From the NCBI GenBank assembly GCA_002007365.1, contig LNZR01000077.1:1-64000 (forward strand): a DNA stretch of 64,000 bases. Reading direction: 5' to 3'. A model generated the notes under the pieces. The model was not told the DNA's origin and ran no database searches. It saw nothing but the letters and a program-made list of their open reading frames with translations. How positions within the stretch are numbered: the stretch's first letter is position 1; each line of letters opens with the position of its first letter. This document shows positions 1 through 64,000 of the stretch, in pieces. The translations under genes and the position numbers were made by a program. This stretch comes from Epulopiscium sp. Nele67-Bin005. GTDB lineage: Bacteria; Bacillota; Clostridia; Lachnospirales; Cellulosilyticaceae.

Positions 1-120
1 AAATTTCATTTGGTGTAATATTAACATATTTTGATGTTGTTATAACAAATTGCTATACATAATACAAAATTTCATTTGTTATATGTTATTTTTCACAATG
101 ATTTATAAGGAGGATTTAAA

Positions 121-2592
121 ATGATAGGAACTCAACCATTTGACCAAACTTATAGCTTAGGTTATGAAGTGAACCACGATGATTGGTCGCCATTTCCACG
201 TGTTAACCGTTTACGCCAAACTTTTTTAGATAGACCGTATGAGGTTGATGTAGAAAGACTTCGTTTAGTTACACAGGCGTATAAAAATAATGAAAACGCT
301 CCTCGTAAATTACAATGTGCATACGCTTTTGAAAATATTTTGTTAAATACAACTTTGTATATTTATGAAAAAGATTTAATAGTTGGAGAAATTGCTGCAC
401 CAGCCAAAGCGTCTCCAATTTACCCAGAATTTTCCGTAAAATGGATTATTGATGAGATTTTACATCACCCATTTGAGGAGCGTGCAAACGACCAATTTTA
501 CATTAGAAATGATGAAGATAGAAAGGAAATCGTTGAGCTATGTAGATATTGGGAGGGCAAAACAGTAGATGATTTGGTGACGGCAAGGCTGGAAGAGGCT
601 CAAACTGTAGGTTCTCAAGTTGGTGATAAAGTTTTCCAAACAAATGTGTATCAATATGCAGGCATTGGACATTTGGCTATGGATTATCAAATGCTAATGG
701 AAGAAGGGTATAATGGAATTATTTCTCGTGCTAAAAATGCCCAATCTAAATTGAATAAAAAAGACCCTGAATACGCTGATAAACGTGACTTTTACAAAGC
801 AATGATAATTATGTTGGAGGCTTCTAAAAAGTATATTGAACGTTATGCAAACCTTGCAAAAGAGATGTCTAAATCAGAAACTGACCCAGCTAGAAAGCAA
901 GAATTGGAAAATATTTCTGATAACTGTTTTGCAATTGCAGGGCCTGCTCCTAAAACATTTTGGCAAGGTGTACAGCTGTTTAATATTGCAACAACGCTTA
1001 CTCAAATTGAAGGGAATGGACATTCGATTTCATATGGACGTATGGACCAATGGTTATATCCATTGTATAAAAATGAGATTGAAAAAGGCACTTTAACTAG
1101 AGAATTTGCCCTAGAAATTTTGGAAGTACAATTTGTTAAGATGAATAATCCTACAAAACTTAAAGATAAAGGAACGGTAATTGTTCGTAATGGTCGTGGA
1201 TTTGGAGGGGAAAGCCTTACAATTGGAGGTGTTGACTCACAAGGAAATGACGTTACAAATGACCTTACAATGTTGGTGTTAGAAGGTTCGGCACACACTA
1301 GAATGATGAACCCTTGGGTGTGTGTACGTATGCATGAAAATACACCGTATGAACTAAAAGTAAAAGCTGTTGAATGTATTCGTGCTGGATATGGTCACCC
1401 AAAATTATTTAACGATGCTCCAACTATTAAAGCTATGATGAAAAAAGGAATGCCACTTGAAGAAGCTCGTGATTATGTAGTAGTTGGGTGTGTTGAGCCA
1501 AGTTTACCTGGGAAAGAATTTGGTTGGCATGATGCTGCATATGTAAACACTGCAAAGATGATGGAAATGGTAATTAATGGTGGAATGTGTCTTGATGGAG
1601 GAGTATTTGGAAAGCAAATTGGGCCAAATACTGGTTCGTTAGAAACTTATCAAACGTTTGAAGAAGTGTTAGAAAGTGTGGATAAGCAATTTGACTATTG
1701 GTGTGACCAAATGTGTAGTAGTCTAAATATTATAGAAGATGCCCATATGATGAGAAAGCCAACGCCTTATGTTTCAGCGTTTTTCCCAAATTGTATAGAA
1801 ACTGGAAAAGATTTATCTGAAGGTGGAGCAAAATATAATGGTATTGGGCCTCAAGCTAGTGGTATCGCTACTTGTGCAGATAGTTTGGCAACAATTAAAC
1901 AACTTATGTTTGATGAAAAAAGTTATACAGGAGCTGAACTTTTGCAAGCAATTAAAGATAACTGGGAAGGTCATGAGAAACTTTATGCATTAGTTAATAG
2001 TGAAAAAATTCATCACTATGGTAATGATGATGATTATGCAGATGATTTGTTCAAATTTATGTTTGAATGTTATTGTAGACATATTGATGGCAGAATTACA
2101 AGACGTTCAGGTGGAAAATTTAGCCCAGGGGTATACTCTGTAAATGCTAATGTTGGAATGGGATTGTTTACAAATGCCTCATTAGATGGCCGTTTTAAAG
2201 GGGAAGCAATTTCGGATAACATGGGACCAGTCCACACTGATGGTGGTTCTCACGATATCGCAGGTCCAACAGCACTTGCAAATTCTGTAGGTAAAGTAGA
2301 CCATAGTATGGCTACAAATGGAACGTTATTAAACTTGAGATTTCCACAAGAAGCAGTGGCAGGAGTTGAAGGTCGTGATAATTTGGTGAACTTTATTGAC
2401 GCTTATATGTCAAGACAACCGATGCATGTTCAATTTAACATAATGAATGCCGCAACTATGAGAGCAGCCCAAGAAAACCCAGAAAAATACAAAGATATGC
2501 TTGTTCGTGTAGCAGGATATAGTGCGTATTTTGTAGAACTTGGAAAGCCTCTTCAAAAAGATTTAATCCAACGTACAGAACTTAACTTTTAA
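121..2592 (+). CDS. Glycyl radical enzyme (PFL-like family), candidate sulfonate C-S lyase
   Basis: 823 aa; active-site Cys/Glu motif GCVEP and C-terminal glycyl radical motif RVAGYSAYF; RBS aaggagg; adjacent activase and TauE/SafE-type exporter. Confidence 0.9.
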   Translation: MIGTQPFDQTYSLGYEVNHDDWSPFPRVNRLRQTFLDRPYEVDVERLRLVTQAYKNNENAPRKLQCAYAFENILLNTTLYIYEKDLIVGEIAAPAKASPIYPEFSVKWIIDEILHHPFEERANDQFYIRNDEDRKEIVELCRYWEGKTVDDLVTARLEEAQTVGSQVGDKVFQTNVYQYAGIGHLAMDYQMLMEEGYNGIISRAKNAQSKLNKKDPEYADKRDFYKAMIIMLEASKKYIERYANLAKEMSKSETDPARKQELENISDNCFAIAGPAPKTFWQGVQLFNIATTLTQIEGNGHSISYGRMDQWLYPLYKNEIEKGTLTREFALEILEVQFVKMNNPTKLKDKGTVIVRNGRGFGGESLTIGGVDSQGNDVTNDLTMLVLEGSAHTRMMNPWVCVRMHENTPYELKVKAVECIRAGYGHPKLFNDAPTIKAMMKKGMPLEEARDYVVVGCVEPSLPGKEFGWHDAAYVNTAKMMEMVINGGMCLDGGVFGKQIGPNTGSLETYQTFEEVLESVDKQFDYWCDQMCSSLNIIEDAHMMRKPTPYVSAFFPNCIETGKDLSEGGAKYNGIGPQASGIATCADSLATIKQLMFDEKSYTGAELLQAIKDNWEGHEKLYALVNSEKIHHYGNDDDYADDLFKFMFECYCRHIDGRITRRSGGKFSPGVYSVNANVGMGLFTNASLDGRFKGEAISDNMGPVHTDGGSHDIAGPTALANSVGKVDHSMATNGTLLNLRFPQEAVAGVEGRDNLVNFIDAYMSRQPMHVQFNIMNAATMRAAQENPEKYKDMLVRVAGYSAYFVELGKPLQKDLIQRTELNF

Positions 2593-2595
2593 TTA

Positions 2596-2618
2596 TTGAG
2601 GAGCTTTTTGCTCCTCAA
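2596..2618 (+). promoter_or_regulatory. Perfect intercistronic hairpin TTGAGGAGC-ttttt-GCTCCTCAA between GRE and exporter genes
   Basis: 9-bp perfect stem, 5-nt loop, starts 3 nt after the GRE stop; no U-tract follows. Confidence 0.75.
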
Positions 2619-2640
2619 ATTACATAATTTGAAAGGAGAT

Positions 2641-3438
2641 ATGTCTATGGTATTTGAATTTAATTACATTTTAGTAGGGCTTATGCAAATAGTAGGATTT
2701 TTTGTGCAAGGTTGTACAGGGTTTGGGTGTACGGTTATTGCTGCATCTGTAACAAATGGATTTTTGGGTACAGAAATAGGTGTACCATATGGAACATTGA
2801 TTACATTGCCATTCTTACTATATCTTGGAATTACAGGGATTAAAGATGTTTCTTGGAAAGACCTTGGAAAGATAGTTGTTCTTTGTTTACCTGGGCTATT
2901 TATCGGAAACTATTTAACATCAATTATATCAGAAACTCAAGCGAGAATTGGAATTGGGGCAATGGTAACGTTTATTGCTACAATGAATATTTACAAATGT
3001 ATAATTAAACCATTAGTTTTAAAGCATGAAGTTAGTGATGAAGATGTTCCAGATACACCAATTAGAATAGCTGTTCGTTATGGAGCGTTATTATTAGGGG
3101 GAATTGTTCATGGTGCATTTAACATTGGTGGGCCATTAATTACGGTGTATACTATTGCTGCTGTAAAACAAAAAGAGAAGTTCCGTAACACAATGACTTG
3201 GGTATGGATTGTTCTAAACTCGATTAATGCAGTGAATTTTTATAATGCAGGAAGACTTGCTTCACCAGAATTGTGGGGGTCATTAGCAGTAGGAGTACCT
3301 ATGGCTGGAGTTGGATTTTATTTTGGTATGAGATATTTAGCGAAAATTAACCGTGAGCAATTTTTACGAGTTGTATACGTGGTACTATTCATTATTGGGG
3401 CAGATATGTTAATTAGAAATTTAATGGTATTATTTTAG
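2641..3438 (+). CDS. TauE/SafE (TSUP) family membrane exporter
   Basis: Multi-TM protein with TSUP-like glycine/proline repeats; start set at an ATG after gaaaggagat rather than at the ORF-track start 2596. Confidence 0.75.
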   Translation: MSMVFEFNYILVGLMQIVGFFVQGCTGFGCTVIAASVTNGFLGTEIGVPYGTLITLPFLLYLGITGIKDVSWKDLGKIVVLCLPGLFIGNYLTSIISETQARIGIGAMVTFIATMNIYKCIIKPLVLKHEVSDEDVPDTPIRIAVRYGALLLGGIVHGAFNIGGPLITVYTIAAVKQKEKFRNTMTWVWIVLNSINAVNFYNAGRLASPELWGSLAVGVPMAGVGFYFGMRYLAKINREQFLRVVYVVLFIIGADMLIRNLMVLF

Positions 3439-3500
3439 TATATTATAAAGGAAGAAACTCGTACCATTTTGGGATTTAATAAGGAAAGTGAGGGGTAATT

Positions 3501-4451
3501 ATGGATAGTGGTATAATTTTTAATGTTCAGAGATATACAATTCACGATGGACCAGGGCTTAGAACAGAATTTTTTTTGAAGGGTTGCCCCTTGCGTTGTC
3601 CTTGGTGTGGCAATCCCGAAAGCCAAAAGTCCAACATAGAGCTGGGAATATATTCCAAAAAATGTATTGGAGTTGAGAAATGTGGAGATTGTATACAGGT
3701 TTGTAAACAACAGTCCTTATTGTTTTCGGAAGATGGAAAAATTCATTCGATTGACAAAAAAAAATGTGTTAACTGTCGTTTATGTGCGAAAATTTGCCCG
3801 TCTGTAGCAATTAAGGAGTGGGGTAAAGTTATGAGCGTTGAAGATTGCATGGAAATTGTACGAAAAGATAAGCATTTTTATGAAACTTCGGGGGGTGGAG
3901 TAACAATTTCAGGTGGTGACCCTTTAGTTCAGGTGGAGTTTGTAGTAAAATTATTTAAGGCCTGCCGACTGGAAAAAATTCACACCTGTTTTGAGTCAGA
4001 TTTTCATGCGAAATTTAACAAAGTTGAAAAGTTGCTTCCTTATACAGATTTATTTATTGCAGATTTAAAACATATGGACAGCTTAATTCACAAACAATTT
4101 ACAGGGGTAGGCAATGAGCTTATACTTGAATGTTTGGAACAGCTTGCAAAAACAGGGATACCTATTATATTAAGAATACCTATTATTCCAAATTTTAATG
4201 ACACTCAAAAAAATATGGAACAAACAGCAGATTTTATATTAAATAACATGAATAATAATGTACGAACGTTACAGCTTCTAAGTTTTATGCGCCTTGGTGA
4301 GGAGAAGTATAAATCGCTTAACTTGCCATACCCTATGCAAGATTTGGAGGTGGATAGAGAAGTTTTAACCCAAAAAGTTCATAAATATGTAGAATATTTT
4401 AGCAGTCGTGGAATTCATGCAATAGCAGGCACTAAGGAAAAACACATTTAG
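3501..4451 (+). CDS. Glycyl radical enzyme activating protein (radical SAM)
   Basis: CPLRCPWC radical SAM motif, two ferredoxin-like Cys clusters (CGDCIQVC, CVNCRLCAKICP), DGPGLRTEFFLKGCPLRCPWCGNPES signature. Confidence 0.92.
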   Translation: MDSGIIFNVQRYTIHDGPGLRTEFFLKGCPLRCPWCGNPESQKSNIELGIYSKKCIGVEKCGDCIQVCKQQSLLFSEDGKIHSIDKKKCVNCRLCAKICPSVAIKEWGKVMSVEDCMEIVRKDKHFYETSGGGVTISGGDPLVQVEFVVKLFKACRLEKIHTCFESDFHAKFNKVEKLLPYTDLFIADLKHMDSLIHKQFTGVGNELILECLEQLAKTGIPIILRIPIIPNFNDTQKNMEQTADFILNNMNNNVRTLQLLSFMRLGEEKYKSLNLPYPMQDLEVDREVLTQKVHKYVEYFSSRGIHAIAGTKEKHI

Positions 4452-4461
4452 GAGGTGTCTT

Positions 4462-5916
4462 ATGAGTACAAACGACAACACAGTAAACACACAAATGCGA
4501 ATTATACACATTTTACTAGGCCCATTAATTTTTCTTTTATGTAGCATATTTTTTGCAAACGCCCTATCTCCAACGGGTGCGCAATCAATAGGGGTGCTAT
4601 TTTGGATGATTTTTTGGTGGATAGCTCGACCAGTAGACATAACGATTACAGGAATGTTACCAGTAATAATTAATGCAATTTATAATATTGTACCAATGTC
4701 AACAGTAACTTCTTCATACGTATCAGATAGTATAATATTAATTTTTGGTTCTGGGCTTTTGTGTATGGCTTGGCCAAAAATAGGGTTGGATAAACGAATT
4801 GCACTACGAACATTATCGCTTATTGGGCCTTCCATGAAATCACAAATTACGGGTTGGCTTTTGGCAAGTATCGTCTTATCTACAATGATGCCAAACGTTG
4901 CAGTATGTGCATTGTTTTGCCCAATAGCAGTTTCTATGTTTAAGGCTGCTGGTTATGAGGACATAACAAAATGTAAGCCAGCAGTTCCAATTTTGCTTGC
5001 TGTAGGTTGGGGTGTAAGCCTTGGTGGTTCGGCATCTCCACTAGGTGGGGCAATGAATTTGGTTGCCATTTCGCAAATAGAACAATATACTGGAGTTGAA
5101 TTTATGTATATTGATTGGGTAATTAGAACGCTTCCTTATACAGTGCTTGCCTCTGGATTATTGCTTGCTGGAATGCTTATGATGCCGCTTGATGTTAAGC
5201 AACTTAGTGGAACAAAGGAATATTTTAAAAAGAGTTATGCCGATTTAGGGCCTATGAAACGTGATGAAATAATATGCGCTATTTTGTTTATAATTACGGT
5301 TGTGGGAGCGTTTTTGAGACCTCTCTACCAAGATATTTTTCCAGCATTAGCACCAGCGTATTTATTTTTGATTATGGGAAGTTTAACATTTTTTATAAGT
5401 TCATCTCATGATAAAAACTTTTTGGTTAGTTGGAATGAAGCTCAAGAAGGTACGATGTGGGGAATGATGATTTTATTTGGAGGAGGTTTGGCACTTGGTC
5501 AGCTGATAAATAATTCAGGGGCAAGTACGAATATTGCAAGTATAATCTCATCTCTATCATTAGACGGAGGTATAACAACTATAATTGTATTCGTAATTGT
5601 TGCCAGAGTTTTATCAGAAGTTACAAATAGCACAACTTCAGCAGCTGTAGTAGTACCAATAGTTATAGGGTTTGCAACACAAGTTGGACTAAACGTTTTG
5701 CCATACTGGTTAATAATTACAATGGCCTTTAATGCCGAATTTATGCTACCAATTAGCGTACGAGCAATACCAGTAGCGTACGGGCTAGACGCAAGTACTA
5801 TGTTAAAATCAGGATTTATTATGTCAGCAATGAATGTAATTTTAGTAATAGCATTTGGTTATATAGCGATGAATAATTGGTCATTGTTCCATTATTTATC
5901 AAATTTTAATTTTTAA
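4462..5916 (+). CDS. SLC13/DASS-type anion:sodium symporter
   Basis: 484 aa polytopic protein with motifs such as MMPNVAVCALFCPIA and EVTNSTTSAAVVVPI. Confidence 0.75.
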   Translation: MSTNDNTVNTQMRIIHILLGPLIFLLCSIFFANALSPTGAQSIGVLFWMIFWWIARPVDITITGMLPVIINAIYNIVPMSTVTSSYVSDSIILIFGSGLLCMAWPKIGLDKRIALRTLSLIGPSMKSQITGWLLASIVLSTMMPNVAVCALFCPIAVSMFKAAGYEDITKCKPAVPILLAVGWGVSLGGSASPLGGAMNLVAISQIEQYTGVEFMYIDWVIRTLPYTVLASGLLLAGMLMMPLDVKQLSGTKEYFKKSYADLGPMKRDEIICAILFIITVVGAFLRPLYQDIFPALAPAYLFLIMGSLTFFISSSHDKNFLVSWNEAQEGTMWGMMILFGGGLALGQLINNSGASTNIASIISSLSLDGGITTIIVFVIVARVLSEVTNSTTSAAVVVPIVIGFATQVGLNVLPYWLIITMAFNAEFMLPISVRAIPVAYGLDASTMLKSGFIMSAMNVILVIAFGYIAMNNWSLFHYLSNFNF

Positions 5917-5934
5917 TAATAGGGGGATTTAGCG

Positions 5935-7083
5935 ATGAAAGATTTTAGATTTAAAGTTCCACAAACTATTGAATTTGGACTTGGAAGCCTCAAAAAGCTA
6001 CCAGAATTTCTTGAGGAAAACAACTCACAACACGTATTTTTAATATCAGATAAAGGATTAGAAAGTATTGGTCTTGTAGATAAAGTACAAAAAATCATTT
6101 CTGATAGTGGTATAAGTTGTACAACATTTTTAGAAATATCTCCAAATCCTACTATTGAGATGGTAAACGAAGCCGCAAAACTTTATAAACAATGTGGAGC
6201 AACTAGCATCGTGGCACTTGGTGGTGGAAGCCCTATAGATGTTGCAAAAGCTGTTGGGGTGCTTGTAGTTTATGGTGGCAAAATTACGGATTATGAAGGT
6301 ATGCACAAAGTTCCAGGTCCAATTGTTCCTATGATTGTTATTCCAACAACTGCAGGAACAGGAAGTGAGGCTACAGCATCAGCCGTTATTACAGATGAAC
6401 AAAGAAACTATAAAATGACCGTATTTACTTATGAAATTTTACCAAAATACGCAATACTCGACCCAGAACTTATTATGACAGCTCCAGCTTCAATTTCAGC
6501 AGCTTGTGGAGTAGATGCATTTATTCACGCATTAGAGGCTTATATTTCAAGAAACGCTTCTCCGTTTTCTGATATGATGGCAGAAAAAGCTATGGAATTA
6601 ATCGGTAGAAGTTTGAGAAGATTTGTTGCAAATAGAAGCGATGTGGAGGCAGCTTGTGATATGATGGCAGGTTCAAATTTTGCAGGAATATCGTTTGCTT
6701 GGGCAAGACTTGGGAATATTCATGCACTCAGTCACCCAGTAAGTGCATATTTTCACGTACCTCATGGTGTGGCAAATGCAATTTTGATGCCAACAGTTAT
6801 CGAGTATAATGCACTTGCTGACAATGGTAGATACGAAAAAATTTATAACTATATTAGCACCCAAAAAGAGCCTGTGCAAAACTTTAAACCAGAAATGTTA
6901 GCTGAAGAACTTAGAAATCTCAATCAAGATTTGGGAATTCCAAATAATTTATCGGCTGTTGGAGTAACTGAAGATTTAATAGAAACTATGGCAAAAGATG
7001 CTATGACGAGTGGAAATATTTTGGCAAATCCACGCCAAAGCACAGTTGTAGACCTTGTAAATTTATACAAAAAAGCATTATAA
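5935..7083 (+). CDS. Iron-containing alcohol dehydrogenase
   Basis: GGGSPIDVAKAVGV and metal-binding His region (ALSHPVSAYFHVPHGVANAILMP) typical of group III ADHs. Confidence 0.9.
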   Translation: MKDFRFKVPQTIEFGLGSLKKLPEFLEENNSQHVFLISDKGLESIGLVDKVQKIISDSGISCTTFLEISPNPTIEMVNEAAKLYKQCGATSIVALGGGSPIDVAKAVGVLVVYGGKITDYEGMHKVPGPIVPMIVIPTTAGTGSEATASAVITDEQRNYKMTVFTYEILPKYAILDPELIMTAPASISAACGVDAFIHALEAYISRNASPFSDMMAEKAMELIGRSLRRFVANRSDVEAACDMMAGSNFAGISFAWARLGNIHALSHPVSAYFHVPHGVANAILMPTVIEYNALADNGRYEKIYNYISTQKEPVQNFKPEMLAEELRNLNQDLGIPNNLSAVGVTEDLIETMAKDAMTSGNILANPRQSTVVDLVNLYKKAL

Positions 7084-7089
7084 TATATG

Positions 7090-7113
7090 CCTTCCTCTTT
7101 GGAAGGTTTTTTT
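7090..7113 (+). terminator. Intrinsic terminator of the GRE operon
   Basis: CCTTCC-tcttt-GGAAGG followed by TTTTTTT directly after the ADH stop. Confidence 0.85.
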
Positions 7114-7191
7114 ATTTCTCGTGTTGTAATATCAATAAATAGTTGCTATGTATGTTATAATAAATTTAAAATTTTGAAAGGACTAGGTGAT

Positions 7192-8145
7192 ATGAAAGAA
7201 ATTGGTTTTATGGAAGTTGGAAAATTTAAGATTGGTCACGCTCAAGATGTTGAAGGAGCAACGGGTTGTACGGTTTTTTTGCCAGATGAATGTGCAGTAG
7301 CTGGGGTGGATATTAGAGGTGGTGGACCTGCTTCAAGAGAGGCTCATTTATTAGATAGTCAAATGGCTGCAACAGGAATTCATGCAATTTTATTATCTGG
7401 AGGTTCTGCGTTTGGGCTAGATGCAGCAGGTGGAGTTATGCAATTTTTGGAAGAAAGAAATATTGGATTTGATGTTGGAGTAACCAAAGTCCCTTTGGTG
7501 TGTCAAAGTTCGCTTTTTGATTTGATGGTTGGGGATATGAAAGCAAGACCAAATAAAGAAATGGCGTATGAAGCTTGTCAAAATGCTAGTTATAACGAAA
7601 ATGAACAAGGTAATATTGGTGCTGGAACTGGCTGTACTGTAGGAAAAGTTTTAGGTCCTAAATATGCAATGAAATGTGGGCTTGGAACTTATGCTACTCA
7701 ACTTGGAGATATAAAGGTTGGTGCGTTAGTTGCAGTTAATGCACTTGGTGATATTTATAACCCAGAAACAGGCAAACAAGTTGCTGGGCTATTAACTCCA
7801 AACAAAACTAGTTTGCGTTCTTCAGAAAGTGTTTTATATGAGCAGACTCAGCCTAATTTATTTACAGGAAATACTACACTTGGCATAGTCGTTACCAACT
7901 GCAAATTTAGCAAATCTGAAATGAATAAAATTGCAAGTATGGCTCATAATGGATACGCTCGTGCAATTAGCCCTGTGCATACTACTGCTGATGGTGATAG
8001 TATTTATGCTGTTTCTACAGGAGAAGTTGAGTCCGATGTTAATGTTATTGGAACGCTTGCTTCTCGAGTAATTGAAAAAGCTATTTTGAGTGCTGTTTTG
8101 CATACAAAGAGTGCCTATGGATTTAAAGGGGATTACCCCCTCTAA
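7192..8145 (+). CDS. P1 family (DmpA/S58-like) peptidase
   Basis: GATGCTVFLPD, ILLSGGSAFGLDAAGGVMQFLEE and GNIGAGTGCTVGK motifs; start moved from 7087 to an ATG with RBS because the upstream part contains a terminator. Confidence 0.85.
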   Translation: MKEIGFMEVGKFKIGHAQDVEGATGCTVFLPDECAVAGVDIRGGGPASREAHLLDSQMAATGIHAILLSGGSAFGLDAAGGVMQFLEERNIGFDVGVTKVPLVCQSSLFDLMVGDMKARPNKEMAYEACQNASYNENEQGNIGAGTGCTVGKVLGPKYAMKCGLGTYATQLGDIKVGALVAVNALGDIYNPETGKQVAGLLTPNKTSLRSSESVLYEQTQPNLFTGNTTLGIVVTNCKFSKSEMNKIASMAHNGYARAISPVHTTADGDSIYAVSTGEVESDVNVIGTLASRVIEKAILSAVLHTKSAYGFKGDYPL

Positions 8146-8154
8146 AATATAGGA

Positions 8155-9123
8155 TTACACTAATTTTCTAAGTTCTATAGCTCTATATCTAAAAGGAATA
8201 TATGTTTTTGGATCTTCAATTAAGGTATCTGTAAAATTGATAATCATATCCCTAATTGCTGGAGAACTTAGTTCTTTGTTTAACTTTGCGATGTTCTTTA
8301 ATAATAAATTAGCTGGATCATTTAATGCTTTATCAAAATCATAAAGAGGTGCTTGGGATTTTGCATTGGTATCTACATTTACCAAATATCCAAAATTTCC
8401 TGAGTGCCTATCTGTATTTCCGATTATTGCATCTATAATCAACATTTCTAGTCCAAAATCAAATTCATTTATGATATCATACATACTATACCCACACCCA
8501 GAATACAAAACGTGGCTACTTGCTGGCTCTAAATAATTAAAAGCGTTAGTAAAATTGGTAGTTTGCGTGTATTTTTCGGTTAATAAATAAGGAGCAACAG
8601 GTACATTTAATTGTTTACATAACTTATAACTTTCGTATTCATTTTGGTTATATGGCTTTAATAAAATTGTTTTATCTATCCAATGTTTATCCAAAACGCC
8701 ATTTGTAATAATGGTAGGGATAGAGCCTGTCCGATATTTTGGCAAATTATCAAGGGTTGACCCCCAAAACAGCTGATAATATGGCGAAATATCTTCAAAT
8801 TTAATATGACTAGTTTCTTCTTTTATCCAATATAAATCTGATAGAGATAGCAAATATGTTTTGATATCAAAGTTTTTGTGGTTATTTTTTAGGGCATGGC
8901 GCAAAAGCAGAGTTGCAGTCTTATTTTTTTTATTACTTTTTCTAATATTTCTCCAGTTTATAAAAGCCTCATAACAAGGATTTGTCTGTAAAACTTGAGG
9001 TAAATGGTTGGTAGAAATTATAGTGTTAGTTGTAATGTTATATAAAGGAGTATTTTTAACGTATAGTATTAAGTTTGGTGTTGCTGTTGTTGATTTAAAT
9101 AAAATTTTATCAAATTTCCCCAT
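8155..9123 (-). CDS. HipA-like protein kinase, no HipB partner
   Basis: HipA-type catalytic segment IIGNTDRHSGNFGYLVN...APLYDFDKAL; start at MGKFDK preceded by GAGGAGAGG RBS. Confidence 0.7.
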   Translation of the reverse strand: MGKFDKILFKSTTATPNLILYVKNTPLYNITTNTIISTNHLPQVLQTNPCYEAFINWRNIRKSNKKNKTATLLLRHALKNNHKNFDIKTYLLSLSDLYWIKEETSHIKFEDISPYYQLFWGSTLDNLPKYRTGSIPTIITNGVLDKHWIDKTILLKPYNQNEYESYKLCKQLNVPVAPYLLTEKYTQTTNFTNAFNYLEPASSHVLYSGCGYSMYDIINEFDFGLEMLIIDAIIGNTDRHSGNFGYLVNVDTNAKSQAPLYDFDKALNDPANLLLKNIAKLNKELSSPAIRDMIINFTDTLIEDPKTYIPFRYRAIELRKLV

Positions 9124-9300
9124 AACTTTCCTCTCCTCAATAGTGTTTATTGCAGTATTGCCAAAAAAAAATCTTCTTAAACACATCAAAAAATTTTTTT
9201 ATATATTATATTACTAGCAACAACTTTTAATGCCTCCCCCTATACAAAAATAATAATTACGATACAATTAACATAGAAAATTATACTAAAGGAGAACATT

Positions 9301-10107
9301 ATGTATAGACTTAAAAATTTATCGGCTCAAAAGGTAATCATTGCGGCTCATAGAGGTACTTTTGGGGCAAATATTATTCAAAATACTATTCCTGCATTTT
9401 TGACTGCGATAAAACAAGGCGCTGATATGATTGAAGTTGATGTTATTAGCTCTAAAGATGGCGTTTTGTATGGCTTTCATACTTGTGCCGAAGCTTCTTT
9501 GGGTATGAGTGTAAATATTTCGGAGTTGACAAGTTTGGAGATTGATAAACATAATTGCCACAACGTTTTGGAACAAAAATCAGGGTTTACTCTCAATCGT
9601 CTAACCGATATTTTGGAGCAGTTACGAGGTAAATGTTTTATAAATATTGACCGTGCATTCGTTGATAATTGGGAAGGTGTTATTAATATTATTGAGGAGG
9701 CAAACGCCCAACAATATGTGCTTTTGAAATCTCCACCACAGGAGCAATTTTTGGTTTCGTTACAAAATAAAAAAATTATGTATATGCCAATATTAAGAAG
9801 TCTTAAAGAGTTTGAATTAGTCAAAAAATTTGATATAAATATTGTAGCTGTAGAATTAATTTTTGATACGCTAGAGCATGAATTAGTTTTGCCTGAAACT
9901 ATGAAATCATTTGAAAATGCAGGATTATTAACGTGGGTAAATGCAATAGACATGGGTGAAGAACATAATTTATCGGCAGGTCTTACAGATACGAAAGCAA
10001 TTTTGGAGAGTGAAGAAGATAATTGGGGAAAATTAATTGAGCTTGGTTTTAATATTATCCAAACTGATTGGCCATCAATTTTAGACTCTTATTTAAAAAC
10101 GATATAA
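9301..10107 (+). CDS. Glycerophosphodiester phosphodiesterase family protein
   Basis: AHRGTFGAN...NTIPAFLTAIKQGADMIEVDV motif. Confidence 0.88.
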   Translation: MYRLKNLSAQKVIIAAHRGTFGANIIQNTIPAFLTAIKQGADMIEVDVISSKDGVLYGFHTCAEASLGMSVNISELTSLEIDKHNCHNVLEQKSGFTLNRLTDILEQLRGKCFINIDRAFVDNWEGVINIIEEANAQQYVLLKSPPQEQFLVSLQNKKIMYMPILRSLKEFELVKKFDINIVAVELIFDTLEHELVLPETMKSFENAGLLTWVNAIDMGEEHNLSAGLTDTKAILESEEDNWGKLIELGFNIIQTDWPSILDSYLKTI

Positions 10108-10115
10108 TGCTACTA

Positions 10116-10146
10116 TACTCTGGATTTTTGTATCTGGAGTTTTTTA
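10116..10146 (+). terminator. Intrinsic terminator
   Basis: ACTCTGGAT...ATCTGGAGT stem (with GU pairs) followed by TTTTTT. Confidence 0.7.
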
Positions 10147-10535
10147 CTATTTATTTTGTGAAAATGTATATCAGTATATAAAAATGTTAGGGGTTTCTTC
10201 CTTATTATAGATTATGTAAAAGTTTAATTGTGAATTATTATACTTGGATATAATTTCTAAACTGCTTGTCTATGTAGGCTTTCCCCCAATGACCCAAAAA
10301 TACACTGAATTTATACCCATCTAATAGTCAAGAAAAATTATTTTAACGTTATAACTACATTACCTAAAATTACCACACTTTTTAGGCAAAAACTTCACAC
10401 AAATTTCACACAAATAAGGCAAAATTAGAAATGTTATATGATAATATTACAAAATAGACAGGTTATTATGTGTAATTATTATAATAAAGTAATACTGATT
10501 TATTTACAATTAAAATCTTTTTTTATAATTCGGAT

Positions 10536-10564
10536 TTGACATTTCAAATAAAATCGGATACGAT
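10536..10564 (+). promoter_or_regulatory. Sigma-A-like promoter for first oppA paralog
   Basis: TTGACA - 17 nt - TACGAT. Confidence 0.6.
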
Positions 10565-10668
10565 ATAACAAAGTTGATTGAATTTTACAAGAAATGCCCC
10601 CAAAACTTTCAAATCTTTAATCGTAAATACATAAAGTCGGGCATCTAAATTGAGAAAGGATTGATAAA

Positions 10669-12393
10669 ATGAAAAAATTCGCTAAGAAGTTTGCATTACT
10701 ATCTATGGCTAGCGTTTTAATGGCTGGTTCATTAGTTGGTTGTGGTTCTGATACTTCTAACAATAATAATAGTGGAAATACTACTCCTGCTACTGGTGAT
10801 ACAGGAAGTTCAAATAATAACGACTCTACATTTGCTCAAGGAGGAACTTCTGTTATTGCAATCGGTAACTTAAATGGAGTATTCTCGGCATTCTTTGGAA
10901 CTACTGCATATGATAGATATATTTATGAGTGTGCTCATGAATACCTAATTACTGTAGATAGAGAAGGGCGATACATTCCAAACCTAGCTGACTTTACTAT
11001 TGAAGAAATTACTAACGATGCTGGAGATTTACAAACAGTTTATACTTTTAAATTACAAGAAGGAATTACATTTAGTGATGGAGTTCCTATGACTGCTGAT
11101 GATATTTTATTTGGATTTTATGTTTTATTAGATCCAACTTATGATGGTACTAGTACACTATTTACTGTAGATATCGTTGGTCTTGATGAGTATAGAAATG
11201 GTGATGCTACAGAAGTTGCTGGAATTCAAAGAATTGATGACCACACAGTTTCTGTAACTATTAATGGAATTGATGCTGGAGCATTAAATAAGTTTAGAGT
11301 TCACGTTCTTCCAGAGCATTATTATGGAGAAACTTTTGTTAAGGGAGATTTATCAGGAGTTAAAGCTAAAAATGGTGCGCCTCTTGGTTCTGGACCATTC
11401 GTATTTGAAGATTACTCAAACAACGTAGTTAGCTTTGTTGCAAATGAAAACTACCACAAAGGAACTCCAAACTTAGAAAAACTTAAGTTCCAAGTTACAG
11501 ATTCAGCAAATTTATTTGAAGCTGTAAGAAGTGAGCAAGTAGATATTTCTGATCCAACTGCATCTCCAGACCAAGTTAAAATGGTTGAAGATGCTAGACT
11601 TCACTATGAGTTAACAGAGTATAACGGTTATGGTTATATCGGTATGAATGCTGAGCGTATTCCTGATATTAACGTACGTAAAGGGTTAATGCACCTTATG
11701 AACCGTGGACCTGCTGTTCAAACTTATTATGGAGATTTAGCTACAGTAATTGAGCGTCCTATGACAACTATTTCTTGGGCATACCCACAAGACGCAGAAG
11801 AATATTATGGATATAGCCCAGAAAAAGCTCTTGAATACTTTACACTTGCTGGATACGAAAATGTAGGTGGAAAGCTTATGAAAGATGGAGAGCAACTTCG
11901 TATTGAAGTAGGTATTTCTGCTAGTGGAACTATGGATCACCCATCTGCTCCTGTTCTTACTCAAATGAAAGTAGACCTAGAAAATATGGGTGGAGTTTTA
12001 GAAATTATGGATACAGATGGAACAGTATTCTTTGAAGTATTAAACGCTGAAGAGTGGGATATGTGGGTAGCGGCATGGACAGCAACTCCAGATCCAGACC
12101 TTTACCAAATTTATCACTCTGACGGGTCAACTTCAAGATACAACATCAACAATCCAGAGTTAGATAAACTTATTGAAGATGCTCGTACAACTAACGATGT
12201 AGATGTAAGAACTAATTTATATCACCAAGCATTAGATATTATTATGGACGAGGCTATAAATATGCCAATTTACCAACGTAAAAATATGTATGTTATTAAT
12301 CCAGAATGGATTGACATTAATTCTTTACCAGAAAACATGACTCCATACCACACGTTCTACCAAGCACTTGATAATTTAGCACAACCTAAATAA
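10669..12393 (+). CDS. ABC transporter substrate-binding lipoprotein (oligopeptide, OppA-like), paralog 1
   Basis: Lipobox LVGCGS; SBP family 5 features (YTFKLQEGITFSDG). Confidence 0.92.
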   Translation: MKKFAKKFALLSMASVLMAGSLVGCGSDTSNNNNSGNTTPATGDTGSSNNNDSTFAQGGTSVIAIGNLNGVFSAFFGTTAYDRYIYECAHEYLITVDREGRYIPNLADFTIEEITNDAGDLQTVYTFKLQEGITFSDGVPMTADDILFGFYVLLDPTYDGTSTLFTVDIVGLDEYRNGDATEVAGIQRIDDHTVSVTINGIDAGALNKFRVHVLPEHYYGETFVKGDLSGVKAKNGAPLGSGPFVFEDYSNNVVSFVANENYHKGTPNLEKLKFQVTDSANLFEAVRSEQVDISDPTASPDQVKMVEDARLHYELTEYNGYGYIGMNAERIPDINVRKGLMHLMNRGPAVQTYYGDLATVIERPMTTISWAYPQDAEEYYGYSPEKALEYFTLAGYENVGGKLMKDGEQLRIEVGISASGTMDHPSAPVLTQMKVDLENMGGVLEIMDTDGTVFFEVLNAEEWDMWVAAWTATPDPDLYQIYHSDGSTSRYNINNPELDKLIEDARTTNDVDVRTNLYHQALDIIMDEAINMPIYQRKNMYVINPEWIDINSLPENMTPYHTFYQALDNLAQPK

Positions 12394-12401
12394 ATCACAT
12401 C

Positions 12402-12446
12402 ACAAAAAAGCTCCAGAGAATTTAATTTCTTTGGGGCTTTTATTTT
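12402..12446 (+). terminator. Intrinsic terminator
   Basis: AGCTCCAGAGAA...TTCTTTGGGGCT followed by a T-rich tract. Confidence 0.75.
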
Positions 12447-12562
12447 ATTGCAAAATAATATTAATTTTAACTCTTTTATACTTGATTTTTCCAGAAATTG
12501 AATGTATCAATTTTTAAAAAATTACATAATATATATATATTACGTTTGGAGGTAATTTATTT

Positions 12563-13321
12563 ATGAAAAAAAGTATATTAAGATTAGGAATAGCGATAAT
12601 TATATTTAAGGTTTTGGTAATGAGTATTAATTTATTTATAGAAAATATGGCGTTCTTCTTACAAGACCAATATAATATTTCCATAGATGAAAATTTGCAC
12701 ATTTACTTAACATTATTTAGTTGCACATCGTTTTTTATTGGGTTTCCTGTATACACTTTTTTGATGAGATACAAAAACGAGAAACCCCTACCAACCGAAA
12801 GAGCAAAAGTTTCTACACAATATTTAATAATTAGATTGCTAGTTATACTTTCGATTTGGGCAATATTAGCAGTATTACTACCCCCAGCCGATGTTATGAG
12901 TTTTAGAAGCATAGTAGATACTTTAGTTTTTACAGTAATTTTGTATCCAATAATGGAGGAAGTAATGTGGCGTGAACTCCTTTTTCCCGAGTTTGGGGAA
13001 CTTGGAAAAAATAAATTTGTTGCAATAACAACAATTGGTTGGGCGTTTTTGATGCACAATATGCCAATCAATATGATGATTGCATTAGTTGCAGGATTTT
13101 TATTACTAGGTCCACTATATTACAAAACACAAAATATAAAATTATGTATATTTTTTCATTCGTTTATAAACTTATTTTTTGGATTAATATTATCAAACAC
13201 CAAACTATTTTTTGGATATCAACTCTTTGGAATTAGCACTATGATGATAATTGCAATCATTATATGGGTAGCAACTATAGCCTACTATTTTACAACGAGA
13301 AATAAGCCTGTAGCCGAATAA
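12563..13321 (+). CDS. CPBP family intramembrane protease
   Basis: EEVMWRELLFPE and downstream FLMHN / FFHSFIN motifs; multi-TM. Confidence 0.85.
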   Translation: MKKSILRLGIAIIIFKVLVMSINLFIENMAFFLQDQYNISIDENLHIYLTLFSCTSFFIGFPVYTFLMRYKNEKPLPTERAKVSTQYLIIRLLVILSIWAILAVLLPPADVMSFRSIVDTLVFTVILYPIMEEVMWRELLFPEFGELGKNKFVAITTIGWAFLMHNMPINMMIALVAGFLLLGPLYYKTQNIKLCIFFHSFINLFFGLILSNTKLFFGYQLFGISTMMIIAIIIWVATIAYYFTTRNKPVAE

Positions 13322-13677
13322 ATATAAGCCTCAAGGACTAACCCTCTTTGGGGCTTTATTTTGTAAAAAAACGAAATTACTAATATAGTACAAGTGAATT
13401 TTATCTATAGTATAACTTTCATTTGTTTCCCATTAATGCAGATGTATATATTTTTTGTTTAAACTTCCCCAAAAACAAACATTTTGTTTAAAAAATTTGT
13501 TTGTCCATAGCAAATCATACATTAATAAGTGCTTTATGGTAAAATTAGGATTTTATTTAGTGGCATTATTTACTAATAACATTACATAAATTTCAGTTTG
13601 TATGTTGAAAATACTATACGGTACGGTCGTATGGTACAAGTTGGATTAATTGGGTGTAAAATCTCAATTGACATTTA

Positions 13678-13706
13678 TATATTTATACGATAAAATAAAA
13701 CTCAAC
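13678..13706 (+). promoter_or_regulatory. Sigma-A-like promoter for second oppA paralog
   Basis: TTGACA - 17 nt - TAAAAT. Confidence 0.65.
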
Positions 13707-13801
13707 GATAAGAATTTTGCAAGACAAATAAAACCATCTTTCAAAATGTAAAATGATGGTTACGCAAACATTACACTTAATACATAGAAAGGACGAGCAA
13801 A

Positions 13802-15481
13802 ATGAAAAAATTTGCCAAAAGATTTGCATTATTATCATTAACAGGCGTTGTAGCTACTACTAGTCTTGTTGGTTGTGGCTCAAGTTCAAATGATAACAAT
13901 TCATCAAATCAAGCAAGTGCAGCTACTGGACCTAGTGGCACTACAGTTATTGCAATATCAAGCTTAAACGGAATTTTCAGTCCATTTTTTTCTCAAACGT
14001 CTTATGATAGAGTGATCCATGATGCAGTTCATGAATATTTAATCGAAATTGATAGAGATGGATTTATGATACCAAATCTTGCTAGTGTAGAGATGGAAGA
14101 AATCACTACTGATGGAAATATCCAAACAGTCTATACCTTTAAATTAAAAGAAGGTTTAACTTTTAGTGATGGAGAGTCAATTACTGCTGATGATATTATT
14201 TTCAATTATAAGGTTTATGCAGACCCTACATATGATGGAGCTTTGACAGTTAGTTCTTTGCCAATTGTTGGACTTCAAGATTACAAATATGGTGATGCTA
14301 CAGAAATTAGTGGTATCAAAAAAATTGATGACTTAACAGTAGAAGTTACTATAGATGGGGTTGACCCTTCGGCAATTCATTCCTTAAGAATAGCAGTTTT
14401 ACCAGAACATTATTATGGTGAAGGTTTTGTAAAAGGTGATTTATCAGGTGTGAAATCCAAAAACGGAACTCCAATGGGAGCTGGGCCATATATTTTTGAA
14501 GATTACTCAAATAATGTAGTTAGTCTAAAGTTTAATGAAACTTATTTCCAAGGGACACCAAACATCGAAAAAATTAAATTTCAGTTAATTGACTCAGCTA
14601 ATGCTTTTGAGGCTGTGCGTAGTGGGCAAGTTGATATTGCTGACCCATCGGCTTCTCCAGATATGATTAAGATGGTTGAAGATGCTGGGTTACATTATGA
14701 ATTAATTGACCATAATGCATATGGATATGTTGGGATAAATGCAGAGCGTATACCAGATATTAACGTACGTAAGGGATTAATGCATCTTATGAACCGTGGA
14801 CCTTCGATTGAGTCTTACTATGGGCCATACGCCTCTGTAATTGAGCGTCCAATGACTCAAGTTTCTTGGGCTTATCCATCAGATGCTGAGGAAGTTTATG
14901 GATATGATAAGCAAAAAGCTATGGAATATTTTGAGCTTGCAGGATACGAAGATGTAAATGGAAAGCTTATGAAAGATGGTGAACAGCTTCGTATTGAGGT
15001 TGGTATTGCAGGAAACGGAATTATGGATCACCCAGTTGCTCCTCTACTTATGCAAATGAAAGTAGATTTGGAGAATATGGGAGCAGTATTTGAAGTTATG
15101 GATACGGACACATCGTTATTTTTCGACAAGATTATGTTAGAAGAATGGGATATGTGGACGGCAGGTTGGACGGGAAGTGCTGACCCAGATTTATACAGAT
15201 ATTTTCATACAGATGGTTCAACAGCATATCACGCATTTAGCGATGCAGAAATAGATGCAATATTAGAAGCGTCACGTCAAACTCTTGATACTAATGAGCT
15301 TTCTAATCTTTACGCTGAGGCACTTGATATGATTATGGAACACGCAATTATTATGCCAGTTTATCAAAGACAAAATTTATATGTGTTTAACCCAGAAATG
15401 ATTGATGTTTATTCATTACCTGAAAATATGACACCATATTATTTATTCTATGATGAACTACAAAACTTACAGATGAAATAG
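13802..15481 (+). CDS. ABC transporter substrate-binding lipoprotein (OppA-like), paralog 2
   Basis: Lipobox LVGCGS; co-linear with the 10669-12393 product, shared segments such as NVRKGLMHLMNRGP. Confidence 0.92.
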   Translation: MKKFAKRFALLSLTGVVATTSLVGCGSSSNDNNSSNQASAATGPSGTTVIAISSLNGIFSPFFSQTSYDRVIHDAVHEYLIEIDRDGFMIPNLASVEMEEITTDGNIQTVYTFKLKEGLTFSDGESITADDIIFNYKVYADPTYDGALTVSSLPIVGLQDYKYGDATEISGIKKIDDLTVEVTIDGVDPSAIHSLRIAVLPEHYYGEGFVKGDLSGVKSKNGTPMGAGPYIFEDYSNNVVSLKFNETYFQGTPNIEKIKFQLIDSANAFEAVRSGQVDIADPSASPDMIKMVEDAGLHYELIDHNAYGYVGINAERIPDINVRKGLMHLMNRGPSIESYYGPYASVIERPMTQVSWAYPSDAEEVYGYDKQKAMEYFELAGYEDVNGKLMKDGEQLRIEVGIAGNGIMDHPVAPLLMQMKVDLENMGAVFEVMDTDTSLFFDKIMLEEWDMWTAGWTGSADPDLYRYFHTDGSTAYHAFSDAEIDAILEASRQTLDTNELSNLYAEALDMIMEHAIIMPVYQRQNLYVFNPEMIDVYSLPENMTPYYLFYDELQNLQMK

Positions 15482-15555
15482 AGCAGGCCATCAGATAGAA
15501 AATTTGTGGTGGCCTAAAAATTTAAAATAATTATAACAAAATAAGGAGTGAGATT

Positions 15556-16524
15556 ATGTGGCAGTATATAGTACGACGTATTTTTATTGGTATGTTCGTT
15601 TTGCTTGGGGTGTCAATGATTATCTATGGATTAATCAGAATTGCACCAGGGGATTATGTATCGAACTTAACAAGCAGTAACCCAGAAGTAACTCAAGAGA
15701 TGATTGACCAACTTAACGAACTATACGGTTTAAATGATAGTATTCCAGAGGGATATTCAAAGTGGTTAATTGGTGTTATGCAGGGTGATTTAGGGACATC
15801 ATTCATTGAGCAAAAACCAGTTACAGAAGTATTAAGTTCAAAAATGTGGTTCTCGTTTTGGATGGCATTTCCAGCCTACATTTTACAAATCTTAATCGCA
15901 ATTCCACTAGGAATTTTATCAGCAACAAAACAATATAGTAAAACGGATTATGCTGTTACAACTTTTGCCCTTATGGGAATGAGTTTACCAAGCTTCTTCT
16001 TTGCTGCACTTTTACAAAGAATTTTTGCTCAAGAACTTGGGTGGTTACCACTATCAGGTATGAAAACAGCTCGTATGGATTATGAAGGATTTGCATTAGT
16101 TATGGATATGGCAAGACACTTTGTTTTACCAGTTATGGTTCTTACAGTACTTGGTATTGGTGGTCTTATGCGTTATAGCCGTACAAATATGCTAGAAGTT
16201 TTAAAAGAAGATTATATAAGAACAGCTCGTGCTAAAGGTCTTAGTGAAAGCAAAGTTATTTACAAACACGCATTTAGAAACACGTTAATTCCAATCGTTA
16301 CAATTTTAGGTGGTATGATACCTGGATTATTCTCAGGATCAATGATTACAGAAGGTATTTTTGGAATTGATGGTATCGGAAATGCTTCACTTGCAGCTCT
16401 TCGTGGTGGAGATATTCCATTTATTATGGGAGCAACATTATTTATGGCAGCTTTAACACTAATTGGAACTTTGGTATCAGACGTTCTTTATGGTGTAGTT
16501 GACCCTCGTGTAAGATTAAAATAA
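15556..16524 (+). CDS. oppB: Oligopeptide ABC transporter permease OppB-like
   Basis: BPD permease with EAA-type motif DYIRTARAKGLSESKVIYKHAFRNTLIP. Confidence 0.9.
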   Translation: MWQYIVRRIFIGMFVLLGVSMIIYGLIRIAPGDYVSNLTSSNPEVTQEMIDQLNELYGLNDSIPEGYSKWLIGVMQGDLGTSFIEQKPVTEVLSSKMWFSFWMAFPAYILQILIAIPLGILSATKQYSKTDYAVTTFALMGMSLPSFFFAALLQRIFAQELGWLPLSGMKTARMDYEGFALVMDMARHFVLPVMVLTVLGIGGLMRYSRTNMLEVLKEDYIRTARAKGLSESKVIYKHAFRNTLIPIVTILGGMIPGLFSGSMITEGIFGIDGIGNASLAALRGGDIPFIMGATLFMAALTLIGTLVSDVLYGVVDPRVRLK

Positions 16525-16537
16525 GGAGGTTTAGAAA

Positions 16538-17521
16538 ATGGCTGAAGCTACTGCAAAAAAAGAAATTAACTTGGAAAAAGTCGTAACGCCGGGGCAACTT
16601 GTGCGTAAACGTTTTATGAGAAATAAGCTTGCTATAGTTGGAGTTTTCATACTTCTTGGTATGTTCTTATTCTCGTTTGTTGGACCATTCTTTTCTCCTT
16701 ATGGGGAATACACACTATTTTATATATCAGCAGATGGGGTAGAATTTAGTTCAGATGATTTAAAGGGGTTTGACCCATCAGGAGCAGGAGTAACTATTGG
16801 AAATAGACAATCTCCATCTAGCACTCACTGGTTAGGAACTGATAAAGATGGTCGTGATGTATTTACAAGACTTATGTATGGAGGAAGAATTTCTCTTACA
16901 ATCGGGATTGTTGTAGTATTTTTCCAAATTGTTTTGGGAGTAACATTAGGAGGAATTGCTGGATATTTTGGAGGAAAAATTGATAACCTAATAATGCGTT
17001 TAGTAGACGTTATTTATTGCTTACCAACACTTCCTATTATGCTTATTATAAGTTCGTTATTAATTGCATACAAAATTCCTCAAGATCAAAAAATCTATTG
17101 GCTTACATTAGTAATGGGTCTTATGGGTTGGGCAAGTGTTGCAAGACTTGTAAGAGCTCAAATTTTAACATTAAGAGAACGTGAATTTATGGTGGCAACA
17201 GAAGCAACAGGAATTCACCCAGCAAGAAGAATTATCAAACACCTTATCCCAAATGTTATGCCTCAACTTATTGTAGTTGCAACTATGGGTATGGGTAGTG
17301 TAATCCTTACAGAAGCAGCATATAGTTACCTAGGAATTGGAGTACCATTCCCATATGCATCTTGGGGGAACATGGTAAATGTAGTTAGTGACCCAATTAT
17401 TATGCGTTCATATGTATTTATGTGGTTACCACCAGGGCTTTGTATATTAATAACGGTTTTAGGATTTAACTTTGTAGGTGATGGTCTACGTGATGCATTT
17501 GACCCTAAAATGAAAAGGTAG
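16538..17521 (+). CDS. oppC: Oligopeptide ABC transporter permease OppC-like
   Basis: GTDKDGRDVFTRLMYGGRISL and REFMVATEATGIHPARRIIKHLIPN. Confidence 0.9.
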   Translation: MAEATAKKEINLEKVVTPGQLVRKRFMRNKLAIVGVFILLGMFLFSFVGPFFSPYGEYTLFYISADGVEFSSDDLKGFDPSGAGVTIGNRQSPSSTHWLGTDKDGRDVFTRLMYGGRISLTIGIVVVFFQIVLGVTLGGIAGYFGGKIDNLIMRLVDVIYCLPTLPIMLIISSLLIAYKIPQDQKIYWLTLVMGLMGWASVARLVRAQILTLREREFMVATEATGIHPARRIIKHLIPNVMPQLIVVATMGMGSVILTEAAYSYLGIGVPFPYASWGNMVNVVSDPIIMRSYVFMWLPPGLCILITVLGFNFVGDGLRDAFDPKMKR

Positions 17522-18673
17522 GTGAATGTGATGTTTTTTAATAAAACGGCTGAACAAAAAGAAGCTGCTAAAAAGATGAAAGAAATCGTTAAATCTAATA
17601 AGGCGATTATTAAAAAGTTTGAAGATGAGAAGAAGCGTAAAAATGTACCTGCTTCTGAATATCAAACTGCAATGAAAAACCCAGATAACATTTTAGAAAT
17701 TGATAATCTACACACTTACTTCTATACAGATATGGGGGTTGTGCGTTCTGTAAATGGTGTAAATATCGAAATTCCTCAAGGAAAAACGGTAGCATTAGTA
17801 GGAGAGTCAGGGTGTGGAAAATCTGTAACTAGTATGTCGGTTATGAAACTTATTATGGGACCATCTGGGCAAATTACAAATGGTGCAATTAGATATAACC
17901 GTGCAAGTGGACCAATTGATATCGTAAAAACTCCAATTAGCGAAATGCAACATATTCGTGGAAACGAAATTTCTATGATATTCCAAGAGCCAATGACAAG
18001 TTTAAATCCAGTATTTAGAATTGGGGCCCAAATTGAAGAAGCAATTATGTTGCACAGACCAGATGTTCCAAAATCTGACTTAAAAGCTCAAACTATTAAA
18101 ATGTTAGAATTAGTTGGGATTGCTCGTGCTGAAGGGGTTTATGCCTCTTTCCCACATGAGCTTTCTGGAGGAATGCGTCAACGTGTTATGATTGCTATGT
18201 CACTTTGTTGTAATCCAAAAATGATTATTGCCGATGAGCCAACAACAGCACTAGATGTTACAATCCAAGCCCAAGTTTTGGAGCTTTTACGAGATTTAAA
18301 AGATAAGATTGATGCTAGTATTTTATTAATCACACATGACTTAGGAGTAGTTGCTGAGATGGCAGATTACGTTGTAGTTATGTATGCTGGAAGGGTTGCA
18401 GAACAAGGGACAGCTCACGAAGTTTTCCTAAATCCAAAGCACCCATACACTATTGGACTTATCAAATCTAAGCCAGTAGTTAACCAGTTGGTAGAAAGAT
18501 TATATTCTATTCCAGGAGCAGTACCAAACCCAGTAAATTTACCAAACCACTGCTACTTCAAAGACCGTTGTGACAAATGTATTGCAGCTTGTAACGGAGC
18601 AATCCCAGAGCTAAAAACATTAGAAGGTGGCCACAAAGTAGCGTGCCATTTATATACGCAGGGAGGACATTAG
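17522..18673 (+). CDS. oppD: Oligopeptide ABC transporter ATPase OppD-like
   Basis: Walker A GESGCGKS, signature LSGGMRQR, Opp C-terminal Cys region. Confidence 0.92.
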   Translation: MNVMFFNKTAEQKEAAKKMKEIVKSNKAIIKKFEDEKKRKNVPASEYQTAMKNPDNILEIDNLHTYFYTDMGVVRSVNGVNIEIPQGKTVALVGESGCGKSVTSMSVMKLIMGPSGQITNGAIRYNRASGPIDIVKTPISEMQHIRGNEISMIFQEPMTSLNPVFRIGAQIEEAIMLHRPDVPKSDLKAQTIKMLELVGIARAEGVYASFPHELSGGMRQRVMIAMSLCCNPKMIIADEPTTALDVTIQAQVLELLRDLKDKIDASILLITHDLGVVAEMADYVVVMYAGRVAEQGTAHEVFLNPKHPYTIGLIKSKPVVNQLVERLYSIPGAVPNPVNLPNHCYFKDRCDKCIAACNGAIPELKTLEGGHKVACHLYTQGGH

Positions 18674-19648
18674 ATGAGTGAAGTAATTTTAAAAGTTGAT
18701 AATTTAAAAAAGCACTTCCCAATTAAAGGTGGATTATTACAAAAAGTTGTTGGCCACGTAAAAGCTGTAGATGGTGTATCTTTTGAAGTAAAAAAAGGTT
18801 CGACTTTTGGATTAGTAGGAGAGTCTGGTTGTGGAAAAACTACAGCTGGACGTACACTACTTAGACTACATGAAAATGATGGTGGAAGCGTTATATTTGA
18901 TGGAAAAGATATTTTTGCATTAAATCAAAAAGAACTTCGTGATATTAGACCAGAAATTCAACTAATTTTCCAAGACCCATATAGTTCATTAAGTCCAAAG
19001 ATGCCAGTTGGAGAAATTATTGGAGAAGCAGTAAGAGAGCATAAGTTAGTTCCTGAGAAAGAACTTAGAAATTATGTTATGCAAATTATGAGAGAGTGTG
19101 GACTACAAGACCACCATATCGATAGATATCCACACGAATTCTCAGGAGGGCAACGCCAACGTATTTGTATAGCACGTGCAATTGCCCTAAAACCAAAAGT
19201 AGTAGTATGTGATGAGCCTGTTTCTGCACTAGATGTATCAATCCAAGCTCAAGTTATAAACCTACTAATGGATTTACAAAGAGATAGAGGAATTAGCTAC
19301 GTATTTATTTCGCATGATTTAAGTGTAGTTGAGCATATTTCAGATGAAGTTGGGGTTATGTACCTTGGAAACTTAGTTGAAAAAGCTCCTCGTGAAGAAA
19401 TCTTTAAAAATCCAATGCACCCATACACAAAAGCATTATTTAGTGCAATTCCAACGCCTGACCCAACGGTAAAAATGAACCGTATCGTATTAGAAGGGGA
19501 TATTCCATCTCCAGCTAAGCCACCAGCAGGTTGTAAATTCCACACAAGATGCCAAAGCTGTATGGAGATTTGTAAAGTAACACGTCCAGAATATAAAGAC
19601 TATGGAAACGAACATTTTGTAGCTTGTCATTTATACAACAAACAATAA
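18674..19648 (+). CDS. oppF: Oligopeptide ABC transporter ATPase OppF-like
   Basis: Walker A GESGCGKT, signature FSGGQRQR. Confidence 0.92.
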   Translation: MSEVILKVDNLKKHFPIKGGLLQKVVGHVKAVDGVSFEVKKGSTFGLVGESGCGKTTAGRTLLRLHENDGGSVIFDGKDIFALNQKELRDIRPEIQLIFQDPYSSLSPKMPVGEIIGEAVREHKLVPEKELRNYVMQIMRECGLQDHHIDRYPHEFSGGQRQRICIARAIALKPKVVVCDEPVSALDVSIQAQVINLLMDLQRDRGISYVFISHDLSVVEHISDEVGVMYLGNLVEKAPREEIFKNPMHPYTKALFSAIPTPDPTVKMNRIVLEGDIPSPAKPPAGCKFHTRCQSCMEICKVTRPEYKDYGNEHFVACHLYNKQ

Positions 19649-19661
19649 GGAGGATTTTCCT

Positions 19662-19838
19662 ATGAAAGAGCATAAAGAAGATTTTGAGAACTCAAATGAT
19701 TTAGTTGGTCTTGATTTAACTTGGAAAGAAAAGAAAGCTATGATTTTGGCTGCATATTCGGTAGTCCTTCCGATAGCTACAATATTTTTTATAGCATACT
19801 TCTTGTTTTTTGTATTTGTAGATATGTTTTGGTTATAA
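19662..19838 (+). CDS. Small single-TM membrane protein (58 aa) at the end of the opp operon
   Basis: ATG after aaggaggatttt; MKEHKEDFENSNDLVGLDLTWKEKKAMILAAYSVVLPIATIFFIAYFLFFVFVDMFWL*; terminator follows; not in the ORF track. Confidence 0.75.
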   Translation: MKEHKEDFENSNDLVGLDLTWKEKKAMILAAYSVVLPIATIFFIAYFLFFVFVDMFWL

Positions 19839-19840
19839 AT

Positions 19841-19869
19841 AAAGCCACCTATTATGGGTGGTTTTTTTA
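19841..19869 (+). terminator. opp operon terminator
   Basis: GCCACC-tattat-GGGTGG followed by TTTTTTT. Confidence 0.85.
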
Positions 19870-19932
19870 TAAGTATTTTATTAAGTATTATATAAGGAAG
19901 AAACTCGTACAAAAAATATTTGGGAGGATACT

Positions 19933-20739
19933 ATGAGTAAACAGATGATAATTAAGTTGTTTGAGAATAATGTAAAAGGGAAATGTGCTGATACTAGTTC
20001 TAGGAATGTTAATCATGATGGGTGGGAAGGTCATTGGTTGGAGCAACAATTTGGAATTGAACCTAATTCTAATAATGGGGCAGATTTATTTGGGTATGAA
20101 TTGAAAAAGGAAACTAGTAGTAAAACTTCTTTTGGTGATTGGTCGGCTAATAGATATATTTTTAAAACAGGTAGTTATTTTCAATACTTTGAAGGGGATA
20201 CATTTAAAGATAGGCAAAATAGTTTTTGTCAAATTTTTGGCAAGCCTAATCCTCACAAAAATAATAGATATTCTTGGTCAGGTTCTTCTTGCCCAAAAAT
20301 TAATAGCTTCAATGAAGTGGGACAAAAGTTAGTTATAGATGATAACGGAGATATTGTAGCAATTTATTGTTATACACAAGATACTCGTTTAAATAAATAT
20401 TCAATAGTTCCTATAGCTTTTCAACAAGAAGATTTGGAATTAGCTCGATGGTTTGGAAAAAGTTCTCCCTCAAATAATAAGGGAGATAAGTGTTTAAAAT
20501 TAAAACTTGAAGATAAGTTTAATGATGCAGGTTGGTTTACAATTAAAAAAGATGGAAATGGTAGATATAAACAACTTTGTTTTGGCGAACCAATAAATTT
20601 TGATAGATGGTTAAATTTAATTAAAGAAGGAACAGTATTTTTTGATAGTGGCATGTATCAAGGTAATTCAAGACCTTATTCTTTGTGGCGTGCTAATAAT
20701 AAATTTTGGGATAGCTTAATTACAGAAATCTATGAATAA
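19933..20739 (+). CDS. Type II restriction endonuclease, possibly LlaMI/ScrFI-like
   Basis: GADLFGYELKKE resembles a PD-(D/E)xK core; convergent with a C5-methyltransferase; GWEGHWLEQQFGI N-terminal segment. Confidence 0.7.
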   Translation: MSKQMIIKLFENNVKGKCADTSSRNVNHDGWEGHWLEQQFGIEPNSNNGADLFGYELKKETSSKTSFGDWSANRYIFKTGSYFQYFEGDTFKDRQNSFCQIFGKPNPHKNNRYSWSGSSCPKINSFNEVGQKLVIDDNGDIVAIYCYTQDTRLNKYSIVPIAFQQEDLELARWFGKSSPSNNKGDKCLKLKLEDKFNDAGWFTIKKDGNGRYKQLCFGEPINFDRWLNLIKEGTVFFDSGMYQGNSRPYSLWRANNKFWDSLITEIYE

Positions 20740-21897
20740 TTATAGTACATTATATTGTTCCAAATAATCAATCATTGATTTTGCAACAGCATCTATAACA
20801 TTAATGCATACAGAATTTCCAAATTGCTTATAAGCTTGAGCATTAGACACAGGTATAATAAATTCTTCTGGAAACCCTTGAAGCCTAGCACATTCTCTTG
20901 GTGTTAGCATTCTAGGGTTTGTATTGTGTTGTTCTATTAGTGCTTCGCTACCATCTTTATAATATCTGGCGCTAATTGTATTAGTATATTTACTGCTAGA
21001 ATTAAATACACAAAATCCAAATCCATTGCCTTTTTGCTTATGAAGTTTCTTTCTTTCTAAGTGACCCTGATATAACTTATCTGATATTGTAAATCTAATA
21101 TCTACACTTTCATCTAAAATCTTTCCAACACTAATACTATCTGAGATTTTACCTGTAGGATATTGGTATGATGCATAATTATTAGGCAAATAATCCTTAT
21201 TAAATCCTACAATAATAATCCTTTCACGATTTTGTGGTACACCAAAATGATAGGCATTTAATACTTCAGGAGCAGGAACATAATAGTTTAACTCATCTAA
21301 AATTGAAAGAATTGTTGTTAGAGTATTCCCTTTATCATGCCCTCTTAGTTGTTTTACATTCTCAAGCATAAAAGCTTTAGGTCGTTTAGTCTTTAAAATT
21401 TCAGCAATATTAAAAAATAAAGTTCCTCTTGCATCATCAAACCCTTTTTTTAGGCCGGCTTGTGAAAATGGCTGACAAGGAAATCCTGCCAATAATATAT
21501 CATGCTCTGGAATAGTATTAATATCAACTTGAGTAATATCTCCAACAGGAGTTTCTCCATAATTAATTCTATAAGTTTTTTGTGCAAACTTATCCCATTC
21601 AGATGAAAAGACTGTTCGTCCTCCATGTTTTTGAAAGCCTTGTCTTATACCTCCAATACCTGCAAATAAATCAATTTGAGTAAATCTACATTCAGATTTG
21701 GTTGGAGATATAAGAGGGGCCTTTGTTGGGAAGGTCAATATTTTATTATAAACTATTGGTGGGATTGCTTCTTTATCACTTTCCCATAATTTCATAGTTT
21801 TTTCTTGTTCAATACTCAAACCTAACGCATCAGAAAATTCCTTTCGTGTTATATCAAGAGCCTTTCTAATATTTGTTATTTCTTGTCCTTGTGTCAT
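20740..21897 (-). CDS. DNA (cytosine-5-)-methyltransferase with N-terminal HTH-like extension
   Basis: IDLFAGIGGIRQGF, GFPCQPFSQAG, ENVKQL, QNRERI, ECARLQGFPE, QFGNSVC motifs. Confidence 0.92.
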   Translation of the reverse strand: MTQGQEITNIRKALDITRKEFSDALGLSIEQEKTMKLWESDKEAIPPIVYNKILTFPTKAPLISPTKSECRFTQIDLFAGIGGIRQGFQKHGGRTVFSSEWDKFAQKTYRINYGETPVGDITQVDINTIPEHDILLAGFPCQPFSQAGLKKGFDDARGTLFFNIAEILKTKRPKAFMLENVKQLRGHDKGNTLTTILSILDELNYYVPAPEVLNAYHFGVPQNRERIIIVGFNKDYLPNNYASYQYPTGKISDSISVGKILDESVDIRFTISDKLYQGHLERKKLHKQKGNGFGFCVFNSSSKYTNTISARYYKDGSEALIEQHNTNPRMLTPRECARLQGFPEEFIIPVSNAQAYKQFGNSVCINVIDAVAKSMIDYLEQYNVL

Positions 21898-22115
21898 TGG
21901 TTCTGCTCCTTAGTTTCATCAAAAGTTAATAATTCTTCTATTTTACAATCAAATAATGCACACAACTTTTCTATTGTTTCAAAATCAATACGTGTACTTT
22001 TATTTGAATATAAATTAGATATTGTAGTTCTTGATAACTTTGTTTGTTCATGGACAGATTGAATAGTTAAACGAGACTTGCCCATAAGTGTTGATAAATT
22101 GCAATTTAATTTCAT
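21894..22115 (-). CDS. XRE-family HTH regulator (controller-like)
   Basis: HTH core LTIQSVHEQTKLSRTTISNLYSNKS; start moved to an ATG preceded by AAGGAGGAAACT. Confidence 0.75.
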   Translation of the reverse strand: MKLNCNLSTLMGKSRLTIQSVHEQTKLSRTTISNLYSNKSTRIDFETIEKLCALFDCKIEELLTFDETKEQNQ

Positions 22116-22242
22116 AGTTTCCTCCTTGGTACATATGATGATATACATTTTAACCATAAAACTGTTTATTTGTCAAGAGTTAGGATAAGTAAATTAGACC
22201 TACTATATTATAAAGGAAGAAACTCGTACAAAAAAAGAACAA

Positions 22243-23244
22243 TTAGCGTGTAATTGCTCTTAAAATTTCGGTTGCTATAATTTTAGAAAGAGGAATAGGG
22301 ACAGCGTTTCCTATCATTTTGTAGCCAGTATCTAAATTATTATATACAAATTCAAAATCATCAGGAAAGCCCTGAATTCTAGCACATTCTCGAACCGTCA
22401 GCCTCCTATATAGATGTTCTTTTTCGGGAACAAAAATATGTTTATCTTTCTCAATTTTAATCATCTTAGGAGCTTTGGGGTGTAGCTGGCACTGCCTACC
22501 ACTTGCCTGAACCGTAAAAGCTTGCTCTTGCCAACTGCGTACACGGTTACGGCTCATATACATTGTAGAAAATGACCCAGTAAAATATTCATGGTTTAAA
22601 ATTTGCAAATTGGAATTAGCTTTATTTTTTTCGAGTGCAGGAGTGGCACAATTTTCCAAATCACCAATACATTGTTGCAAATTAATTTTATAATTTAAAG
22701 GTTGAGGAAACACAAAGTTTATATCCAAGTCTTTTCTAAATCCAATATAAAATATTCGTTTCCTATCTTGAGCAACTCCATAATCAGCCGCATTTACCAT
22801 ATTAATATTGACATCATAATTACATATTTCAAATTGTTCAATGATATTTTTTACAGCATTTGAATGACGATTTGCCATCATGCCAGATACATTTTCAGCC
22901 AGAAAAAATTTGGGTTGCTTATCTTTTAAAATACGAATATATTCAAAAAATAACTTTCCACGTTCATCATCTATCCCTCGCAAAGAGCCAGCAGCACTCC
23001 AACTTTGACAAGGAGGCCCACCAATAATACCATCTATATCACTTGGAAAATCAGCATTTTGTATCTGTCTAATATCTCCTTTTATAAGGGGAGCAGAATG
23101 GTTTTTTTCATAAGTTGCCCAAATCGTTTTATCGTATTCATTTGCCATAGCAATAGTAAATCCAGCTTCCAAAAAACCTAAATCCAATCCCCCAGCTCCA
23201 CTAAATAAACTAATTATATTCATAATGACATCTCCTTTCACCAT
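22243..23244 (-). CDS. Second DNA (cytosine-5-)-methyltransferase
   Basis: [57 protein letters not shown] motifs; likely start is the internal MNIISLF with RBS. Confidence 0.93.
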
Positions 23245-23407
23245 TTAATATAGTATACAAAATAGGATTTATTTTGTCCACCTTAAATAATAAAAAAATT
23301 TTTGAGAAAGTGTTTAGAATATATTTTGTTGGCAATACTTTATTTAGGTTAATAGAACGGGAAATTTTAGGTATACTACTAGTATAAAATTTAAGGAGGA
23401 ATTTCAG

Positions 23408-24187
23408 ATGAAAGATGTGGCATTAATTACAGGAGCTTCTAGTGGAATTGGGTTAGAATTTGCAAAAATTCATGCATCACGTGGTGGAGATTTAGTAATT
23501 ATTTCAAGAAATTTAGCAGACTTAGAAAAAGTTAAGCTAGACCTACAGGAGCAATATAAAATAGAGGTAGTTTGTATTGCAAAGGACTTGTCAGTGAGGG
23601 GGTCAGCTACTGAAATTTATAAGGAAACTATAGATAAGAAGATTGAGGTTATGTATTTAATTAATAATGCTGGTTTTGGAGGTCAGGGGTATTTTCATGA
23701 GCGTAAATGGGAAGCTGACCTTGCTATGATGGAAGTAAATATGTTTGCATTAACGGAGTTAACAAGATTATTTTTACCACATTTTATTAAAAGGAAGAAA
23801 GGCAAAATTTTAAATACTTCTTCAACTGCTGCTCTTATGCCAGGGCCTTTACAAGCTGTTTATTATGCAACAAAAGCTTATGTAACTTCGTTTTCAAATG
23901 CGCTCTCATCGGAATTAGAAGGGACTGGGGTCACTGTGACTACATTAATGCCAGGAGCTACAGAAACCAAATTTGCTTCAACATCTGGAATGGATAAGAC
24001 GGATTTATTTAGTAAAACTGCTCCTGCTAGTGAAGTTGCAAAAGATGGTTATAATGGAATGTTAGCAGGTAAATTAAATGTGATTTCTGGAGTGCCAGCC
24101 CCACTTAGAGCAACTTTGGCATTAGCTCCGTTTCTTCCCAAAAAAGTTATGCTAGATACTATTAAAAAACACCAACAAGTAAAATAA
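23408..24187 (+). CDS. Short-chain dehydrogenase/reductase
   Basis: TGASSGIGLEFA, NNAGFGG, YYATKAYV. Confidence 0.92.
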   Translation: MKDVALITGASSGIGLEFAKIHASRGGDLVIISRNLADLEKVKLDLQEQYKIEVVCIAKDLSVRGSATEIYKETIDKKIEVMYLINNAGFGGQGYFHERKWEADLAMMEVNMFALTELTRLFLPHFIKRKKGKILNTSSTAALMPGPLQAVYYATKAYVTSFSNALSSELEGTGVTVTTLMPGATETKFASTSGMDKTDLFSKTAPASEVAKDGYNGMLAGKLNVISGVPAPLRATLALAPFLPKKVMLDTIKKHQQVK

Positions 24188-24277
24188 AACTATGGAATAA
24201 AAATATAATTTATGGTATACTAATTATAGTGAAATATTGATTTTTGATATAATAATTGAAAATAAAATTTTAATATA

Positions 24278-24320
24278 TGGCTAGTTATAGAATAAATTTC
24301 TATAGCTAGCTTTTTTTTTG
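24278..24320 (+). terminator. Intrinsic terminator
   Basis: GGCTAG-TTATAGA...TCTATA-GCTAGC followed by a nine-T tract. Confidence 0.8.
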
Positions 24321-24509
24321 GGGTGACAAAAAAGCAACTTTATCACGATTTTTGAAATTCAGTTTTGGAGCAAATATATTTTTGAAATTAAATTTCTTTT
24401 TTGTGAAATAAATATTCTTCCTTGATAGATAGAAAAAGTGGTGTTATAATAAAATAATTATTGAAGCCGTTGACTTCATGCGAAATACAGAAATGAGGAG
24501 GTAAGTGCT

Positions 24510-25883
24510 GTGTTTGAGGCTTGCCAAAAAAATGTAGATTTAACATTAGACACAAAAAAATTTTTTGAACAATACAACAGAAATAGACGCATTGCAACTT
24601 TTACTTTGGGGTGCAAAGTAAATCAATATGATACAGAGGCTGTAGTTGAACAATTTACAAATGTTGGATATGAAGTTGTAAATTTTAATGAAAATGCTGA
24701 TGTTTATATAGTAAATACGTGTACTGTTACGCATCTAAGCGACAGAAAATGTAGGCAAATGTTGCGTAAAACAAAGCGAATGAATGAAAATAGTATTTTA
24801 GTAGCAATGGGGTGTTATGTTCAATCTGTGCAACAAAAAATTAAAGAAGAAGTACCAGAAGTTGATATCATAATAGGAACAAATGGTCGTAGTGAAACTT
24901 TAAATATGGTAAATAATTATTGTATTAACAAAACTTTTGACCCAATAGAAGATATTATGAATATTGAACTTTTTGAAGAATTAAAAATTTCACAAATTGA
25001 TGGTCATACAAGAGCTTACCTTAAAATTCAAGAAGGTTGTAATAATTATTGTACTTATTGTATTATTCCTTATGTTAGAGGTAATATTAGAAGTAGACAG
25101 GAGCAAAATGTAATTGAAGAAGCAATTCGTCTTACTAATATTGGATTTAAAGAAATTATTTTAACGGGAATACATGTAGCATCTTATGGAAAAGATTTGA
25201 ACCAAACTTCTTTAGAAACGTTACTTCCAAAACTTAATGATATAGAAAATTTGGAGAGAGTGAGATTAAGTTCTATTGAGCCAGTTGTAATAACTGAACA
25301 ATTTTTAAATACTATTAATCAACTGCCAAAGATGTGTAAGCATTTTCATTTGTCGTTACAAAGTGGTTGTGACACTGTTTTAGAAAGAATGAACCGAAAA
25401 TATACGACTGATGAATATTTTGCTAGTGTACAAGCATTAAAAAATGTTTGGGAAGATGTGGCATTAACAACAGATATAATAGTAGGTTTTCCAAATGAAA
25501 CTGAAGAAGAGTTTGAAGAAACTATGAAATTTGTAGAAAAAGTTGGATTTTATCAAATTCACATTTTTCCATTTTCTCCAAGAGAGGGAACAAAAGCTAG
25601 TACTATGAGTGGTCAAGTTGAGCCGCAAATCAAAGAAGAGCGTGCCAAACGATTAAAACAATTGTCACAAAAATTAACTGAGCAGTTTTTACAAAAGCAA
25701 ATTGATAAAACTGTTACTATATTAGTTGAAAAACATGAAAATAATCGTATAATTGGGCATACTAGTAACTATATTAAAGTTAAGGCCACATTAAATACCT
25801 ATGTTAGCTATGAAAATCAGTTAGTAAATGTAAAAATTATTACACAAGAAAATGGATTTTTAAATGGTATGGTAGTTAACTAA
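24510..25883 (+). CDS. mtaB: tRNA methylthiotransferase, MtaB-like (radical SAM)
   Basis: TLGCKVNQYDTEAV, EGCNNYCTYCIIPYVRG radical SAM motif, TRAM-like C-terminus. Confidence 0.9.
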   Translation: MFEACQKNVDLTLDTKKFFEQYNRNRRIATFTLGCKVNQYDTEAVVEQFTNVGYEVVNFNENADVYIVNTCTVTHLSDRKCRQMLRKTKRMNENSILVAMGCYVQSVQQKIKEEVPEVDIIIGTNGRSETLNMVNNYCINKTFDPIEDIMNIELFEELKISQIDGHTRAYLKIQEGCNNYCTYCIIPYVRGNIRSRQEQNVIEEAIRLTNIGFKEIILTGIHVASYGKDLNQTSLETLLPKLNDIENLERVRLSSIEPVVITEQFLNTINQLPKMCKHFHLSLQSGCDTVLERMNRKYTTDEYFASVQALKNVWEDVALTTDIIVGFPNETEEEFEETMKFVEKVGFYQIHIFPFSPREGTKASTMSGQVEPQIKEERAKRLKQLSQKLTEQFLQKQIDKTVTILVEKHENNRIIGHTSNYIKVKATLNTYVSYENQLVNVKIITQENGFLNGMVVN

Positions 25884-25910
25884 AATTATAAATTGAAAGG
25901 TGATGATTAG

Positions 25911-26165
25911 ATGAATAATATGAACGAGACAATGCAATTTCAATTTAATTTATCTGAACCACAATCAACAAAGGAAGTTCTACTAGATGTGTATACAGCG
26001 TTGAATGATAAAGGGTATAATCCTATTAATCAAATTGTAGGGTATATAATGTCGGGAGACCCTACCTATATTACTAGCCATAATGGGGCTAGAACTAAAA
26101 TTAGAAAATTAGAACGTGATGAAATTTTAGAGGAATTGGTTGCATTTTATTTAAAACAATCGTAA
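25911..26165 (+). CDS. IreB family regulatory phosphoprotein (UPF0297)
   Basis: [35 protein letters not shown]; next to ruvX-like gene. Confidence 0.9.
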
Positions 26166-26222
26166 TTAACAGGCTGTAGAATACATCTGCAGCCTATTAT
26201 ATTAATTAGACTGGAGTATAAA

Positions 26223-26657
26223 TTGAGAATTTTAGGATTGGATTATGGTACAAAGACTACAGGGGTTGCAGTTAGTGATCCGTTTGGGCTTACGGCTCAA
26301 GGTTTAGAAATTATAAGGCGTACAGATGAGTTTAATATTAAGCCTACAATTGCTCGCATTAAAGAACTTTGTGAAGAATATAAAGTTGAAAAAATCGTTT
26401 TAGGGTATCCAAAAAATATGGATAATTCTGAAGGTGAACGATGTGAGCAAACCAAAAAGTTTAAGCAAAAATTAGAAGGAAATCTTCGGTTGCCTGTTGA
26501 ACTTTGGGACGAAAGACTCTCTACGGTATCGGCTGAAAATATGTTAATTAGTGCTGATATGAGTCGCCAAAAACGAAAAAAGGTTATTGATAAAGTAGCC
26601 TCTACAATTATTTTGCAAAATTACTTAGATGCTAATCCAAATAAAACTAGTATCTAA
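26223..26657 (+). CDS. ruvX: Holliday junction resolvase-like protein YqgF/RuvX
   Basis: RILGLDYGTKTTGVAVSDP, GYPKNMD, WDERLSTVSAE; ATG/TTG start ambiguous. Confidence 0.9.
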   Translation: MRILGLDYGTKTTGVAVSDPFGLTAQGLEIIRRTDEFNIKPTIARIKELCEEYKVEKIVLGYPKNMDNSEGERCEQTKKFKQKLEGNLRLPVELWDERLSTVSAENMLISADMSRQKRKKVIDKVASTIILQNYLDANPNKTSI

Positions 26658-26713
26658 TTAAAATACATTAGACTAAATTTAGTTTAAAATTACAAATTTA
26701 AAGGAGTGAATGC

Positions 26714-26965
26714 ATGGAAAAAATAACTTTTATTGATGATGAATTTAATGAAATCTTATTTGAAATTGTTGACCAAATAGAAATTGATGGTACAAAATAT
26801 TTATTAGTGGAAGATGAAGATGAAGTGGCGACTATTTTAAAGGAAGCTGAAGATGAGTCTAGCGATGAAATTTCGATTACTTATCAATTGATAGAAGACC
26901 AAAATGAGTTTCAAAAAGTAATGTTATCATTTATGGAAAGTGATGAATATGATATAGAAATCTAA
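26714..26965 (+). CDS. DUF1292 family protein
   Basis: Small acidic protein in the conserved IreB-RuvX-DUF1292 order. Confidence 0.8.
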   Translation: MEKITFIDDEFNEILFEIVDQIEIDGTKYLLVEDEDEVATILKEAEDESSDEISITYQLIEDQNEFQKVMLSFMESDEYDIEI

Positions 26966-26981
26966 TGAAATTCAATATCAA

Positions 26982-27010
26982 TTGACAAGGAAACATTTTT
27001 CTTATATAAT
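26982..27010 (+). promoter_or_regulatory. Sigma-A promoter upstream of fur-like gene
   Basis: TTGACA - 17 nt - TATAAT. Confidence 0.8.
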
Positions 27011-27052
27011 AAATGTACCTAAGAAAAATTATAATTAAGGAGCGAAATTAAA

Positions 27053-27481
27053 ATGAATACGGCATCATTTAAAGAACGATTAAAAGAAAAAGGTTGTAAA
27101 TTGACCACTCAAAGACGTGCAGTATTAGACATTCTAATTAGTCACCAAGGCAAACATTTATCTATAGAGGAAATTTATTCTTTTGTTAAAGAAGAGTATC
27201 CTGAAATTGGTTTAGCTACTGTTTATCGTACGGTACAATTATTTGAGGAAATGAAATTAGTAGATAGGTTAAATTTTGATGATGGGTGTAATAGATTTGA
27301 ACTTAGTTCACCTGATGAGGTACACCAACACCATCATTTAATTTGTCAAAAGTGCAATAAAATTTTAGAAGTTGAAGATGATTTATTGACAGAAATAGAA
27401 GAAGGAATTCAGACAAAATATAACTTCCAAATCAATAACCATAATGTAATATTTTATGGATTTTGTGAGGAGTGCAAATAA
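27053..27481 (+). CDS. Fur family metal-responsive regulator
   Basis: TTQRRAVLDIL, GLATVYRTVQLFEE, HHHLICQKCNKI, CEEC motifs. Confidence 0.92.
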   Translation: MNTASFKERLKEKGCKLTTQRRAVLDILISHQGKHLSIEEIYSFVKEEYPEIGLATVYRTVQLFEEMKLVDRLNFDDGCNRFELSSPDEVHQHHHLICQKCNKILEVEDDLLTEIEEGIQTKYNFQINNHNVIFYGFCEECK

Positions 27482-27498
27482 AATAAGGAGGTGTACTT

Positions 27499-29169
27499 TT
27501 GGTACCTAAAAAACCAAAAAGTAAGTTACGCATTATTCCATTAGGAGGACTTGGAGAAATTGGAAAAAACATGACTGTATTTGAGTATGAAAACGACTTA
27601 ATTATAGTAGACTGTGGTCTAGCTTTTCCAACTGATGAGATGTTAGGGATAGATTTAGTAATTCCCGATATAACTTATTTACTAAAAAATGCAGAAAAAA
27701 TTAAAGGTGTTGTGTTAACTCATGGTCATGAAGATCATATTGGAGGTTTACCATACTTTTTACAAGAAATTAACGTACCAATTTATGGTACAAGACTTAC
27801 AATCGGATTAGTTGAAAACAAACTTCGTGAGCATAATTTACTAAAAACTACGACTCGCCATAATGTTTCACAAGGAGATACAATTAAACTTGGAAATAGT
27901 TTTAAAGTAGAGTTTATAACTTCAAATCATAGTATTGCAGATGCTGTAATATTATCAATTTGGACTCCAGCTGGGACAGTTGTGCATACAGGAGATTTTA
28001 AAATTGATTATACCCCAGTTAAAGGAGAAGTCTTAAATTTACATCGTTTAGCTGAGCTTGGTAAAAAAGGCGTATTAGCTCTAATGGCTGATAGTACTAA
28101 TGTTGAGCGTGCTGGATATACTCAATCAGAACGAACTGTTGGACAAACTTTAGAAGATGTATTTAATAAATCAAAAGATAAAAGAATTATGGTTGCGACT
28201 TTTGCATCAAACGTAGATAGGGTTCAGCAAATCATAACAGCGGCACACAATACAAAGCGAAAAGTAGCAGTAATTGGGCGTAGTATGGTAAATGTTGTAA
28301 AAACTGCAAGTGAACTTGGCTATCTTGATATTCCAAAAAATACTTTGATTGATATTAATGATATTCGTCGTTATAATGATGATCAAGTTGTTTTAATCAT
28401 GACGGGAAGTCAAGGAGAACCAATGGCTGCACTATCTCGTATGGCTAAATCGGAGCATAAACAAATTGAAATTAAACCTGGAGATGTAGTTATTTTGAGC
28501 GCAACACCAATTCCAGGAAATGAAAAAACAGTATCAAATGTAATTAATGAGCTTGCTAGAAAAGGAGCAATTGTAGTTAAAGAAGATACACACGTTTCTG
28601 GTCATGCTGCTCAAGAAGAATTAAAACTTATCCATGCTTTAGTTAGAGCTAAATATTTTGTTCCAGTTCATGGGGAATATCGTCATCTTCAAAAGCACGC
28701 TGAACTCGCAGTTGCAATGGGTACACCAAAAGCTAATATTCCAGTTATGGCTATTGGAGATGTTTTGGAAATCAACAAAAATTCTTGCAAAATTGTAGGA
28801 ACTGTTCCTTCTGGACAAGTGTTAGTTGATGGGCTAGGCGTTGGAGATGTTGGAAATATTGTACTTCGAGATAGAAAACATTTATCTCAAGATGGACTAT
28901 TAATTGCAGTAATGACATTAGAGCGTGAGTCGGGTTGTGTAGTTGCAGGCCCTGATATTATTTCCAGAGGTTTCGTTTATGTAAGAGAAGCTGAAAACTT
29001 AATGGACGAAGCTAAAAACGTTGTAAAAAAAGCGCTGGAAAGATGTGAAACTCAAGGAATTATTGAGTGGACTCAAATTAAAACTATCGTAAAAGATGAT
29101 TTACGTGATTTTGTTTGGCACAAAACAAAACGTAGCCCAATGGTTCTTCCTATTATTATGGAAGTTTAA
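27499..29169 (+). CDS. rnj: Ribonuclease J
   Basis: LTHGHEDHIGGLPYF metallo-beta-lactamase motif, GSQGEP, VSGHA. Confidence 0.95.
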   Translation: MVPKKPKSKLRIIPLGGLGEIGKNMTVFEYENDLIIVDCGLAFPTDEMLGIDLVIPDITYLLKNAEKIKGVVLTHGHEDHIGGLPYFLQEINVPIYGTRLTIGLVENKLREHNLLKTTTRHNVSQGDTIKLGNSFKVEFITSNHSIADAVILSIWTPAGTVVHTGDFKIDYTPVKGEVLNLHRLAELGKKGVLALMADSTNVERAGYTQSERTVGQTLEDVFNKSKDKRIMVATFASNVDRVQQIITAAHNTKRKVAVIGRSMVNVVKTASELGYLDIPKNTLIDINDIRRYNDDQVVLIMTGSQGEPMAALSRMAKSEHKQIEIKPGDVVILSATPIPGNEKTVSNVINELARKGAIVVKEDTHVSGHAAQEELKLIHALVRAKYFVPVHGEYRHLQKHAELAVAMGTPKANIPVMAIGDVLEINKNSCKIVGTVPSGQVLVDGLGVGDVGNIVLRDRKHLSQDGLLIAVMTLERESGCVVAGPDIISRGFVYVREAENLMDEAKNVVKKALERCETQGIIEWTQIKTIVKDDLRDFVWHKTKRSPMVLPIIMEV

Positions 29170-29249
29170 TTGGAAATTTACACCATTAAATTTTGATTGT
29201 AGAAGTAAAATACTAAAATAAAATTGAATTTTGTGGGGAGGATTAACTT

Positions 29250-29726
29250 ATGGAAAAAGATTTTAATTTTGTAAATATGAATGCCACCAAAAATATTGCA
29301 CTCGTAGCTCATGATAATTGTAAAAAAGATTTAATTGAATGGTCAATTGAAAATAAGCGAAAACTTAGCAAACATCATCTTTTTGGAACAGGAACAACGG
29401 CTACCTTAATTGCAAAAGCTACCCAACTTCCCGTAAAGGCTTATAATAGTGGGCCTCTTGGAGGTGACCAGCAAATTGGGTCTCGAATTGTTGAAGGTGA
29501 GATTGATTTTATAATTTTTTTCTGGGACCCCCTAGAAGCTCAGCCTCATGATCCAGATGTAAAAGCTTTATTAAGAGTAGCAGTTTTATATGATATTCCG
29601 ATTGCCAGCAACCAATCCACAGCAGATTTTTTATTAACTTCACCATTTATGGAAACTTCATATAATCGTAAAGTTATTGATTACGCTAAAAGAATTGATA
29701 AACGAACACAAAATTTTAGTAAATAA
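29250..29726 (+). CDS. mgsA: Methylglyoxal synthase
   Basis: ALVAHDNCKKDLIEW, GTGTTATLI, SGPLGGDQQIG, FFWDPLEAQPHDPDVKALLR. Confidence 0.95.
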   Translation: MEKDFNFVNMNATKNIALVAHDNCKKDLIEWSIENKRKLSKHHLFGTGTTATLIAKATQLPVKAYNSGPLGGDQQIGSRIVEGEIDFIIFFWDPLEAQPHDPDVKALLRVAVLYDIPIASNQSTADFLLTSPFMETSYNRKVIDYAKRIDKRTQNFSK

Positions 29727-29729
29727 AAA

Positions 29730-29768
29730 AGATACCTCAAGATATTATTTCTTGGGGTATTTTTTTGT
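29730..29768 (+). terminator. Intrinsic terminator
   Basis: ATACCTCAAGA...TCTTGGGGTAT followed by TTTTTTT. Confidence 0.85.
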
Positions 29769-29802
29769 GCAAAATTTAAAAAAACCTATTATTCGTGAAA
29801 AT

Positions 29803-29831
29803 TTGACAAATATTTCTCTTTGTGATATAGT
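29803..29831 (+). promoter_or_regulatory. Sigma-A promoter for histidine kinase gene
   Basis: TTGACA - 17 nt - TATAGT. Confidence 0.7.
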
Positions 29832-29876
29832 ATAGATTGAAAAAACTATATACAAAAATTATAAGGAGAATATTAA

Positions 29877-31853
29877 ATGGAAAATATTGTTAATAATTCG
29901 ATTGATAATATCTGTATAGTTAATCTAAAAGGTGAAATTATTTTTGTAAATAAACAACTTATTCAAACTCTAAATATGCAAGTTGGAGACATGATTGAGG
30001 ATTATTTCAAGAGTACCTTAAATTTAAAATTGTTAAATAAGGAACAAGAGCAGTTTGTGAAGTTAGAAACTAATCAAATTTGTCCTAGTAAAATTTATAT
30101 ACATGAAGTTGCATGGTATAATATGCCTGCACTTTGGATAATAATTAGACTGGAGGCTGATATCTCTCTTTTAGAACATAACTTAACGATATGTAAACAA
30201 AATAAAATTTTACAAAAAAATAACCATCAAGATTTACTAAAACATTTATTTTTTGTGCAAAAAGAAATTATCGCTTCTATCCAGTCTGTAATAAACAAGT
30301 ATAGCGATGAAATTTTAATAGAAGTTGTATCTTTTGATAAATCTAATTTATCTATAAAAGTTGAATTTATTATTACAAAAACTTTTCAAAATGTGAGTAG
30401 TTTGCGTAGCATAGAAATTCAACAAGAAGAATTTGAAAGTTACACTAGTATTACAGAAAATGTAAAAATTAATATTTCGGAAAATATTAACACATCTTCA
30501 GTAACTAGTGCTTTTTTCGACCAAGGATATAACTACGTTACATATTATCCGATATTTAATAACGCAAAGTTGATAGGAAAATTTGGGATACAATTTCAGA
30601 ATGAGGTTGCCAAAATATCTGACCAAGATTTAAAGTTTATTAAAACTCAAACAGCTAATTTATTGTATACACGTCAAGCGTTAAATTTATATCAAAATGA
30701 GTTAATTGATGACTATCATTATATTTCAAATTTAAATTATTTACAGACTTGCTTAGAAATTTGTACAGATTTTATTGGAGTTTTTAATAAAGACGGAATA
30801 TTTTTGAGTGTAAGCAAAGAAGTTACACAAATTTTGGGGTGGGAACCAGAGGATTTAATTGGTAAAAGTTGGCAGGACTTTGCTTGTCCAGAAGATATTA
30901 TTGATACTAAGCTACAAGAATATATTGGAGTTAATTCTAATTATAATAGATGTATCGTAACTTCAAGATTTGCTCATAAAAATGGCGAATATCGCTGGAT
31001 ACAATGGCAATTTAAACCGTTTGAAGACCCTGATATTTCTGCTATTATAGCCGAGGATATCACTGCTCAAATGGAATTTAAAACTGCACAATTACAAGAA
31101 CTTGAGTTGCAAAAAATTAATACATTAAGACAAGATTTTTTTAATATTGCATCTCATGAGTTGCGCACGCCATTAACTGTAATTATGTCAACTCATAAAC
31201 TTTTAGAAGATTATATAGATGAGCATCACCTAGAAAAATTGCGAAAACATACTAATCGTCTTAGTAGATTAGTTAACAATTTAATTACTATGACTGAGTT
31301 AGAAACTGGGCTTAATATTTTGGAATATTCACCATGCAACATAGTTGTACTAATAGGTCAAATTATAGAGGTGATTAATAAAATTTATTTTTCAAAAAAT
31401 ATTAGTATAGTACTTTCATCTACTTTGACAAATCCATTATTTATGTGCGATGTATATTATTTCCAAAAGATAATATTGAATATTCTGTCTAATGCAATAA
31501 AGCATAGTAATGATGAAGGGAAAATTTTAGTAGAGTTAAGTCTTGAAAAAAACTTTATTAATATATCAATAACTAATTTTGGAGAAGCGATACCTCTTGA
31601 AATACAGGAGTTTATATTTGAGTCGTTTTCTCAAGTAGACCCTATTTTGACTAGGCATAATGAAGGAATGGGGATAGGATTATCGTTATGTTATACCTTA
31701 ATTAAAATGCATAAAGGGCATATTTATCTTTGTAGTAATGAGGAAAAAACTTGTTTTACAATTAATTTACCAGTTGGACAATTGAGTGATGAACCAGCAA
31801 TTTCTAGCATAGATTTAGAAGAGGAAATAAAGCTTGAGCTATCTGGAATTTAA
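29877..31853 (+). CDS. PAS-domain sensor histidine kinase, no adjacent response regulator
   Basis: PAS-like region, FFNIASHELRTPLTVI H-box, ILNILSNAIKHS N-box, GMGIGLSLCYTLIKMHKGHI G-box. Confidence 0.9.
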   Translation: MENIVNNSIDNICIVNLKGEIIFVNKQLIQTLNMQVGDMIEDYFKSTLNLKLLNKEQEQFVKLETNQICPSKIYIHEVAWYNMPALWIIIRLEADISLLEHNLTICKQNKILQKNNHQDLLKHLFFVQKEIIASIQSVINKYSDEILIEVVSFDKSNLSIKVEFIITKTFQNVSSLRSIEIQQEEFESYTSITENVKINISENINTSSVTSAFFDQGYNYVTYYPIFNNAKLIGKFGIQFQNEVAKISDQDLKFIKTQTANLLYTRQALNLYQNELIDDYHYISNLNYLQTCLEICTDFIGVFNKDGIFLSVSKEVTQILGWEPEDLIGKSWQDFACPEDIIDTKLQEYIGVNSNYNRCIVTSRFAHKNGEYRWIQWQFKPFEDPDISAIIAEDITAQMEFKTAQLQELELQKINTLRQDFFNIASHELRTPLTVIMSTHKLLEDYIDEHHLEKLRKHTNRLSRLVNNLITMTELETGLNILEYSPCNIVVLIGQIIEVINKIYFSKNISIVLSSTLTNPLFMCDVYYFQKIILNILSNAIKHSNDEGKILVELSLEKNFINISITNFGEAIPLEIQEFIFESFSQVDPILTRHNEGMGIGLSLCYTLIKMHKGHIYLCSNEEKTCFTINLPVGQLSDEPAISSIDLEEEIKLELSGI

Positions 31854-31989
31854 TATACATATTTGTTAAAATATAGACAAAAAATGATAAAATTCTTTCC
31901 TTATGAATGTTGCTGTTCATAATAACTTAACAAATGAGGTCTGTTGACAAAAATTCACAAATTAGATTAAAAGTTTCAAATATTATAGA

Positions 31990-32018
31990 TTGACACTTTA
32001 AAAAAACCGTGCTACTAT
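31990..32018 (+). promoter_or_regulatory. Sigma-A promoter for the pyrF-carAB leader
   Basis: TTGACA - 17 nt - TACTAT. Confidence 0.7.
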
Positions 32019-32160
32019 AGTTTGAAGAAATTACTTTTTAAGTTAAAGTAATAAGGAGTACGGTTTATTTTTGTACAACTTTACAATAATTTAGTCAAAT
32101 TCATCTAAATTTACAAAAAAATTTTGGCTAAATTGTATCTTAATAATAGTTTCGCAAATT

Positions 32161-32293
32161 TTGCCTTTAATTGTAGTTTTATGGCTACACTAAAAAACCA
32201 CATAACGATAAATAATCGTATTGCTCAATTTGAGCGTATATGTTTTGGGCTTAAAGGCAATAGAGGAGATTTTTCCTTTATTGCTATTTTTTA
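32161..32293 (+). promoter_or_regulatory. Transcription attenuator candidate: antiterminator plus terminator upstream of pyrF
   Basis: TTGCCTTTAA (32161-32170) perfectly complementary to TTAAAGGCAA (32251-32260), which overlaps terminator stem GCAATAGAGG/CCTTTATTGC (32257-32284) followed by TATTTTTTAT. Confidence 0.7.
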
Positions 32294-32323
32294 TATAATT
32301 AAGTAAGAGAGCGAGGAAAAATT

Positions 32324-33235
32324 GTGATTGATAAATTAATAAAAAGCATAGAACTAAAGCAAAATCCAACCGTTGTAGGTCTTGATCCTACATATGAAAT
32401 TATACCGAGCTTTATAAAAAACGAAATGTTAGAAACTTATGGGAAGACTCCTAAGGCTGTGGCAGAAATGTTTCTAAAATTTAATAAAGAAATTATTGAT
32501 GAAACTTTTGAGTTAGTTCCTGCAGTAAAGCCACAAGTTGCAATGTATGAAAAGTATGGACTTGAGGGAATTCGTGCTTATATTGAAACTTGTGAGTATG
32601 CAAAAGAAAAAGGGCTTTTGGTAATTGGTGACATCAAAAGAGGAGATATTGCGTCAACTGCTGCTGCTTATGCAAGTCATATTGAAGGGACACATATCGA
32701 AGGGGAATTTTTTGATTTATGGAATGAAGACGCTGTAACAATTAATCCGTATATGGGTTATGATGGGATAGAGCCTTTTTTAAATGCGTGCAAAAATATG
32801 AACAAGGGTATATTTGTTTTGGTGAAAACGAGTAATCCAAGTAGTTCAGAAATTCAAGATTTAACGGTTGATGGTACTCCAATTTATAAAATTAGTGCAA
32901 GCTTAGTTAATAAATGGGGTGAAAGTTCTATTGGTAATTGTGGTTATAGTAATGTGGGGGCAGTTGTTGGGGCTACTCATAAAGCTATAGGTACAGAGCT
33001 TCGTGCTTATATGCCAAACACATTTTTCCTAGTTCCTGGATATGGAGCGCAAGGTGGTACAGGCAAAGACTTGGTTAATTATTTTGATAAAAATGGTGGA
33101 GGAGCTATCATTAATTCTTCGAGGGGAATTATTGGGGCATACCAAAAGGATTTGTCAAATGAGAAAGATTTTGCAAAAGCTTCTAGGCAAGCAGTAATTG
33201 AAATGCGTGATGACTTACAAAAAGGGGGGAATTAG
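32324..33235 (+). CDS. pyrF: Orotidine 5'-phosphate decarboxylase
   Basis: VVGLDPTYEIIP, GDIKRGDIASTAAAYA, VPGYGAQGG; upstream of carAB. Confidence 0.93.
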   Translation: MIDKLIKSIELKQNPTVVGLDPTYEIIPSFIKNEMLETYGKTPKAVAEMFLKFNKEIIDETFELVPAVKPQVAMYEKYGLEGIRAYIETCEYAKEKGLLVIGDIKRGDIASTAAAYASHIEGTHIEGEFFDLWNEDAVTINPYMGYDGIEPFLNACKNMNKGIFVLVKTSNPSSSEIQDLTVDGTPIYKISASLVNKWGESSIGNCGYSNVGAVVGATHKAIGTELRAYMPNTFFLVPGYGAQGGTGKDLVNYFDKNGGGAIINSSRGIIGAYQKDLSNEKDFAKASRQAVIEMRDDLQKGGN

Positions 33236-34315
33236 ATGAAGGCACAATTAATTTTAGAAAATGGTATGGTATTTGAAGGTAGAGCCTTTGGATATCTAAA
33301 AGAAGCAATTGGTGAAGTTGTTTTTAACACTGGTATGACAGGATATCAGGAGATTTTAACAGACCCTTCTTATTACGGACAGATGGTTGTTATGACGTAT
33401 CCGTTAGTTGGAAATTATGGAATAAATTTAGATGATATGGAGTCTTACAAAGCTCATGTTAAAGGTTTTATCGTACGTGAGAAATGTGATTATCCAAACA
33501 ATTTTAGATGTGAGTTAACTTTAGATGGGTATTTAAAAGCACAAAAAATTATTGGTTTAGAAGGCATTGATACTCGTTCCCTAACAAAGGTTATTCGTGA
33601 CCACGGAACTATGAGAGGGATTATTTCGGTGCGTGAGCTTACTCCTAGTCAAATTAAATTAAAAATTGATAGTTTTGTAAATCAACACGCTGTTTCTGAA
33701 GTTACTACTAAAGAAATTTATGAGATTGAAGGAGATGAACTTCATATTGCGATGGTAGATTTTGGAGTAAAGCAAAATATTATCCGTGAATTCAAAAAGC
33801 GTAACTGCAAAATTACTGTATTTCCAGCATTTAGTACATCTGAAGAAATTTTGAATGTAAATCCTGATGCTGTATTTTTATCAAATGGGCCAGCTGACCC
33901 AAAAGATTTGCCATCAGTTATTGAAAATATTAAAAAAATGGTAGGTGTTAAGCCCATTACAGGAATTTGTTTAGGGCATCAATTGTTATGCCTTGCATTA
34001 GGTGGAAACACTGGAAAACTGAAGTTTGGACACCACGGAAGTAATCACCCTGTAAAAGATTTAATTAGTAATAGAGTTTATATAACATCACAAAATCACA
34101 ATTATCACGCAGAAACTCTACCTCAAGGAGCAGTTGTAACTCATAGACATTTAAATGACCAAACAATCGCAGGAATGTATGCCAAAGATTTAAATATTTA
34201 CAGCGTTCAGTTTCACCCTGAAGCTTGCCCAGGGCCAACGGATACAGAACATATTTTTGATGAGATGATAAATGTAATGTATGGGAAGGAGTTAGAAGTA
34301 TGCCAAGAGATTTAA
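33236..34315 (+). CDS. carA: Carbamoyl phosphate synthase small subunit
   Basis: [26 protein letters not shown] glutaminase motif. Confidence 0.96.
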
Positions 34316-37300
34316 GCATAAAAAAAGTACTAATTATTGGGTCGGGGCCTATCGTTATTGGGCAGGCGGCAGAGTTTGATTATTCAGGAACTCAAGCTTG
34401 TCAGGCTATTAAAGAAGAAGGAATTGAGGTTGTTCTTGTAAATAGTAATCCTGCAACAATTATGACGGATAAAGAAATTGCAGATAAAATTTATATCGAA
34501 CCTTTGACATCGGAATTTTTGGAAAAAGTTATCGCTAAAGAGCGCCCAGACAGCTTACTTGCAGGGGTTGGAGGTCAGACAGGGTTAAACCTTGCTGTAG
34601 AACTTCATGATAAAGGAATTTTGGAGAAATACAATGTTCGAGTAATTGGAACTCAAATTTCTGCTATTAAAGAAGGTGAAGACCGTGAAGGTTTTAGAGC
34701 TTTAATGAACAGAATTAATCAGCCAGTTATTGAAAGTAAAACGGTTGAAAGTGTTGAAGAAGCTGTATTATTTGCTAGAAAAATTGGATATCCAGCAGTA
34801 GTTAGACCAGCGTATACTCTAGGAGGAACTGGTGGAGGAATTGCTGAAACTGAAGAAGAACTTCGTGAAATTTGCGCAAGTGGACTACATTTATCAAGAG
34901 TTCACCAAGTTTTAATTGAGAAGTGTATTAAAGGGTGGAAGGAAATTGAGTACGAGGTAATGCGTGACCAATACGGAACGGTAATTACTGTTTGTAACAT
35001 GGAAAACATTGACCCTGTAGGAATTCACACAGGTGATAGTATCGTAGTTGCTCCTTCGCAAACACTTTCGGATAAAGAATATCAAATGTTACGTCGTGCA
35101 TCGTTAGATATTATTTCGGCGTGTGATATTAGGGGTGGTTGTAACGTTCAAATTGCACTACACCCAGATAGTTTTGAGTATGCAATTATCGAAATTAATC
35201 CACGTGTTAGTCGTTCTTCAGCCCTAGCATCAAAAGCTACGGGATACCCAATTGCTAGAGTTTCGGCTAAAATTGCACTAGGATATGGATTAGATGAAAT
35301 TGAAAATGCTGTAACTGGAAAAACTTTTGCTTGTTTTGAGCCAACGCTTGATTATGTTGTAGTAAAAATTCCAAAATGGCCATTTGATAAATTTTATACA
35401 GCCAAACGTACACTAGGAACTAAGATGATGGCAACTGGAGAAATTATGGCAATTGGAAATAATTTTGAAAGTGCATTTTTGAAAGGACTTCGTTCTTTGG
35501 AGATTGGTCAATTTAGTTTTGAACACAAAAAGCTGGCTGAATGTAGTTTAGATGAACTAAAAGAAAGAGTTGTAACTGCTGATGATGAGCGTATTTTTGC
35601 ACTAGCTGAAATGTTACGACGCTACTACCGTAAAGAACAAGTTTGTAAGATGACTGGTATGGATATTTTCTTTGTTGAGAAATTTAAATGGATTGTGGAG
35701 CAGGAGGAACACCTCAAAACTCTTGAATTTGAAGACTTAACTCCAAGATATTTAAGAAAACTTAAAAAGCGTGGCTTCTCAGATAAGGCTATTTCAGGAT
35801 TTATTGGGGTTGATGAAGATGACGTTCGTGAACTTCGTCAAAAATGGAACATTTTACCAGTGTACAAAATGGTTGATACGTGTGGAGGAGAATTTGAGGC
35901 TCAAACACCTTATTATTATTCAACGTATGATTTTGAAGATGAAGTAGTAGTTTCTGATAAAGAAAAAGTTATCGTTATGGGTTCTGGACCTATAAGAATT
36001 GGGCAAGGAATTGAATTTGATTATTGTTCGGTTCATGCGATTATGGCGCTTAAAAAACGTGGAATTGAAACGATAATTATTAATAATAATCCAGAAACAG
36101 TTAGTACAGATTTTAATACTTCTGACAAATTATATTTTGAACCTTTAACAGATGAAGATGTTTACCATATCATCTTAAAAGAGAAGCCAAAAGGTGTAAT
36201 TTTACAATTTGGTGGTCAAACTGCAATTAAGCTTGCGAAGTTTTGCGACAAAATGAATATCCCTGTTCTTGGAACTCAACCAACTCAAGTTGATGCTGCT
36301 GAGGATAGAGAAAAGTTTGATGCCATCTTAGAAAAACTTAATATTAAGCGTCCAAAAGGAAAAGCAATTTGGGCAGTTGAAGAAGGTTTACAAATTGCTA
36401 AAGAGCTTGAGTATCCAGTGCTTGTAAGACCATCTTATGTATTGGGTGGGCAAGGTATGGAGATTACTTTTGAAGAGGAGCAACTAAAGCGCTATTTGGT
36501 AAATGCATTTGAGCGTGACCCAGAAAATCCTATTTTAATTGACCGTTATTTAATGGGTCGTGAAATTGAAGTTGATGCACTTTGTGATGGTAAAAACATT
36601 TTAATTCCTGGAATTATGGAGCATTTAGAGCGTGCAGGAATTCACTCTGGAGATAGTACAACGTTATATCCAAGTGTAAATATCTCTTCTGATATGAAAA
36701 ACAAAATTATTGAATGTACTGAGCTTATTGCCAAAGAACTAGAAGTAATGGGTATGATTAATATTCAGTATATTGAATACAAAAAAGAGCTTTACATTAT
36801 TGAAGTAAATCCTCGTTCTAGCCGTACCGTTCCTTATATTTCAAAGGTTACAAACGTTCCAATTATTGACCTTGCAACTCGTGTAATGCTTGGGGAAACT
36901 CTTTCGGATTTGGGATATGGAACAGGCTTATATCCAGAGCCAAAAGATTTCTTTGCTGTAAAAGTACCAGTATTTTCAACTGAGAAATTACCACAAGTTG
37001 AAGTAAGTTTGGGGCCTGAAATGAAATCTACTGGAGAAGTTTTGGGGGTAGGAGCAACTATTGAAGAGGCGTTATACAAAGGGTTTATCGCAGCTGGAAA
37101 GAAAATGCCAAACAATGCAGGTACAATTTTTGCTACAATCCAAAAGTATGACCAAGAAGAATTTTTGGAAATTGCTACACGTTTTGCAAAATTAGGATAT
37201 AAATTTGTTGCTACAGAAGGAACAGCAAAAAAACTTGAAACTATTGGAGTTAGTGCCAAAGTTGTAGGAAAGCAATCAGAAGGAAGCAATGAAATTTTGG

Positions 37301-37512
37301 ATATAATTAGAAGTGGAGAGGTTGATTTATTAGTTAACACTCCTACAAAAGGAAATGATGCAACTCGTGATGGATTTAAAATCCGTCGTCATGCAATTGA
37401 GTCATCAGTACAAATTGTAACTTCACTAGATACGTTGGGTGCAATGGCTGATATAGCTGAAAAAGGCCTTGGTGTTAGTCAAGTAGAAATTTATAATATG
37501 TGTGAAATTTAA
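34300..37512 (+). CDS. carB: Carbamoyl phosphate synthase large subunit
   Basis: 1070 aa; duplicated ATP-grasp halves, [21 protein letters not shown] and [21 protein letters not shown]. Confidence 0.97.
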
Positions 37513-37514
37513 TC

Positions 37515-37556
37515 TAAAGCCTAGTAAAGAATTTAGTTCTCTACTAGGCTTTTTAT
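37515..37556 (+). terminator. Terminator of pyrF-carAB
   Basis: AAGCCTAGT...ACTAGGCTT followed by TTTAT. Confidence 0.8.
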
Positions 37557-37565
37557 ATTATAAAA

Positions 37566-37991
37566 TTATTTATTCAGTTTTTTAAGTTCTCCAAGAAGAT
37601 GGTCTTTAATAGTTTTATTTGTTTCCTCAGAGTTATTTTTATTAGAAAGTTTGAGAGCTTCCTCAACCAAAGTTCTAATCACATCACCATTAATTTTCTT
37701 TTCTGATGTTTCTTCCTCTTGTGGAGTTTCCTCTTGCTTAATAAACTTTTTACGTAAAGTTTTAAATTCACGGTTTAGAATTTCGTCGCTTGCTCTATCA
37801 ACAATTTTATCAATAAAACTTTCATCTTTTTTAATATGCTCAATAAGAGCTTGCTTACCTAGGCTTTTGATGCTAGTAATGCTTGCAATTTCTTTGGTTT
37901 CTTCTGGCTGAGATTTCTTATTGTCACTAACAGTTTTTATAGTTTTCATAAGCTCCCCAGCTTGTTGAAGTGCTTTTAATTTATCTTGCAT
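37566..37991 (-). CDS. Hypothetical charged/coiled-coil-like protein
   Basis: 141 aa ORF with RBS-like AAAGGAGAAA upstream; no family recognised. Confidence 0.6.
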   Translation of the reverse strand: MQDKLKALQQAGELMKTIKTVSDNKKSQPEETKEIASITSIKSLGKQALIEHIKKDESFIDKIVDRASDEILNREFKTLRKKFIKQEETPQEEETSEKKINGDVIRTLVEEALKLSNKNNSEETNKTIKDHLLGELKKLNK

Positions 37992-38047
37992 AAATTTCTC
38001 CTTTGTTCTAAGTTTTATCTATAGAATATAGATTTTGTGGGAAGTTG

Positions 38048-38935
38048 TCAAGAGATAATTTTTCCGTTATACTCTGCATAAATATGTGGCAAAATCGCTG
38101 ATAGATGATTATATTCAATAAGGCTGTGTATGCAATTATTTCTAGCTAGCGCAAGTGTTATATTTTTTGGGAGAGGGATATTACTTTTGGCAATTTTATT
38201 ATTTTTTATAGTGTAGCGTCCCCAATATCTACTCCTAAACTCAATTCCACCTTCAACTTCTCTAATCGCATGGAAAAATACATTTATAGGTATATTTGGT
38301 GAAACATTTTTGCAAGTAGCAATTTCAAAAGTAGCAATCGAACTATTTTTGAACATATGTGGAGTAATTCCCAAAACGCTTGGTGGATAAAATTTAATTT
38401 CTACCTGAGTTGCTCCTTTAATATCAAAACCTTCAATTGGATAATGTGTTCTGCCAATATTTCTTTGATTGAGAGGGATATTTGAGCTATCTAAATGCAA
38501 ATGGGGTTCTTTTGCGCTAATTCCAACATGACCAACTGGACACCAAATTTTATATCGCACATCTTCTAGTACGTGCCAATTAAACCACCAGTCAATCATT
38601 TTTGGAGTAACATTTGGCATAAATACTTTTGAGGCACTAAACCCTGTCCCATTTTCCATTACACAATACCCATTTTCAATTTCTAAATACCCATCGTTTA
38701 ACATCTCTTTAGCATTAACAATAGAAAGCGCTTTTTTGGGGTCAACAGGACCTTTGTTTATAAAATCCAAATCTTCTTGTGGTATTTTGGTCATAGCTTT
38801 CTGTAAATACTTTGAATATGGTATATCTTTGTGAGATTGTGTAAGTTCGGTGCGAGTCATTGAGTTGATAAATTCATTAGTTATAGTTGTTGGGAATGTC
38901 TGTTCCAAATCTTTGATGATAGTTAAAATATTCAT
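38048..38935 (-). CDS. DAPG hydrolase (PhlG)-like family protein
   Basis: Segment MIDWWFNWHVLEDVRYKIWCPVGHVG resembles PhlG-type hydrolases. Confidence 0.55.
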   Translation of the reverse strand: MNILTIIKDLEQTFPTTITNEFINSMTRTELTQSHKDIPYSKYLQKAMTKIPQEDLDFINKGPVDPKKALSIVNAKEMLNDGYLEIENGYCVMENGTGFSASKVFMPNVTPKMIDWWFNWHVLEDVRYKIWCPVGHVGISAKEPHLHLDSSNIPLNQRNIGRTHYPIEGFDIKGATQVEIKFYPPSVLGITPHMFKNSSIATFEIATCKNVSPNIPINVFFHAIREVEGGIEFRSRYWGRYTIKNNKIAKSNIPLPKNITLALARNNCIHSLIEYNHLSAILPHIYAEYNGKIIS

Positions 38936-39002
38936 TTTGCCTCCTAAATTTTTTTGGGATATCCTCCTATTATAAAGGAAGAAACTCCTACATATTTGAT
39001 AA

Positions 39003-39027
39003 AAAAAAGAAGGGTTTCCCCTTCTTT
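39003..39027 (-). terminator. Terminator of glnN
   Basis: GAAGGG-ttt-CCCCTTC stem flanked by an A-tract on + (U-tract on the minus transcript). Confidence 0.75.
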
Positions 39028-39030
39028 ATA

Positions 39031-41136
39031 TTAAACTCTAAATAACAACTCGCTATAATTTGGAATTGGCCAAACTCTTTCTTCTACGATTGTTTCTAAT
39101 TTATCAGCAACAACACGTAATGAGTTCATAGCTGGAATGATAATATCTTTAAATGCCACAGCTTTTTCATACTCATTTGAAATTTCTTGAACTTGAGATA
39201 ATTTTGCTTCTAGCTCATCAGTATTTTCTTTTAAGTTGTTGATTAACTCAGTAAGTTCTACCAAATGTTCTGCTTGAGCTTCTACATTGTATCCACCTAA
39301 TTGGTTTAATGTAGCAACGTTTGTAGCAACTTGTGTTGAGTAATTTAAACATGATGGGAAAATTTGAGTTTTTGACATACTAATCATCGTTAAAGCTTCG
39401 ATGTTAAGAATTTTTGAGTATTCTTCTGCAATAATTTCGTGTCTTGAGTGAAGCTCATTTTCATTATAAACTTTATAGTTTGTAAATAATTCAATTGAAG
39501 CCTCGTTAAGTAATGATGGTAGAGCATCAACCAATGTTTCGTATTGTGGTAATCCACGTCTTGTAGCTTCTTCTACCCATTCAGCTGAGTATCCGTTACC
39601 ATCAAAAATAATGCGTCCATGCTCTTTTAAAGTTTTGGCTACAATTTTTTGTACAGCAACTTCAATATCTATAGCTTCTTCTAACTCTGGTAAGAATGAG
39701 TCAAGAGCTTCAGCAACAGCAGTATTAATAATTACGTTTGCTTCAGAAATACACCCAGATGATGGGAACATTCTAAATTCAAATTTGTTTCCTGTAAATG
39801 CAAATGGAGAAGTTCTGTTTCTATCTGTAACTTCTTTTCTAAGACGTGGCATAGTTGCAACACCCATGTCTAAAACTTCTTTGTTATGAGTTTCAACTTC
39901 TACTCCGTTTGCAATATCTAAGAAAATATTTGTAATGTGTTGACCTAAAAATACAGAAATAATTGCTGGTGGAGCTTCGTGACCTCCTAAACGGTGATCA
40001 TTTCCTGCTGATGCTGCTGATAATCTCAAAATATCTGCGTGTTTATCTACAGCTTTTAGGATTGCACTAACAAATACTAAGAAAACTAGGTTATCTTGAG
40101 GGTTAGAACCTGGAGAGAATACGTTAATTCCTGTATCTGTACCAACTGACCAGTTATCATGTTTTCCAGAACCATTAATTCCGTCAAATGGTTTTTCGTG
40201 AAGTAAACAAGCTAAGTCATGACGGTTAGCAACTTTTTGTAAAGTTTCCATAATCAATTGGTTTTGGTCAGATGCCACGTTACAAGCTGCATAAACTGGA
40301 GCTAACTCATGTTGAGCTGGAGCTACTTCATTATGCTTTGTTTTACAAGGAACACCAAGTTTCCAAAGTTCTACATCAATTTCATGCATAAAGTTTGCAA
40401 TTTTTTCTTTGATACTTCCAAAGTAGTGGTCTTCCATCTCTTGACCTTTTGGAGGCATAGCACCGAATAATGTACGGCCTGTAAAAATTAAATCTTTACG
40501 TAATTGGTATTGGCGTTTATCAATTAGAAAATATTCTTGCTCTGCTCCTACAGTTGAGCTAACTTTTGTAACATCTGTATGACCAAGTGCGTGCATTACA
40601 CGAACCCCAACGTTTTGTAGAGCTTCCATTGAGCGAAGAAGTGGAGTCTTTTTATCAAGAGCTTCTCCAGTGTGAGCATAAAAAGCAGTAGGGATACAAA
40701 GTGCTACTCCACTAGAATCTTCCTTTAAGAATGCTGGAGATGTACAATCCCAAACTGTATATCCACGAGCTTCAAAAGTTTGGCGAAGTCCACCAGATGG
40801 GAATGAAGAACCATCAGCTTCCCCTTGGATAAGTTCTTTACCTGAGAATTCCATAATAACACGGCCATCTGTAGTTGGAGAAAGAAATGCATCATGTTTT
40901 TCAGCAGTTAAGCCAGTCATAGGTTGGAACCAGTGTGTAAAGTGAGTTGCTCCTTTTTTGATTGCCCAATCTTTCATAGCATTTGCAACGATTTCTGCAA
41001 CTTGAGAATCAAGAGGTAACCCTTCTTCAATAATTTGGTGGAGTTTTTTATAAGTAGACTTTGGTAAATGCTCACGCATTACAGCATCATTAAATACATT
41101 TTTTCCGTAAAGCTCAGATAAATTAATTTTTTCCAT
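39031..41136 (-). CDS. glnN: Glutamine synthetase type III
   Basis: 701 aa; [66 protein letters not shown]. Confidence 0.95.
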
Positions 41137-41386
41137 TTTACTATCCTTTCTACTAACTAAAAAAATAGTTTATGATAAAACATAAACAATACTAAAGATT
41201 TTCCTAATAAATTATATTCAATATTAGTAAAAATATTAACTCGGGGTTAAAATAAACCCCTTGACATTGCGTTTTTTATTTATTTAATATACCACGCTTT
41301 AATTCTTATTTCAACATTTAATTTTATAAAAATGGTTTTTTTTACAACACATATTGCTGAAATTAATCAATTAAATATCATAATTT

Positions 41387-42115
41387 CTAAAAAGATGGAG
41401 ATAAATCCATAGGCAAATCCCATATACTATCAGTGGGTACACTAACATAGCTAGGAGGTACATCACCTGATATAACTTTATCAATTAGCATAATTTTTCT
41501 TGAAACAATTGTTGTACCTTCAATAGGAGGGTCAATAATTTGAATAGTAGCTACAATATTTAACCAAACTCTATGATTTACCTGATTAATTCCAGTAGAG
41601 TGAACATCACTCTCATAATCAACATAAACCGTACCAGCTGGCAAAACAGTAACTTCTATATTTGGACCCAAGTTTGCAAAAATTCTACTTCCTGTTAAAT
41701 TTCCAAGTGGAATTGTAAACGGAATAGGCCCCATATTTTTTAGCTCCTTTGTACATTTATCAACTATATCACCACAAATTTGATTGATAAGAATTGAATT
41801 CACATTCCAAGAAATGAGCTTGCCATCATCATTGTAATCATAGTTTAGTAAATCTTCAATAGTTATTGGGCTATTGGATAAAGTTTGGGAGACAGCTTCA
41901 TTAATAACTTTGGTTGCAAGAGTTGTAGTTTCTAGCTTTGCCATCTCAATAACTGCTGGAGTAATTTGTTCATCAAGCTGAATATAAATAACCCCGACTA
42001 TAGCAATAATTAAAAGAATGGTAAATAACCCTTGCAATTTTGGAATAGTTAAATCACGCTCACCATTTGTATTTTTTGGGTAAGAGGCATACCGATTATT
42101 TCTTTTATTTAGCAA
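41387..42115 (-). CDS. yunB: Sporulation protein YunB-like
   Basis: N-terminal TM, EQITPAVIEMAKLETTTLATKVINEAV, GSRIFANLGPNIEVTVLPAGTVYVDYES. Confidence 0.8.
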   Translation of the reverse strand: MLNKRNNRYASYPKNTNGERDLTIPKLQGLFTILLIIAIVGVIYIQLDEQITPAVIEMAKLETTTLATKVINEAVSQTLSNSPITIEDLLNYDYNDDGKLISWNVNSILINQICGDIVDKCTKELKNMGPIPFTIPLGNLTGSRIFANLGPNIEVTVLPAGTVYVDYESDVHSTGINQVNHRVWLNIVATIQIIDPPIEGTTIVSRKIMLIDKVISGDVPPSYVSVPTDSIWDLPMDLSPSF

Positions 42116-42542
42116 AATAGTACCTCTCTTTCATAAAAGTATTTTTGTTACTGATGAAGCTATATATATATATATTCTAGTTCTTAAATTGATAGCACGG
42201 AAATATTTATAAAAAAGTTTGTTCAATCTTTTATAAAATTAATTTATTGGACTTTGCCTAAAGAAATTCACCCCTTGACTTTGTCTATGGAAACAATTAC
42301 CATTACTTAAATCAGATATTATTAGTAAAATTAATTTTTAAATGCAACCATACTCAAACCTAAAGGGATAATACTAACTAAAATCTAGGAGTAATTATCT
42401 GTAAGAATTTATGGCAAGGTGGCCTTTAAATAAATTGAAACATCACTGTAACACAAAATTAAAGGAAAATACGATAAAATTTGTATTGTTTGTTTGCCCA
42501 TTTTTTATATATTTGTTATAATGTATAAGTGAGGAGGAGGAA

Positions 42543-45338
42543 ATGCTTATGAATTACTCAAATAACGACCAAGATAATCAAGACGACCAAAGTAAACAGC
42601 AGAAACAAAAAAAGGCTGGAGTTACTGGATTTCGTATATTTTTTATTACTCTAGTGATTGCTGCATTTGCCGTTGTTGGTTCTGGGCTTGGGATTTTTAT
42701 TGGAATAATAAAAAGTGCCCCAGATGTGTCGGGACTTGAATTAAAACCAAGTACCAATTATACTTCGTTTATTTATGATGCAAATGGAATGGAAATTGAC
42801 CGTGTAGAAGGTGGGGAAAATAGAATTTATGCAACACTAGAAGAAATCCCACTTTATTTACAACAAGCAGTTATAGCTATTGAAGATGAACGTTTTTATG
42901 AACACAATGGGATTGACATGAGAGGTATTTTACGTGCGCTTGTTGTAAATATAACAAATGGAGATATATCAGAAGGGGCAAGTACATTAACTCAACAGCT
43001 AATTAAAAATAACGTTTTAACTAGCGAACAAACTTTTACAAGAAAAATCCAAGAACAATACTTGGCAGTAGAATTTGAAAAAATTTATACTGAAGCATAT
43101 GGGCAAAAATATGCGAAAGATTTAATTTTAGAATACTACTTAAACACTATGGCTCTTGGTCATGGGACTATGGGAGTGCAAGCCGCATCACACCGTTATT
43201 ATCACAAAGATGTGTCAGAGCTTAGCCTTGCTGAGAGTGTTGTACTTGCAGGTATTACGCAAAGACCAACATACTACAGCCCAATTATTAATCCAGAAAA
43301 TAACTGGGATAAAGCAAAAGTTATTTTATACAAAATGGTTGAGCTTGGATTTATTACTGAAGAGGAGCGTCAACTAGCTCTTTTAGAAAATCCTTTTGAG
43401 AATATTCAAGAAGTTAACCAAATATTTGTTGATGAGTCGCCACATAGTTACTTTGTAGATGCTGTAATTGAAGATGTTTTATCAGACCTACAATCTAAAA
43501 ATGGTATGACGCAAATTGAAGCACAAAATTACTTATATGGTGGAGGAATTCAAATTTATACAACGTTTGACCCAGAAATTCAAGCAAGTGTTGATAGACA
43601 TATGAATGATGATTCAATTTTTCCATCAGCAGAAAACGAAATTAAACTAGATTACAGAGTTAGTATTACAGATGCTGAAGGTTCGGTTTCTCATCATAGT
43701 GCTACAGGATTTGTAAAAAATACTAGTGCAATTGAAGGATTTAAAAATGAAAAATTAGGTGAGTGGGGAGCATTGGCAGAAGGTGTAACTTTTGTTGAAA
43801 CTCTATACGAAATCCCACAACCTCAAGCAGCCTTTGTTATTATGGATCAAACTACAGGTCATGTAAAAGCATTATCAGGAGGACGTGGAGATAAAGTTGG
43901 GGACCGTACATTTAACCGTGCGACTCAGGCCAAACGTCAACCAGGTTCTACATTTAAAATTTTAACTGCGTATGCACCTGCCTTAGATACAGGAATGTTA
44001 TCACCAGGGAGCGTTTTAATTGACCAACCAATTACAATCAATTTACCATCAGGAAACTACACTCCTCAAAACTGGGATAGAAAATATGTAGGAGCAACTA
44101 CAATGCGTTATGGAATTTACCATTCTGTAAATGCTCTAGCAGTTCAAGTTCTTGATATGGTTGGGTTAGACACAGCGTTTGAATATTTACAACGCTTTGG
44201 ATTTACAACACTTTTACCTACAGATAAAGTTTATTCTATGGCACTTGGAGGTCTTACAGAAGGGGTTACTCCACTAGAATTAAACGCAGCATATGCAGCA
44301 ATTGCAAACAACGGAACGTATATCGAGCCTATTCTTTATACTAAAATTTTGGATAGAGATGGAGCAGTTTTATTAGATAACATTCCAAATTCTTACCAAG
44401 TAATTTCGGCATCAACAGCAGCAGCTCTAACAGATATGATGCAAGATGTTGTAAAAATTGGTACAGGAGCATCACTTAAAAACTGGTTTAGTTCTCAACC
44501 AGTATCAGGAAAAACAGGTACAACAAATGATAGTAAAGATTTATTCTTTGCTGCATACACACCATACTATACAGCAACTGTTTGGCTTGGGCATGATGAT
44601 CCAAAATCTTTAAATGGAGCAAGTCAAAGAGAACATCTACATCTATGGGGTAATATTATGAAAGATGTTCACTCAGGCCTTGAATACAAAAACTTTGAGG
44701 CACAAATGCCAACATATTCTATGGCAACAATCTGTAAAGTATCAGGAAGACTTGCAAGAAATACTTGTGTTAGTGGAACAGTTACAGACTACTTTAGTAA
44801 AGAAAATTTCCCAACACAATATTGTAATTCATGTGGATATCAAGCGCCAGCAGCACCGACTGTAACAGCGCCAACTACTCCAACTGTAACAACGCCAACT
44901 ACTCCAGCAGCACCAAGCACGCCAGAAGTATTTGCACCAGAAATCTTTACACCAAGCTTACCAACAATTTTACCAAGTGAAAATACGGAAGCACCAGTTG
45001 TAGAGGAAGAAGTAGTAGCACCACCAATTCTTCAAGATTTACCAGAAGTACCAAGCATTCCAGCAGCACCGACTGTAACAGCGCCAACTACTCCAGTTGA
45101 GACCCCATCAACGCCAGTAGCACCAGTGGAAACGCCTTCTGCTCCAGTTGAAGTAGCGCCAACGCCAGCACCAGAGCCAACACCTGCTCCAGCACCTACG
45201 CCAGAGCCGACACCTGCTCCAGAGCCAACGCCTGCTCCAACTCCAGAACCAGCAACTCCAACATTACCGACGTTGCCAACTCTACCAACGTTACAACAAA
45301 CGCCAGTAGACGATGCTTCATTTATACCACAAGATTAA
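42543..45338 (+). CDS. Class A penicillin-binding protein (PBP1A-like) with Pro/Thr/Ala-rich C-terminal tail
   Basis: Transglycosylase EDERFYEHNGIDMRGILRA, transpeptidase RQPGSTFK and SGKTGTT; low-complexity tail of about 160 aa. Confidence 0.93.
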   Translation: MLMNYSNNDQDNQDDQSKQQKQKKAGVTGFRIFFITLVIAAFAVVGSGLGIFIGIIKSAPDVSGLELKPSTNYTSFIYDANGMEIDRVEGGENRIYATLEEIPLYLQQAVIAIEDERFYEHNGIDMRGILRALVVNITNGDISEGASTLTQQLIKNNVLTSEQTFTRKIQEQYLAVEFEKIYTEAYGQKYAKDLILEYYLNTMALGHGTMGVQAASHRYYHKDVSELSLAESVVLAGITQRPTYYSPIINPENNWDKAKVILYKMVELGFITEEERQLALLENPFENIQEVNQIFVDESPHSYFVDAVIEDVLSDLQSKNGMTQIEAQNYLYGGGIQIYTTFDPEIQASVDRHMNDDSIFPSAENEIKLDYRVSITDAEGSVSHHSATGFVKNTSAIEGFKNEKLGEWGALAEGVTFVETLYEIPQPQAAFVIMDQTTGHVKALSGGRGDKVGDRTFNRATQAKRQPGSTFKILTAYAPALDTGMLSPGSVLIDQPITINLPSGNYTPQNWDRKYVGATTMRYGIYHSVNALAVQVLDMVGLDTAFEYLQRFGFTTLLPTDKVYSMALGGLTEGVTPLELNAAYAAIANNGTYIEPILYTKILDRDGAVLLDNIPNSYQVISASTAAALTDMMQDVVKIGTGASLKNWFSSQPVSGKTGTTNDSKDLFFAAYTPYYTATVWLGHDDPKSLNGASQREHLHLWGNIMKDVHSGLEYKNFEAQMPTYSMATICKVSGRLARNTCVSGTVTDYFSKENFPTQYCNSCGYQAPAAPTVTAPTTPTVTTPTTPAAPSTPEVFAPEIFTPSLPTILPSENTEAPVVEEEVVAPPILQDLPEVPSIPAAPTVTAPTTPVETPSTPVAPVETPSAPVEVAPTPAPEPTPAPAPTPEPTPAPEPTPAPTPEPATPTLPTLPTLPTLQQTPVDDASFIPQD

Positions 45339-45349
45339 TAAATAAAATA

Positions 45350-45388
45350 AAGCCTTCATAACTAGAAAGTTGTGGAGGCTTTTTTATG
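45350..45388 (+). terminator. Intrinsic terminator after PBP gene
   Basis: AAGCCTTCA...TGGAGGCTT followed by TTTTA. Confidence 0.8.
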
Positions 45389-45397
45389 TAAAATTTT

Positions 45398-45690
45398 AAA
45401 ACCCAGATTTCAAAAATCGTGAAGATAGTACATTTTTGTCTTCTCTTTTAAAGTAACCTCTCATAAGAAACCAAAAATCATATTAGAAATAGTTAATCCC
45501 AAAACCTAAATTTCAAAAATCATGAAGATAGTACATTTCTGTCTTCTCTTTTAAAAGTAACTTCTCATAAGAAACTAAAAATCATATTAGAAATAGTTAA
45601 TCCCAAAACCTAAATTTCAAAAATCGTGAAGATAGTACATTTTTGTCCTCTCTTTTAAAAGTAACTTCCCATAAGAAACCAAAAAATCTT
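45398..45690 (+). repeat. Three tandem copies of a 103-104 bp repeat (last partial)
   Basis: Unit starts at 45398, 45501 and 45605: aaaacc(c/t)a(g/a)atttcaaaaatc(g/a)tgaagatagtacatttytgtc... Confidence 0.9.
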
Positions 45691-45793
45691 AATAAAATTG
45701 GAGAAATTCCAAAGATAATCTTCATTTATAGACCTTAGATAACATTTCATTTTTAAGATACAAAAATATTTGCTATTTATTGAGCTAAAGATA

Positions 45794-45822
45794 TTGACAT
45801 GTAAATAAATATATGATATTAT
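45794..45822 (+). promoter_or_regulatory. Sigma-A promoter of RiPP-like locus
   Basis: TTGACA - 17 nt - TATTAT about 97 nt upstream of precursor 1. Confidence 0.75.
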
Positions 45823-45918
45823 GCAAATGTATTAAATTTTATGTATATAAATTAATATATATTTATATACTTAAGATTAAATAATTGTAAAAATAATTAT
45901 GGAAGGGAGAATATACTT

Positions 45919-46047
45919 ATGGAACTAATGGAAAATAATGTATTAGAGAATACAGAGGTTATACTTAAATCTTTAGATTTATCTGATTTTGAAGATATGG
46001 AAGAAATTGTTACTCCAGGATTTTTTGGTGTAATTATTTGTTGTTAA
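45919..46047 (+). CDS. RiPP-like precursor peptide 1 (42 aa)
   Basis: MELMENNVLENTEVILKSLDLSDFEDMEEIVTPGFFGVIICC*; RBS ggaaggga; tandem paralog 192 bp downstream; absent from ORF track. Confidence 0.85.
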   Translation: MELMENNVLENTEVILKSLDLSDFEDMEEIVTPGFFGVIICC

Positions 46048-46110
46048 TATAAATTTGTATGCTTAAGATTAAATTATGGTAAAAATAATTAGGGGAGGGA
46101 GAATATACTT

Positions 46111-46242
46111 ATGGAACTAATGGAAAATAATGTATTAGAGAATACAGAAGTTACACTTAAATCTTTAGATTTATCTGATTTTGAAGATATGGAAGAAATT
46201 GTTACTCCAGGATTTTTTGGTTTAATTGGTTGTTGTAAGTAA
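46111..46242 (+). CDS. RiPP-like precursor peptide 2 (43 aa)
   Basis: MELMENNVLENTEVTLKSLDLSDFEDMEEIVTPGFFGLIGCCK*; RBS ggggaggga; absent from ORF track. Confidence 0.85.
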   Translation: MELMENNVLENTEVTLKSLDLSDFEDMEEIVTPGFFGLIGCCK

Positions 46243-46300
46243 TTACGGGAATAACTAATTACTTAATATAATTATATTTAATTATATTGGAATACATTAA

Positions 46301-46342
46301 AATAAAATAGGGGAAATTGTTAATAATTTTCTCTATTTTATT
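46301..46342 (+). promoter_or_regulatory. Long intercistronic hairpin between precursors and processing genes
   Basis: 18-bp stem AATAAAATAGGGGAAATT-gttaat-AATTTTCTCTATTTTATT (two GU pairs), 6-nt loop. Confidence 0.8.
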
Positions 46343-46430
46343 GTATTACGATAATATTATTTTTGTAACTTAATATTAATAGACATAGGAGTAGAAACGT
46401 GTATAAAGTATACATTTTTAAATAATAAAG

Positions 46431-47561
46431 ATGAATAAAAATTACGTACCAAAATTGGTTAAAGATGTTAAGTTGTATACATTTAATTCAATTATAACTA
46501 AAGAACCCCTATATTATTTGGGTTCAAAATCCTTAGATAGGACAATAAAAATAAGTAAAAATAAGAAGGATTTAGTGGAAATATTATTAAATAATATTAA
46601 TGGTATAAGTACTGTTAAGGAAATTCAAAAAAAAATGGATTTATCAGATATTACGATTAATGTAGAAGATATCCTAAAAATCTTTGCTAATCAAGGATTT
46701 TTAGAAGGTGGAAATATGATTTATAATTCTGAAATTGATTTAACTAGTAAAACAATGTTTGAAGTTAATATATCCTATGATGTCAAAAAAATTCAAAAAA
46801 TCAGTAAAATTATAGGAATAATTTTACTAATTTTTTTAGTAGGCGCTATTAAGGTTATATTAAGTCAATCTCATTTATTTAGAGAAGAGAACTTATTAGA
46901 TAATTTTTATATTTATCAAACACTTCCATGTTTACTGATGGTAATATTAGTTCATGAATTTAGTCATATATTATTTGCAACTCTATTCAATGTTCCAGTA
47001 AAAAAAGTTAAAGGTGCATTAATATGGGGAATAATTCCTGTTATATTTATAAAGTATAAAAATCTTTATTTTATTTCTCCTTTTAAAAGATTACTTATTA
47101 TATTAGGAGGTGTTATTGGAAATTTTATAGTTAGTTTGTACTGTTTAGGAATATATTTTTATAGTAGACACTCTATATTGTTAAATCTATTTTATCTTAA
47201 TTTAGGTTATATATTTACTAATTTATATCCTCATAAAGCAAGTGATGGTTATTTTGCTTTATGCACATTATTTAATAAGCATAATATAAGAATTTCAGTA
47301 ATAAAATCTATTTTTACTTCCAGAAGAAATTTAAAATCTAATATATTATTAGTAATTTATTTTGGATTAATAATTTTTGCAACTGTAGGGTTAGGAATAG
47401 TATTAAGTGATTTTATTATACTCATATTTGGTCAATATATTAAAGATTACTCAAATTATGTTAAAGGAATTATATATTTAGGACTAGTACTTCAATTAAT
47501 AATTAGGTTTATTAATTTAACACGTTTATATAAGAAAGGAATTACAAATGAGAAATTATAG
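46431..47561 (+). CDS. M50-type membrane metalloprotease with N-terminal wHTH/PqqD-like region
   Basis: HEFSHILFATLF (HExxH) in a TM segment and NLYPHKASDGYFAL second metal motif; N-terminal KISKNKKDLVEILLNNINGISTVKEIQ...DILKIFANQGFLEGG. Confidence 0.8.
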   Translation: MNKNYVPKLVKDVKLYTFNSIITKEPLYYLGSKSLDRTIKISKNKKDLVEILLNNINGISTVKEIQKKMDLSDITINVEDILKIFANQGFLEGGNMIYNSEIDLTSKTMFEVNISYDVKKIQKISKIIGIILLIFLVGAIKVILSQSHLFREENLLDNFYIYQTLPCLLMVILVHEFSHILFATLFNVPVKKVKGALIWGIIPVIFIKYKNLYFISPFKRLLIILGGVIGNFIVSLYCLGIYFYSRHSILLNLFYLNLGYIFTNLYPHKASDGYFALCTLFNKHNIRISVIKSIFTSRRNLKSNILLVIYFGLIIFATVGLGIVLSDFIILIFGQYIKDYSNYVKGIIYLGLVLQLIIRFINLTRLYKKGITNEKL

Positions 47562-48822
47562 ATTTCATGAAATTAAATGTAATGATAAAAATATTATATT
47601 TGATAGAGATACTTCACAAATATATGTGGGAACATTAAAAGAAAATAATTGGAAAATTTCAGAAAAAGAAAATGGTGATAAAATAAATCAATCAAAATTT
47701 TTATTAAATCCAGAATATAATACATTAATTATTTCTTGTGCAGAAACTTGTAATTTAAGTTGTAAGTATTGTTTTGCTAATGAAGGTACTTATAATTCAT
47801 CAAAAAATCTTATCATGAATGATAAAATGTATGGTCAATTACTGGATAAACTTTTGGTGAAAAATGAACCTTTAAAATCTATTTCTTTATTTGGTGGAGA
47901 ACCTTTATTAGGATTTAAATATATTAAAAATTTTATTAAAAAGTTACAAGAAGGTTATCTTGCCAAAGATTGGCCTCTACCTCTCATAGGTATTGTTACC
48001 AATGGAACACTAATCACAAAAGAAATAGGGGATTTTTTTCAGGAATATAATATTGCTGTTACAATTAGTTTAGATGGCTCAAAAGAATTTAATGATTTAA
48101 ATAGAAAATATCCAAATTCAACCAAAAGTGTTTATGATAAGATAGTATCTAACATATCTAATATAAGGAATAGAACATTTCCTTTAGTTGCAGCCGCTAC
48201 TATTTCTACTGATATTATAAAACAATATCAAAAAGGTGATTATAAAAAATATTTAGAGCATTATCAGTCCCTAGGATTTGATTACGTAGAACACTTTATT
48301 GCTGATAGTCCTATTCCTCTTACCACTGAGGAAATAACAAAAATTGAATTGTATGCAATAGATAAAGTAGAGGTAGTATTTGATAATTTAGTAAATAATA
48401 ATTTATATGTACCTTATGGAGTAATAGGTGTTTTATCAACTATTGTACAAAAAAAATATAGTCCAGAATGTGGAGCAGGACTTACTCAAATGTTTTATTC
48501 AGCAGAAAATGAATTCTATCCTTGTCAAACATATTATGCAGTAAAAGAAAAGCATAGAAATACTTTATATAGAACAGAAATTATAAATTGTCAAGAATGT
48601 TTTTGTGTAAATATTTGTTGTGCATATTGTTCAGGCAGTAGTCTTCTATTCAATGGAAATGAATCATCAGTAATAGAAAGACGATGTGTATATCAAAAAG
48701 CTTTAACAGAGGCAATTATAAAAAATCTTTATATTTATACTAACGACAAAGATTATCGTATAAAGATAGTCAAAAATTTAAAAAAATTAGCTAATACTAA
48801 TTTTAATAGAATAGCCAGATAG
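47548..48822 (+). CDS. Radical SAM/SPASM peptide maturase
   Basis: CNLSCKYCF motif, FGGEPLL, C-terminal Cys-rich region ECGAG...YPC...CQECFCVNICCAYCSG. Confidence 0.88.
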   Translation: MRNYRFHEIKCNDKNIIFDRDTSQIYVGTLKENNWKISEKENGDKINQSKFLLNPEYNTLIISCAETCNLSCKYCFANEGTYNSSKNLIMNDKMYGQLLDKLLVKNEPLKSISLFGGEPLLGFKYIKNFIKKLQEGYLAKDWPLPLIGIVTNGTLITKEIGDFFQEYNIAVTISLDGSKEFNDLNRKYPNSTKSVYDKIVSNISNIRNRTFPLVAAATISTDIIKQYQKGDYKKYLEHYQSLGFDYVEHFIADSPIPLTTEEITKIELYAIDKVEVVFDNLVNNNLYVPYGVIGVLSTIVQKKYSPECGAGLTQMFYSAENEFYPCQTYYAVKEKHRNTLYRTEIINCQECFCVNICCAYCSGSSLLFNGNESSVIERRCVYQKALTEAIIKNLYIYTNDKDYRIKIVKNLKKLANTNFNRIAR

Positions 48823-48831
48823 GAGAAAAAA

Positions 48832-50661
48832 ATGTTTTTTCAAAAATTACTGTATAAAAATTCTGTTTATACTAAAATAGCAATTTTGACGGTTTTAATG
48901 ATAAATACTATTTTTATATCATTTTTTATGATGGTAATAACAGGAATAGATAACATTACTAACGATACTTTAGACCAATCAAAAACTATTATAACCTATC
49001 TATCTTCTTTAGTTTTTCCATGTTCATTAGCAGTATTTTTCTTTCAGTGGATAATTTTTATGTTATATGGCGAGATGATTGAAGCCAGAAATGATTTTAA
49101 TAGCATTCTAAGAAAAATGGGAGTTTCCATAAAGAATATTTATAAAATATATTGGACAGAGTTTGTAGTTTTACAAATAGTTGCTCAACCAATAGCTATA
49201 ATAGGAGCATTTAATTTTTATAACGTAATGATGCAATATTATGGATATGACTCAACAATGGAAGGAACAGGAGTAATTTTAGGGATTACATCTACACTGG
49301 TTACTTCTTTAATTACATTAAGAATGGTATTGAATAAAAATATAGTTACATTTGATAATGTAGGTCACGCTACAAAAAGTAAAGTAACAAAATTTGCATT
49401 TATTAGCAACCATACAAAACAAATAAAATTAATATCAGCCATTATTTTATTTGGGAGTAGCATATATAATTTAATGAATAATAATGTGGATATATTTTTG
49501 TTGTTTACGGTAATAAATATTCTGATTTTTTGGGGTGAAATCCTAGAGAATATTATTAGCAGTGTATGTAAAATATTACCCGATAAATTTAATATTACAT
49601 TATTAATTTTAAAAGGATTTTCCCGAAAAATAAGGGTTATTTCTTATACTATGATACTTGGATTAACATTAGTATTAGGACTTAATGCATTTATTCAAAC
49701 AACAAGAAATCATGCGTATAATAGTGTAATGGAAAACATTAATTATAATTATGTAATAACACACGAACTTTTAACTAATAAAGAAATAGATAATATATTT
49801 AACACTAAACATATATCAGCATTATCATTTAGAGAAAATGAAAATAAAATAGGTTCTAGCACTTTGACAATGTTGGGCGTTGAAAAAAACTATTTTCAAG
49901 AGTATGAAAATATAGAATTAATGTATGGAGATCAAGATTTCATATTTGAAAATTGGGATAATCCAGAATATAACGGAATTATTCTGTGTGAGCATTTAAT
50001 TAATGAAGATAACATCGGACAATCTATAGAATTAACTGTTGATGGTAAATTGGTAAGTTTTGAGATTGTAGGAGGAAGTTCTGTTAATGATTTCTCAAAA
50101 ATGTCTGGTTATGTAAGTAAGGGATTTATACAACAAATTTTAAACCAAGGAGATGTTTCTAATATAACTTTCTTAAAAGAATATAACAATTCTCTGGAGA
50201 ATAATTATACTGTAGAAACTAAACAAGAAATTGCAAATAAAAGTTATACTAAAGCAGTTCAAGGAACATTTATATTAGAAATTACAGCTATCATTGTATT
50301 ATTATCATCATTTTTTATGTTAGCAAATTTTATAATTATTACAGCTAAAAAGAGTAATGTAGATATAGCTAGAATGCGTGCCATGGGAATGCCAGGGCAT
50401 AATATTAATTCCATATATATTTTAACTTATATGTTAATAATTATTGCTTCTGTACCACTTGCTGCCCTGTCAGCTTATGTTGGTGGTAAAAATTTTATGG
50501 TATTAATGTTAGGTCTACCCAATATAAAGTTGGATTTTAATTGGGCATTATTTGGTGGATATATATTAGCATATTTGGTGTTTTTGGTTATGGTATATTA
50601 TACTTTGGCACAAAAGACTATAAAAGAATATATATACGTTTTAAAATCTAAGTCTATATAA
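48832..50661 (+). CDS. FtsX-like ABC transporter permease
   Basis: 609 aa, multiple TM, C-terminal FtsX-like segment (IARMRAMGMPGHNINSIYILTYML). Confidence 0.82.
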   Translation: MFFQKLLYKNSVYTKIAILTVLMINTIFISFFMMVITGIDNITNDTLDQSKTIITYLSSLVFPCSLAVFFFQWIIFMLYGEMIEARNDFNSILRKMGVSIKNIYKIYWTEFVVLQIVAQPIAIIGAFNFYNVMMQYYGYDSTMEGTGVILGITSTLVTSLITLRMVLNKNIVTFDNVGHATKSKVTKFAFISNHTKQIKLISAIILFGSSIYNLMNNNVDIFLLFTVINILIFWGEILENIISSVCKILPDKFNITLLILKGFSRKIRVISYTMILGLTLVLGLNAFIQTTRNHAYNSVMENINYNYVITHELLTNKEIDNIFNTKHISALSFRENENKIGSSTLTMLGVEKNYFQEYENIELMYGDQDFIFENWDNPEYNGIILCEHLINEDNIGQSIELTVDGKLVSFEIVGGSSVNDFSKMSGYVSKGFIQQILNQGDVSNITFLKEYNNSLENNYTVETKQEIANKSYTKAVQGTFILEITAIIVLLSSFFMLANFIIITAKKSNVDIARMRAMGMPGHNINSIYILTYMLIIIASVPLAALSAYVGGKNFMVLMLGLPNIKLDFNWALFGGYILAYLVFLVMVYYTLAQKTIKEYIYVLKSKSI

Positions 50662-50681
50662 TAAAAAAGGATAGGGAAACT

Positions 50682-51359
50682 ATGATTAAAATAAGTAATT
50701 TAAATTTTTCTGTACAAGATGGACAGGCAAAAAGAAGAATATTAAATAATGTAAACTTTGTAGCAGATAGAGGTACAGCAACTGTTATAAGTGGGGTTTC
50801 AGGCTCAGGAAAGACAACGTTTTTGCACGCATTAAGTGGAATGTTGCCAGAAATTGATAGTGGTGATATAGTGATGGGAGATGTAGATTTATACAAAATT
50901 GCACCAGATAAAAGAGATGAATTTAGGTTGCATCATATGGGAATTATATTTCAAAACTTTAATTTATTTTCTTATATGAATGTGATGGATAATATTTTAT
51001 TACCGTTTTATGCACAAGGCACTAAGCCTCAAAGTTCGGATATTAATAAGGCGTTAGATATGTTAAATTTGCTACAATTAACTCATATTAATCATCAAAA
51101 ATCGATAGAATTATTATCTGGGGGTGAGCAACAAAGAGTGGCAATAATTAGAGCCTTGATTACTAATCCAGAAATAATTGTTTGTGATGAACCAACAGCA
51201 AATTTGGATCAAAGTAATAGCCATATTTTTTATGAGAATATTTCTAAGCTTGCAAGTTCTGAAAATATTGCAGTAATTATTGTATCTCATGACCCTATAG
51301 CACATCAATATTGTCATTTTTCTTGCAAAATGGTTGATGGAGAGTTAGAAATTTTATAA
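50682..51359 (+). CDS. ABC transporter ATP-binding protein
   Basis: Walker A GVSGSGKT, signature LLSGGEQQR, Walker B IIVCDEPTANLD. Confidence 0.93.
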   Translation: MIKISNLNFSVQDGQAKRRILNNVNFVADRGTATVISGVSGSGKTTFLHALSGMLPEIDSGDIVMGDVDLYKIAPDKRDEFRLHHMGIIFQNFNLFSYMNVMDNILLPFYAQGTKPQSSDINKALDMLNLLQLTHINHQKSIELLSGGEQQRVAIIRALITNPEIIVCDEPTANLDQSNSHIFYENISKLASSENIAVIIVSHDPIAHQYCHFSCKMVDGELEIL

Positions 51360-51371
51360 AAAATCATATTT

Positions 51372-51404
51372 AGACTATAGACGATTGTTTATAGTCTTTT
51401 TTTG
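51372..51404 (+). terminator. Terminator of RiPP-like operon
   Basis: AGACTATA...TATAGTCT followed by TTTTTT. Confidence 0.85.
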
Positions 51405-51592
51405 ATGGAAATTATAAACCAAAATATTCTTTCAAATTTCTTTAAGTTTGCTAAAAAAATTTTTCAATCTCTATATTATAATTAAAGAATAAAAATCGAG
51501 TATGTAAGCAATATTATATTTATGAGCTATTTTGGAGGTGGAGATTTTGAAAATTCTAATAGCTAATTTTGCATAACAAAGGAGAATTAACA

Positions 51593-52141
51593 GTGAATTT
51601 AAGTAGTATATTTATGATAGGTGTAGGGTTGTCGGCAGATGCTTTTGCCGTATCAATTTGTAAGGGTTTGAGCATGAAAAAGATGTATATTAAAGATGCA
51701 TTAATAATCGCTATATATTTTGGAGTATTTCAGGCTTTGATGCCACTGATAGGATTTGTTTTGGGTACACAGTTTAGTAATTTTGTAAATAATATTGGAC
51801 ACTGGTTAGCATTTGCTATTTTAACATATATAGGGCTGAATTTAATTAAGTCAGGAAATAGTAAAGAAGAAGATGATGGTTTAGATATGGATTTGAGTAT
51901 AAAAGTAATGGTTTCTCTTGCCATAGCCACAAGTATTGATGCTTTAGCTGTGGGAGTTACATTTGCGTTTTTGCAAGTAGAAATTTTGTTAGCCATTTTG
52001 ATAATTGGTCTAACTACTTTTATAATTTGCCTCTTTGGTGTAAAAGTAGGAAATATATTTGGAATAAAGTATAAATCCAAAGCCGAAATATTGGGTGGGA
52101 TTATATTAATTTTAATTGGGACTAGCATTTTGATAACTTAA
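51593..52141 (+). CDS. mntP: MntP-type manganese efflux pump
   Basis: GVGLSADAFAVSICKG and ATSIDALAVGVTFA duplicated motifs; GTG start with aaaggagaa RBS. Confidence 0.9.
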   Translation: MNLSSIFMIGVGLSADAFAVSICKGLSMKKMYIKDALIIAIYFGVFQALMPLIGFVLGTQFSNFVNNIGHWLAFAILTYIGLNLIKSGNSKEEDDGLDMDLSIKVMVSLAIATSIDALAVGVTFAFLQVEILLAILIIGLTTFIICLFGVKVGNIFGIKYKSKAEILGGIILILIGTSILIT

Positions 52142-52298
52142 ATCTTAAAATTTTCTTTCAATTTATTCTACAAATTCTAAAGAGATTTTTGTTTTTTGTA
52201 TGTATAGTGTACTTATAGAATATAAATAAAATAATTATTTTCATAAGGAGCAGTTTAGAGCAAAGTGAAATTCAATCTAAGTTATACGATTTGACTTT

Positions 52299-52595
52299 TT
52301 GTCTGTAATAAGCTATAATAGTTTAGATGAAAACGAAATTCAATCTAAGTTATACGCTTGGTCATCATTTATAGAAATTTTATTTGGTGTATTAGTGCTA
52401 ATAGCTTATATTGTAGGAGGAATTGGAGGATTATTTTGTGTAGATTTTCAATCATTATTTACAAATGTAGAATATTTTAATCTAGTTGATGCCTTGTTAA
52501 TAATTATTGCAATAATTTTATTATTTGTAGAAAGAAAATATTTATACGTTTCAAAATTAGACAATAAACATTTGGAAAATATTAAAGTTACCTAG
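52299..52595 (+). CDS. Hypothetical membrane protein, start uncertain
   Basis: 98 aa ORF with two TM segments; N-terminal coding sequence partly duplicated upstream. Confidence 0.5.
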   Translation: MSVISYNSLDENEIQSKLYAWSSFIEILFGVLVLIAYIVGGIGGLFCVDFQSLFTNVEYFNLVDALLIIIAIILLFVERKYLYVSKLDNKHLENIKVT

Positions 52596-52628
52596 TCGTA
52601 TTAATTTATAGGAGAGTGAAATTTTTAT

Positions 52629-53900
52629 ATGAGTTCAGAAGTTGGTATACAACTATTTATTTTGGCTTTATTAATTGGAGGTTCAGCATTTTTTTCAATG
52701 TCTGAAACAGCACTTATGGCAATAACAAAAATAGATGTTATGCAATTAATTTCCCAAGATGTTAAAGGTGCAAAATTATTAGAAAAGTTAATTGAAGATC
52801 CTTCAAAGTTATTGGGTTCGATTTTAGTTGGTAATAACTTAATAAATATCGGGGCATCGTCTTTGGCGACAGTGGTTGCAACTGATATTTTTGGAAGTGC
52901 AGGGGTTGGGATTGCTACAGGGCTTATGACCTTATTTGTACTTATTTTTGGAGAACTTACACCAAAATCAATCGCTACAAAACACCCACAAAAGGTAGCA
53001 CTTTTTGTATCAAAGCCAATATATTTGGTAGTAGTTATCGTTTCTCCTATCGTAAAAGTGCTTATGGGAATTGCCAATGTAATTATTAGAATGTTGGGTG
53101 GAGAGCCTGATGGCAACCAAGCTTTTATTACTGCTGATAAATTAAAGACTATAGTAAAAGTTAGTCATGAAGAAGGTGTCCTTGAAAAAGAAGAAAAAGA
53201 GATGATTTATAACGTATTTAGTTTTGGTGACTCCTACACAAAAGATGTTATGATACCAAGAACTGATATTGTTTCTGTTGATATAAATGCTACATATACA
53301 GAGGTTATCGAGCTTTTTAAGGAGCATCAATTTTCAAGAATGCCAGTTTATCAAGGTTTGCAAGATAATATAGTTGGAATGCTGTACATTAAAGATATAC
53401 TTATGAATTTTATAGATGTGAATACATTTGAAATATCCTCTATGATTAGAGAAGCTCATTTTGTACATGAATATAGCCAAATTGATAAATTATTTCAGGA
53501 GCTAAAACTTAAAAAAATTGGAATGGCGTTTGTATTAGATGAATATGGTGGGCTTGTTGGATTGATTACCCTAGAAGATTTGGTTGAGGAAATTGTTGGG
53601 GACATTGATGATGAGTATGATACACAAGGTGAAGATTTTATCAAATTAAATGAATATCAATATTTAATTGAGGGGACGTATAAAATTGATGATGTAAATG
53701 ATAATTTGAATTTAGAAATTGTTTCACAAGAATTTGATTCAATCGGTGGATATATTATTGGCCTATTAGATAGATTTCCAAAAGAGGGAGAAATTATTAC
53801 TGATGAAAAGTTGACGTTTGTAGTTGAAGATGTTCAAAATAACCGAATAAATAAGTTGCGTCTGACAATTCATGAAGAATTTTGTGCAACTGCAAATTAA
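52629..53900 (+). CDS. CNNM/CorC (HlyC/CorC) family transporter with CBS domains
   Basis: SMSETALMAITK, GELTPKSIA, MIPRTDIVSVD, CBS and CorC_HlyC regions. Confidence 0.93.
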   Translation: MSSEVGIQLFILALLIGGSAFFSMSETALMAITKIDVMQLISQDVKGAKLLEKLIEDPSKLLGSILVGNNLINIGASSLATVVATDIFGSAGVGIATGLMTLFVLIFGELTPKSIATKHPQKVALFVSKPIYLVVVIVSPIVKVLMGIANVIIRMLGGEPDGNQAFITADKLKTIVKVSHEEGVLEKEEKEMIYNVFSFGDSYTKDVMIPRTDIVSVDINATYTEVIELFKEHQFSRMPVYQGLQDNIVGMLYIKDILMNFIDVNTFEISSMIREAHFVHEYSQIDKLFQELKLKKIGMAFVLDEYGGLVGLITLEDLVEEIVGDIDDEYDTQGEDFIKLNEYQYLIEGTYKIDDVNDNLNLEIVSQEFDSIGGYIIGLLDRFPKEGEIITDEKLTFVVEDVQNNRINKLRLTIHEEFCATAN

Positions 53901-53904
53901 GATT

Positions 53905-53947
53905 AAACCACTACGATTTTGCTATTTAAATTGTGGTGGTTTTTATT
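53905..53947 (+). terminator. Intrinsic terminator
   Basis: AACCACTAC...GTGGTGGTT followed by TTTATTT. Confidence 0.75.
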
Positions 53948-54129
53948 TGTTATTTAATAAGAAGAAACTCATACAAAAAATTAAGAAAAAGTGTATATAA
54001 TTGAAATTTGTTGGAGATACTCAAATATACGAATTGGTACACACCCCTTGGATATATACTATAAACTGTGATATATTAATTAATGAACTATAACAAATAT
54101 GCAATATAAATTAAGGAGGATTTTTTAAT

Positions 54130-57100
54130 ATGGCAAAAAAAATTATTACGGTAGATGGAAATACAGCAGCAGCTCATGTAGCTTATGCATATACAGATGT
54201 TGCTGCAATCTACCCAATTACACCATCTACTAATATGTCAGAAGCAGTTGATGAGTGGGCAGCTTATGGACGTAAAAATATTTTTGGGCAAACAGTAAAC
54301 GTTGTTGAGATGCAATCAGAAGCAGGAGCAGCAGGTGCATTTCATGGTTCATTACAAGCTGGGGCATTAACTACAACATTTACAGCATCTCAAGGGCTAT
54401 TACTTATGATACCAAATATGTATAAAGTTGCTGGTGAATTACTTCCTGGGGTGTTTCATGTTAGTGCAAGAGCGTTGGCAGCACAGGCTCTCTCTATTTT
54501 TGGTGACCATCAAGATGTTATGGCGACAAGACAAACAGGCTGTATATTATTAACTTCAGCATCAGTTCAAGAAGTTGCTGATTTATCAATAGTTGCACAT
54601 TTATCAGCAATCAAAGGGAGTCTTCCTGTGGTACATTTCTTTGATGGATTTAGAACTTCTCATGAAATCCAAAAAGTTGAAGTTATGGAACTCGAGGACT
54701 ATGCAAAATTAATAGATCAAGATGCACTAACTGCATTTAGAAATAAAGCATTATCTCCAGAAAGACCAGTAACTAGAGGTACAGCACAAAATCCTGATAT
54801 CTATTTCCAAACTAGAGAAGCTTCTAATAAATATTATAATGCAATGGTCGGGCATATTGCGCATTATATGGAAGTAGTTAGCAACTTAACAGGTCGACAA
54901 TATAATTTATTTAATTATTATGGTGATCCAGAAGCAACAAATATTATTGTAGCGATGGGGTCAGTAACGGAAACTATTGAAGAAACTATTGATTACTTAA
55001 ATGAAAAAGGAGAAAAATTAGGGCTTGTAAAAGTTCATTTATATAGACCTTTTTCGGAAAAACACCTATTAGAAGCAATTCCAAAAACGGTTACAAAAAT
55101 TTGTGTATTGGATAGAACAAAAGAACCAGGAGCATCTGGAGAACCGTTATATTTAGATGTGCGTAACGCATTTTATGAGGCAGATAGAACACCTACAATT
55201 ATTGGGGGACGTTATGGACTTGGGTCAAAAGATATGACTCCAACATTAATCAAAGCTATTTTTGCAAATCTTGATAAAGATGAACCTATGAAAAACTTTA
55301 CAGTAGGGATTAATGACGATGTAACTAACTTATCAATACCTGTTACGGAAGAATTAAAAATTGCACAACAAGGAACAATTAGATGTAAGTTTTGGGGGCT
55401 TGGGTCTGATGGGACAGTTGGAGCAAATAAACAAGCTATCAAAATTATTGGAGAACATACAAACAAATACGCACAAGCATATTTTGCTTATGATTCAAAA
55501 AAATCTGGGGGGATAACTGTTTCACATTTACGTTTTGGAGATAGACCAATTCGTTCAACATATTTAATTGATGAGGCAGATTATATTGCGTGCCACAACC
55601 AATCTTATGTTGATCAATATGATTTGGTGAAAGGTCTTAAAAAAGGTGGAACTTTTGTATTAAATTGTATTTGGAATGAGGAGCAATTAGAAGCACATTT
55701 ACCAGCACCTCTAAAAAGATTTATAGCTAAAAATGATATTAACTTTTATCTAGTAAATGCTACAAAAATTGGGGAAGAAATCGGTCTTGGAAAAAGAATT
55801 AATATGATTATGCAAGCAGCATTTTTTAAATTAGCCGAAATTATTCCAGAAGAAGAAGCTGTTGGATATCTAAAAGCTTCTATTAAAAAGGCTTATGGCA
55901 ATAAAGGTGAAAAAATTGTTGAGCAAAATTATTTAGCTGTAGATAAAGGAATGAACGCTTTGGTAAAAGTTGCAATTCCAGAAAATTGGGCAGATGCTAA
56001 AGATATCATTAAAGAAGATAATGACCCAGAATTTATTCAAAAAATTGTAAAACCTATGAATGCTCAAGAGGGTGATAGCCTTCCAATTAGTGCATTTAAT
56101 GGTTATGAAGATGGAACTTTCCCTTCTGGTACGTCTGCTTATGAAAAACGTGGAATTGGAATTCATGTACCACAATGGAATAAGGAAACTTGTATTCAAT
56201 GTAACCAATGTTCTTATATTTGCCCTCACGCTTGTATTAGACCAGTTTTATTAACTGATGAAGAAGCGGCAAAAGCACCATCAACTTTTGAGACGGTTAA
56301 AGCAAAAGGAAAAGGGCTTGATGGTCTGCAATATAGAATTCAAGTTAGCCCACTTGATTGTACTGGGTGCGAAAACTGTGTTAAAGTGTGTCCTTCAAAA
56401 GTGAAATCTCTACAAATGGAGCAATTGGGAACTCAAGTTGATGAAGAAATTCCAAACTGGAACTTTAGCATCTCTAAAGAAGTTTCATATAAAGGGGATA
56501 GAGTCGCTGGAACTACTGTAAAAGATAGTCAGTTTAAAACTCCACTTATTGAATTTTCAGGAGCTTGTGCAGGGTGTGGAGAAACTCCATATATCAAACT
56601 TGTAACTCAACTTTTTGGAGAAAGAATGATTATTGCAAATGCTACAGGTTGTTCATCAATTTGGGGAGCATCAGCACCAGCCACTCCATATACAACCAAC
56701 CACGAAGGGAAAGGGCCAGCTTGGGCAAATTCACTATTTGAAGATAATGCCGAATATGGATTTGGAATGATGCTTGCTCACAACCAGCTTAGAAAAAACA
56801 TCGAAAATAATATGAAAGAGTTGTTAAAATTAGATATTTCAGCAGATGCTAAAGAGGTATTTACTAATTGGATTGAGAGCAAAAATGATAGTCAAGGTTC
56901 AATTGTAGCTACTAACTCTGTTCGTGAAATCTTAAAAAAGACTACGTTTGATGAAGAAGCTTCTAAATTTGTAGATGAAATTAAAGAAAGAAATGACCAC
57001 CTTGTAAAGCGTTCTCAATGGATTTTAGGAGGAGATGGCTGGGCATATGATATTGGGTATGGAGGTCTTGACCACGTTTTAGCATCAGGAGAAAATGTTA

Positions 57101-57660
57101 ATGTTTTGGTATTTGATACAGAAATTTACTCAAATACTGGAGGTCAGGCATCAAAATCTACTCCAACTGCTGCCATTGCCAAATTTACGGCTAGTGGAAA
57201 ACGTGCTAAGAAAAAAGATTTAGGAATGATGGCTATAGCATATGGGAATGTTTATGTATCTCAAGTTGCGATTGGTGCAGATAAAAACCAATTAATGAAG
57301 GCTGTTTTGGAAGCTGAAAAATATGAAGGACCATCATTAATTATAGCGTATGCAACTTGTATTAGTCATGGGCTAAAAAAAGGAATGAGTCACTCAATGG
57401 ACAATATGGCTGACGCTGTAAAGGCTGGGTACTGGCATCTTTATAGATATAACCCAAGCTTAAAACTAGAAGGGAAAAACCCATTCTCATTAGACTCTAA
57501 AGAACCAAAAGGCGATTTTAGAGAGTATATTATGGGGCAAGTTCGTTATTCTTCTTTAGCAAAATTATTCCCAAATGAAAGTGAACACCTGTTTAATCTT
57601 CTTGAGGAAAATTCTAAAGAAAGATATGAAAGTTACAAGCGTTTAGCTGAACAAGAGTAA
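54130..57660 (+). CDS. nifJ: Pyruvate:ferredoxin (flavodoxin) oxidoreductase
   Basis: 1176 aa; AAHVAYAYTDVAAIYPITPSTNMSE, two 4Fe-4S clusters, TPP-binding GGDGWAYDIGYGGLDHV. Confidence 0.97.
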   Translation: MAKKIITVDGNTAAAHVAYAYTDVAAIYPITPSTNMSEAVDEWAAYGRKNIFGQTVNVVEMQSEAGAAGAFHGSLQAGALTTTFTASQGLLLMIPNMYKVAGELLPGVFHVSARALAAQALSIFGDHQDVMATRQTGCILLTSASVQEVADLSIVAHLSAIKGSLPVVHFFDGFRTSHEIQKVEVMELEDYAKLIDQDALTAFRNKALSPERPVTRGTAQNPDIYFQTREASNKYYNAMVGHIAHYMEVVSNLTGRQYNLFNYYGDPEATNIIVAMGSVTETIEETIDYLNEKGEKLGLVKVHLYRPFSEKHLLEAIPKTVTKICVLDRTKEPGASGEPLYLDVRNAFYEADRTPTIIGGRYGLGSKDMTPTLIKAIFANLDKDEPMKNFTVGINDDVTNLSIPVTEELKIAQQGTIRCKFWGLGSDGTVGANKQAIKIIGEHTNKYAQAYFAYDSKKSGGITVSHLRFGDRPIRSTYLIDEADYIACHNQSYVDQYDLVKGLKKGGTFVLNCIWNEEQLEAHLPAPLKRFIAKNDINFYLVNATKIGEEIGLGKRINMIMQAAFFKLAEIIPEEEAVGYLKASIKKAYGNKGEKIVEQNYLAVDKGMNALVKVAIPENWADAKDIIKEDNDPEFIQKIVKPMNAQEGDSLPISAFNGYEDGTFPSGTSAYEKRGIGIHVPQWNKETCIQCNQCSYICPHACIRPVLLTDEEAAKAPSTFETVKAKGKGLDGLQYRIQVSPLDCTGCENCVKVCPSKVKSLQMEQLGTQVDEEIPNWNFSISKEVSYKGDRVAGTTVKDSQFKTPLIEFSGACAGCGETPYIKLVTQLFGERMIIANATGCSSIWGASAPATPYTTNHEGKGPAWANSLFEDNAEYGFGMMLAHNQLRKNIENNMKELLKLDISADAKEVFTNWIESKNDSQGSIVATNSVREILKKTTFDEEASKFVDEIKERNDHLVKRSQWILGGDGWAYDIGYGGLDHVLASGENVNVLVFDTEIYSNTGGQASKSTPTAAIAKFTASGKRAKKKDLGMMAIAYGNVYVSQVAIGADKNQLMKAVLEAEKYEGPSLIIAYATCISHGLKKGMSHSMDNMADAVKAGYWHLYRYNPSLKLEGKNPFSLDSKEPKGDFREYIMGQVRYSSLAKLFPNESEHLFNLLEENSKERYESYKRLAEQE

Positions 57661-57668
57661 AAATTATA

Positions 57669-57704
57669 TGCTAGCTTCTTTATTTTAGAAGCTAGTTTTT
57701 TATA
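57669..57704 (+). terminator. nifJ terminator
   Basis: CTAGCTTCT-ttatttt-AGAAGCTAG followed by TTTTTTAT. Confidence 0.88.
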
Positions 57705-57752
57705 TCAAAATTTTATTTTTTGCACAAAAAAAGGCACATTATGTGCCAATAA

Positions 57753-58181
57753 TTAATTTAAAGATGTAGCAAATTGTTTGATTTGGTCTGCACTATCAGA
57801 CACATCACCATCAATTTTTAAAGGTTCAACTTTCTCAACTCCACCACATTCTTTAGCTTTTTCCGAAATAAGAGTTACAGCTTCGCAAAAAGTATCTTCA
57901 TATCCATCTTTATCTCCACAACCAAAAACAGCAAATTCTTTTCCATCAAAAAGTTCAGAACTCATATCTTCATAAAATGGGATAAAGTCATCTTGAATTT
58001 CTCCCCAACCCCAAGTTGAAGCTCCAAGTATTACTAAATCAGCACCTGTAACATCTTCATTTTTTACTTTGCAAACGTCAATAACTGAAATTTCTGCATC
58101 TGTTAAGTGTGATTTGATAATTCCTGCTGCTTCTTCTGTGTTTCCTGTTGTGCTTCCAAAAATAATTGATACTTTTTTCAT
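57753..58181 (-). CDS. Flavodoxin
   Basis: IIFGSTTGNTEEAA FMN-binding loop, GASTWGWGEIQDDF; start at MKKVS with GGAGGAG RBS. Confidence 0.93.
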   Translation of the reverse strand: MKKVSIIFGSTTGNTEEAAGIIKSHLTDAEISVIDVCKVKNEDVTGADLVILGASTWGWGEIQDDFIPFYEDMSSELFDGKEFAVFGCGDKDGYEDTFCEAVTLISEKAKECGGVEKVEPLKIDGDVSDSADQIKQFATSLN

Positions 58182-58191
58182 TATACTCCTC

Positions 58192-58740
58192 CTAGGCACT
58201 CATAGTTGTGCAGTTTAAAATAAATTTAATTTGGTTTTTCACATCTAAAATTTTATAGTAAAGCTTTTCTGACTCGGTTGTATCTCCGTACATATTCCAA
58301 CCAAGCGTTTTTACATAAGGGCTATCTTCAATTCCCATATAAGCCAAGACATCTTTCATAGTGTAACCTATAAAAAATCCTATTTCATGAGGAAAAGTTT
58401 TGCTACTATTTATATTTTCGATTAAAGTATTAATGTAACTTTCCAAATAATAGTGTTCTGGATAAGATAACTCCCTTAAATAATTTATACGATTGTCAGA
58501 CAATAATAATTCATTTAAAGTTTGTGGATTATACATAATAATTTGTACATTTGAGCCAACTGGTCTTACAAAACGAATTTCAATAGGCAAATTAAGCCCT
58601 GATAAAATTGCATAGGTAGAGCTATCAACGTTAAGAATTTCAAGGCTTTTAACTCCACTGATTATCGTTCCAGCTTTTTCACAAATTAGATTATTATTTG
58701 GAAAATATTTCATTAAATTTTTAATTTCAGATGCTAACAT
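58192..58740 (-). CDS. DUF3793-like protein
   Basis: HEIGFFIGYTMKDVLAYMG; position next to flavodoxin; start reset to MLASEIKNLM. Confidence 0.7.
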   Translation of the reverse strand: MLASEIKNLMKYFPNNNLICEKAGTIISGVKSLEILNVDSSTYAILSGLNLPIEIRFVRPVGSNVQIIMYNPQTLNELLLSDNRINYLRELSYPEHYYLESYINTLIENINSSKTFPHEIGFFIGYTMKDVLAYMGIEDSPYVKTLGWNMYGDTTESEKLYYKILDVKNQIKFILNCTTMSA

Positions 58741-58974
58741 AGTAGCGACCCCCCTTATGTAAATAACTGTAAGCTTGATAACTATTATCATTATATTTAG
58801 ATTATAGCTATTTTGACAAACATTGTCAAGTGAATTTTAGAACTAAATTCAATTTTTTGTAGACTAGGAGCAATCCATTTTTACCTAGTAAAATCTTAGT
58901 AGGAAATGTAGTTTGGTTTTAGCTAATATAAATTAATTCCTGATAATGTCACCATTAAAAGTTTATATAAATTA

Positions 58975-59037
58975 CTCGCACCGTTACCTACGCATATATA
59001 AGGCTTTTTCTCAAACTGGACATCGAAATGGTGCGAG
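58975..59037. other. Inverted-repeat element (possible structured RNA) next to CRISPR leader
   Basis: CTCGCACCGTT (58975-58985) pairs with AATGGTGCGAG (59027-59037), one GU. Confidence 0.5.
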
Positions 59038-59202
59038 ACTAAGGCTCACATAAAATTATGGAGTTTTCGCACCAAAAATACTTGCAAAAAATGTCGTTTG
59101 GAGTTATAATAAAATAAATATCAAAATTATTTGGATTATATTTTATGAAATATAGATATTCTACGTTTCTAACAACTATAATTTTTATATAATTTTGCAC
59201 TC

Positions 59203-59638
59203 GTCTCCCCTCATGGAGGGGTGTGGATTGAAATATTTTTTTGTTTTTTTGTACGTCTAATATCTAACTCGTCTCCCCTCATGGAGGGGTGTGGATTGAA
59301 ATAGACGGGGCATTAAAACTTGCCGTAAGCTTGCTTAGTCTCCCCTCATAGAGGGGTGTGGATTGAAATGCTCGACATCTCAAGTGAGAATATAGCCACT
59401 TTGTCTCCCCTCATGGAGGGGTGTGGATTGAAATGCAATGGGATTGCAAACAAATTTAACACTTTGTGTCTCCCCTCATGGAGGGGTGTGGATTGAAATT
59501 TACATAATCTTCATTTGTTTTAAAAATAACGCGTCTCCCCTCATGGAGGGGTGTGGATTGAAATATGATAATTGCAAAAAAAAGAGAGTCGTTAAACTCT
59601 CCTAAAGTCTCTCCTCATGGAGGGGTATGGATTGAAAT
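59203..59638 (+). CRISPR. CRISPR array, 7 repeats of 32 nt (GTCTCCCCTCATGGAGGGGTGTGGATTGAAAT), type I-C-like repeat, no cas genes in window
   Basis: Repeats at 59203, 59271, 59338, 59403, 59468, 59533, 59607; spacers 36, 35, 33, 33, 33, 42 nt; last repeat degenerate, placing the leader on the left. Confidence 0.97.
59575..59603 (-). terminator. Intrinsic terminator of the 59638-59898 Sel1 gene, lying inside the last CRISPR 'spacer'
   Basis: Minus strand reads AGGAGAGT-ttaacg-ACTCTCTT followed by a U-tract. Confidence 0.7.
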
Positions 59639-59898
59639 TATAATGACTCTCTAAAACAATATCCTGCTAAAAACCTAGCTTCTCCATGACCATTATCAGA
59701 AGCTTTCATAAGCCACTCTTTCGACTCTTTATAATTAATTGCAACACCTTCCCCTTCATATAAACATCTTCCTACTTCATATTGTGCGTTGGGGTTGCCA
59801 GCTTCAGCAGCTTGTTTGTAATAATCATATGCTTTTGTAAAATCTTTTTCTTGTGCGCATTGTTTGCCTAATTCGTAAATTTGTTCACTAGTCATCAT
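59638..59898 (-). CDS. Sel1-like repeat protein (short)
   Basis: AYDYYKQAAEAGNPNAQYEVGRCLYEGEGVAINYKESKEWLMKASDNGHGEARF. Confidence 0.85.
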   Translation of the reverse strand: MMTSEQIYELGKQCAQEKDFTKAYDYYKQAAEAGNPNAQYEVGRCLYEGEGVAINYKESKEWLMKASDNGHGEARFLAGYCFRESL

Positions 59899-60011
59899 TT
59901 TCCTCCAATAGTTTGTCTTGCATTAATATTAACAAAAGTTTGATATATTTTCAAGATATTTAATAAAATTAAAAGTATACTCCATATGTAAATTAGAGTA
60001 TACTTTTAATT

Positions 60012-60929
60012 TTATGCTTCAATATTATCTTCTTCGGTAGCTTCATCTAAATGCGAAATTGCTTCAGAATATCCAGCATTCGCAGCTTTTGTAAGCCATT
60101 GCGTACCTAATTCAATATCTTGCTCAACACCATCACCATTTTTGTAAGCCAATCCAAGATTATATTGAGCTACAGGGAAACCAGAATTTGCTGATTTTTG
60201 GAATAATTCAAAGGCAGTTTTGAGGTTTTTCTCAACACCTTCACCATTTCTATATGCAACACCAAGATTTTTTTGAGCTACAGGAAAACCAGCCATAGCA
60301 GATTTTGTATACCATTCGACAGCTTTTTTAAAGTCTTGCTCAACACCTTCTCCGTTATGATAACAAACACCCATGTTATTTTGGGCAGAAATATCCCCTT
60401 GTTTAGCTGATTGTAAATAAAATTCAATAGCTTTTTCTAGGTTTTTCTCAACACCTTTTCCGTTGTGATAGCAATATCCTAAATTATTTTGAGCCACGGC
60501 ATTTCCAGCTTCGGCAGCCTTAGTAAACCATTCCACAGCTTTTTCATAATTTTGCTCAACGCCTACCCCATCTTTGTAACAAATAGCTAAATTTTTCTGT
60601 GCTTTTACGTTTCCAGTTTCAGCAGATTGTTTGAATAATTCAGCAGCCTTTTTAAAGTCTTGCTCCACACCATCACCATGAGCATACGCTACCCCAAGGT
60701 TTTTTTGAGCCTTATCATCACCAGCTTCAGCAGCTTTTGTATACCATTCGACAGCTTTTGTTTGATTTTGTTCAACACCATTACCAACTGCAAAACACAC
60801 ACCTAAATTATATTGAGCTATAATATTTCCCTCTTGTGCAGCTTGTTTGTAATATTCATAAGCTGTTACGCAGTCGCCAGCATCAGTAGCCTTGTTCCCA
60901 AGTTGACATAATTCCTCTACATTTGTCAT
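60012..60929 (-). CDS. Sel1-like repeat protein
   Basis: Multiple 36-aa Sel1 repeats (A..WYTKAAEAGDDKAQKNLGVAYAHGDGVEQDFKKA). Confidence 0.95.
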   Translation of the reverse strand: MTNVEELCQLGNKATDAGDCVTAYEYYKQAAQEGNIIAQYNLGVCFAVGNGVEQNQTKAVEWYTKAAEAGDDKAQKNLGVAYAHGDGVEQDFKKAAELFKQSAETGNVKAQKNLAICYKDGVGVEQNYEKAVEWFTKAAEAGNAVAQNNLGYCYHNGKGVEKNLEKAIEFYLQSAKQGDISAQNNMGVCYHNGEGVEQDFKKAVEWYTKSAMAGFPVAQKNLGVAYRNGEGVEKNLKTAFELFQKSANSGFPVAQYNLGLAYKNGDGVEQDIELGTQWLTKAANAGYSEAISHLDEATEEDNIEA

Positions 60930-61116
60930 TAAAATTCTCCTTCATAAAATTACCATAATAATAAAATTAAAATTTATGTCAAATACTAATAATTGTTGTA
61001 AGTAATTATACTTTAAAAATTTATTTTTGTAAATATTTTGTTTGAAGAAAGGTTAAACTTCACAAAACTTTAAATTTATTTGCTAAAATTTTGTATAAAA
61101 ATAAGCCCCAAAGAGC

Positions 61117-62127
61117 TTATAATTTAACTTCTGATGAGGTTTGAACCAATGAATTAAACATATCTAAAATATAAAGTGCCTGAGCATGTTCTTGGTTTGC
61201 AGCCTGTTCAAAAAATTCCATAGCTTTGGAGCGATTTTGTGAATTATTATTCATGTAGCATAATCCGAGATGATATTGAGCGTGTGGATAGTCATCGGTT
61301 GCCAAAATTTCTAGTTGGTTAAATGCCTCTTCATAATCAAATTCCAACGCTTTAATATACCATTCTATAGCGCTGTTTTCATCACAATCCGTTGCATAGC
61401 CATAATGATAACAGTTTCCAAGTGCTAAATAAGTTTGCGTAATTTCTTCATTGGCCAATCTTTTTAACCAATTAAAAGCATATCCAAAACCTTGTTCGGC
61501 AGAAAGAGCGTACCAGTGAACAGCTTGTTCGTAATCTTGCTCCACACCACGACCATTTTTGTAGCAGTATCCAAGATTATATTGAGCTTTAGCATTTCCA
61601 GCTTCAGCAGAAAGAGCGTACCAGTGAACAGCTTGTTTATCATCTTGTTCCACACCATGACCGTTTTTATAACAATTTCCAAGATTAATTTGGGCCTTAG
61701 AATTGCCTGCTTCAGCAGAAAGAGTGTACCATCGTACAGCTTCTTCAAAATCTTTTTCTACACCACGACCATTTTTGTAGCAGTATCCAAGGTTATACTG
61801 AGCCTTAGAATTACCAGCTTCAGCAGAAAGGCTATACCAGTGAACAGCTTGTTCGTTATCCTGCTCCACACCTTCCCCGTATTGATAGCAATATCCAAGG
61901 TTATTTTGGGCATCGGCATCACCCTGATCAGCAGAAAGCGAATACCAACGGGCAGCCTTTTTATTATCTTGTTTAACCCCTTGACCATTTTTATAGCAAT
62001 TTCCAAGATTTAATTGAGCGAGTGCATTTCCTTGGATAGCGCTTATTTTATAGTAACCAAAAGCCTTGGCAAAATCCTCATTTTCAAAAGCTTGGATACC
62101 TAATTCATAAATTTCTTCAGCATTCAT
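61117..62127 (-). CDS. Sel1-like repeat protein
   Basis: Near-identical 36-aa Sel1 repeats (VHWYALSAEAGNAKAQYNLGYCYKNGRGVEQDYEQA). Confidence 0.95.
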   Translation of the reverse strand: MNAEEIYELGIQAFENEDFAKAFGYYKISAIQGNALAQLNLGNCYKNGQGVKQDNKKAARWYSLSADQGDADAQNNLGYCYQYGEGVEQDNEQAVHWYSLSAEAGNSKAQYNLGYCYKNGRGVEKDFEEAVRWYTLSAEAGNSKAQINLGNCYKNGHGVEQDDKQAVHWYALSAEAGNAKAQYNLGYCYKNGRGVEQDYEQAVHWYALSAEQGFGYAFNWLKRLANEEITQTYLALGNCYHYGYATDCDENSAIEWYIKALEFDYEEAFNQLEILATDDYPHAQYHLGLCYMNNNSQNRSKAMEFFEQAANQEHAQALYILDMFNSLVQTSSEVKL

Positions 62128-62196
62128 AATTAACCCTCCTTTTTATAACATTGTACTACACTTTATTTATGAAATGCAAATTATAATAAAATTAAC

Positions 62197-63573
62197 CTAT
62201 ACTTTATCTATATACTGTAACTCATAAAGTGTTTGGCTAGATTTCATTTTAACATAAATTCCAGACATTACAACTCCTTTGAATACTGAAGTAATTGTAA
62301 TTGCCCACCAAACCCCATCTATTCCTAACATTTCAGGACGTGAAAGAGCGTATGCTAAAGGTATTCTAAGTGCTGATAATACACTGTTTACGAGTGCTGG
62401 AATTTTGGTTTTACCAAGTCCATTAAACAATCCAGATATAGTAATTTCAACACACATAAAAATTTGGGAGTATCCTAAAATTACTAAATAATCAATTCCT
62501 TGACGTAAAGTTTCGGGTTCATCTGTAATAAATAAGCTAAATATTGGGCCACCGAAAAATATTAGCAAAATGCTTGCAAAAGTTCCTGTTAAAATTGCCA
62601 AACCTATACTAATTTTTACGCTTTCTTCAATTCTTTCGTATTTTAATGCGCCATAATTTTGACCAACAAACGCTCCTAGTGCTGTAGAAAGTCCTCCAGC
62701 AGTCATCCAAGATATGGCTTCAATTTGAGAACCTACCTTCTGAACAGCAATAGGAACTGGCCCCCATTCGGCAATAATTCTCCCAATTACCATAGAAATC
62801 ATGGTAAATAATCCACTTTGAATAGCTACAGGAAAACCTATTTTCCCAACGATTTTTATTTCTTCCATTGGAGGAGCAACTAAAATTTTCATAGGAAAAT
62901 AGGCTTGTTTCTTTTTAATATTTAGTATAATAAAACAAAGTGTTACTATAAATTGAGATGAAACCGTTGCAATTGCTGCACCAAGCACACCCATTGCAGG
63001 AAATCCAAGATAGCCAAATATTAACAATGGGTCTAATATAATATTGATGACCAAACCTATACTGTTCATTATAAATGGTGTTTTGCTTTCACCACTTCCA
63101 TTAAAAATCGCTGTAAATACTGGATTTATAAAAGTAAAAACTAATCCTAGTCCAATAACTACTAAATAAGTTTGCGCCATATTAATAATATTTTCATCAC
63201 CTAAATTAAAAAATGCTATTAATGGTTTATTAAAAAACACTAGCACTATTCCGTATAAAAATGCACATACTAAATTTATTTGTATTGCTCCTAATGCAAA
63301 TTTACGAACTTTATCAAAATTTTTCTCTCCCATACTTTGAGCAACTTTAATTTCAGCACCTATTTTTGAAATCATAACAAATGCCATACCAAGCCATGGG
63401 AAAAATCCAGCAGTACCAACGGCTGCCACTTCATCGCTTCCAAGTCGTCCAATCCACATCATATCAATCATGCTATACGCTGTTTGAATAAAGGCCGTCC
63501 CCATAATTGGAAGTGCCAAAATTAATAGTTTGGATAGGATATTTCCTTGAGTTAAGTCTAATTTTTTTTCCAT
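62197..63573 (-). CDS. MATE family efflux transporter
   Basis: 458 aa, LALPIMGTAFIQTAYSMIDMMWIGRLGSDEVAAVGTAGF. Confidence 0.93.
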   Translation of the reverse strand: MEKKLDLTQGNILSKLLILALPIMGTAFIQTAYSMIDMMWIGRLGSDEVAAVGTAGFFPWLGMAFVMISKIGAEIKVAQSMGEKNFDKVRKFALGAIQINLVCAFLYGIVLVFFNKPLIAFFNLGDENIINMAQTYLVVIGLGLVFTFINPVFTAIFNGSGESKTPFIMNSIGLVINIILDPLLIFGYLGFPAMGVLGAAIATVSSQFIVTLCFIILNIKKKQAYFPMKILVAPPMEEIKIVGKIGFPVAIQSGLFTMISMVIGRIIAEWGPVPIAVQKVGSQIEAISWMTAGGLSTALGAFVGQNYGALKYERIEESVKISIGLAILTGTFASILLIFFGGPIFSLFITDEPETLRQGIDYLVILGYSQIFMCVEITISGLFNGLGKTKIPALVNSVLSALRIPLAYALSRPEMLGIDGVWWAITITSVFKGVVMSGIYVKMKSSQTLYELQYIDKV

Positions 63574-63856
63574 CTTTTTCTCCTTATTGTAAGTAATCTA
63601 TAAATTATTGTACTATTAGTTTTGCAAAAAGAAAAGTAAATTTGGATTGACAGGAAAATTTAAGTATGGTAATATTGACACAATACATCATCTATAATAT
63701 AATTTGGGTAATTTTTAGCATAAAAGAGGACAAAAAAGTACGATCATCACGATTTTTGAAAATAGGATTTTCGAGAATAAGTAATTTTTTGGATTTTAGC
63801 AATTATTTTTTAGCAAAAAAATAGACTATAAACGATTTGTTCATAGTCATTATTAA

Positions 63857-64000
63857 TTATATTGCATGAGATAAATTGGTCATAGGTGGGGTATGTCCCA
63901 AAAAATTATGAGTTTCTTCTATTAAATTGTCATCATTAAGAGCGTATGCACAAATTAATGCTGAGTCAAAATCTTGAAGTGCAGTAAAAATTTTAAAGGC
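63857..64000 (-). CDS. C-terminal fragment of a CDS running off the window
   Basis: Open minus-strand frame ...AFKIFTALQDFDSALICAYALNDDNLIEETHNFLGHTPPMTNLSHAI*. Confidence 0.55.
   Translation of the reverse strand, partial: AFKIFTALQDFDSALICAYALNDDNLIEETHNFLGHTPPMTNLSHAI

Follow-up and report, generated by a model that had tools for sequence, protein, structure and literature searches.

The window analysed here covers the opening 64 kb of contig C77 (84,330 bp), which belongs to a draft genome of 2.09 Mb that consists of 90 contigs and is 89% complete. Five open reading frames on the same strand, separated by short gaps, occupy positions 121-7083 and have Pfam matches far beyond chance (PFL-like and Gly_radical; TauE; Radical_SAM with ferredoxin-type clusters; CitMHS/Na_sulph_symp; Fe-ADH), which confirms as real the five genes that an earlier note on this DNA had listed (Table 1). 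The operon stands at the contig end; therefore the contig has only 120 bp of sequence ahead of the gene for the glycyl radical enzyme (GRE). The upstream stretch that is present contains AAGGAGG, the ribosome-binding site ahead of the HpfG start, and the direct repeat AAATTTCATTTG at positions 1 and 67; this 12-mer is seen twice in the window, and both copies lie within the first 120 positions. The terminator that the earlier note had set at the end of the operon was also found, as a stem of 7 pairs (7089-7107) with TTTTTTATTT behind it. Since terminator-like sites are no more frequent in the region than in shuffled sequences (5 found, 4.8 expected), this call rests on its position and the T run.

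Directly past the terminator a peptidase family S58 (DmpA-type) gene at 7192-8145 (+) apparently forms its own transcription unit. The product of the gene at 8155-9189 (-) matches the HipA C-terminal model only weakly, with 27.5 bits where the Pfam cut-off is 30.5.

Table 1. Features of the predicted hpf operon and homologues of a candidate regulator (positions refer to the window unless a locus is named)
Feature	Position	Strand	Basis
Upstream region at contig end; possible regulatory region	1..120	+	Direct repeat and ribosome-binding site, sequence read directly
hpfG, predicted glycyl radical DHPS dehydratase, 823 aa	121..2592	+	NCBIfam NF048009; identity to Klebsiella HpfG; HpfG clade
TauE/SafE-family permease, 263 aa from the ATG behind AAAGGAGA; putative function	2647..3438	+	PF01925, 69.0 bits
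hpfH, predicted radical-SAM activating enzyme of HpfG, 316 aa	3501..4451	+	NCBIfam NF048008; radical-SAM motif
DASS/SLC13-family anion transporter, 484 aa; putative function	4462..5916	+	PF00939/PF03600; TIGR00785 below cut-off
hpfD, predicted Fe-dependent 3-sulfopropionaldehyde reductase, 382 aa	5935..7083	+	PF00465 and PF25137; identity to hpfG-adjacent ADHs
Intrinsic terminator of the operon	7089..7117	+	7-pair stem and T run
LuxR/GerE-type regulator homologues	L006:5690-6799; L009:5714-6817; L015:5658-6767; L115:7528-8637

Identity of the encoded proteins

Both GRE motifs reported earlier are present, GCVEP from residue 456 and RVAGYS from residue 796 onwards, and the glycine of the latter is presumably the radical site, as in the family. 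On the NCBIfam model for HpfG (NF048009) the protein scores 1672.9 bits with a cut-off of 1000 (Klebsiella spallanzanii HpfG, 1721.7 bits), while its scores on other GRE models are all far below the respective cut-offs (HpsG 486 bits with a cut-off of 1000, CutC 514 bits, HypD 541 bits). Identity amounts to 75.9-86.6% for HpfG proteins (Klebsiella HpfG 78%), 38.8% for glycerol dehydratase and 28.7-31.0% for IslA and HpsG. A maximum-likelihood tree combined the window protein with 14 GREs encoded in other genomes and with solved GREs, namely IslA (5ymr, 7kq3), HpsG (6lon), glycerol dehydratase (1r8w) and two more; we take 6lon to be HpsG, the structure entry itself giving only a GRE. Within this tree the window GRE falls inside the HpfG clade (100/100 support) together with the proteins of Klebsiella, Hungatella, Enterococcus and E. 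viviparus and next to its family relatives, and IslA and HpsG form a separate clade, also with 100/100 support. As judged from these comparisons the GRE is HpfG, the predicted dehydratase of 2,3-dihydroxypropanesulfonate (DHPS), and not IslA or HpsG. The substrate, which the earlier note held could not be fixed from the sequence by eye, is thereby assigned as DHPS by orthology. HpfG was reportedly first described in a 2020 PNAS paper; in the E. coli genome collection no HpfG was found at near identity.

The NCBIfam model for the HpsG type (NF048011) is, like NF048009, described as a dehydratase, but the literature names HpsG a sulfolyase. Proteins above the NF048011 cut-off, e.g. that of locus L124, are nearest to the IslA and HpsG structures, and the name of the model may mislead annotation.

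The activase passes the HpfH model (NF048008) by only 1.4 bits (501.4 versus a cut-off of 500). It has kept the CxxxCxxC motif of radical-SAM proteins (CPLRCPWC) and shares at most 61% identity with any other HpfH compared, and 56% with those of family relatives; we regard it as a probable HpfH that is barely over the cut-off. For the Fe-ADH no NCBIfam equivalog scored above its cut-off. Its identity to ADHs encoded next to hpfG reaches 66-77% in many loci, 76% in Hungatella hathewayi and 85% in a relative, and by this orthology it is assigned as HpfD. According to reviews, HpfD has been characterised from H. hathewayi and E. gilvus.

The TauE/SafE permease and the DASS transporter are 53-68% and 48-61% identical, respectively, to their counterparts at other hpfG loci, and are likely the exporter of the sulfonate product and the importer of DHPS. 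Transporter substrates are not readable from sequence, and in E. gilvus TauE is described as a probable exporter of 3-sulfopropionate and a different protein, HpfE, as that of 3-hydroxypropanesulfonate (PMC11489063). Because of this division of roles, transport is the weakest step of the predicted route.

Predicted route and alternative readings

We propose, with a probability of about 0.87, that the five genes form an hpf operon for the fermentative use of DHPS, a plant- and algal-derived sulfonate, as electron sink, in which the C-S bond would be kept and no sulfite would arise. DHPS would be taken up by the DASS transporter, HpfH would install the glycyl radical on HpfG, and HpfG would remove water from DHPS to yield 3-sulfopropionaldehyde with the C-S bond intact. 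HpfD would then reduce the aldehyde with NADH to 3-hydroxypropanesulfonate, which may leave the cell through the TauE/SafE permease, and the cell would gain a sink for its fermentation NADH. This sequence of reactions, with export of the product, is described for HpfG, HpfH and HpfD, and DHPS serves fermenters as an NADH sink by this route (PMC11489063; PMC12890257). It corrects the predicted end product, in that sulfur would stay in 3-hydroxypropanesulfonate instead of joining a route from sulfite to H2S. Bilophila wadsworthia could not use 3-hydroxypropanesulfonate as electron acceptor (PMC11489063).

The bifurcated version of the DHPS pathway described for E. gilvus, in which HpfXYZ oxidises part of the aldehyde to 3-sulfopropionate with a gain of ATP and TauE exports this product, appears very improbable for the window. 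The role of the E. gilvus TauE would suit it, but the 89%-complete genome yielded no match to ATP-grasp_2 (HpfYZ-type, PF08442), and the sole match to the Enterococcus hpf-linked aldehyde dehydrogenase (38%) lies on another contig and reads as AdhE-type. With no HpfYZ-type gene found, we favour the simple route without bifurcation.

We give even less credence to an ordinary diol fermentation, in which the substrate of the GRE would be glycerol or 1,2-propanediol, diols without a sulfonate group, and the reaction again a dehydration. The closest solved structure is indeed the B12-independent glycerol dehydratase 1r8w (38.8% identity), and the window GRE carries GCVEPSLPGKEFGWHD, which resembles GCVEPQKPGKTEGWHD of that enzyme, and shares GCVEP and GWHD with it. 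However, a branch of 1.42 changes per site separates it from glycerol dehydratase, its position is inside the HpfG clade, the HpfG equivalog score argues for DHPS, and a neutral diol would not need the linked anion and TauE transporters.

Least credible is the earlier reading of the GRE as an IslA- or HpsG-like C-S lyase that releases sulfite for export by TauE, with the Fe-ADH reducing acetaldehyde or hydroxyacetone: the clustering of GRE, activase, permease, anion transporter and Fe-ADH would agree with it, but the low identity to IslA and HpsG, their separate clade, the low HpsG model score and the active site all speak against it. In IseG (IslA) the sulfonate is held by Arg187, Gln191 and Arg676 (PMC6453916). 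At these positions, taken from the aligned motifs FRSSIQ and VRYVPF of the GRE alignment, the window protein has Ala180, His184 and Gly670, so that the sulfonate triad is absent, and the sulfite-lyase motif GC(T/I)E(A/I/T)RMPNRDT is likewise absent, its place being taken by GCVEPSLPGKEFGWHD; the dehydratase-like motif GCVEP...GWHD is present. The residue comparison with IslA that the earlier note had suggested thus turned out against a lyase, and so did the placement of the GRE, which clusters with the dehydratase HpfG.

What stands of the earlier interpretation is anaerobic organosulfonate metabolism built on a GRE, since HpfG also acts on a sulfonate, together with a likely importer, reduction of an aldehyde by the Fe-ADH and a likely exporter; the cleavage of the C-S bond and the export of sulfite have to be given up, as the predicted pathway makes none. 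The missing dissimilatory sulfite reductase had been read as a sign of sulfite export, but a pathway in which no sulfite occurs is the simpler reason. A NIR_SIR match in the genome was rejected as sulfite reductase; it is a stand-alone protein of 241 aa beside a hemC-like gene and not evidently dissimilatory.

Family context and possible history of the operon

The giant fish symbiont Epulonipiscium and the host are members of one family, and Candidatus Epulonipiscium viviparus and further Epulopiscium genomes are among the host's relatives. Several of these relatives carry hpf genes beside sulfo-TAL (sulfoquinovose) genes; HpfG and the linkage of hpf with sulfo-TAL in Epulopiscium have already been reported (PMC11489063). 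In gene-by-gene searches, SqvD, YihU and YihQ of E. viviparus had no match in the 89%-complete draft genome of the host. A transaldolase match on contig C73 was rejected as SqvA, as it is an ordinary transaldolase (41% identity) that shares a single frame with an unrelated repeat protein. Since SqvD, YihU and YihQ were not found in the draft and a DASS transporter is present, the host probably takes up DHPS from outside. In a family with gut symbionts of herbivorous fish, this would add a scavenger of DHPS to the degraders of sulfoquinovose.

HpfG and HpfD follow the family relatives, but HpfH, TauE and DASS do not group with the relatives' versions, with the reservation that HpfH sits on a long branch and is weakly placed. 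In the relatives hpfH precedes hpfG, whereas in the window tauE-hpfH-DASS lies between hpfG and hpfD. Because both grouping and position of this block differ from the relatives, a local replacement is suggested. Tentatively, and with more doubt than confidence, we consider that the lineage, which would once have produced its DHPS from sulfoquinovose, came to use DHPS released by neighbours. In this reading the sulfo-TAL genes and the hpfH upstream would have disappeared, hpfG and hpfD would have been retained by vertical descent, and tauE-hpfH-DASS would have entered between them from another lineage. The operon is of a known kind, and the local rearrangement is the only new point.

Comparison with known systems

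Of 50 hpfG loci with a length of 17 kb or more, 49 have HpfH, 26 HpfD, 15 TauE and 9 DASS. These counts vary with flank length and with the identity thresholds, which were chosen by us. All four occur together in 8 of the 50, in Klebsiella, Superficieibacter, an Escherichia sp., three Enterococcus and the MAGs of a Ruminococcus and a Hespellia. At 33 retrieved hpfG loci, from Klebsiella to Hungatella and mostly just before hpfH, a protein of 366-369 aa with a C-terminal LuxR/GerE helix-turn-helix is encoded, which is probably a DHPS-responsive regulator of the hpf cluster. It has no other recognised domain and is a conserved neighbour of hpfGH across phyla. The host genome has one copy, on contig C81 (L123:8791-9891), which ends 61 bp from the contig end and points towards it. 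This gene may lie directly upstream of the window, the adjacency of C81 and C77 being a guess; the two contigs share no end overlap, their longest common word near the end having 12 bp and lying elsewhere. The first 1.5 kb of C81 (L123:1-1490) contain no long bacterial ORF ahead of a truncated infB-like gene and differ in character from the rest; they are possibly a chimeric or contaminant contig end.

IslA/IseG and the DHPS sulfolyase HpsG are also GREs acting on short sulfonates, but they cleave the C-S bond, have a different active-site motif and belong to another clade, with 29-31% identity to the window GRE. The B12-independent glycerol/propanediol dehydratase resembles the window GRE in its radical dehydration chemistry and in GCVEP and GWHD; unlike HpfG, it has a neutral diol as substrate and is without sulfonate-linked transporters. 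The extended sulfo-TAL clusters of Epulopiscium and Candidatus Epulonipiscium viviparus lead from sulfoquinovose to 3-hydroxypropanesulfonate with an HpfG 85% and an HpfD 72% identical to those of the window, but have SqvA, YihU, SqvD and YihQ beside hpf and a different TauE. The Klebsiella-type hpf cluster, which converts DHPS to 3-hydroxypropanesulfonate, comprises the same five gene families as the window (identity to Klebsiella spallanzanii L006: HpfG 78%, HpfD 72%, TauE 63%, DASS 61%, HpfH 58%), while the order in L006 is DASS-hpfD-luxR-hpfH-hpfG-tauE as compared to hpfG-tauE-hpfH-DASS-hpfD in the window.
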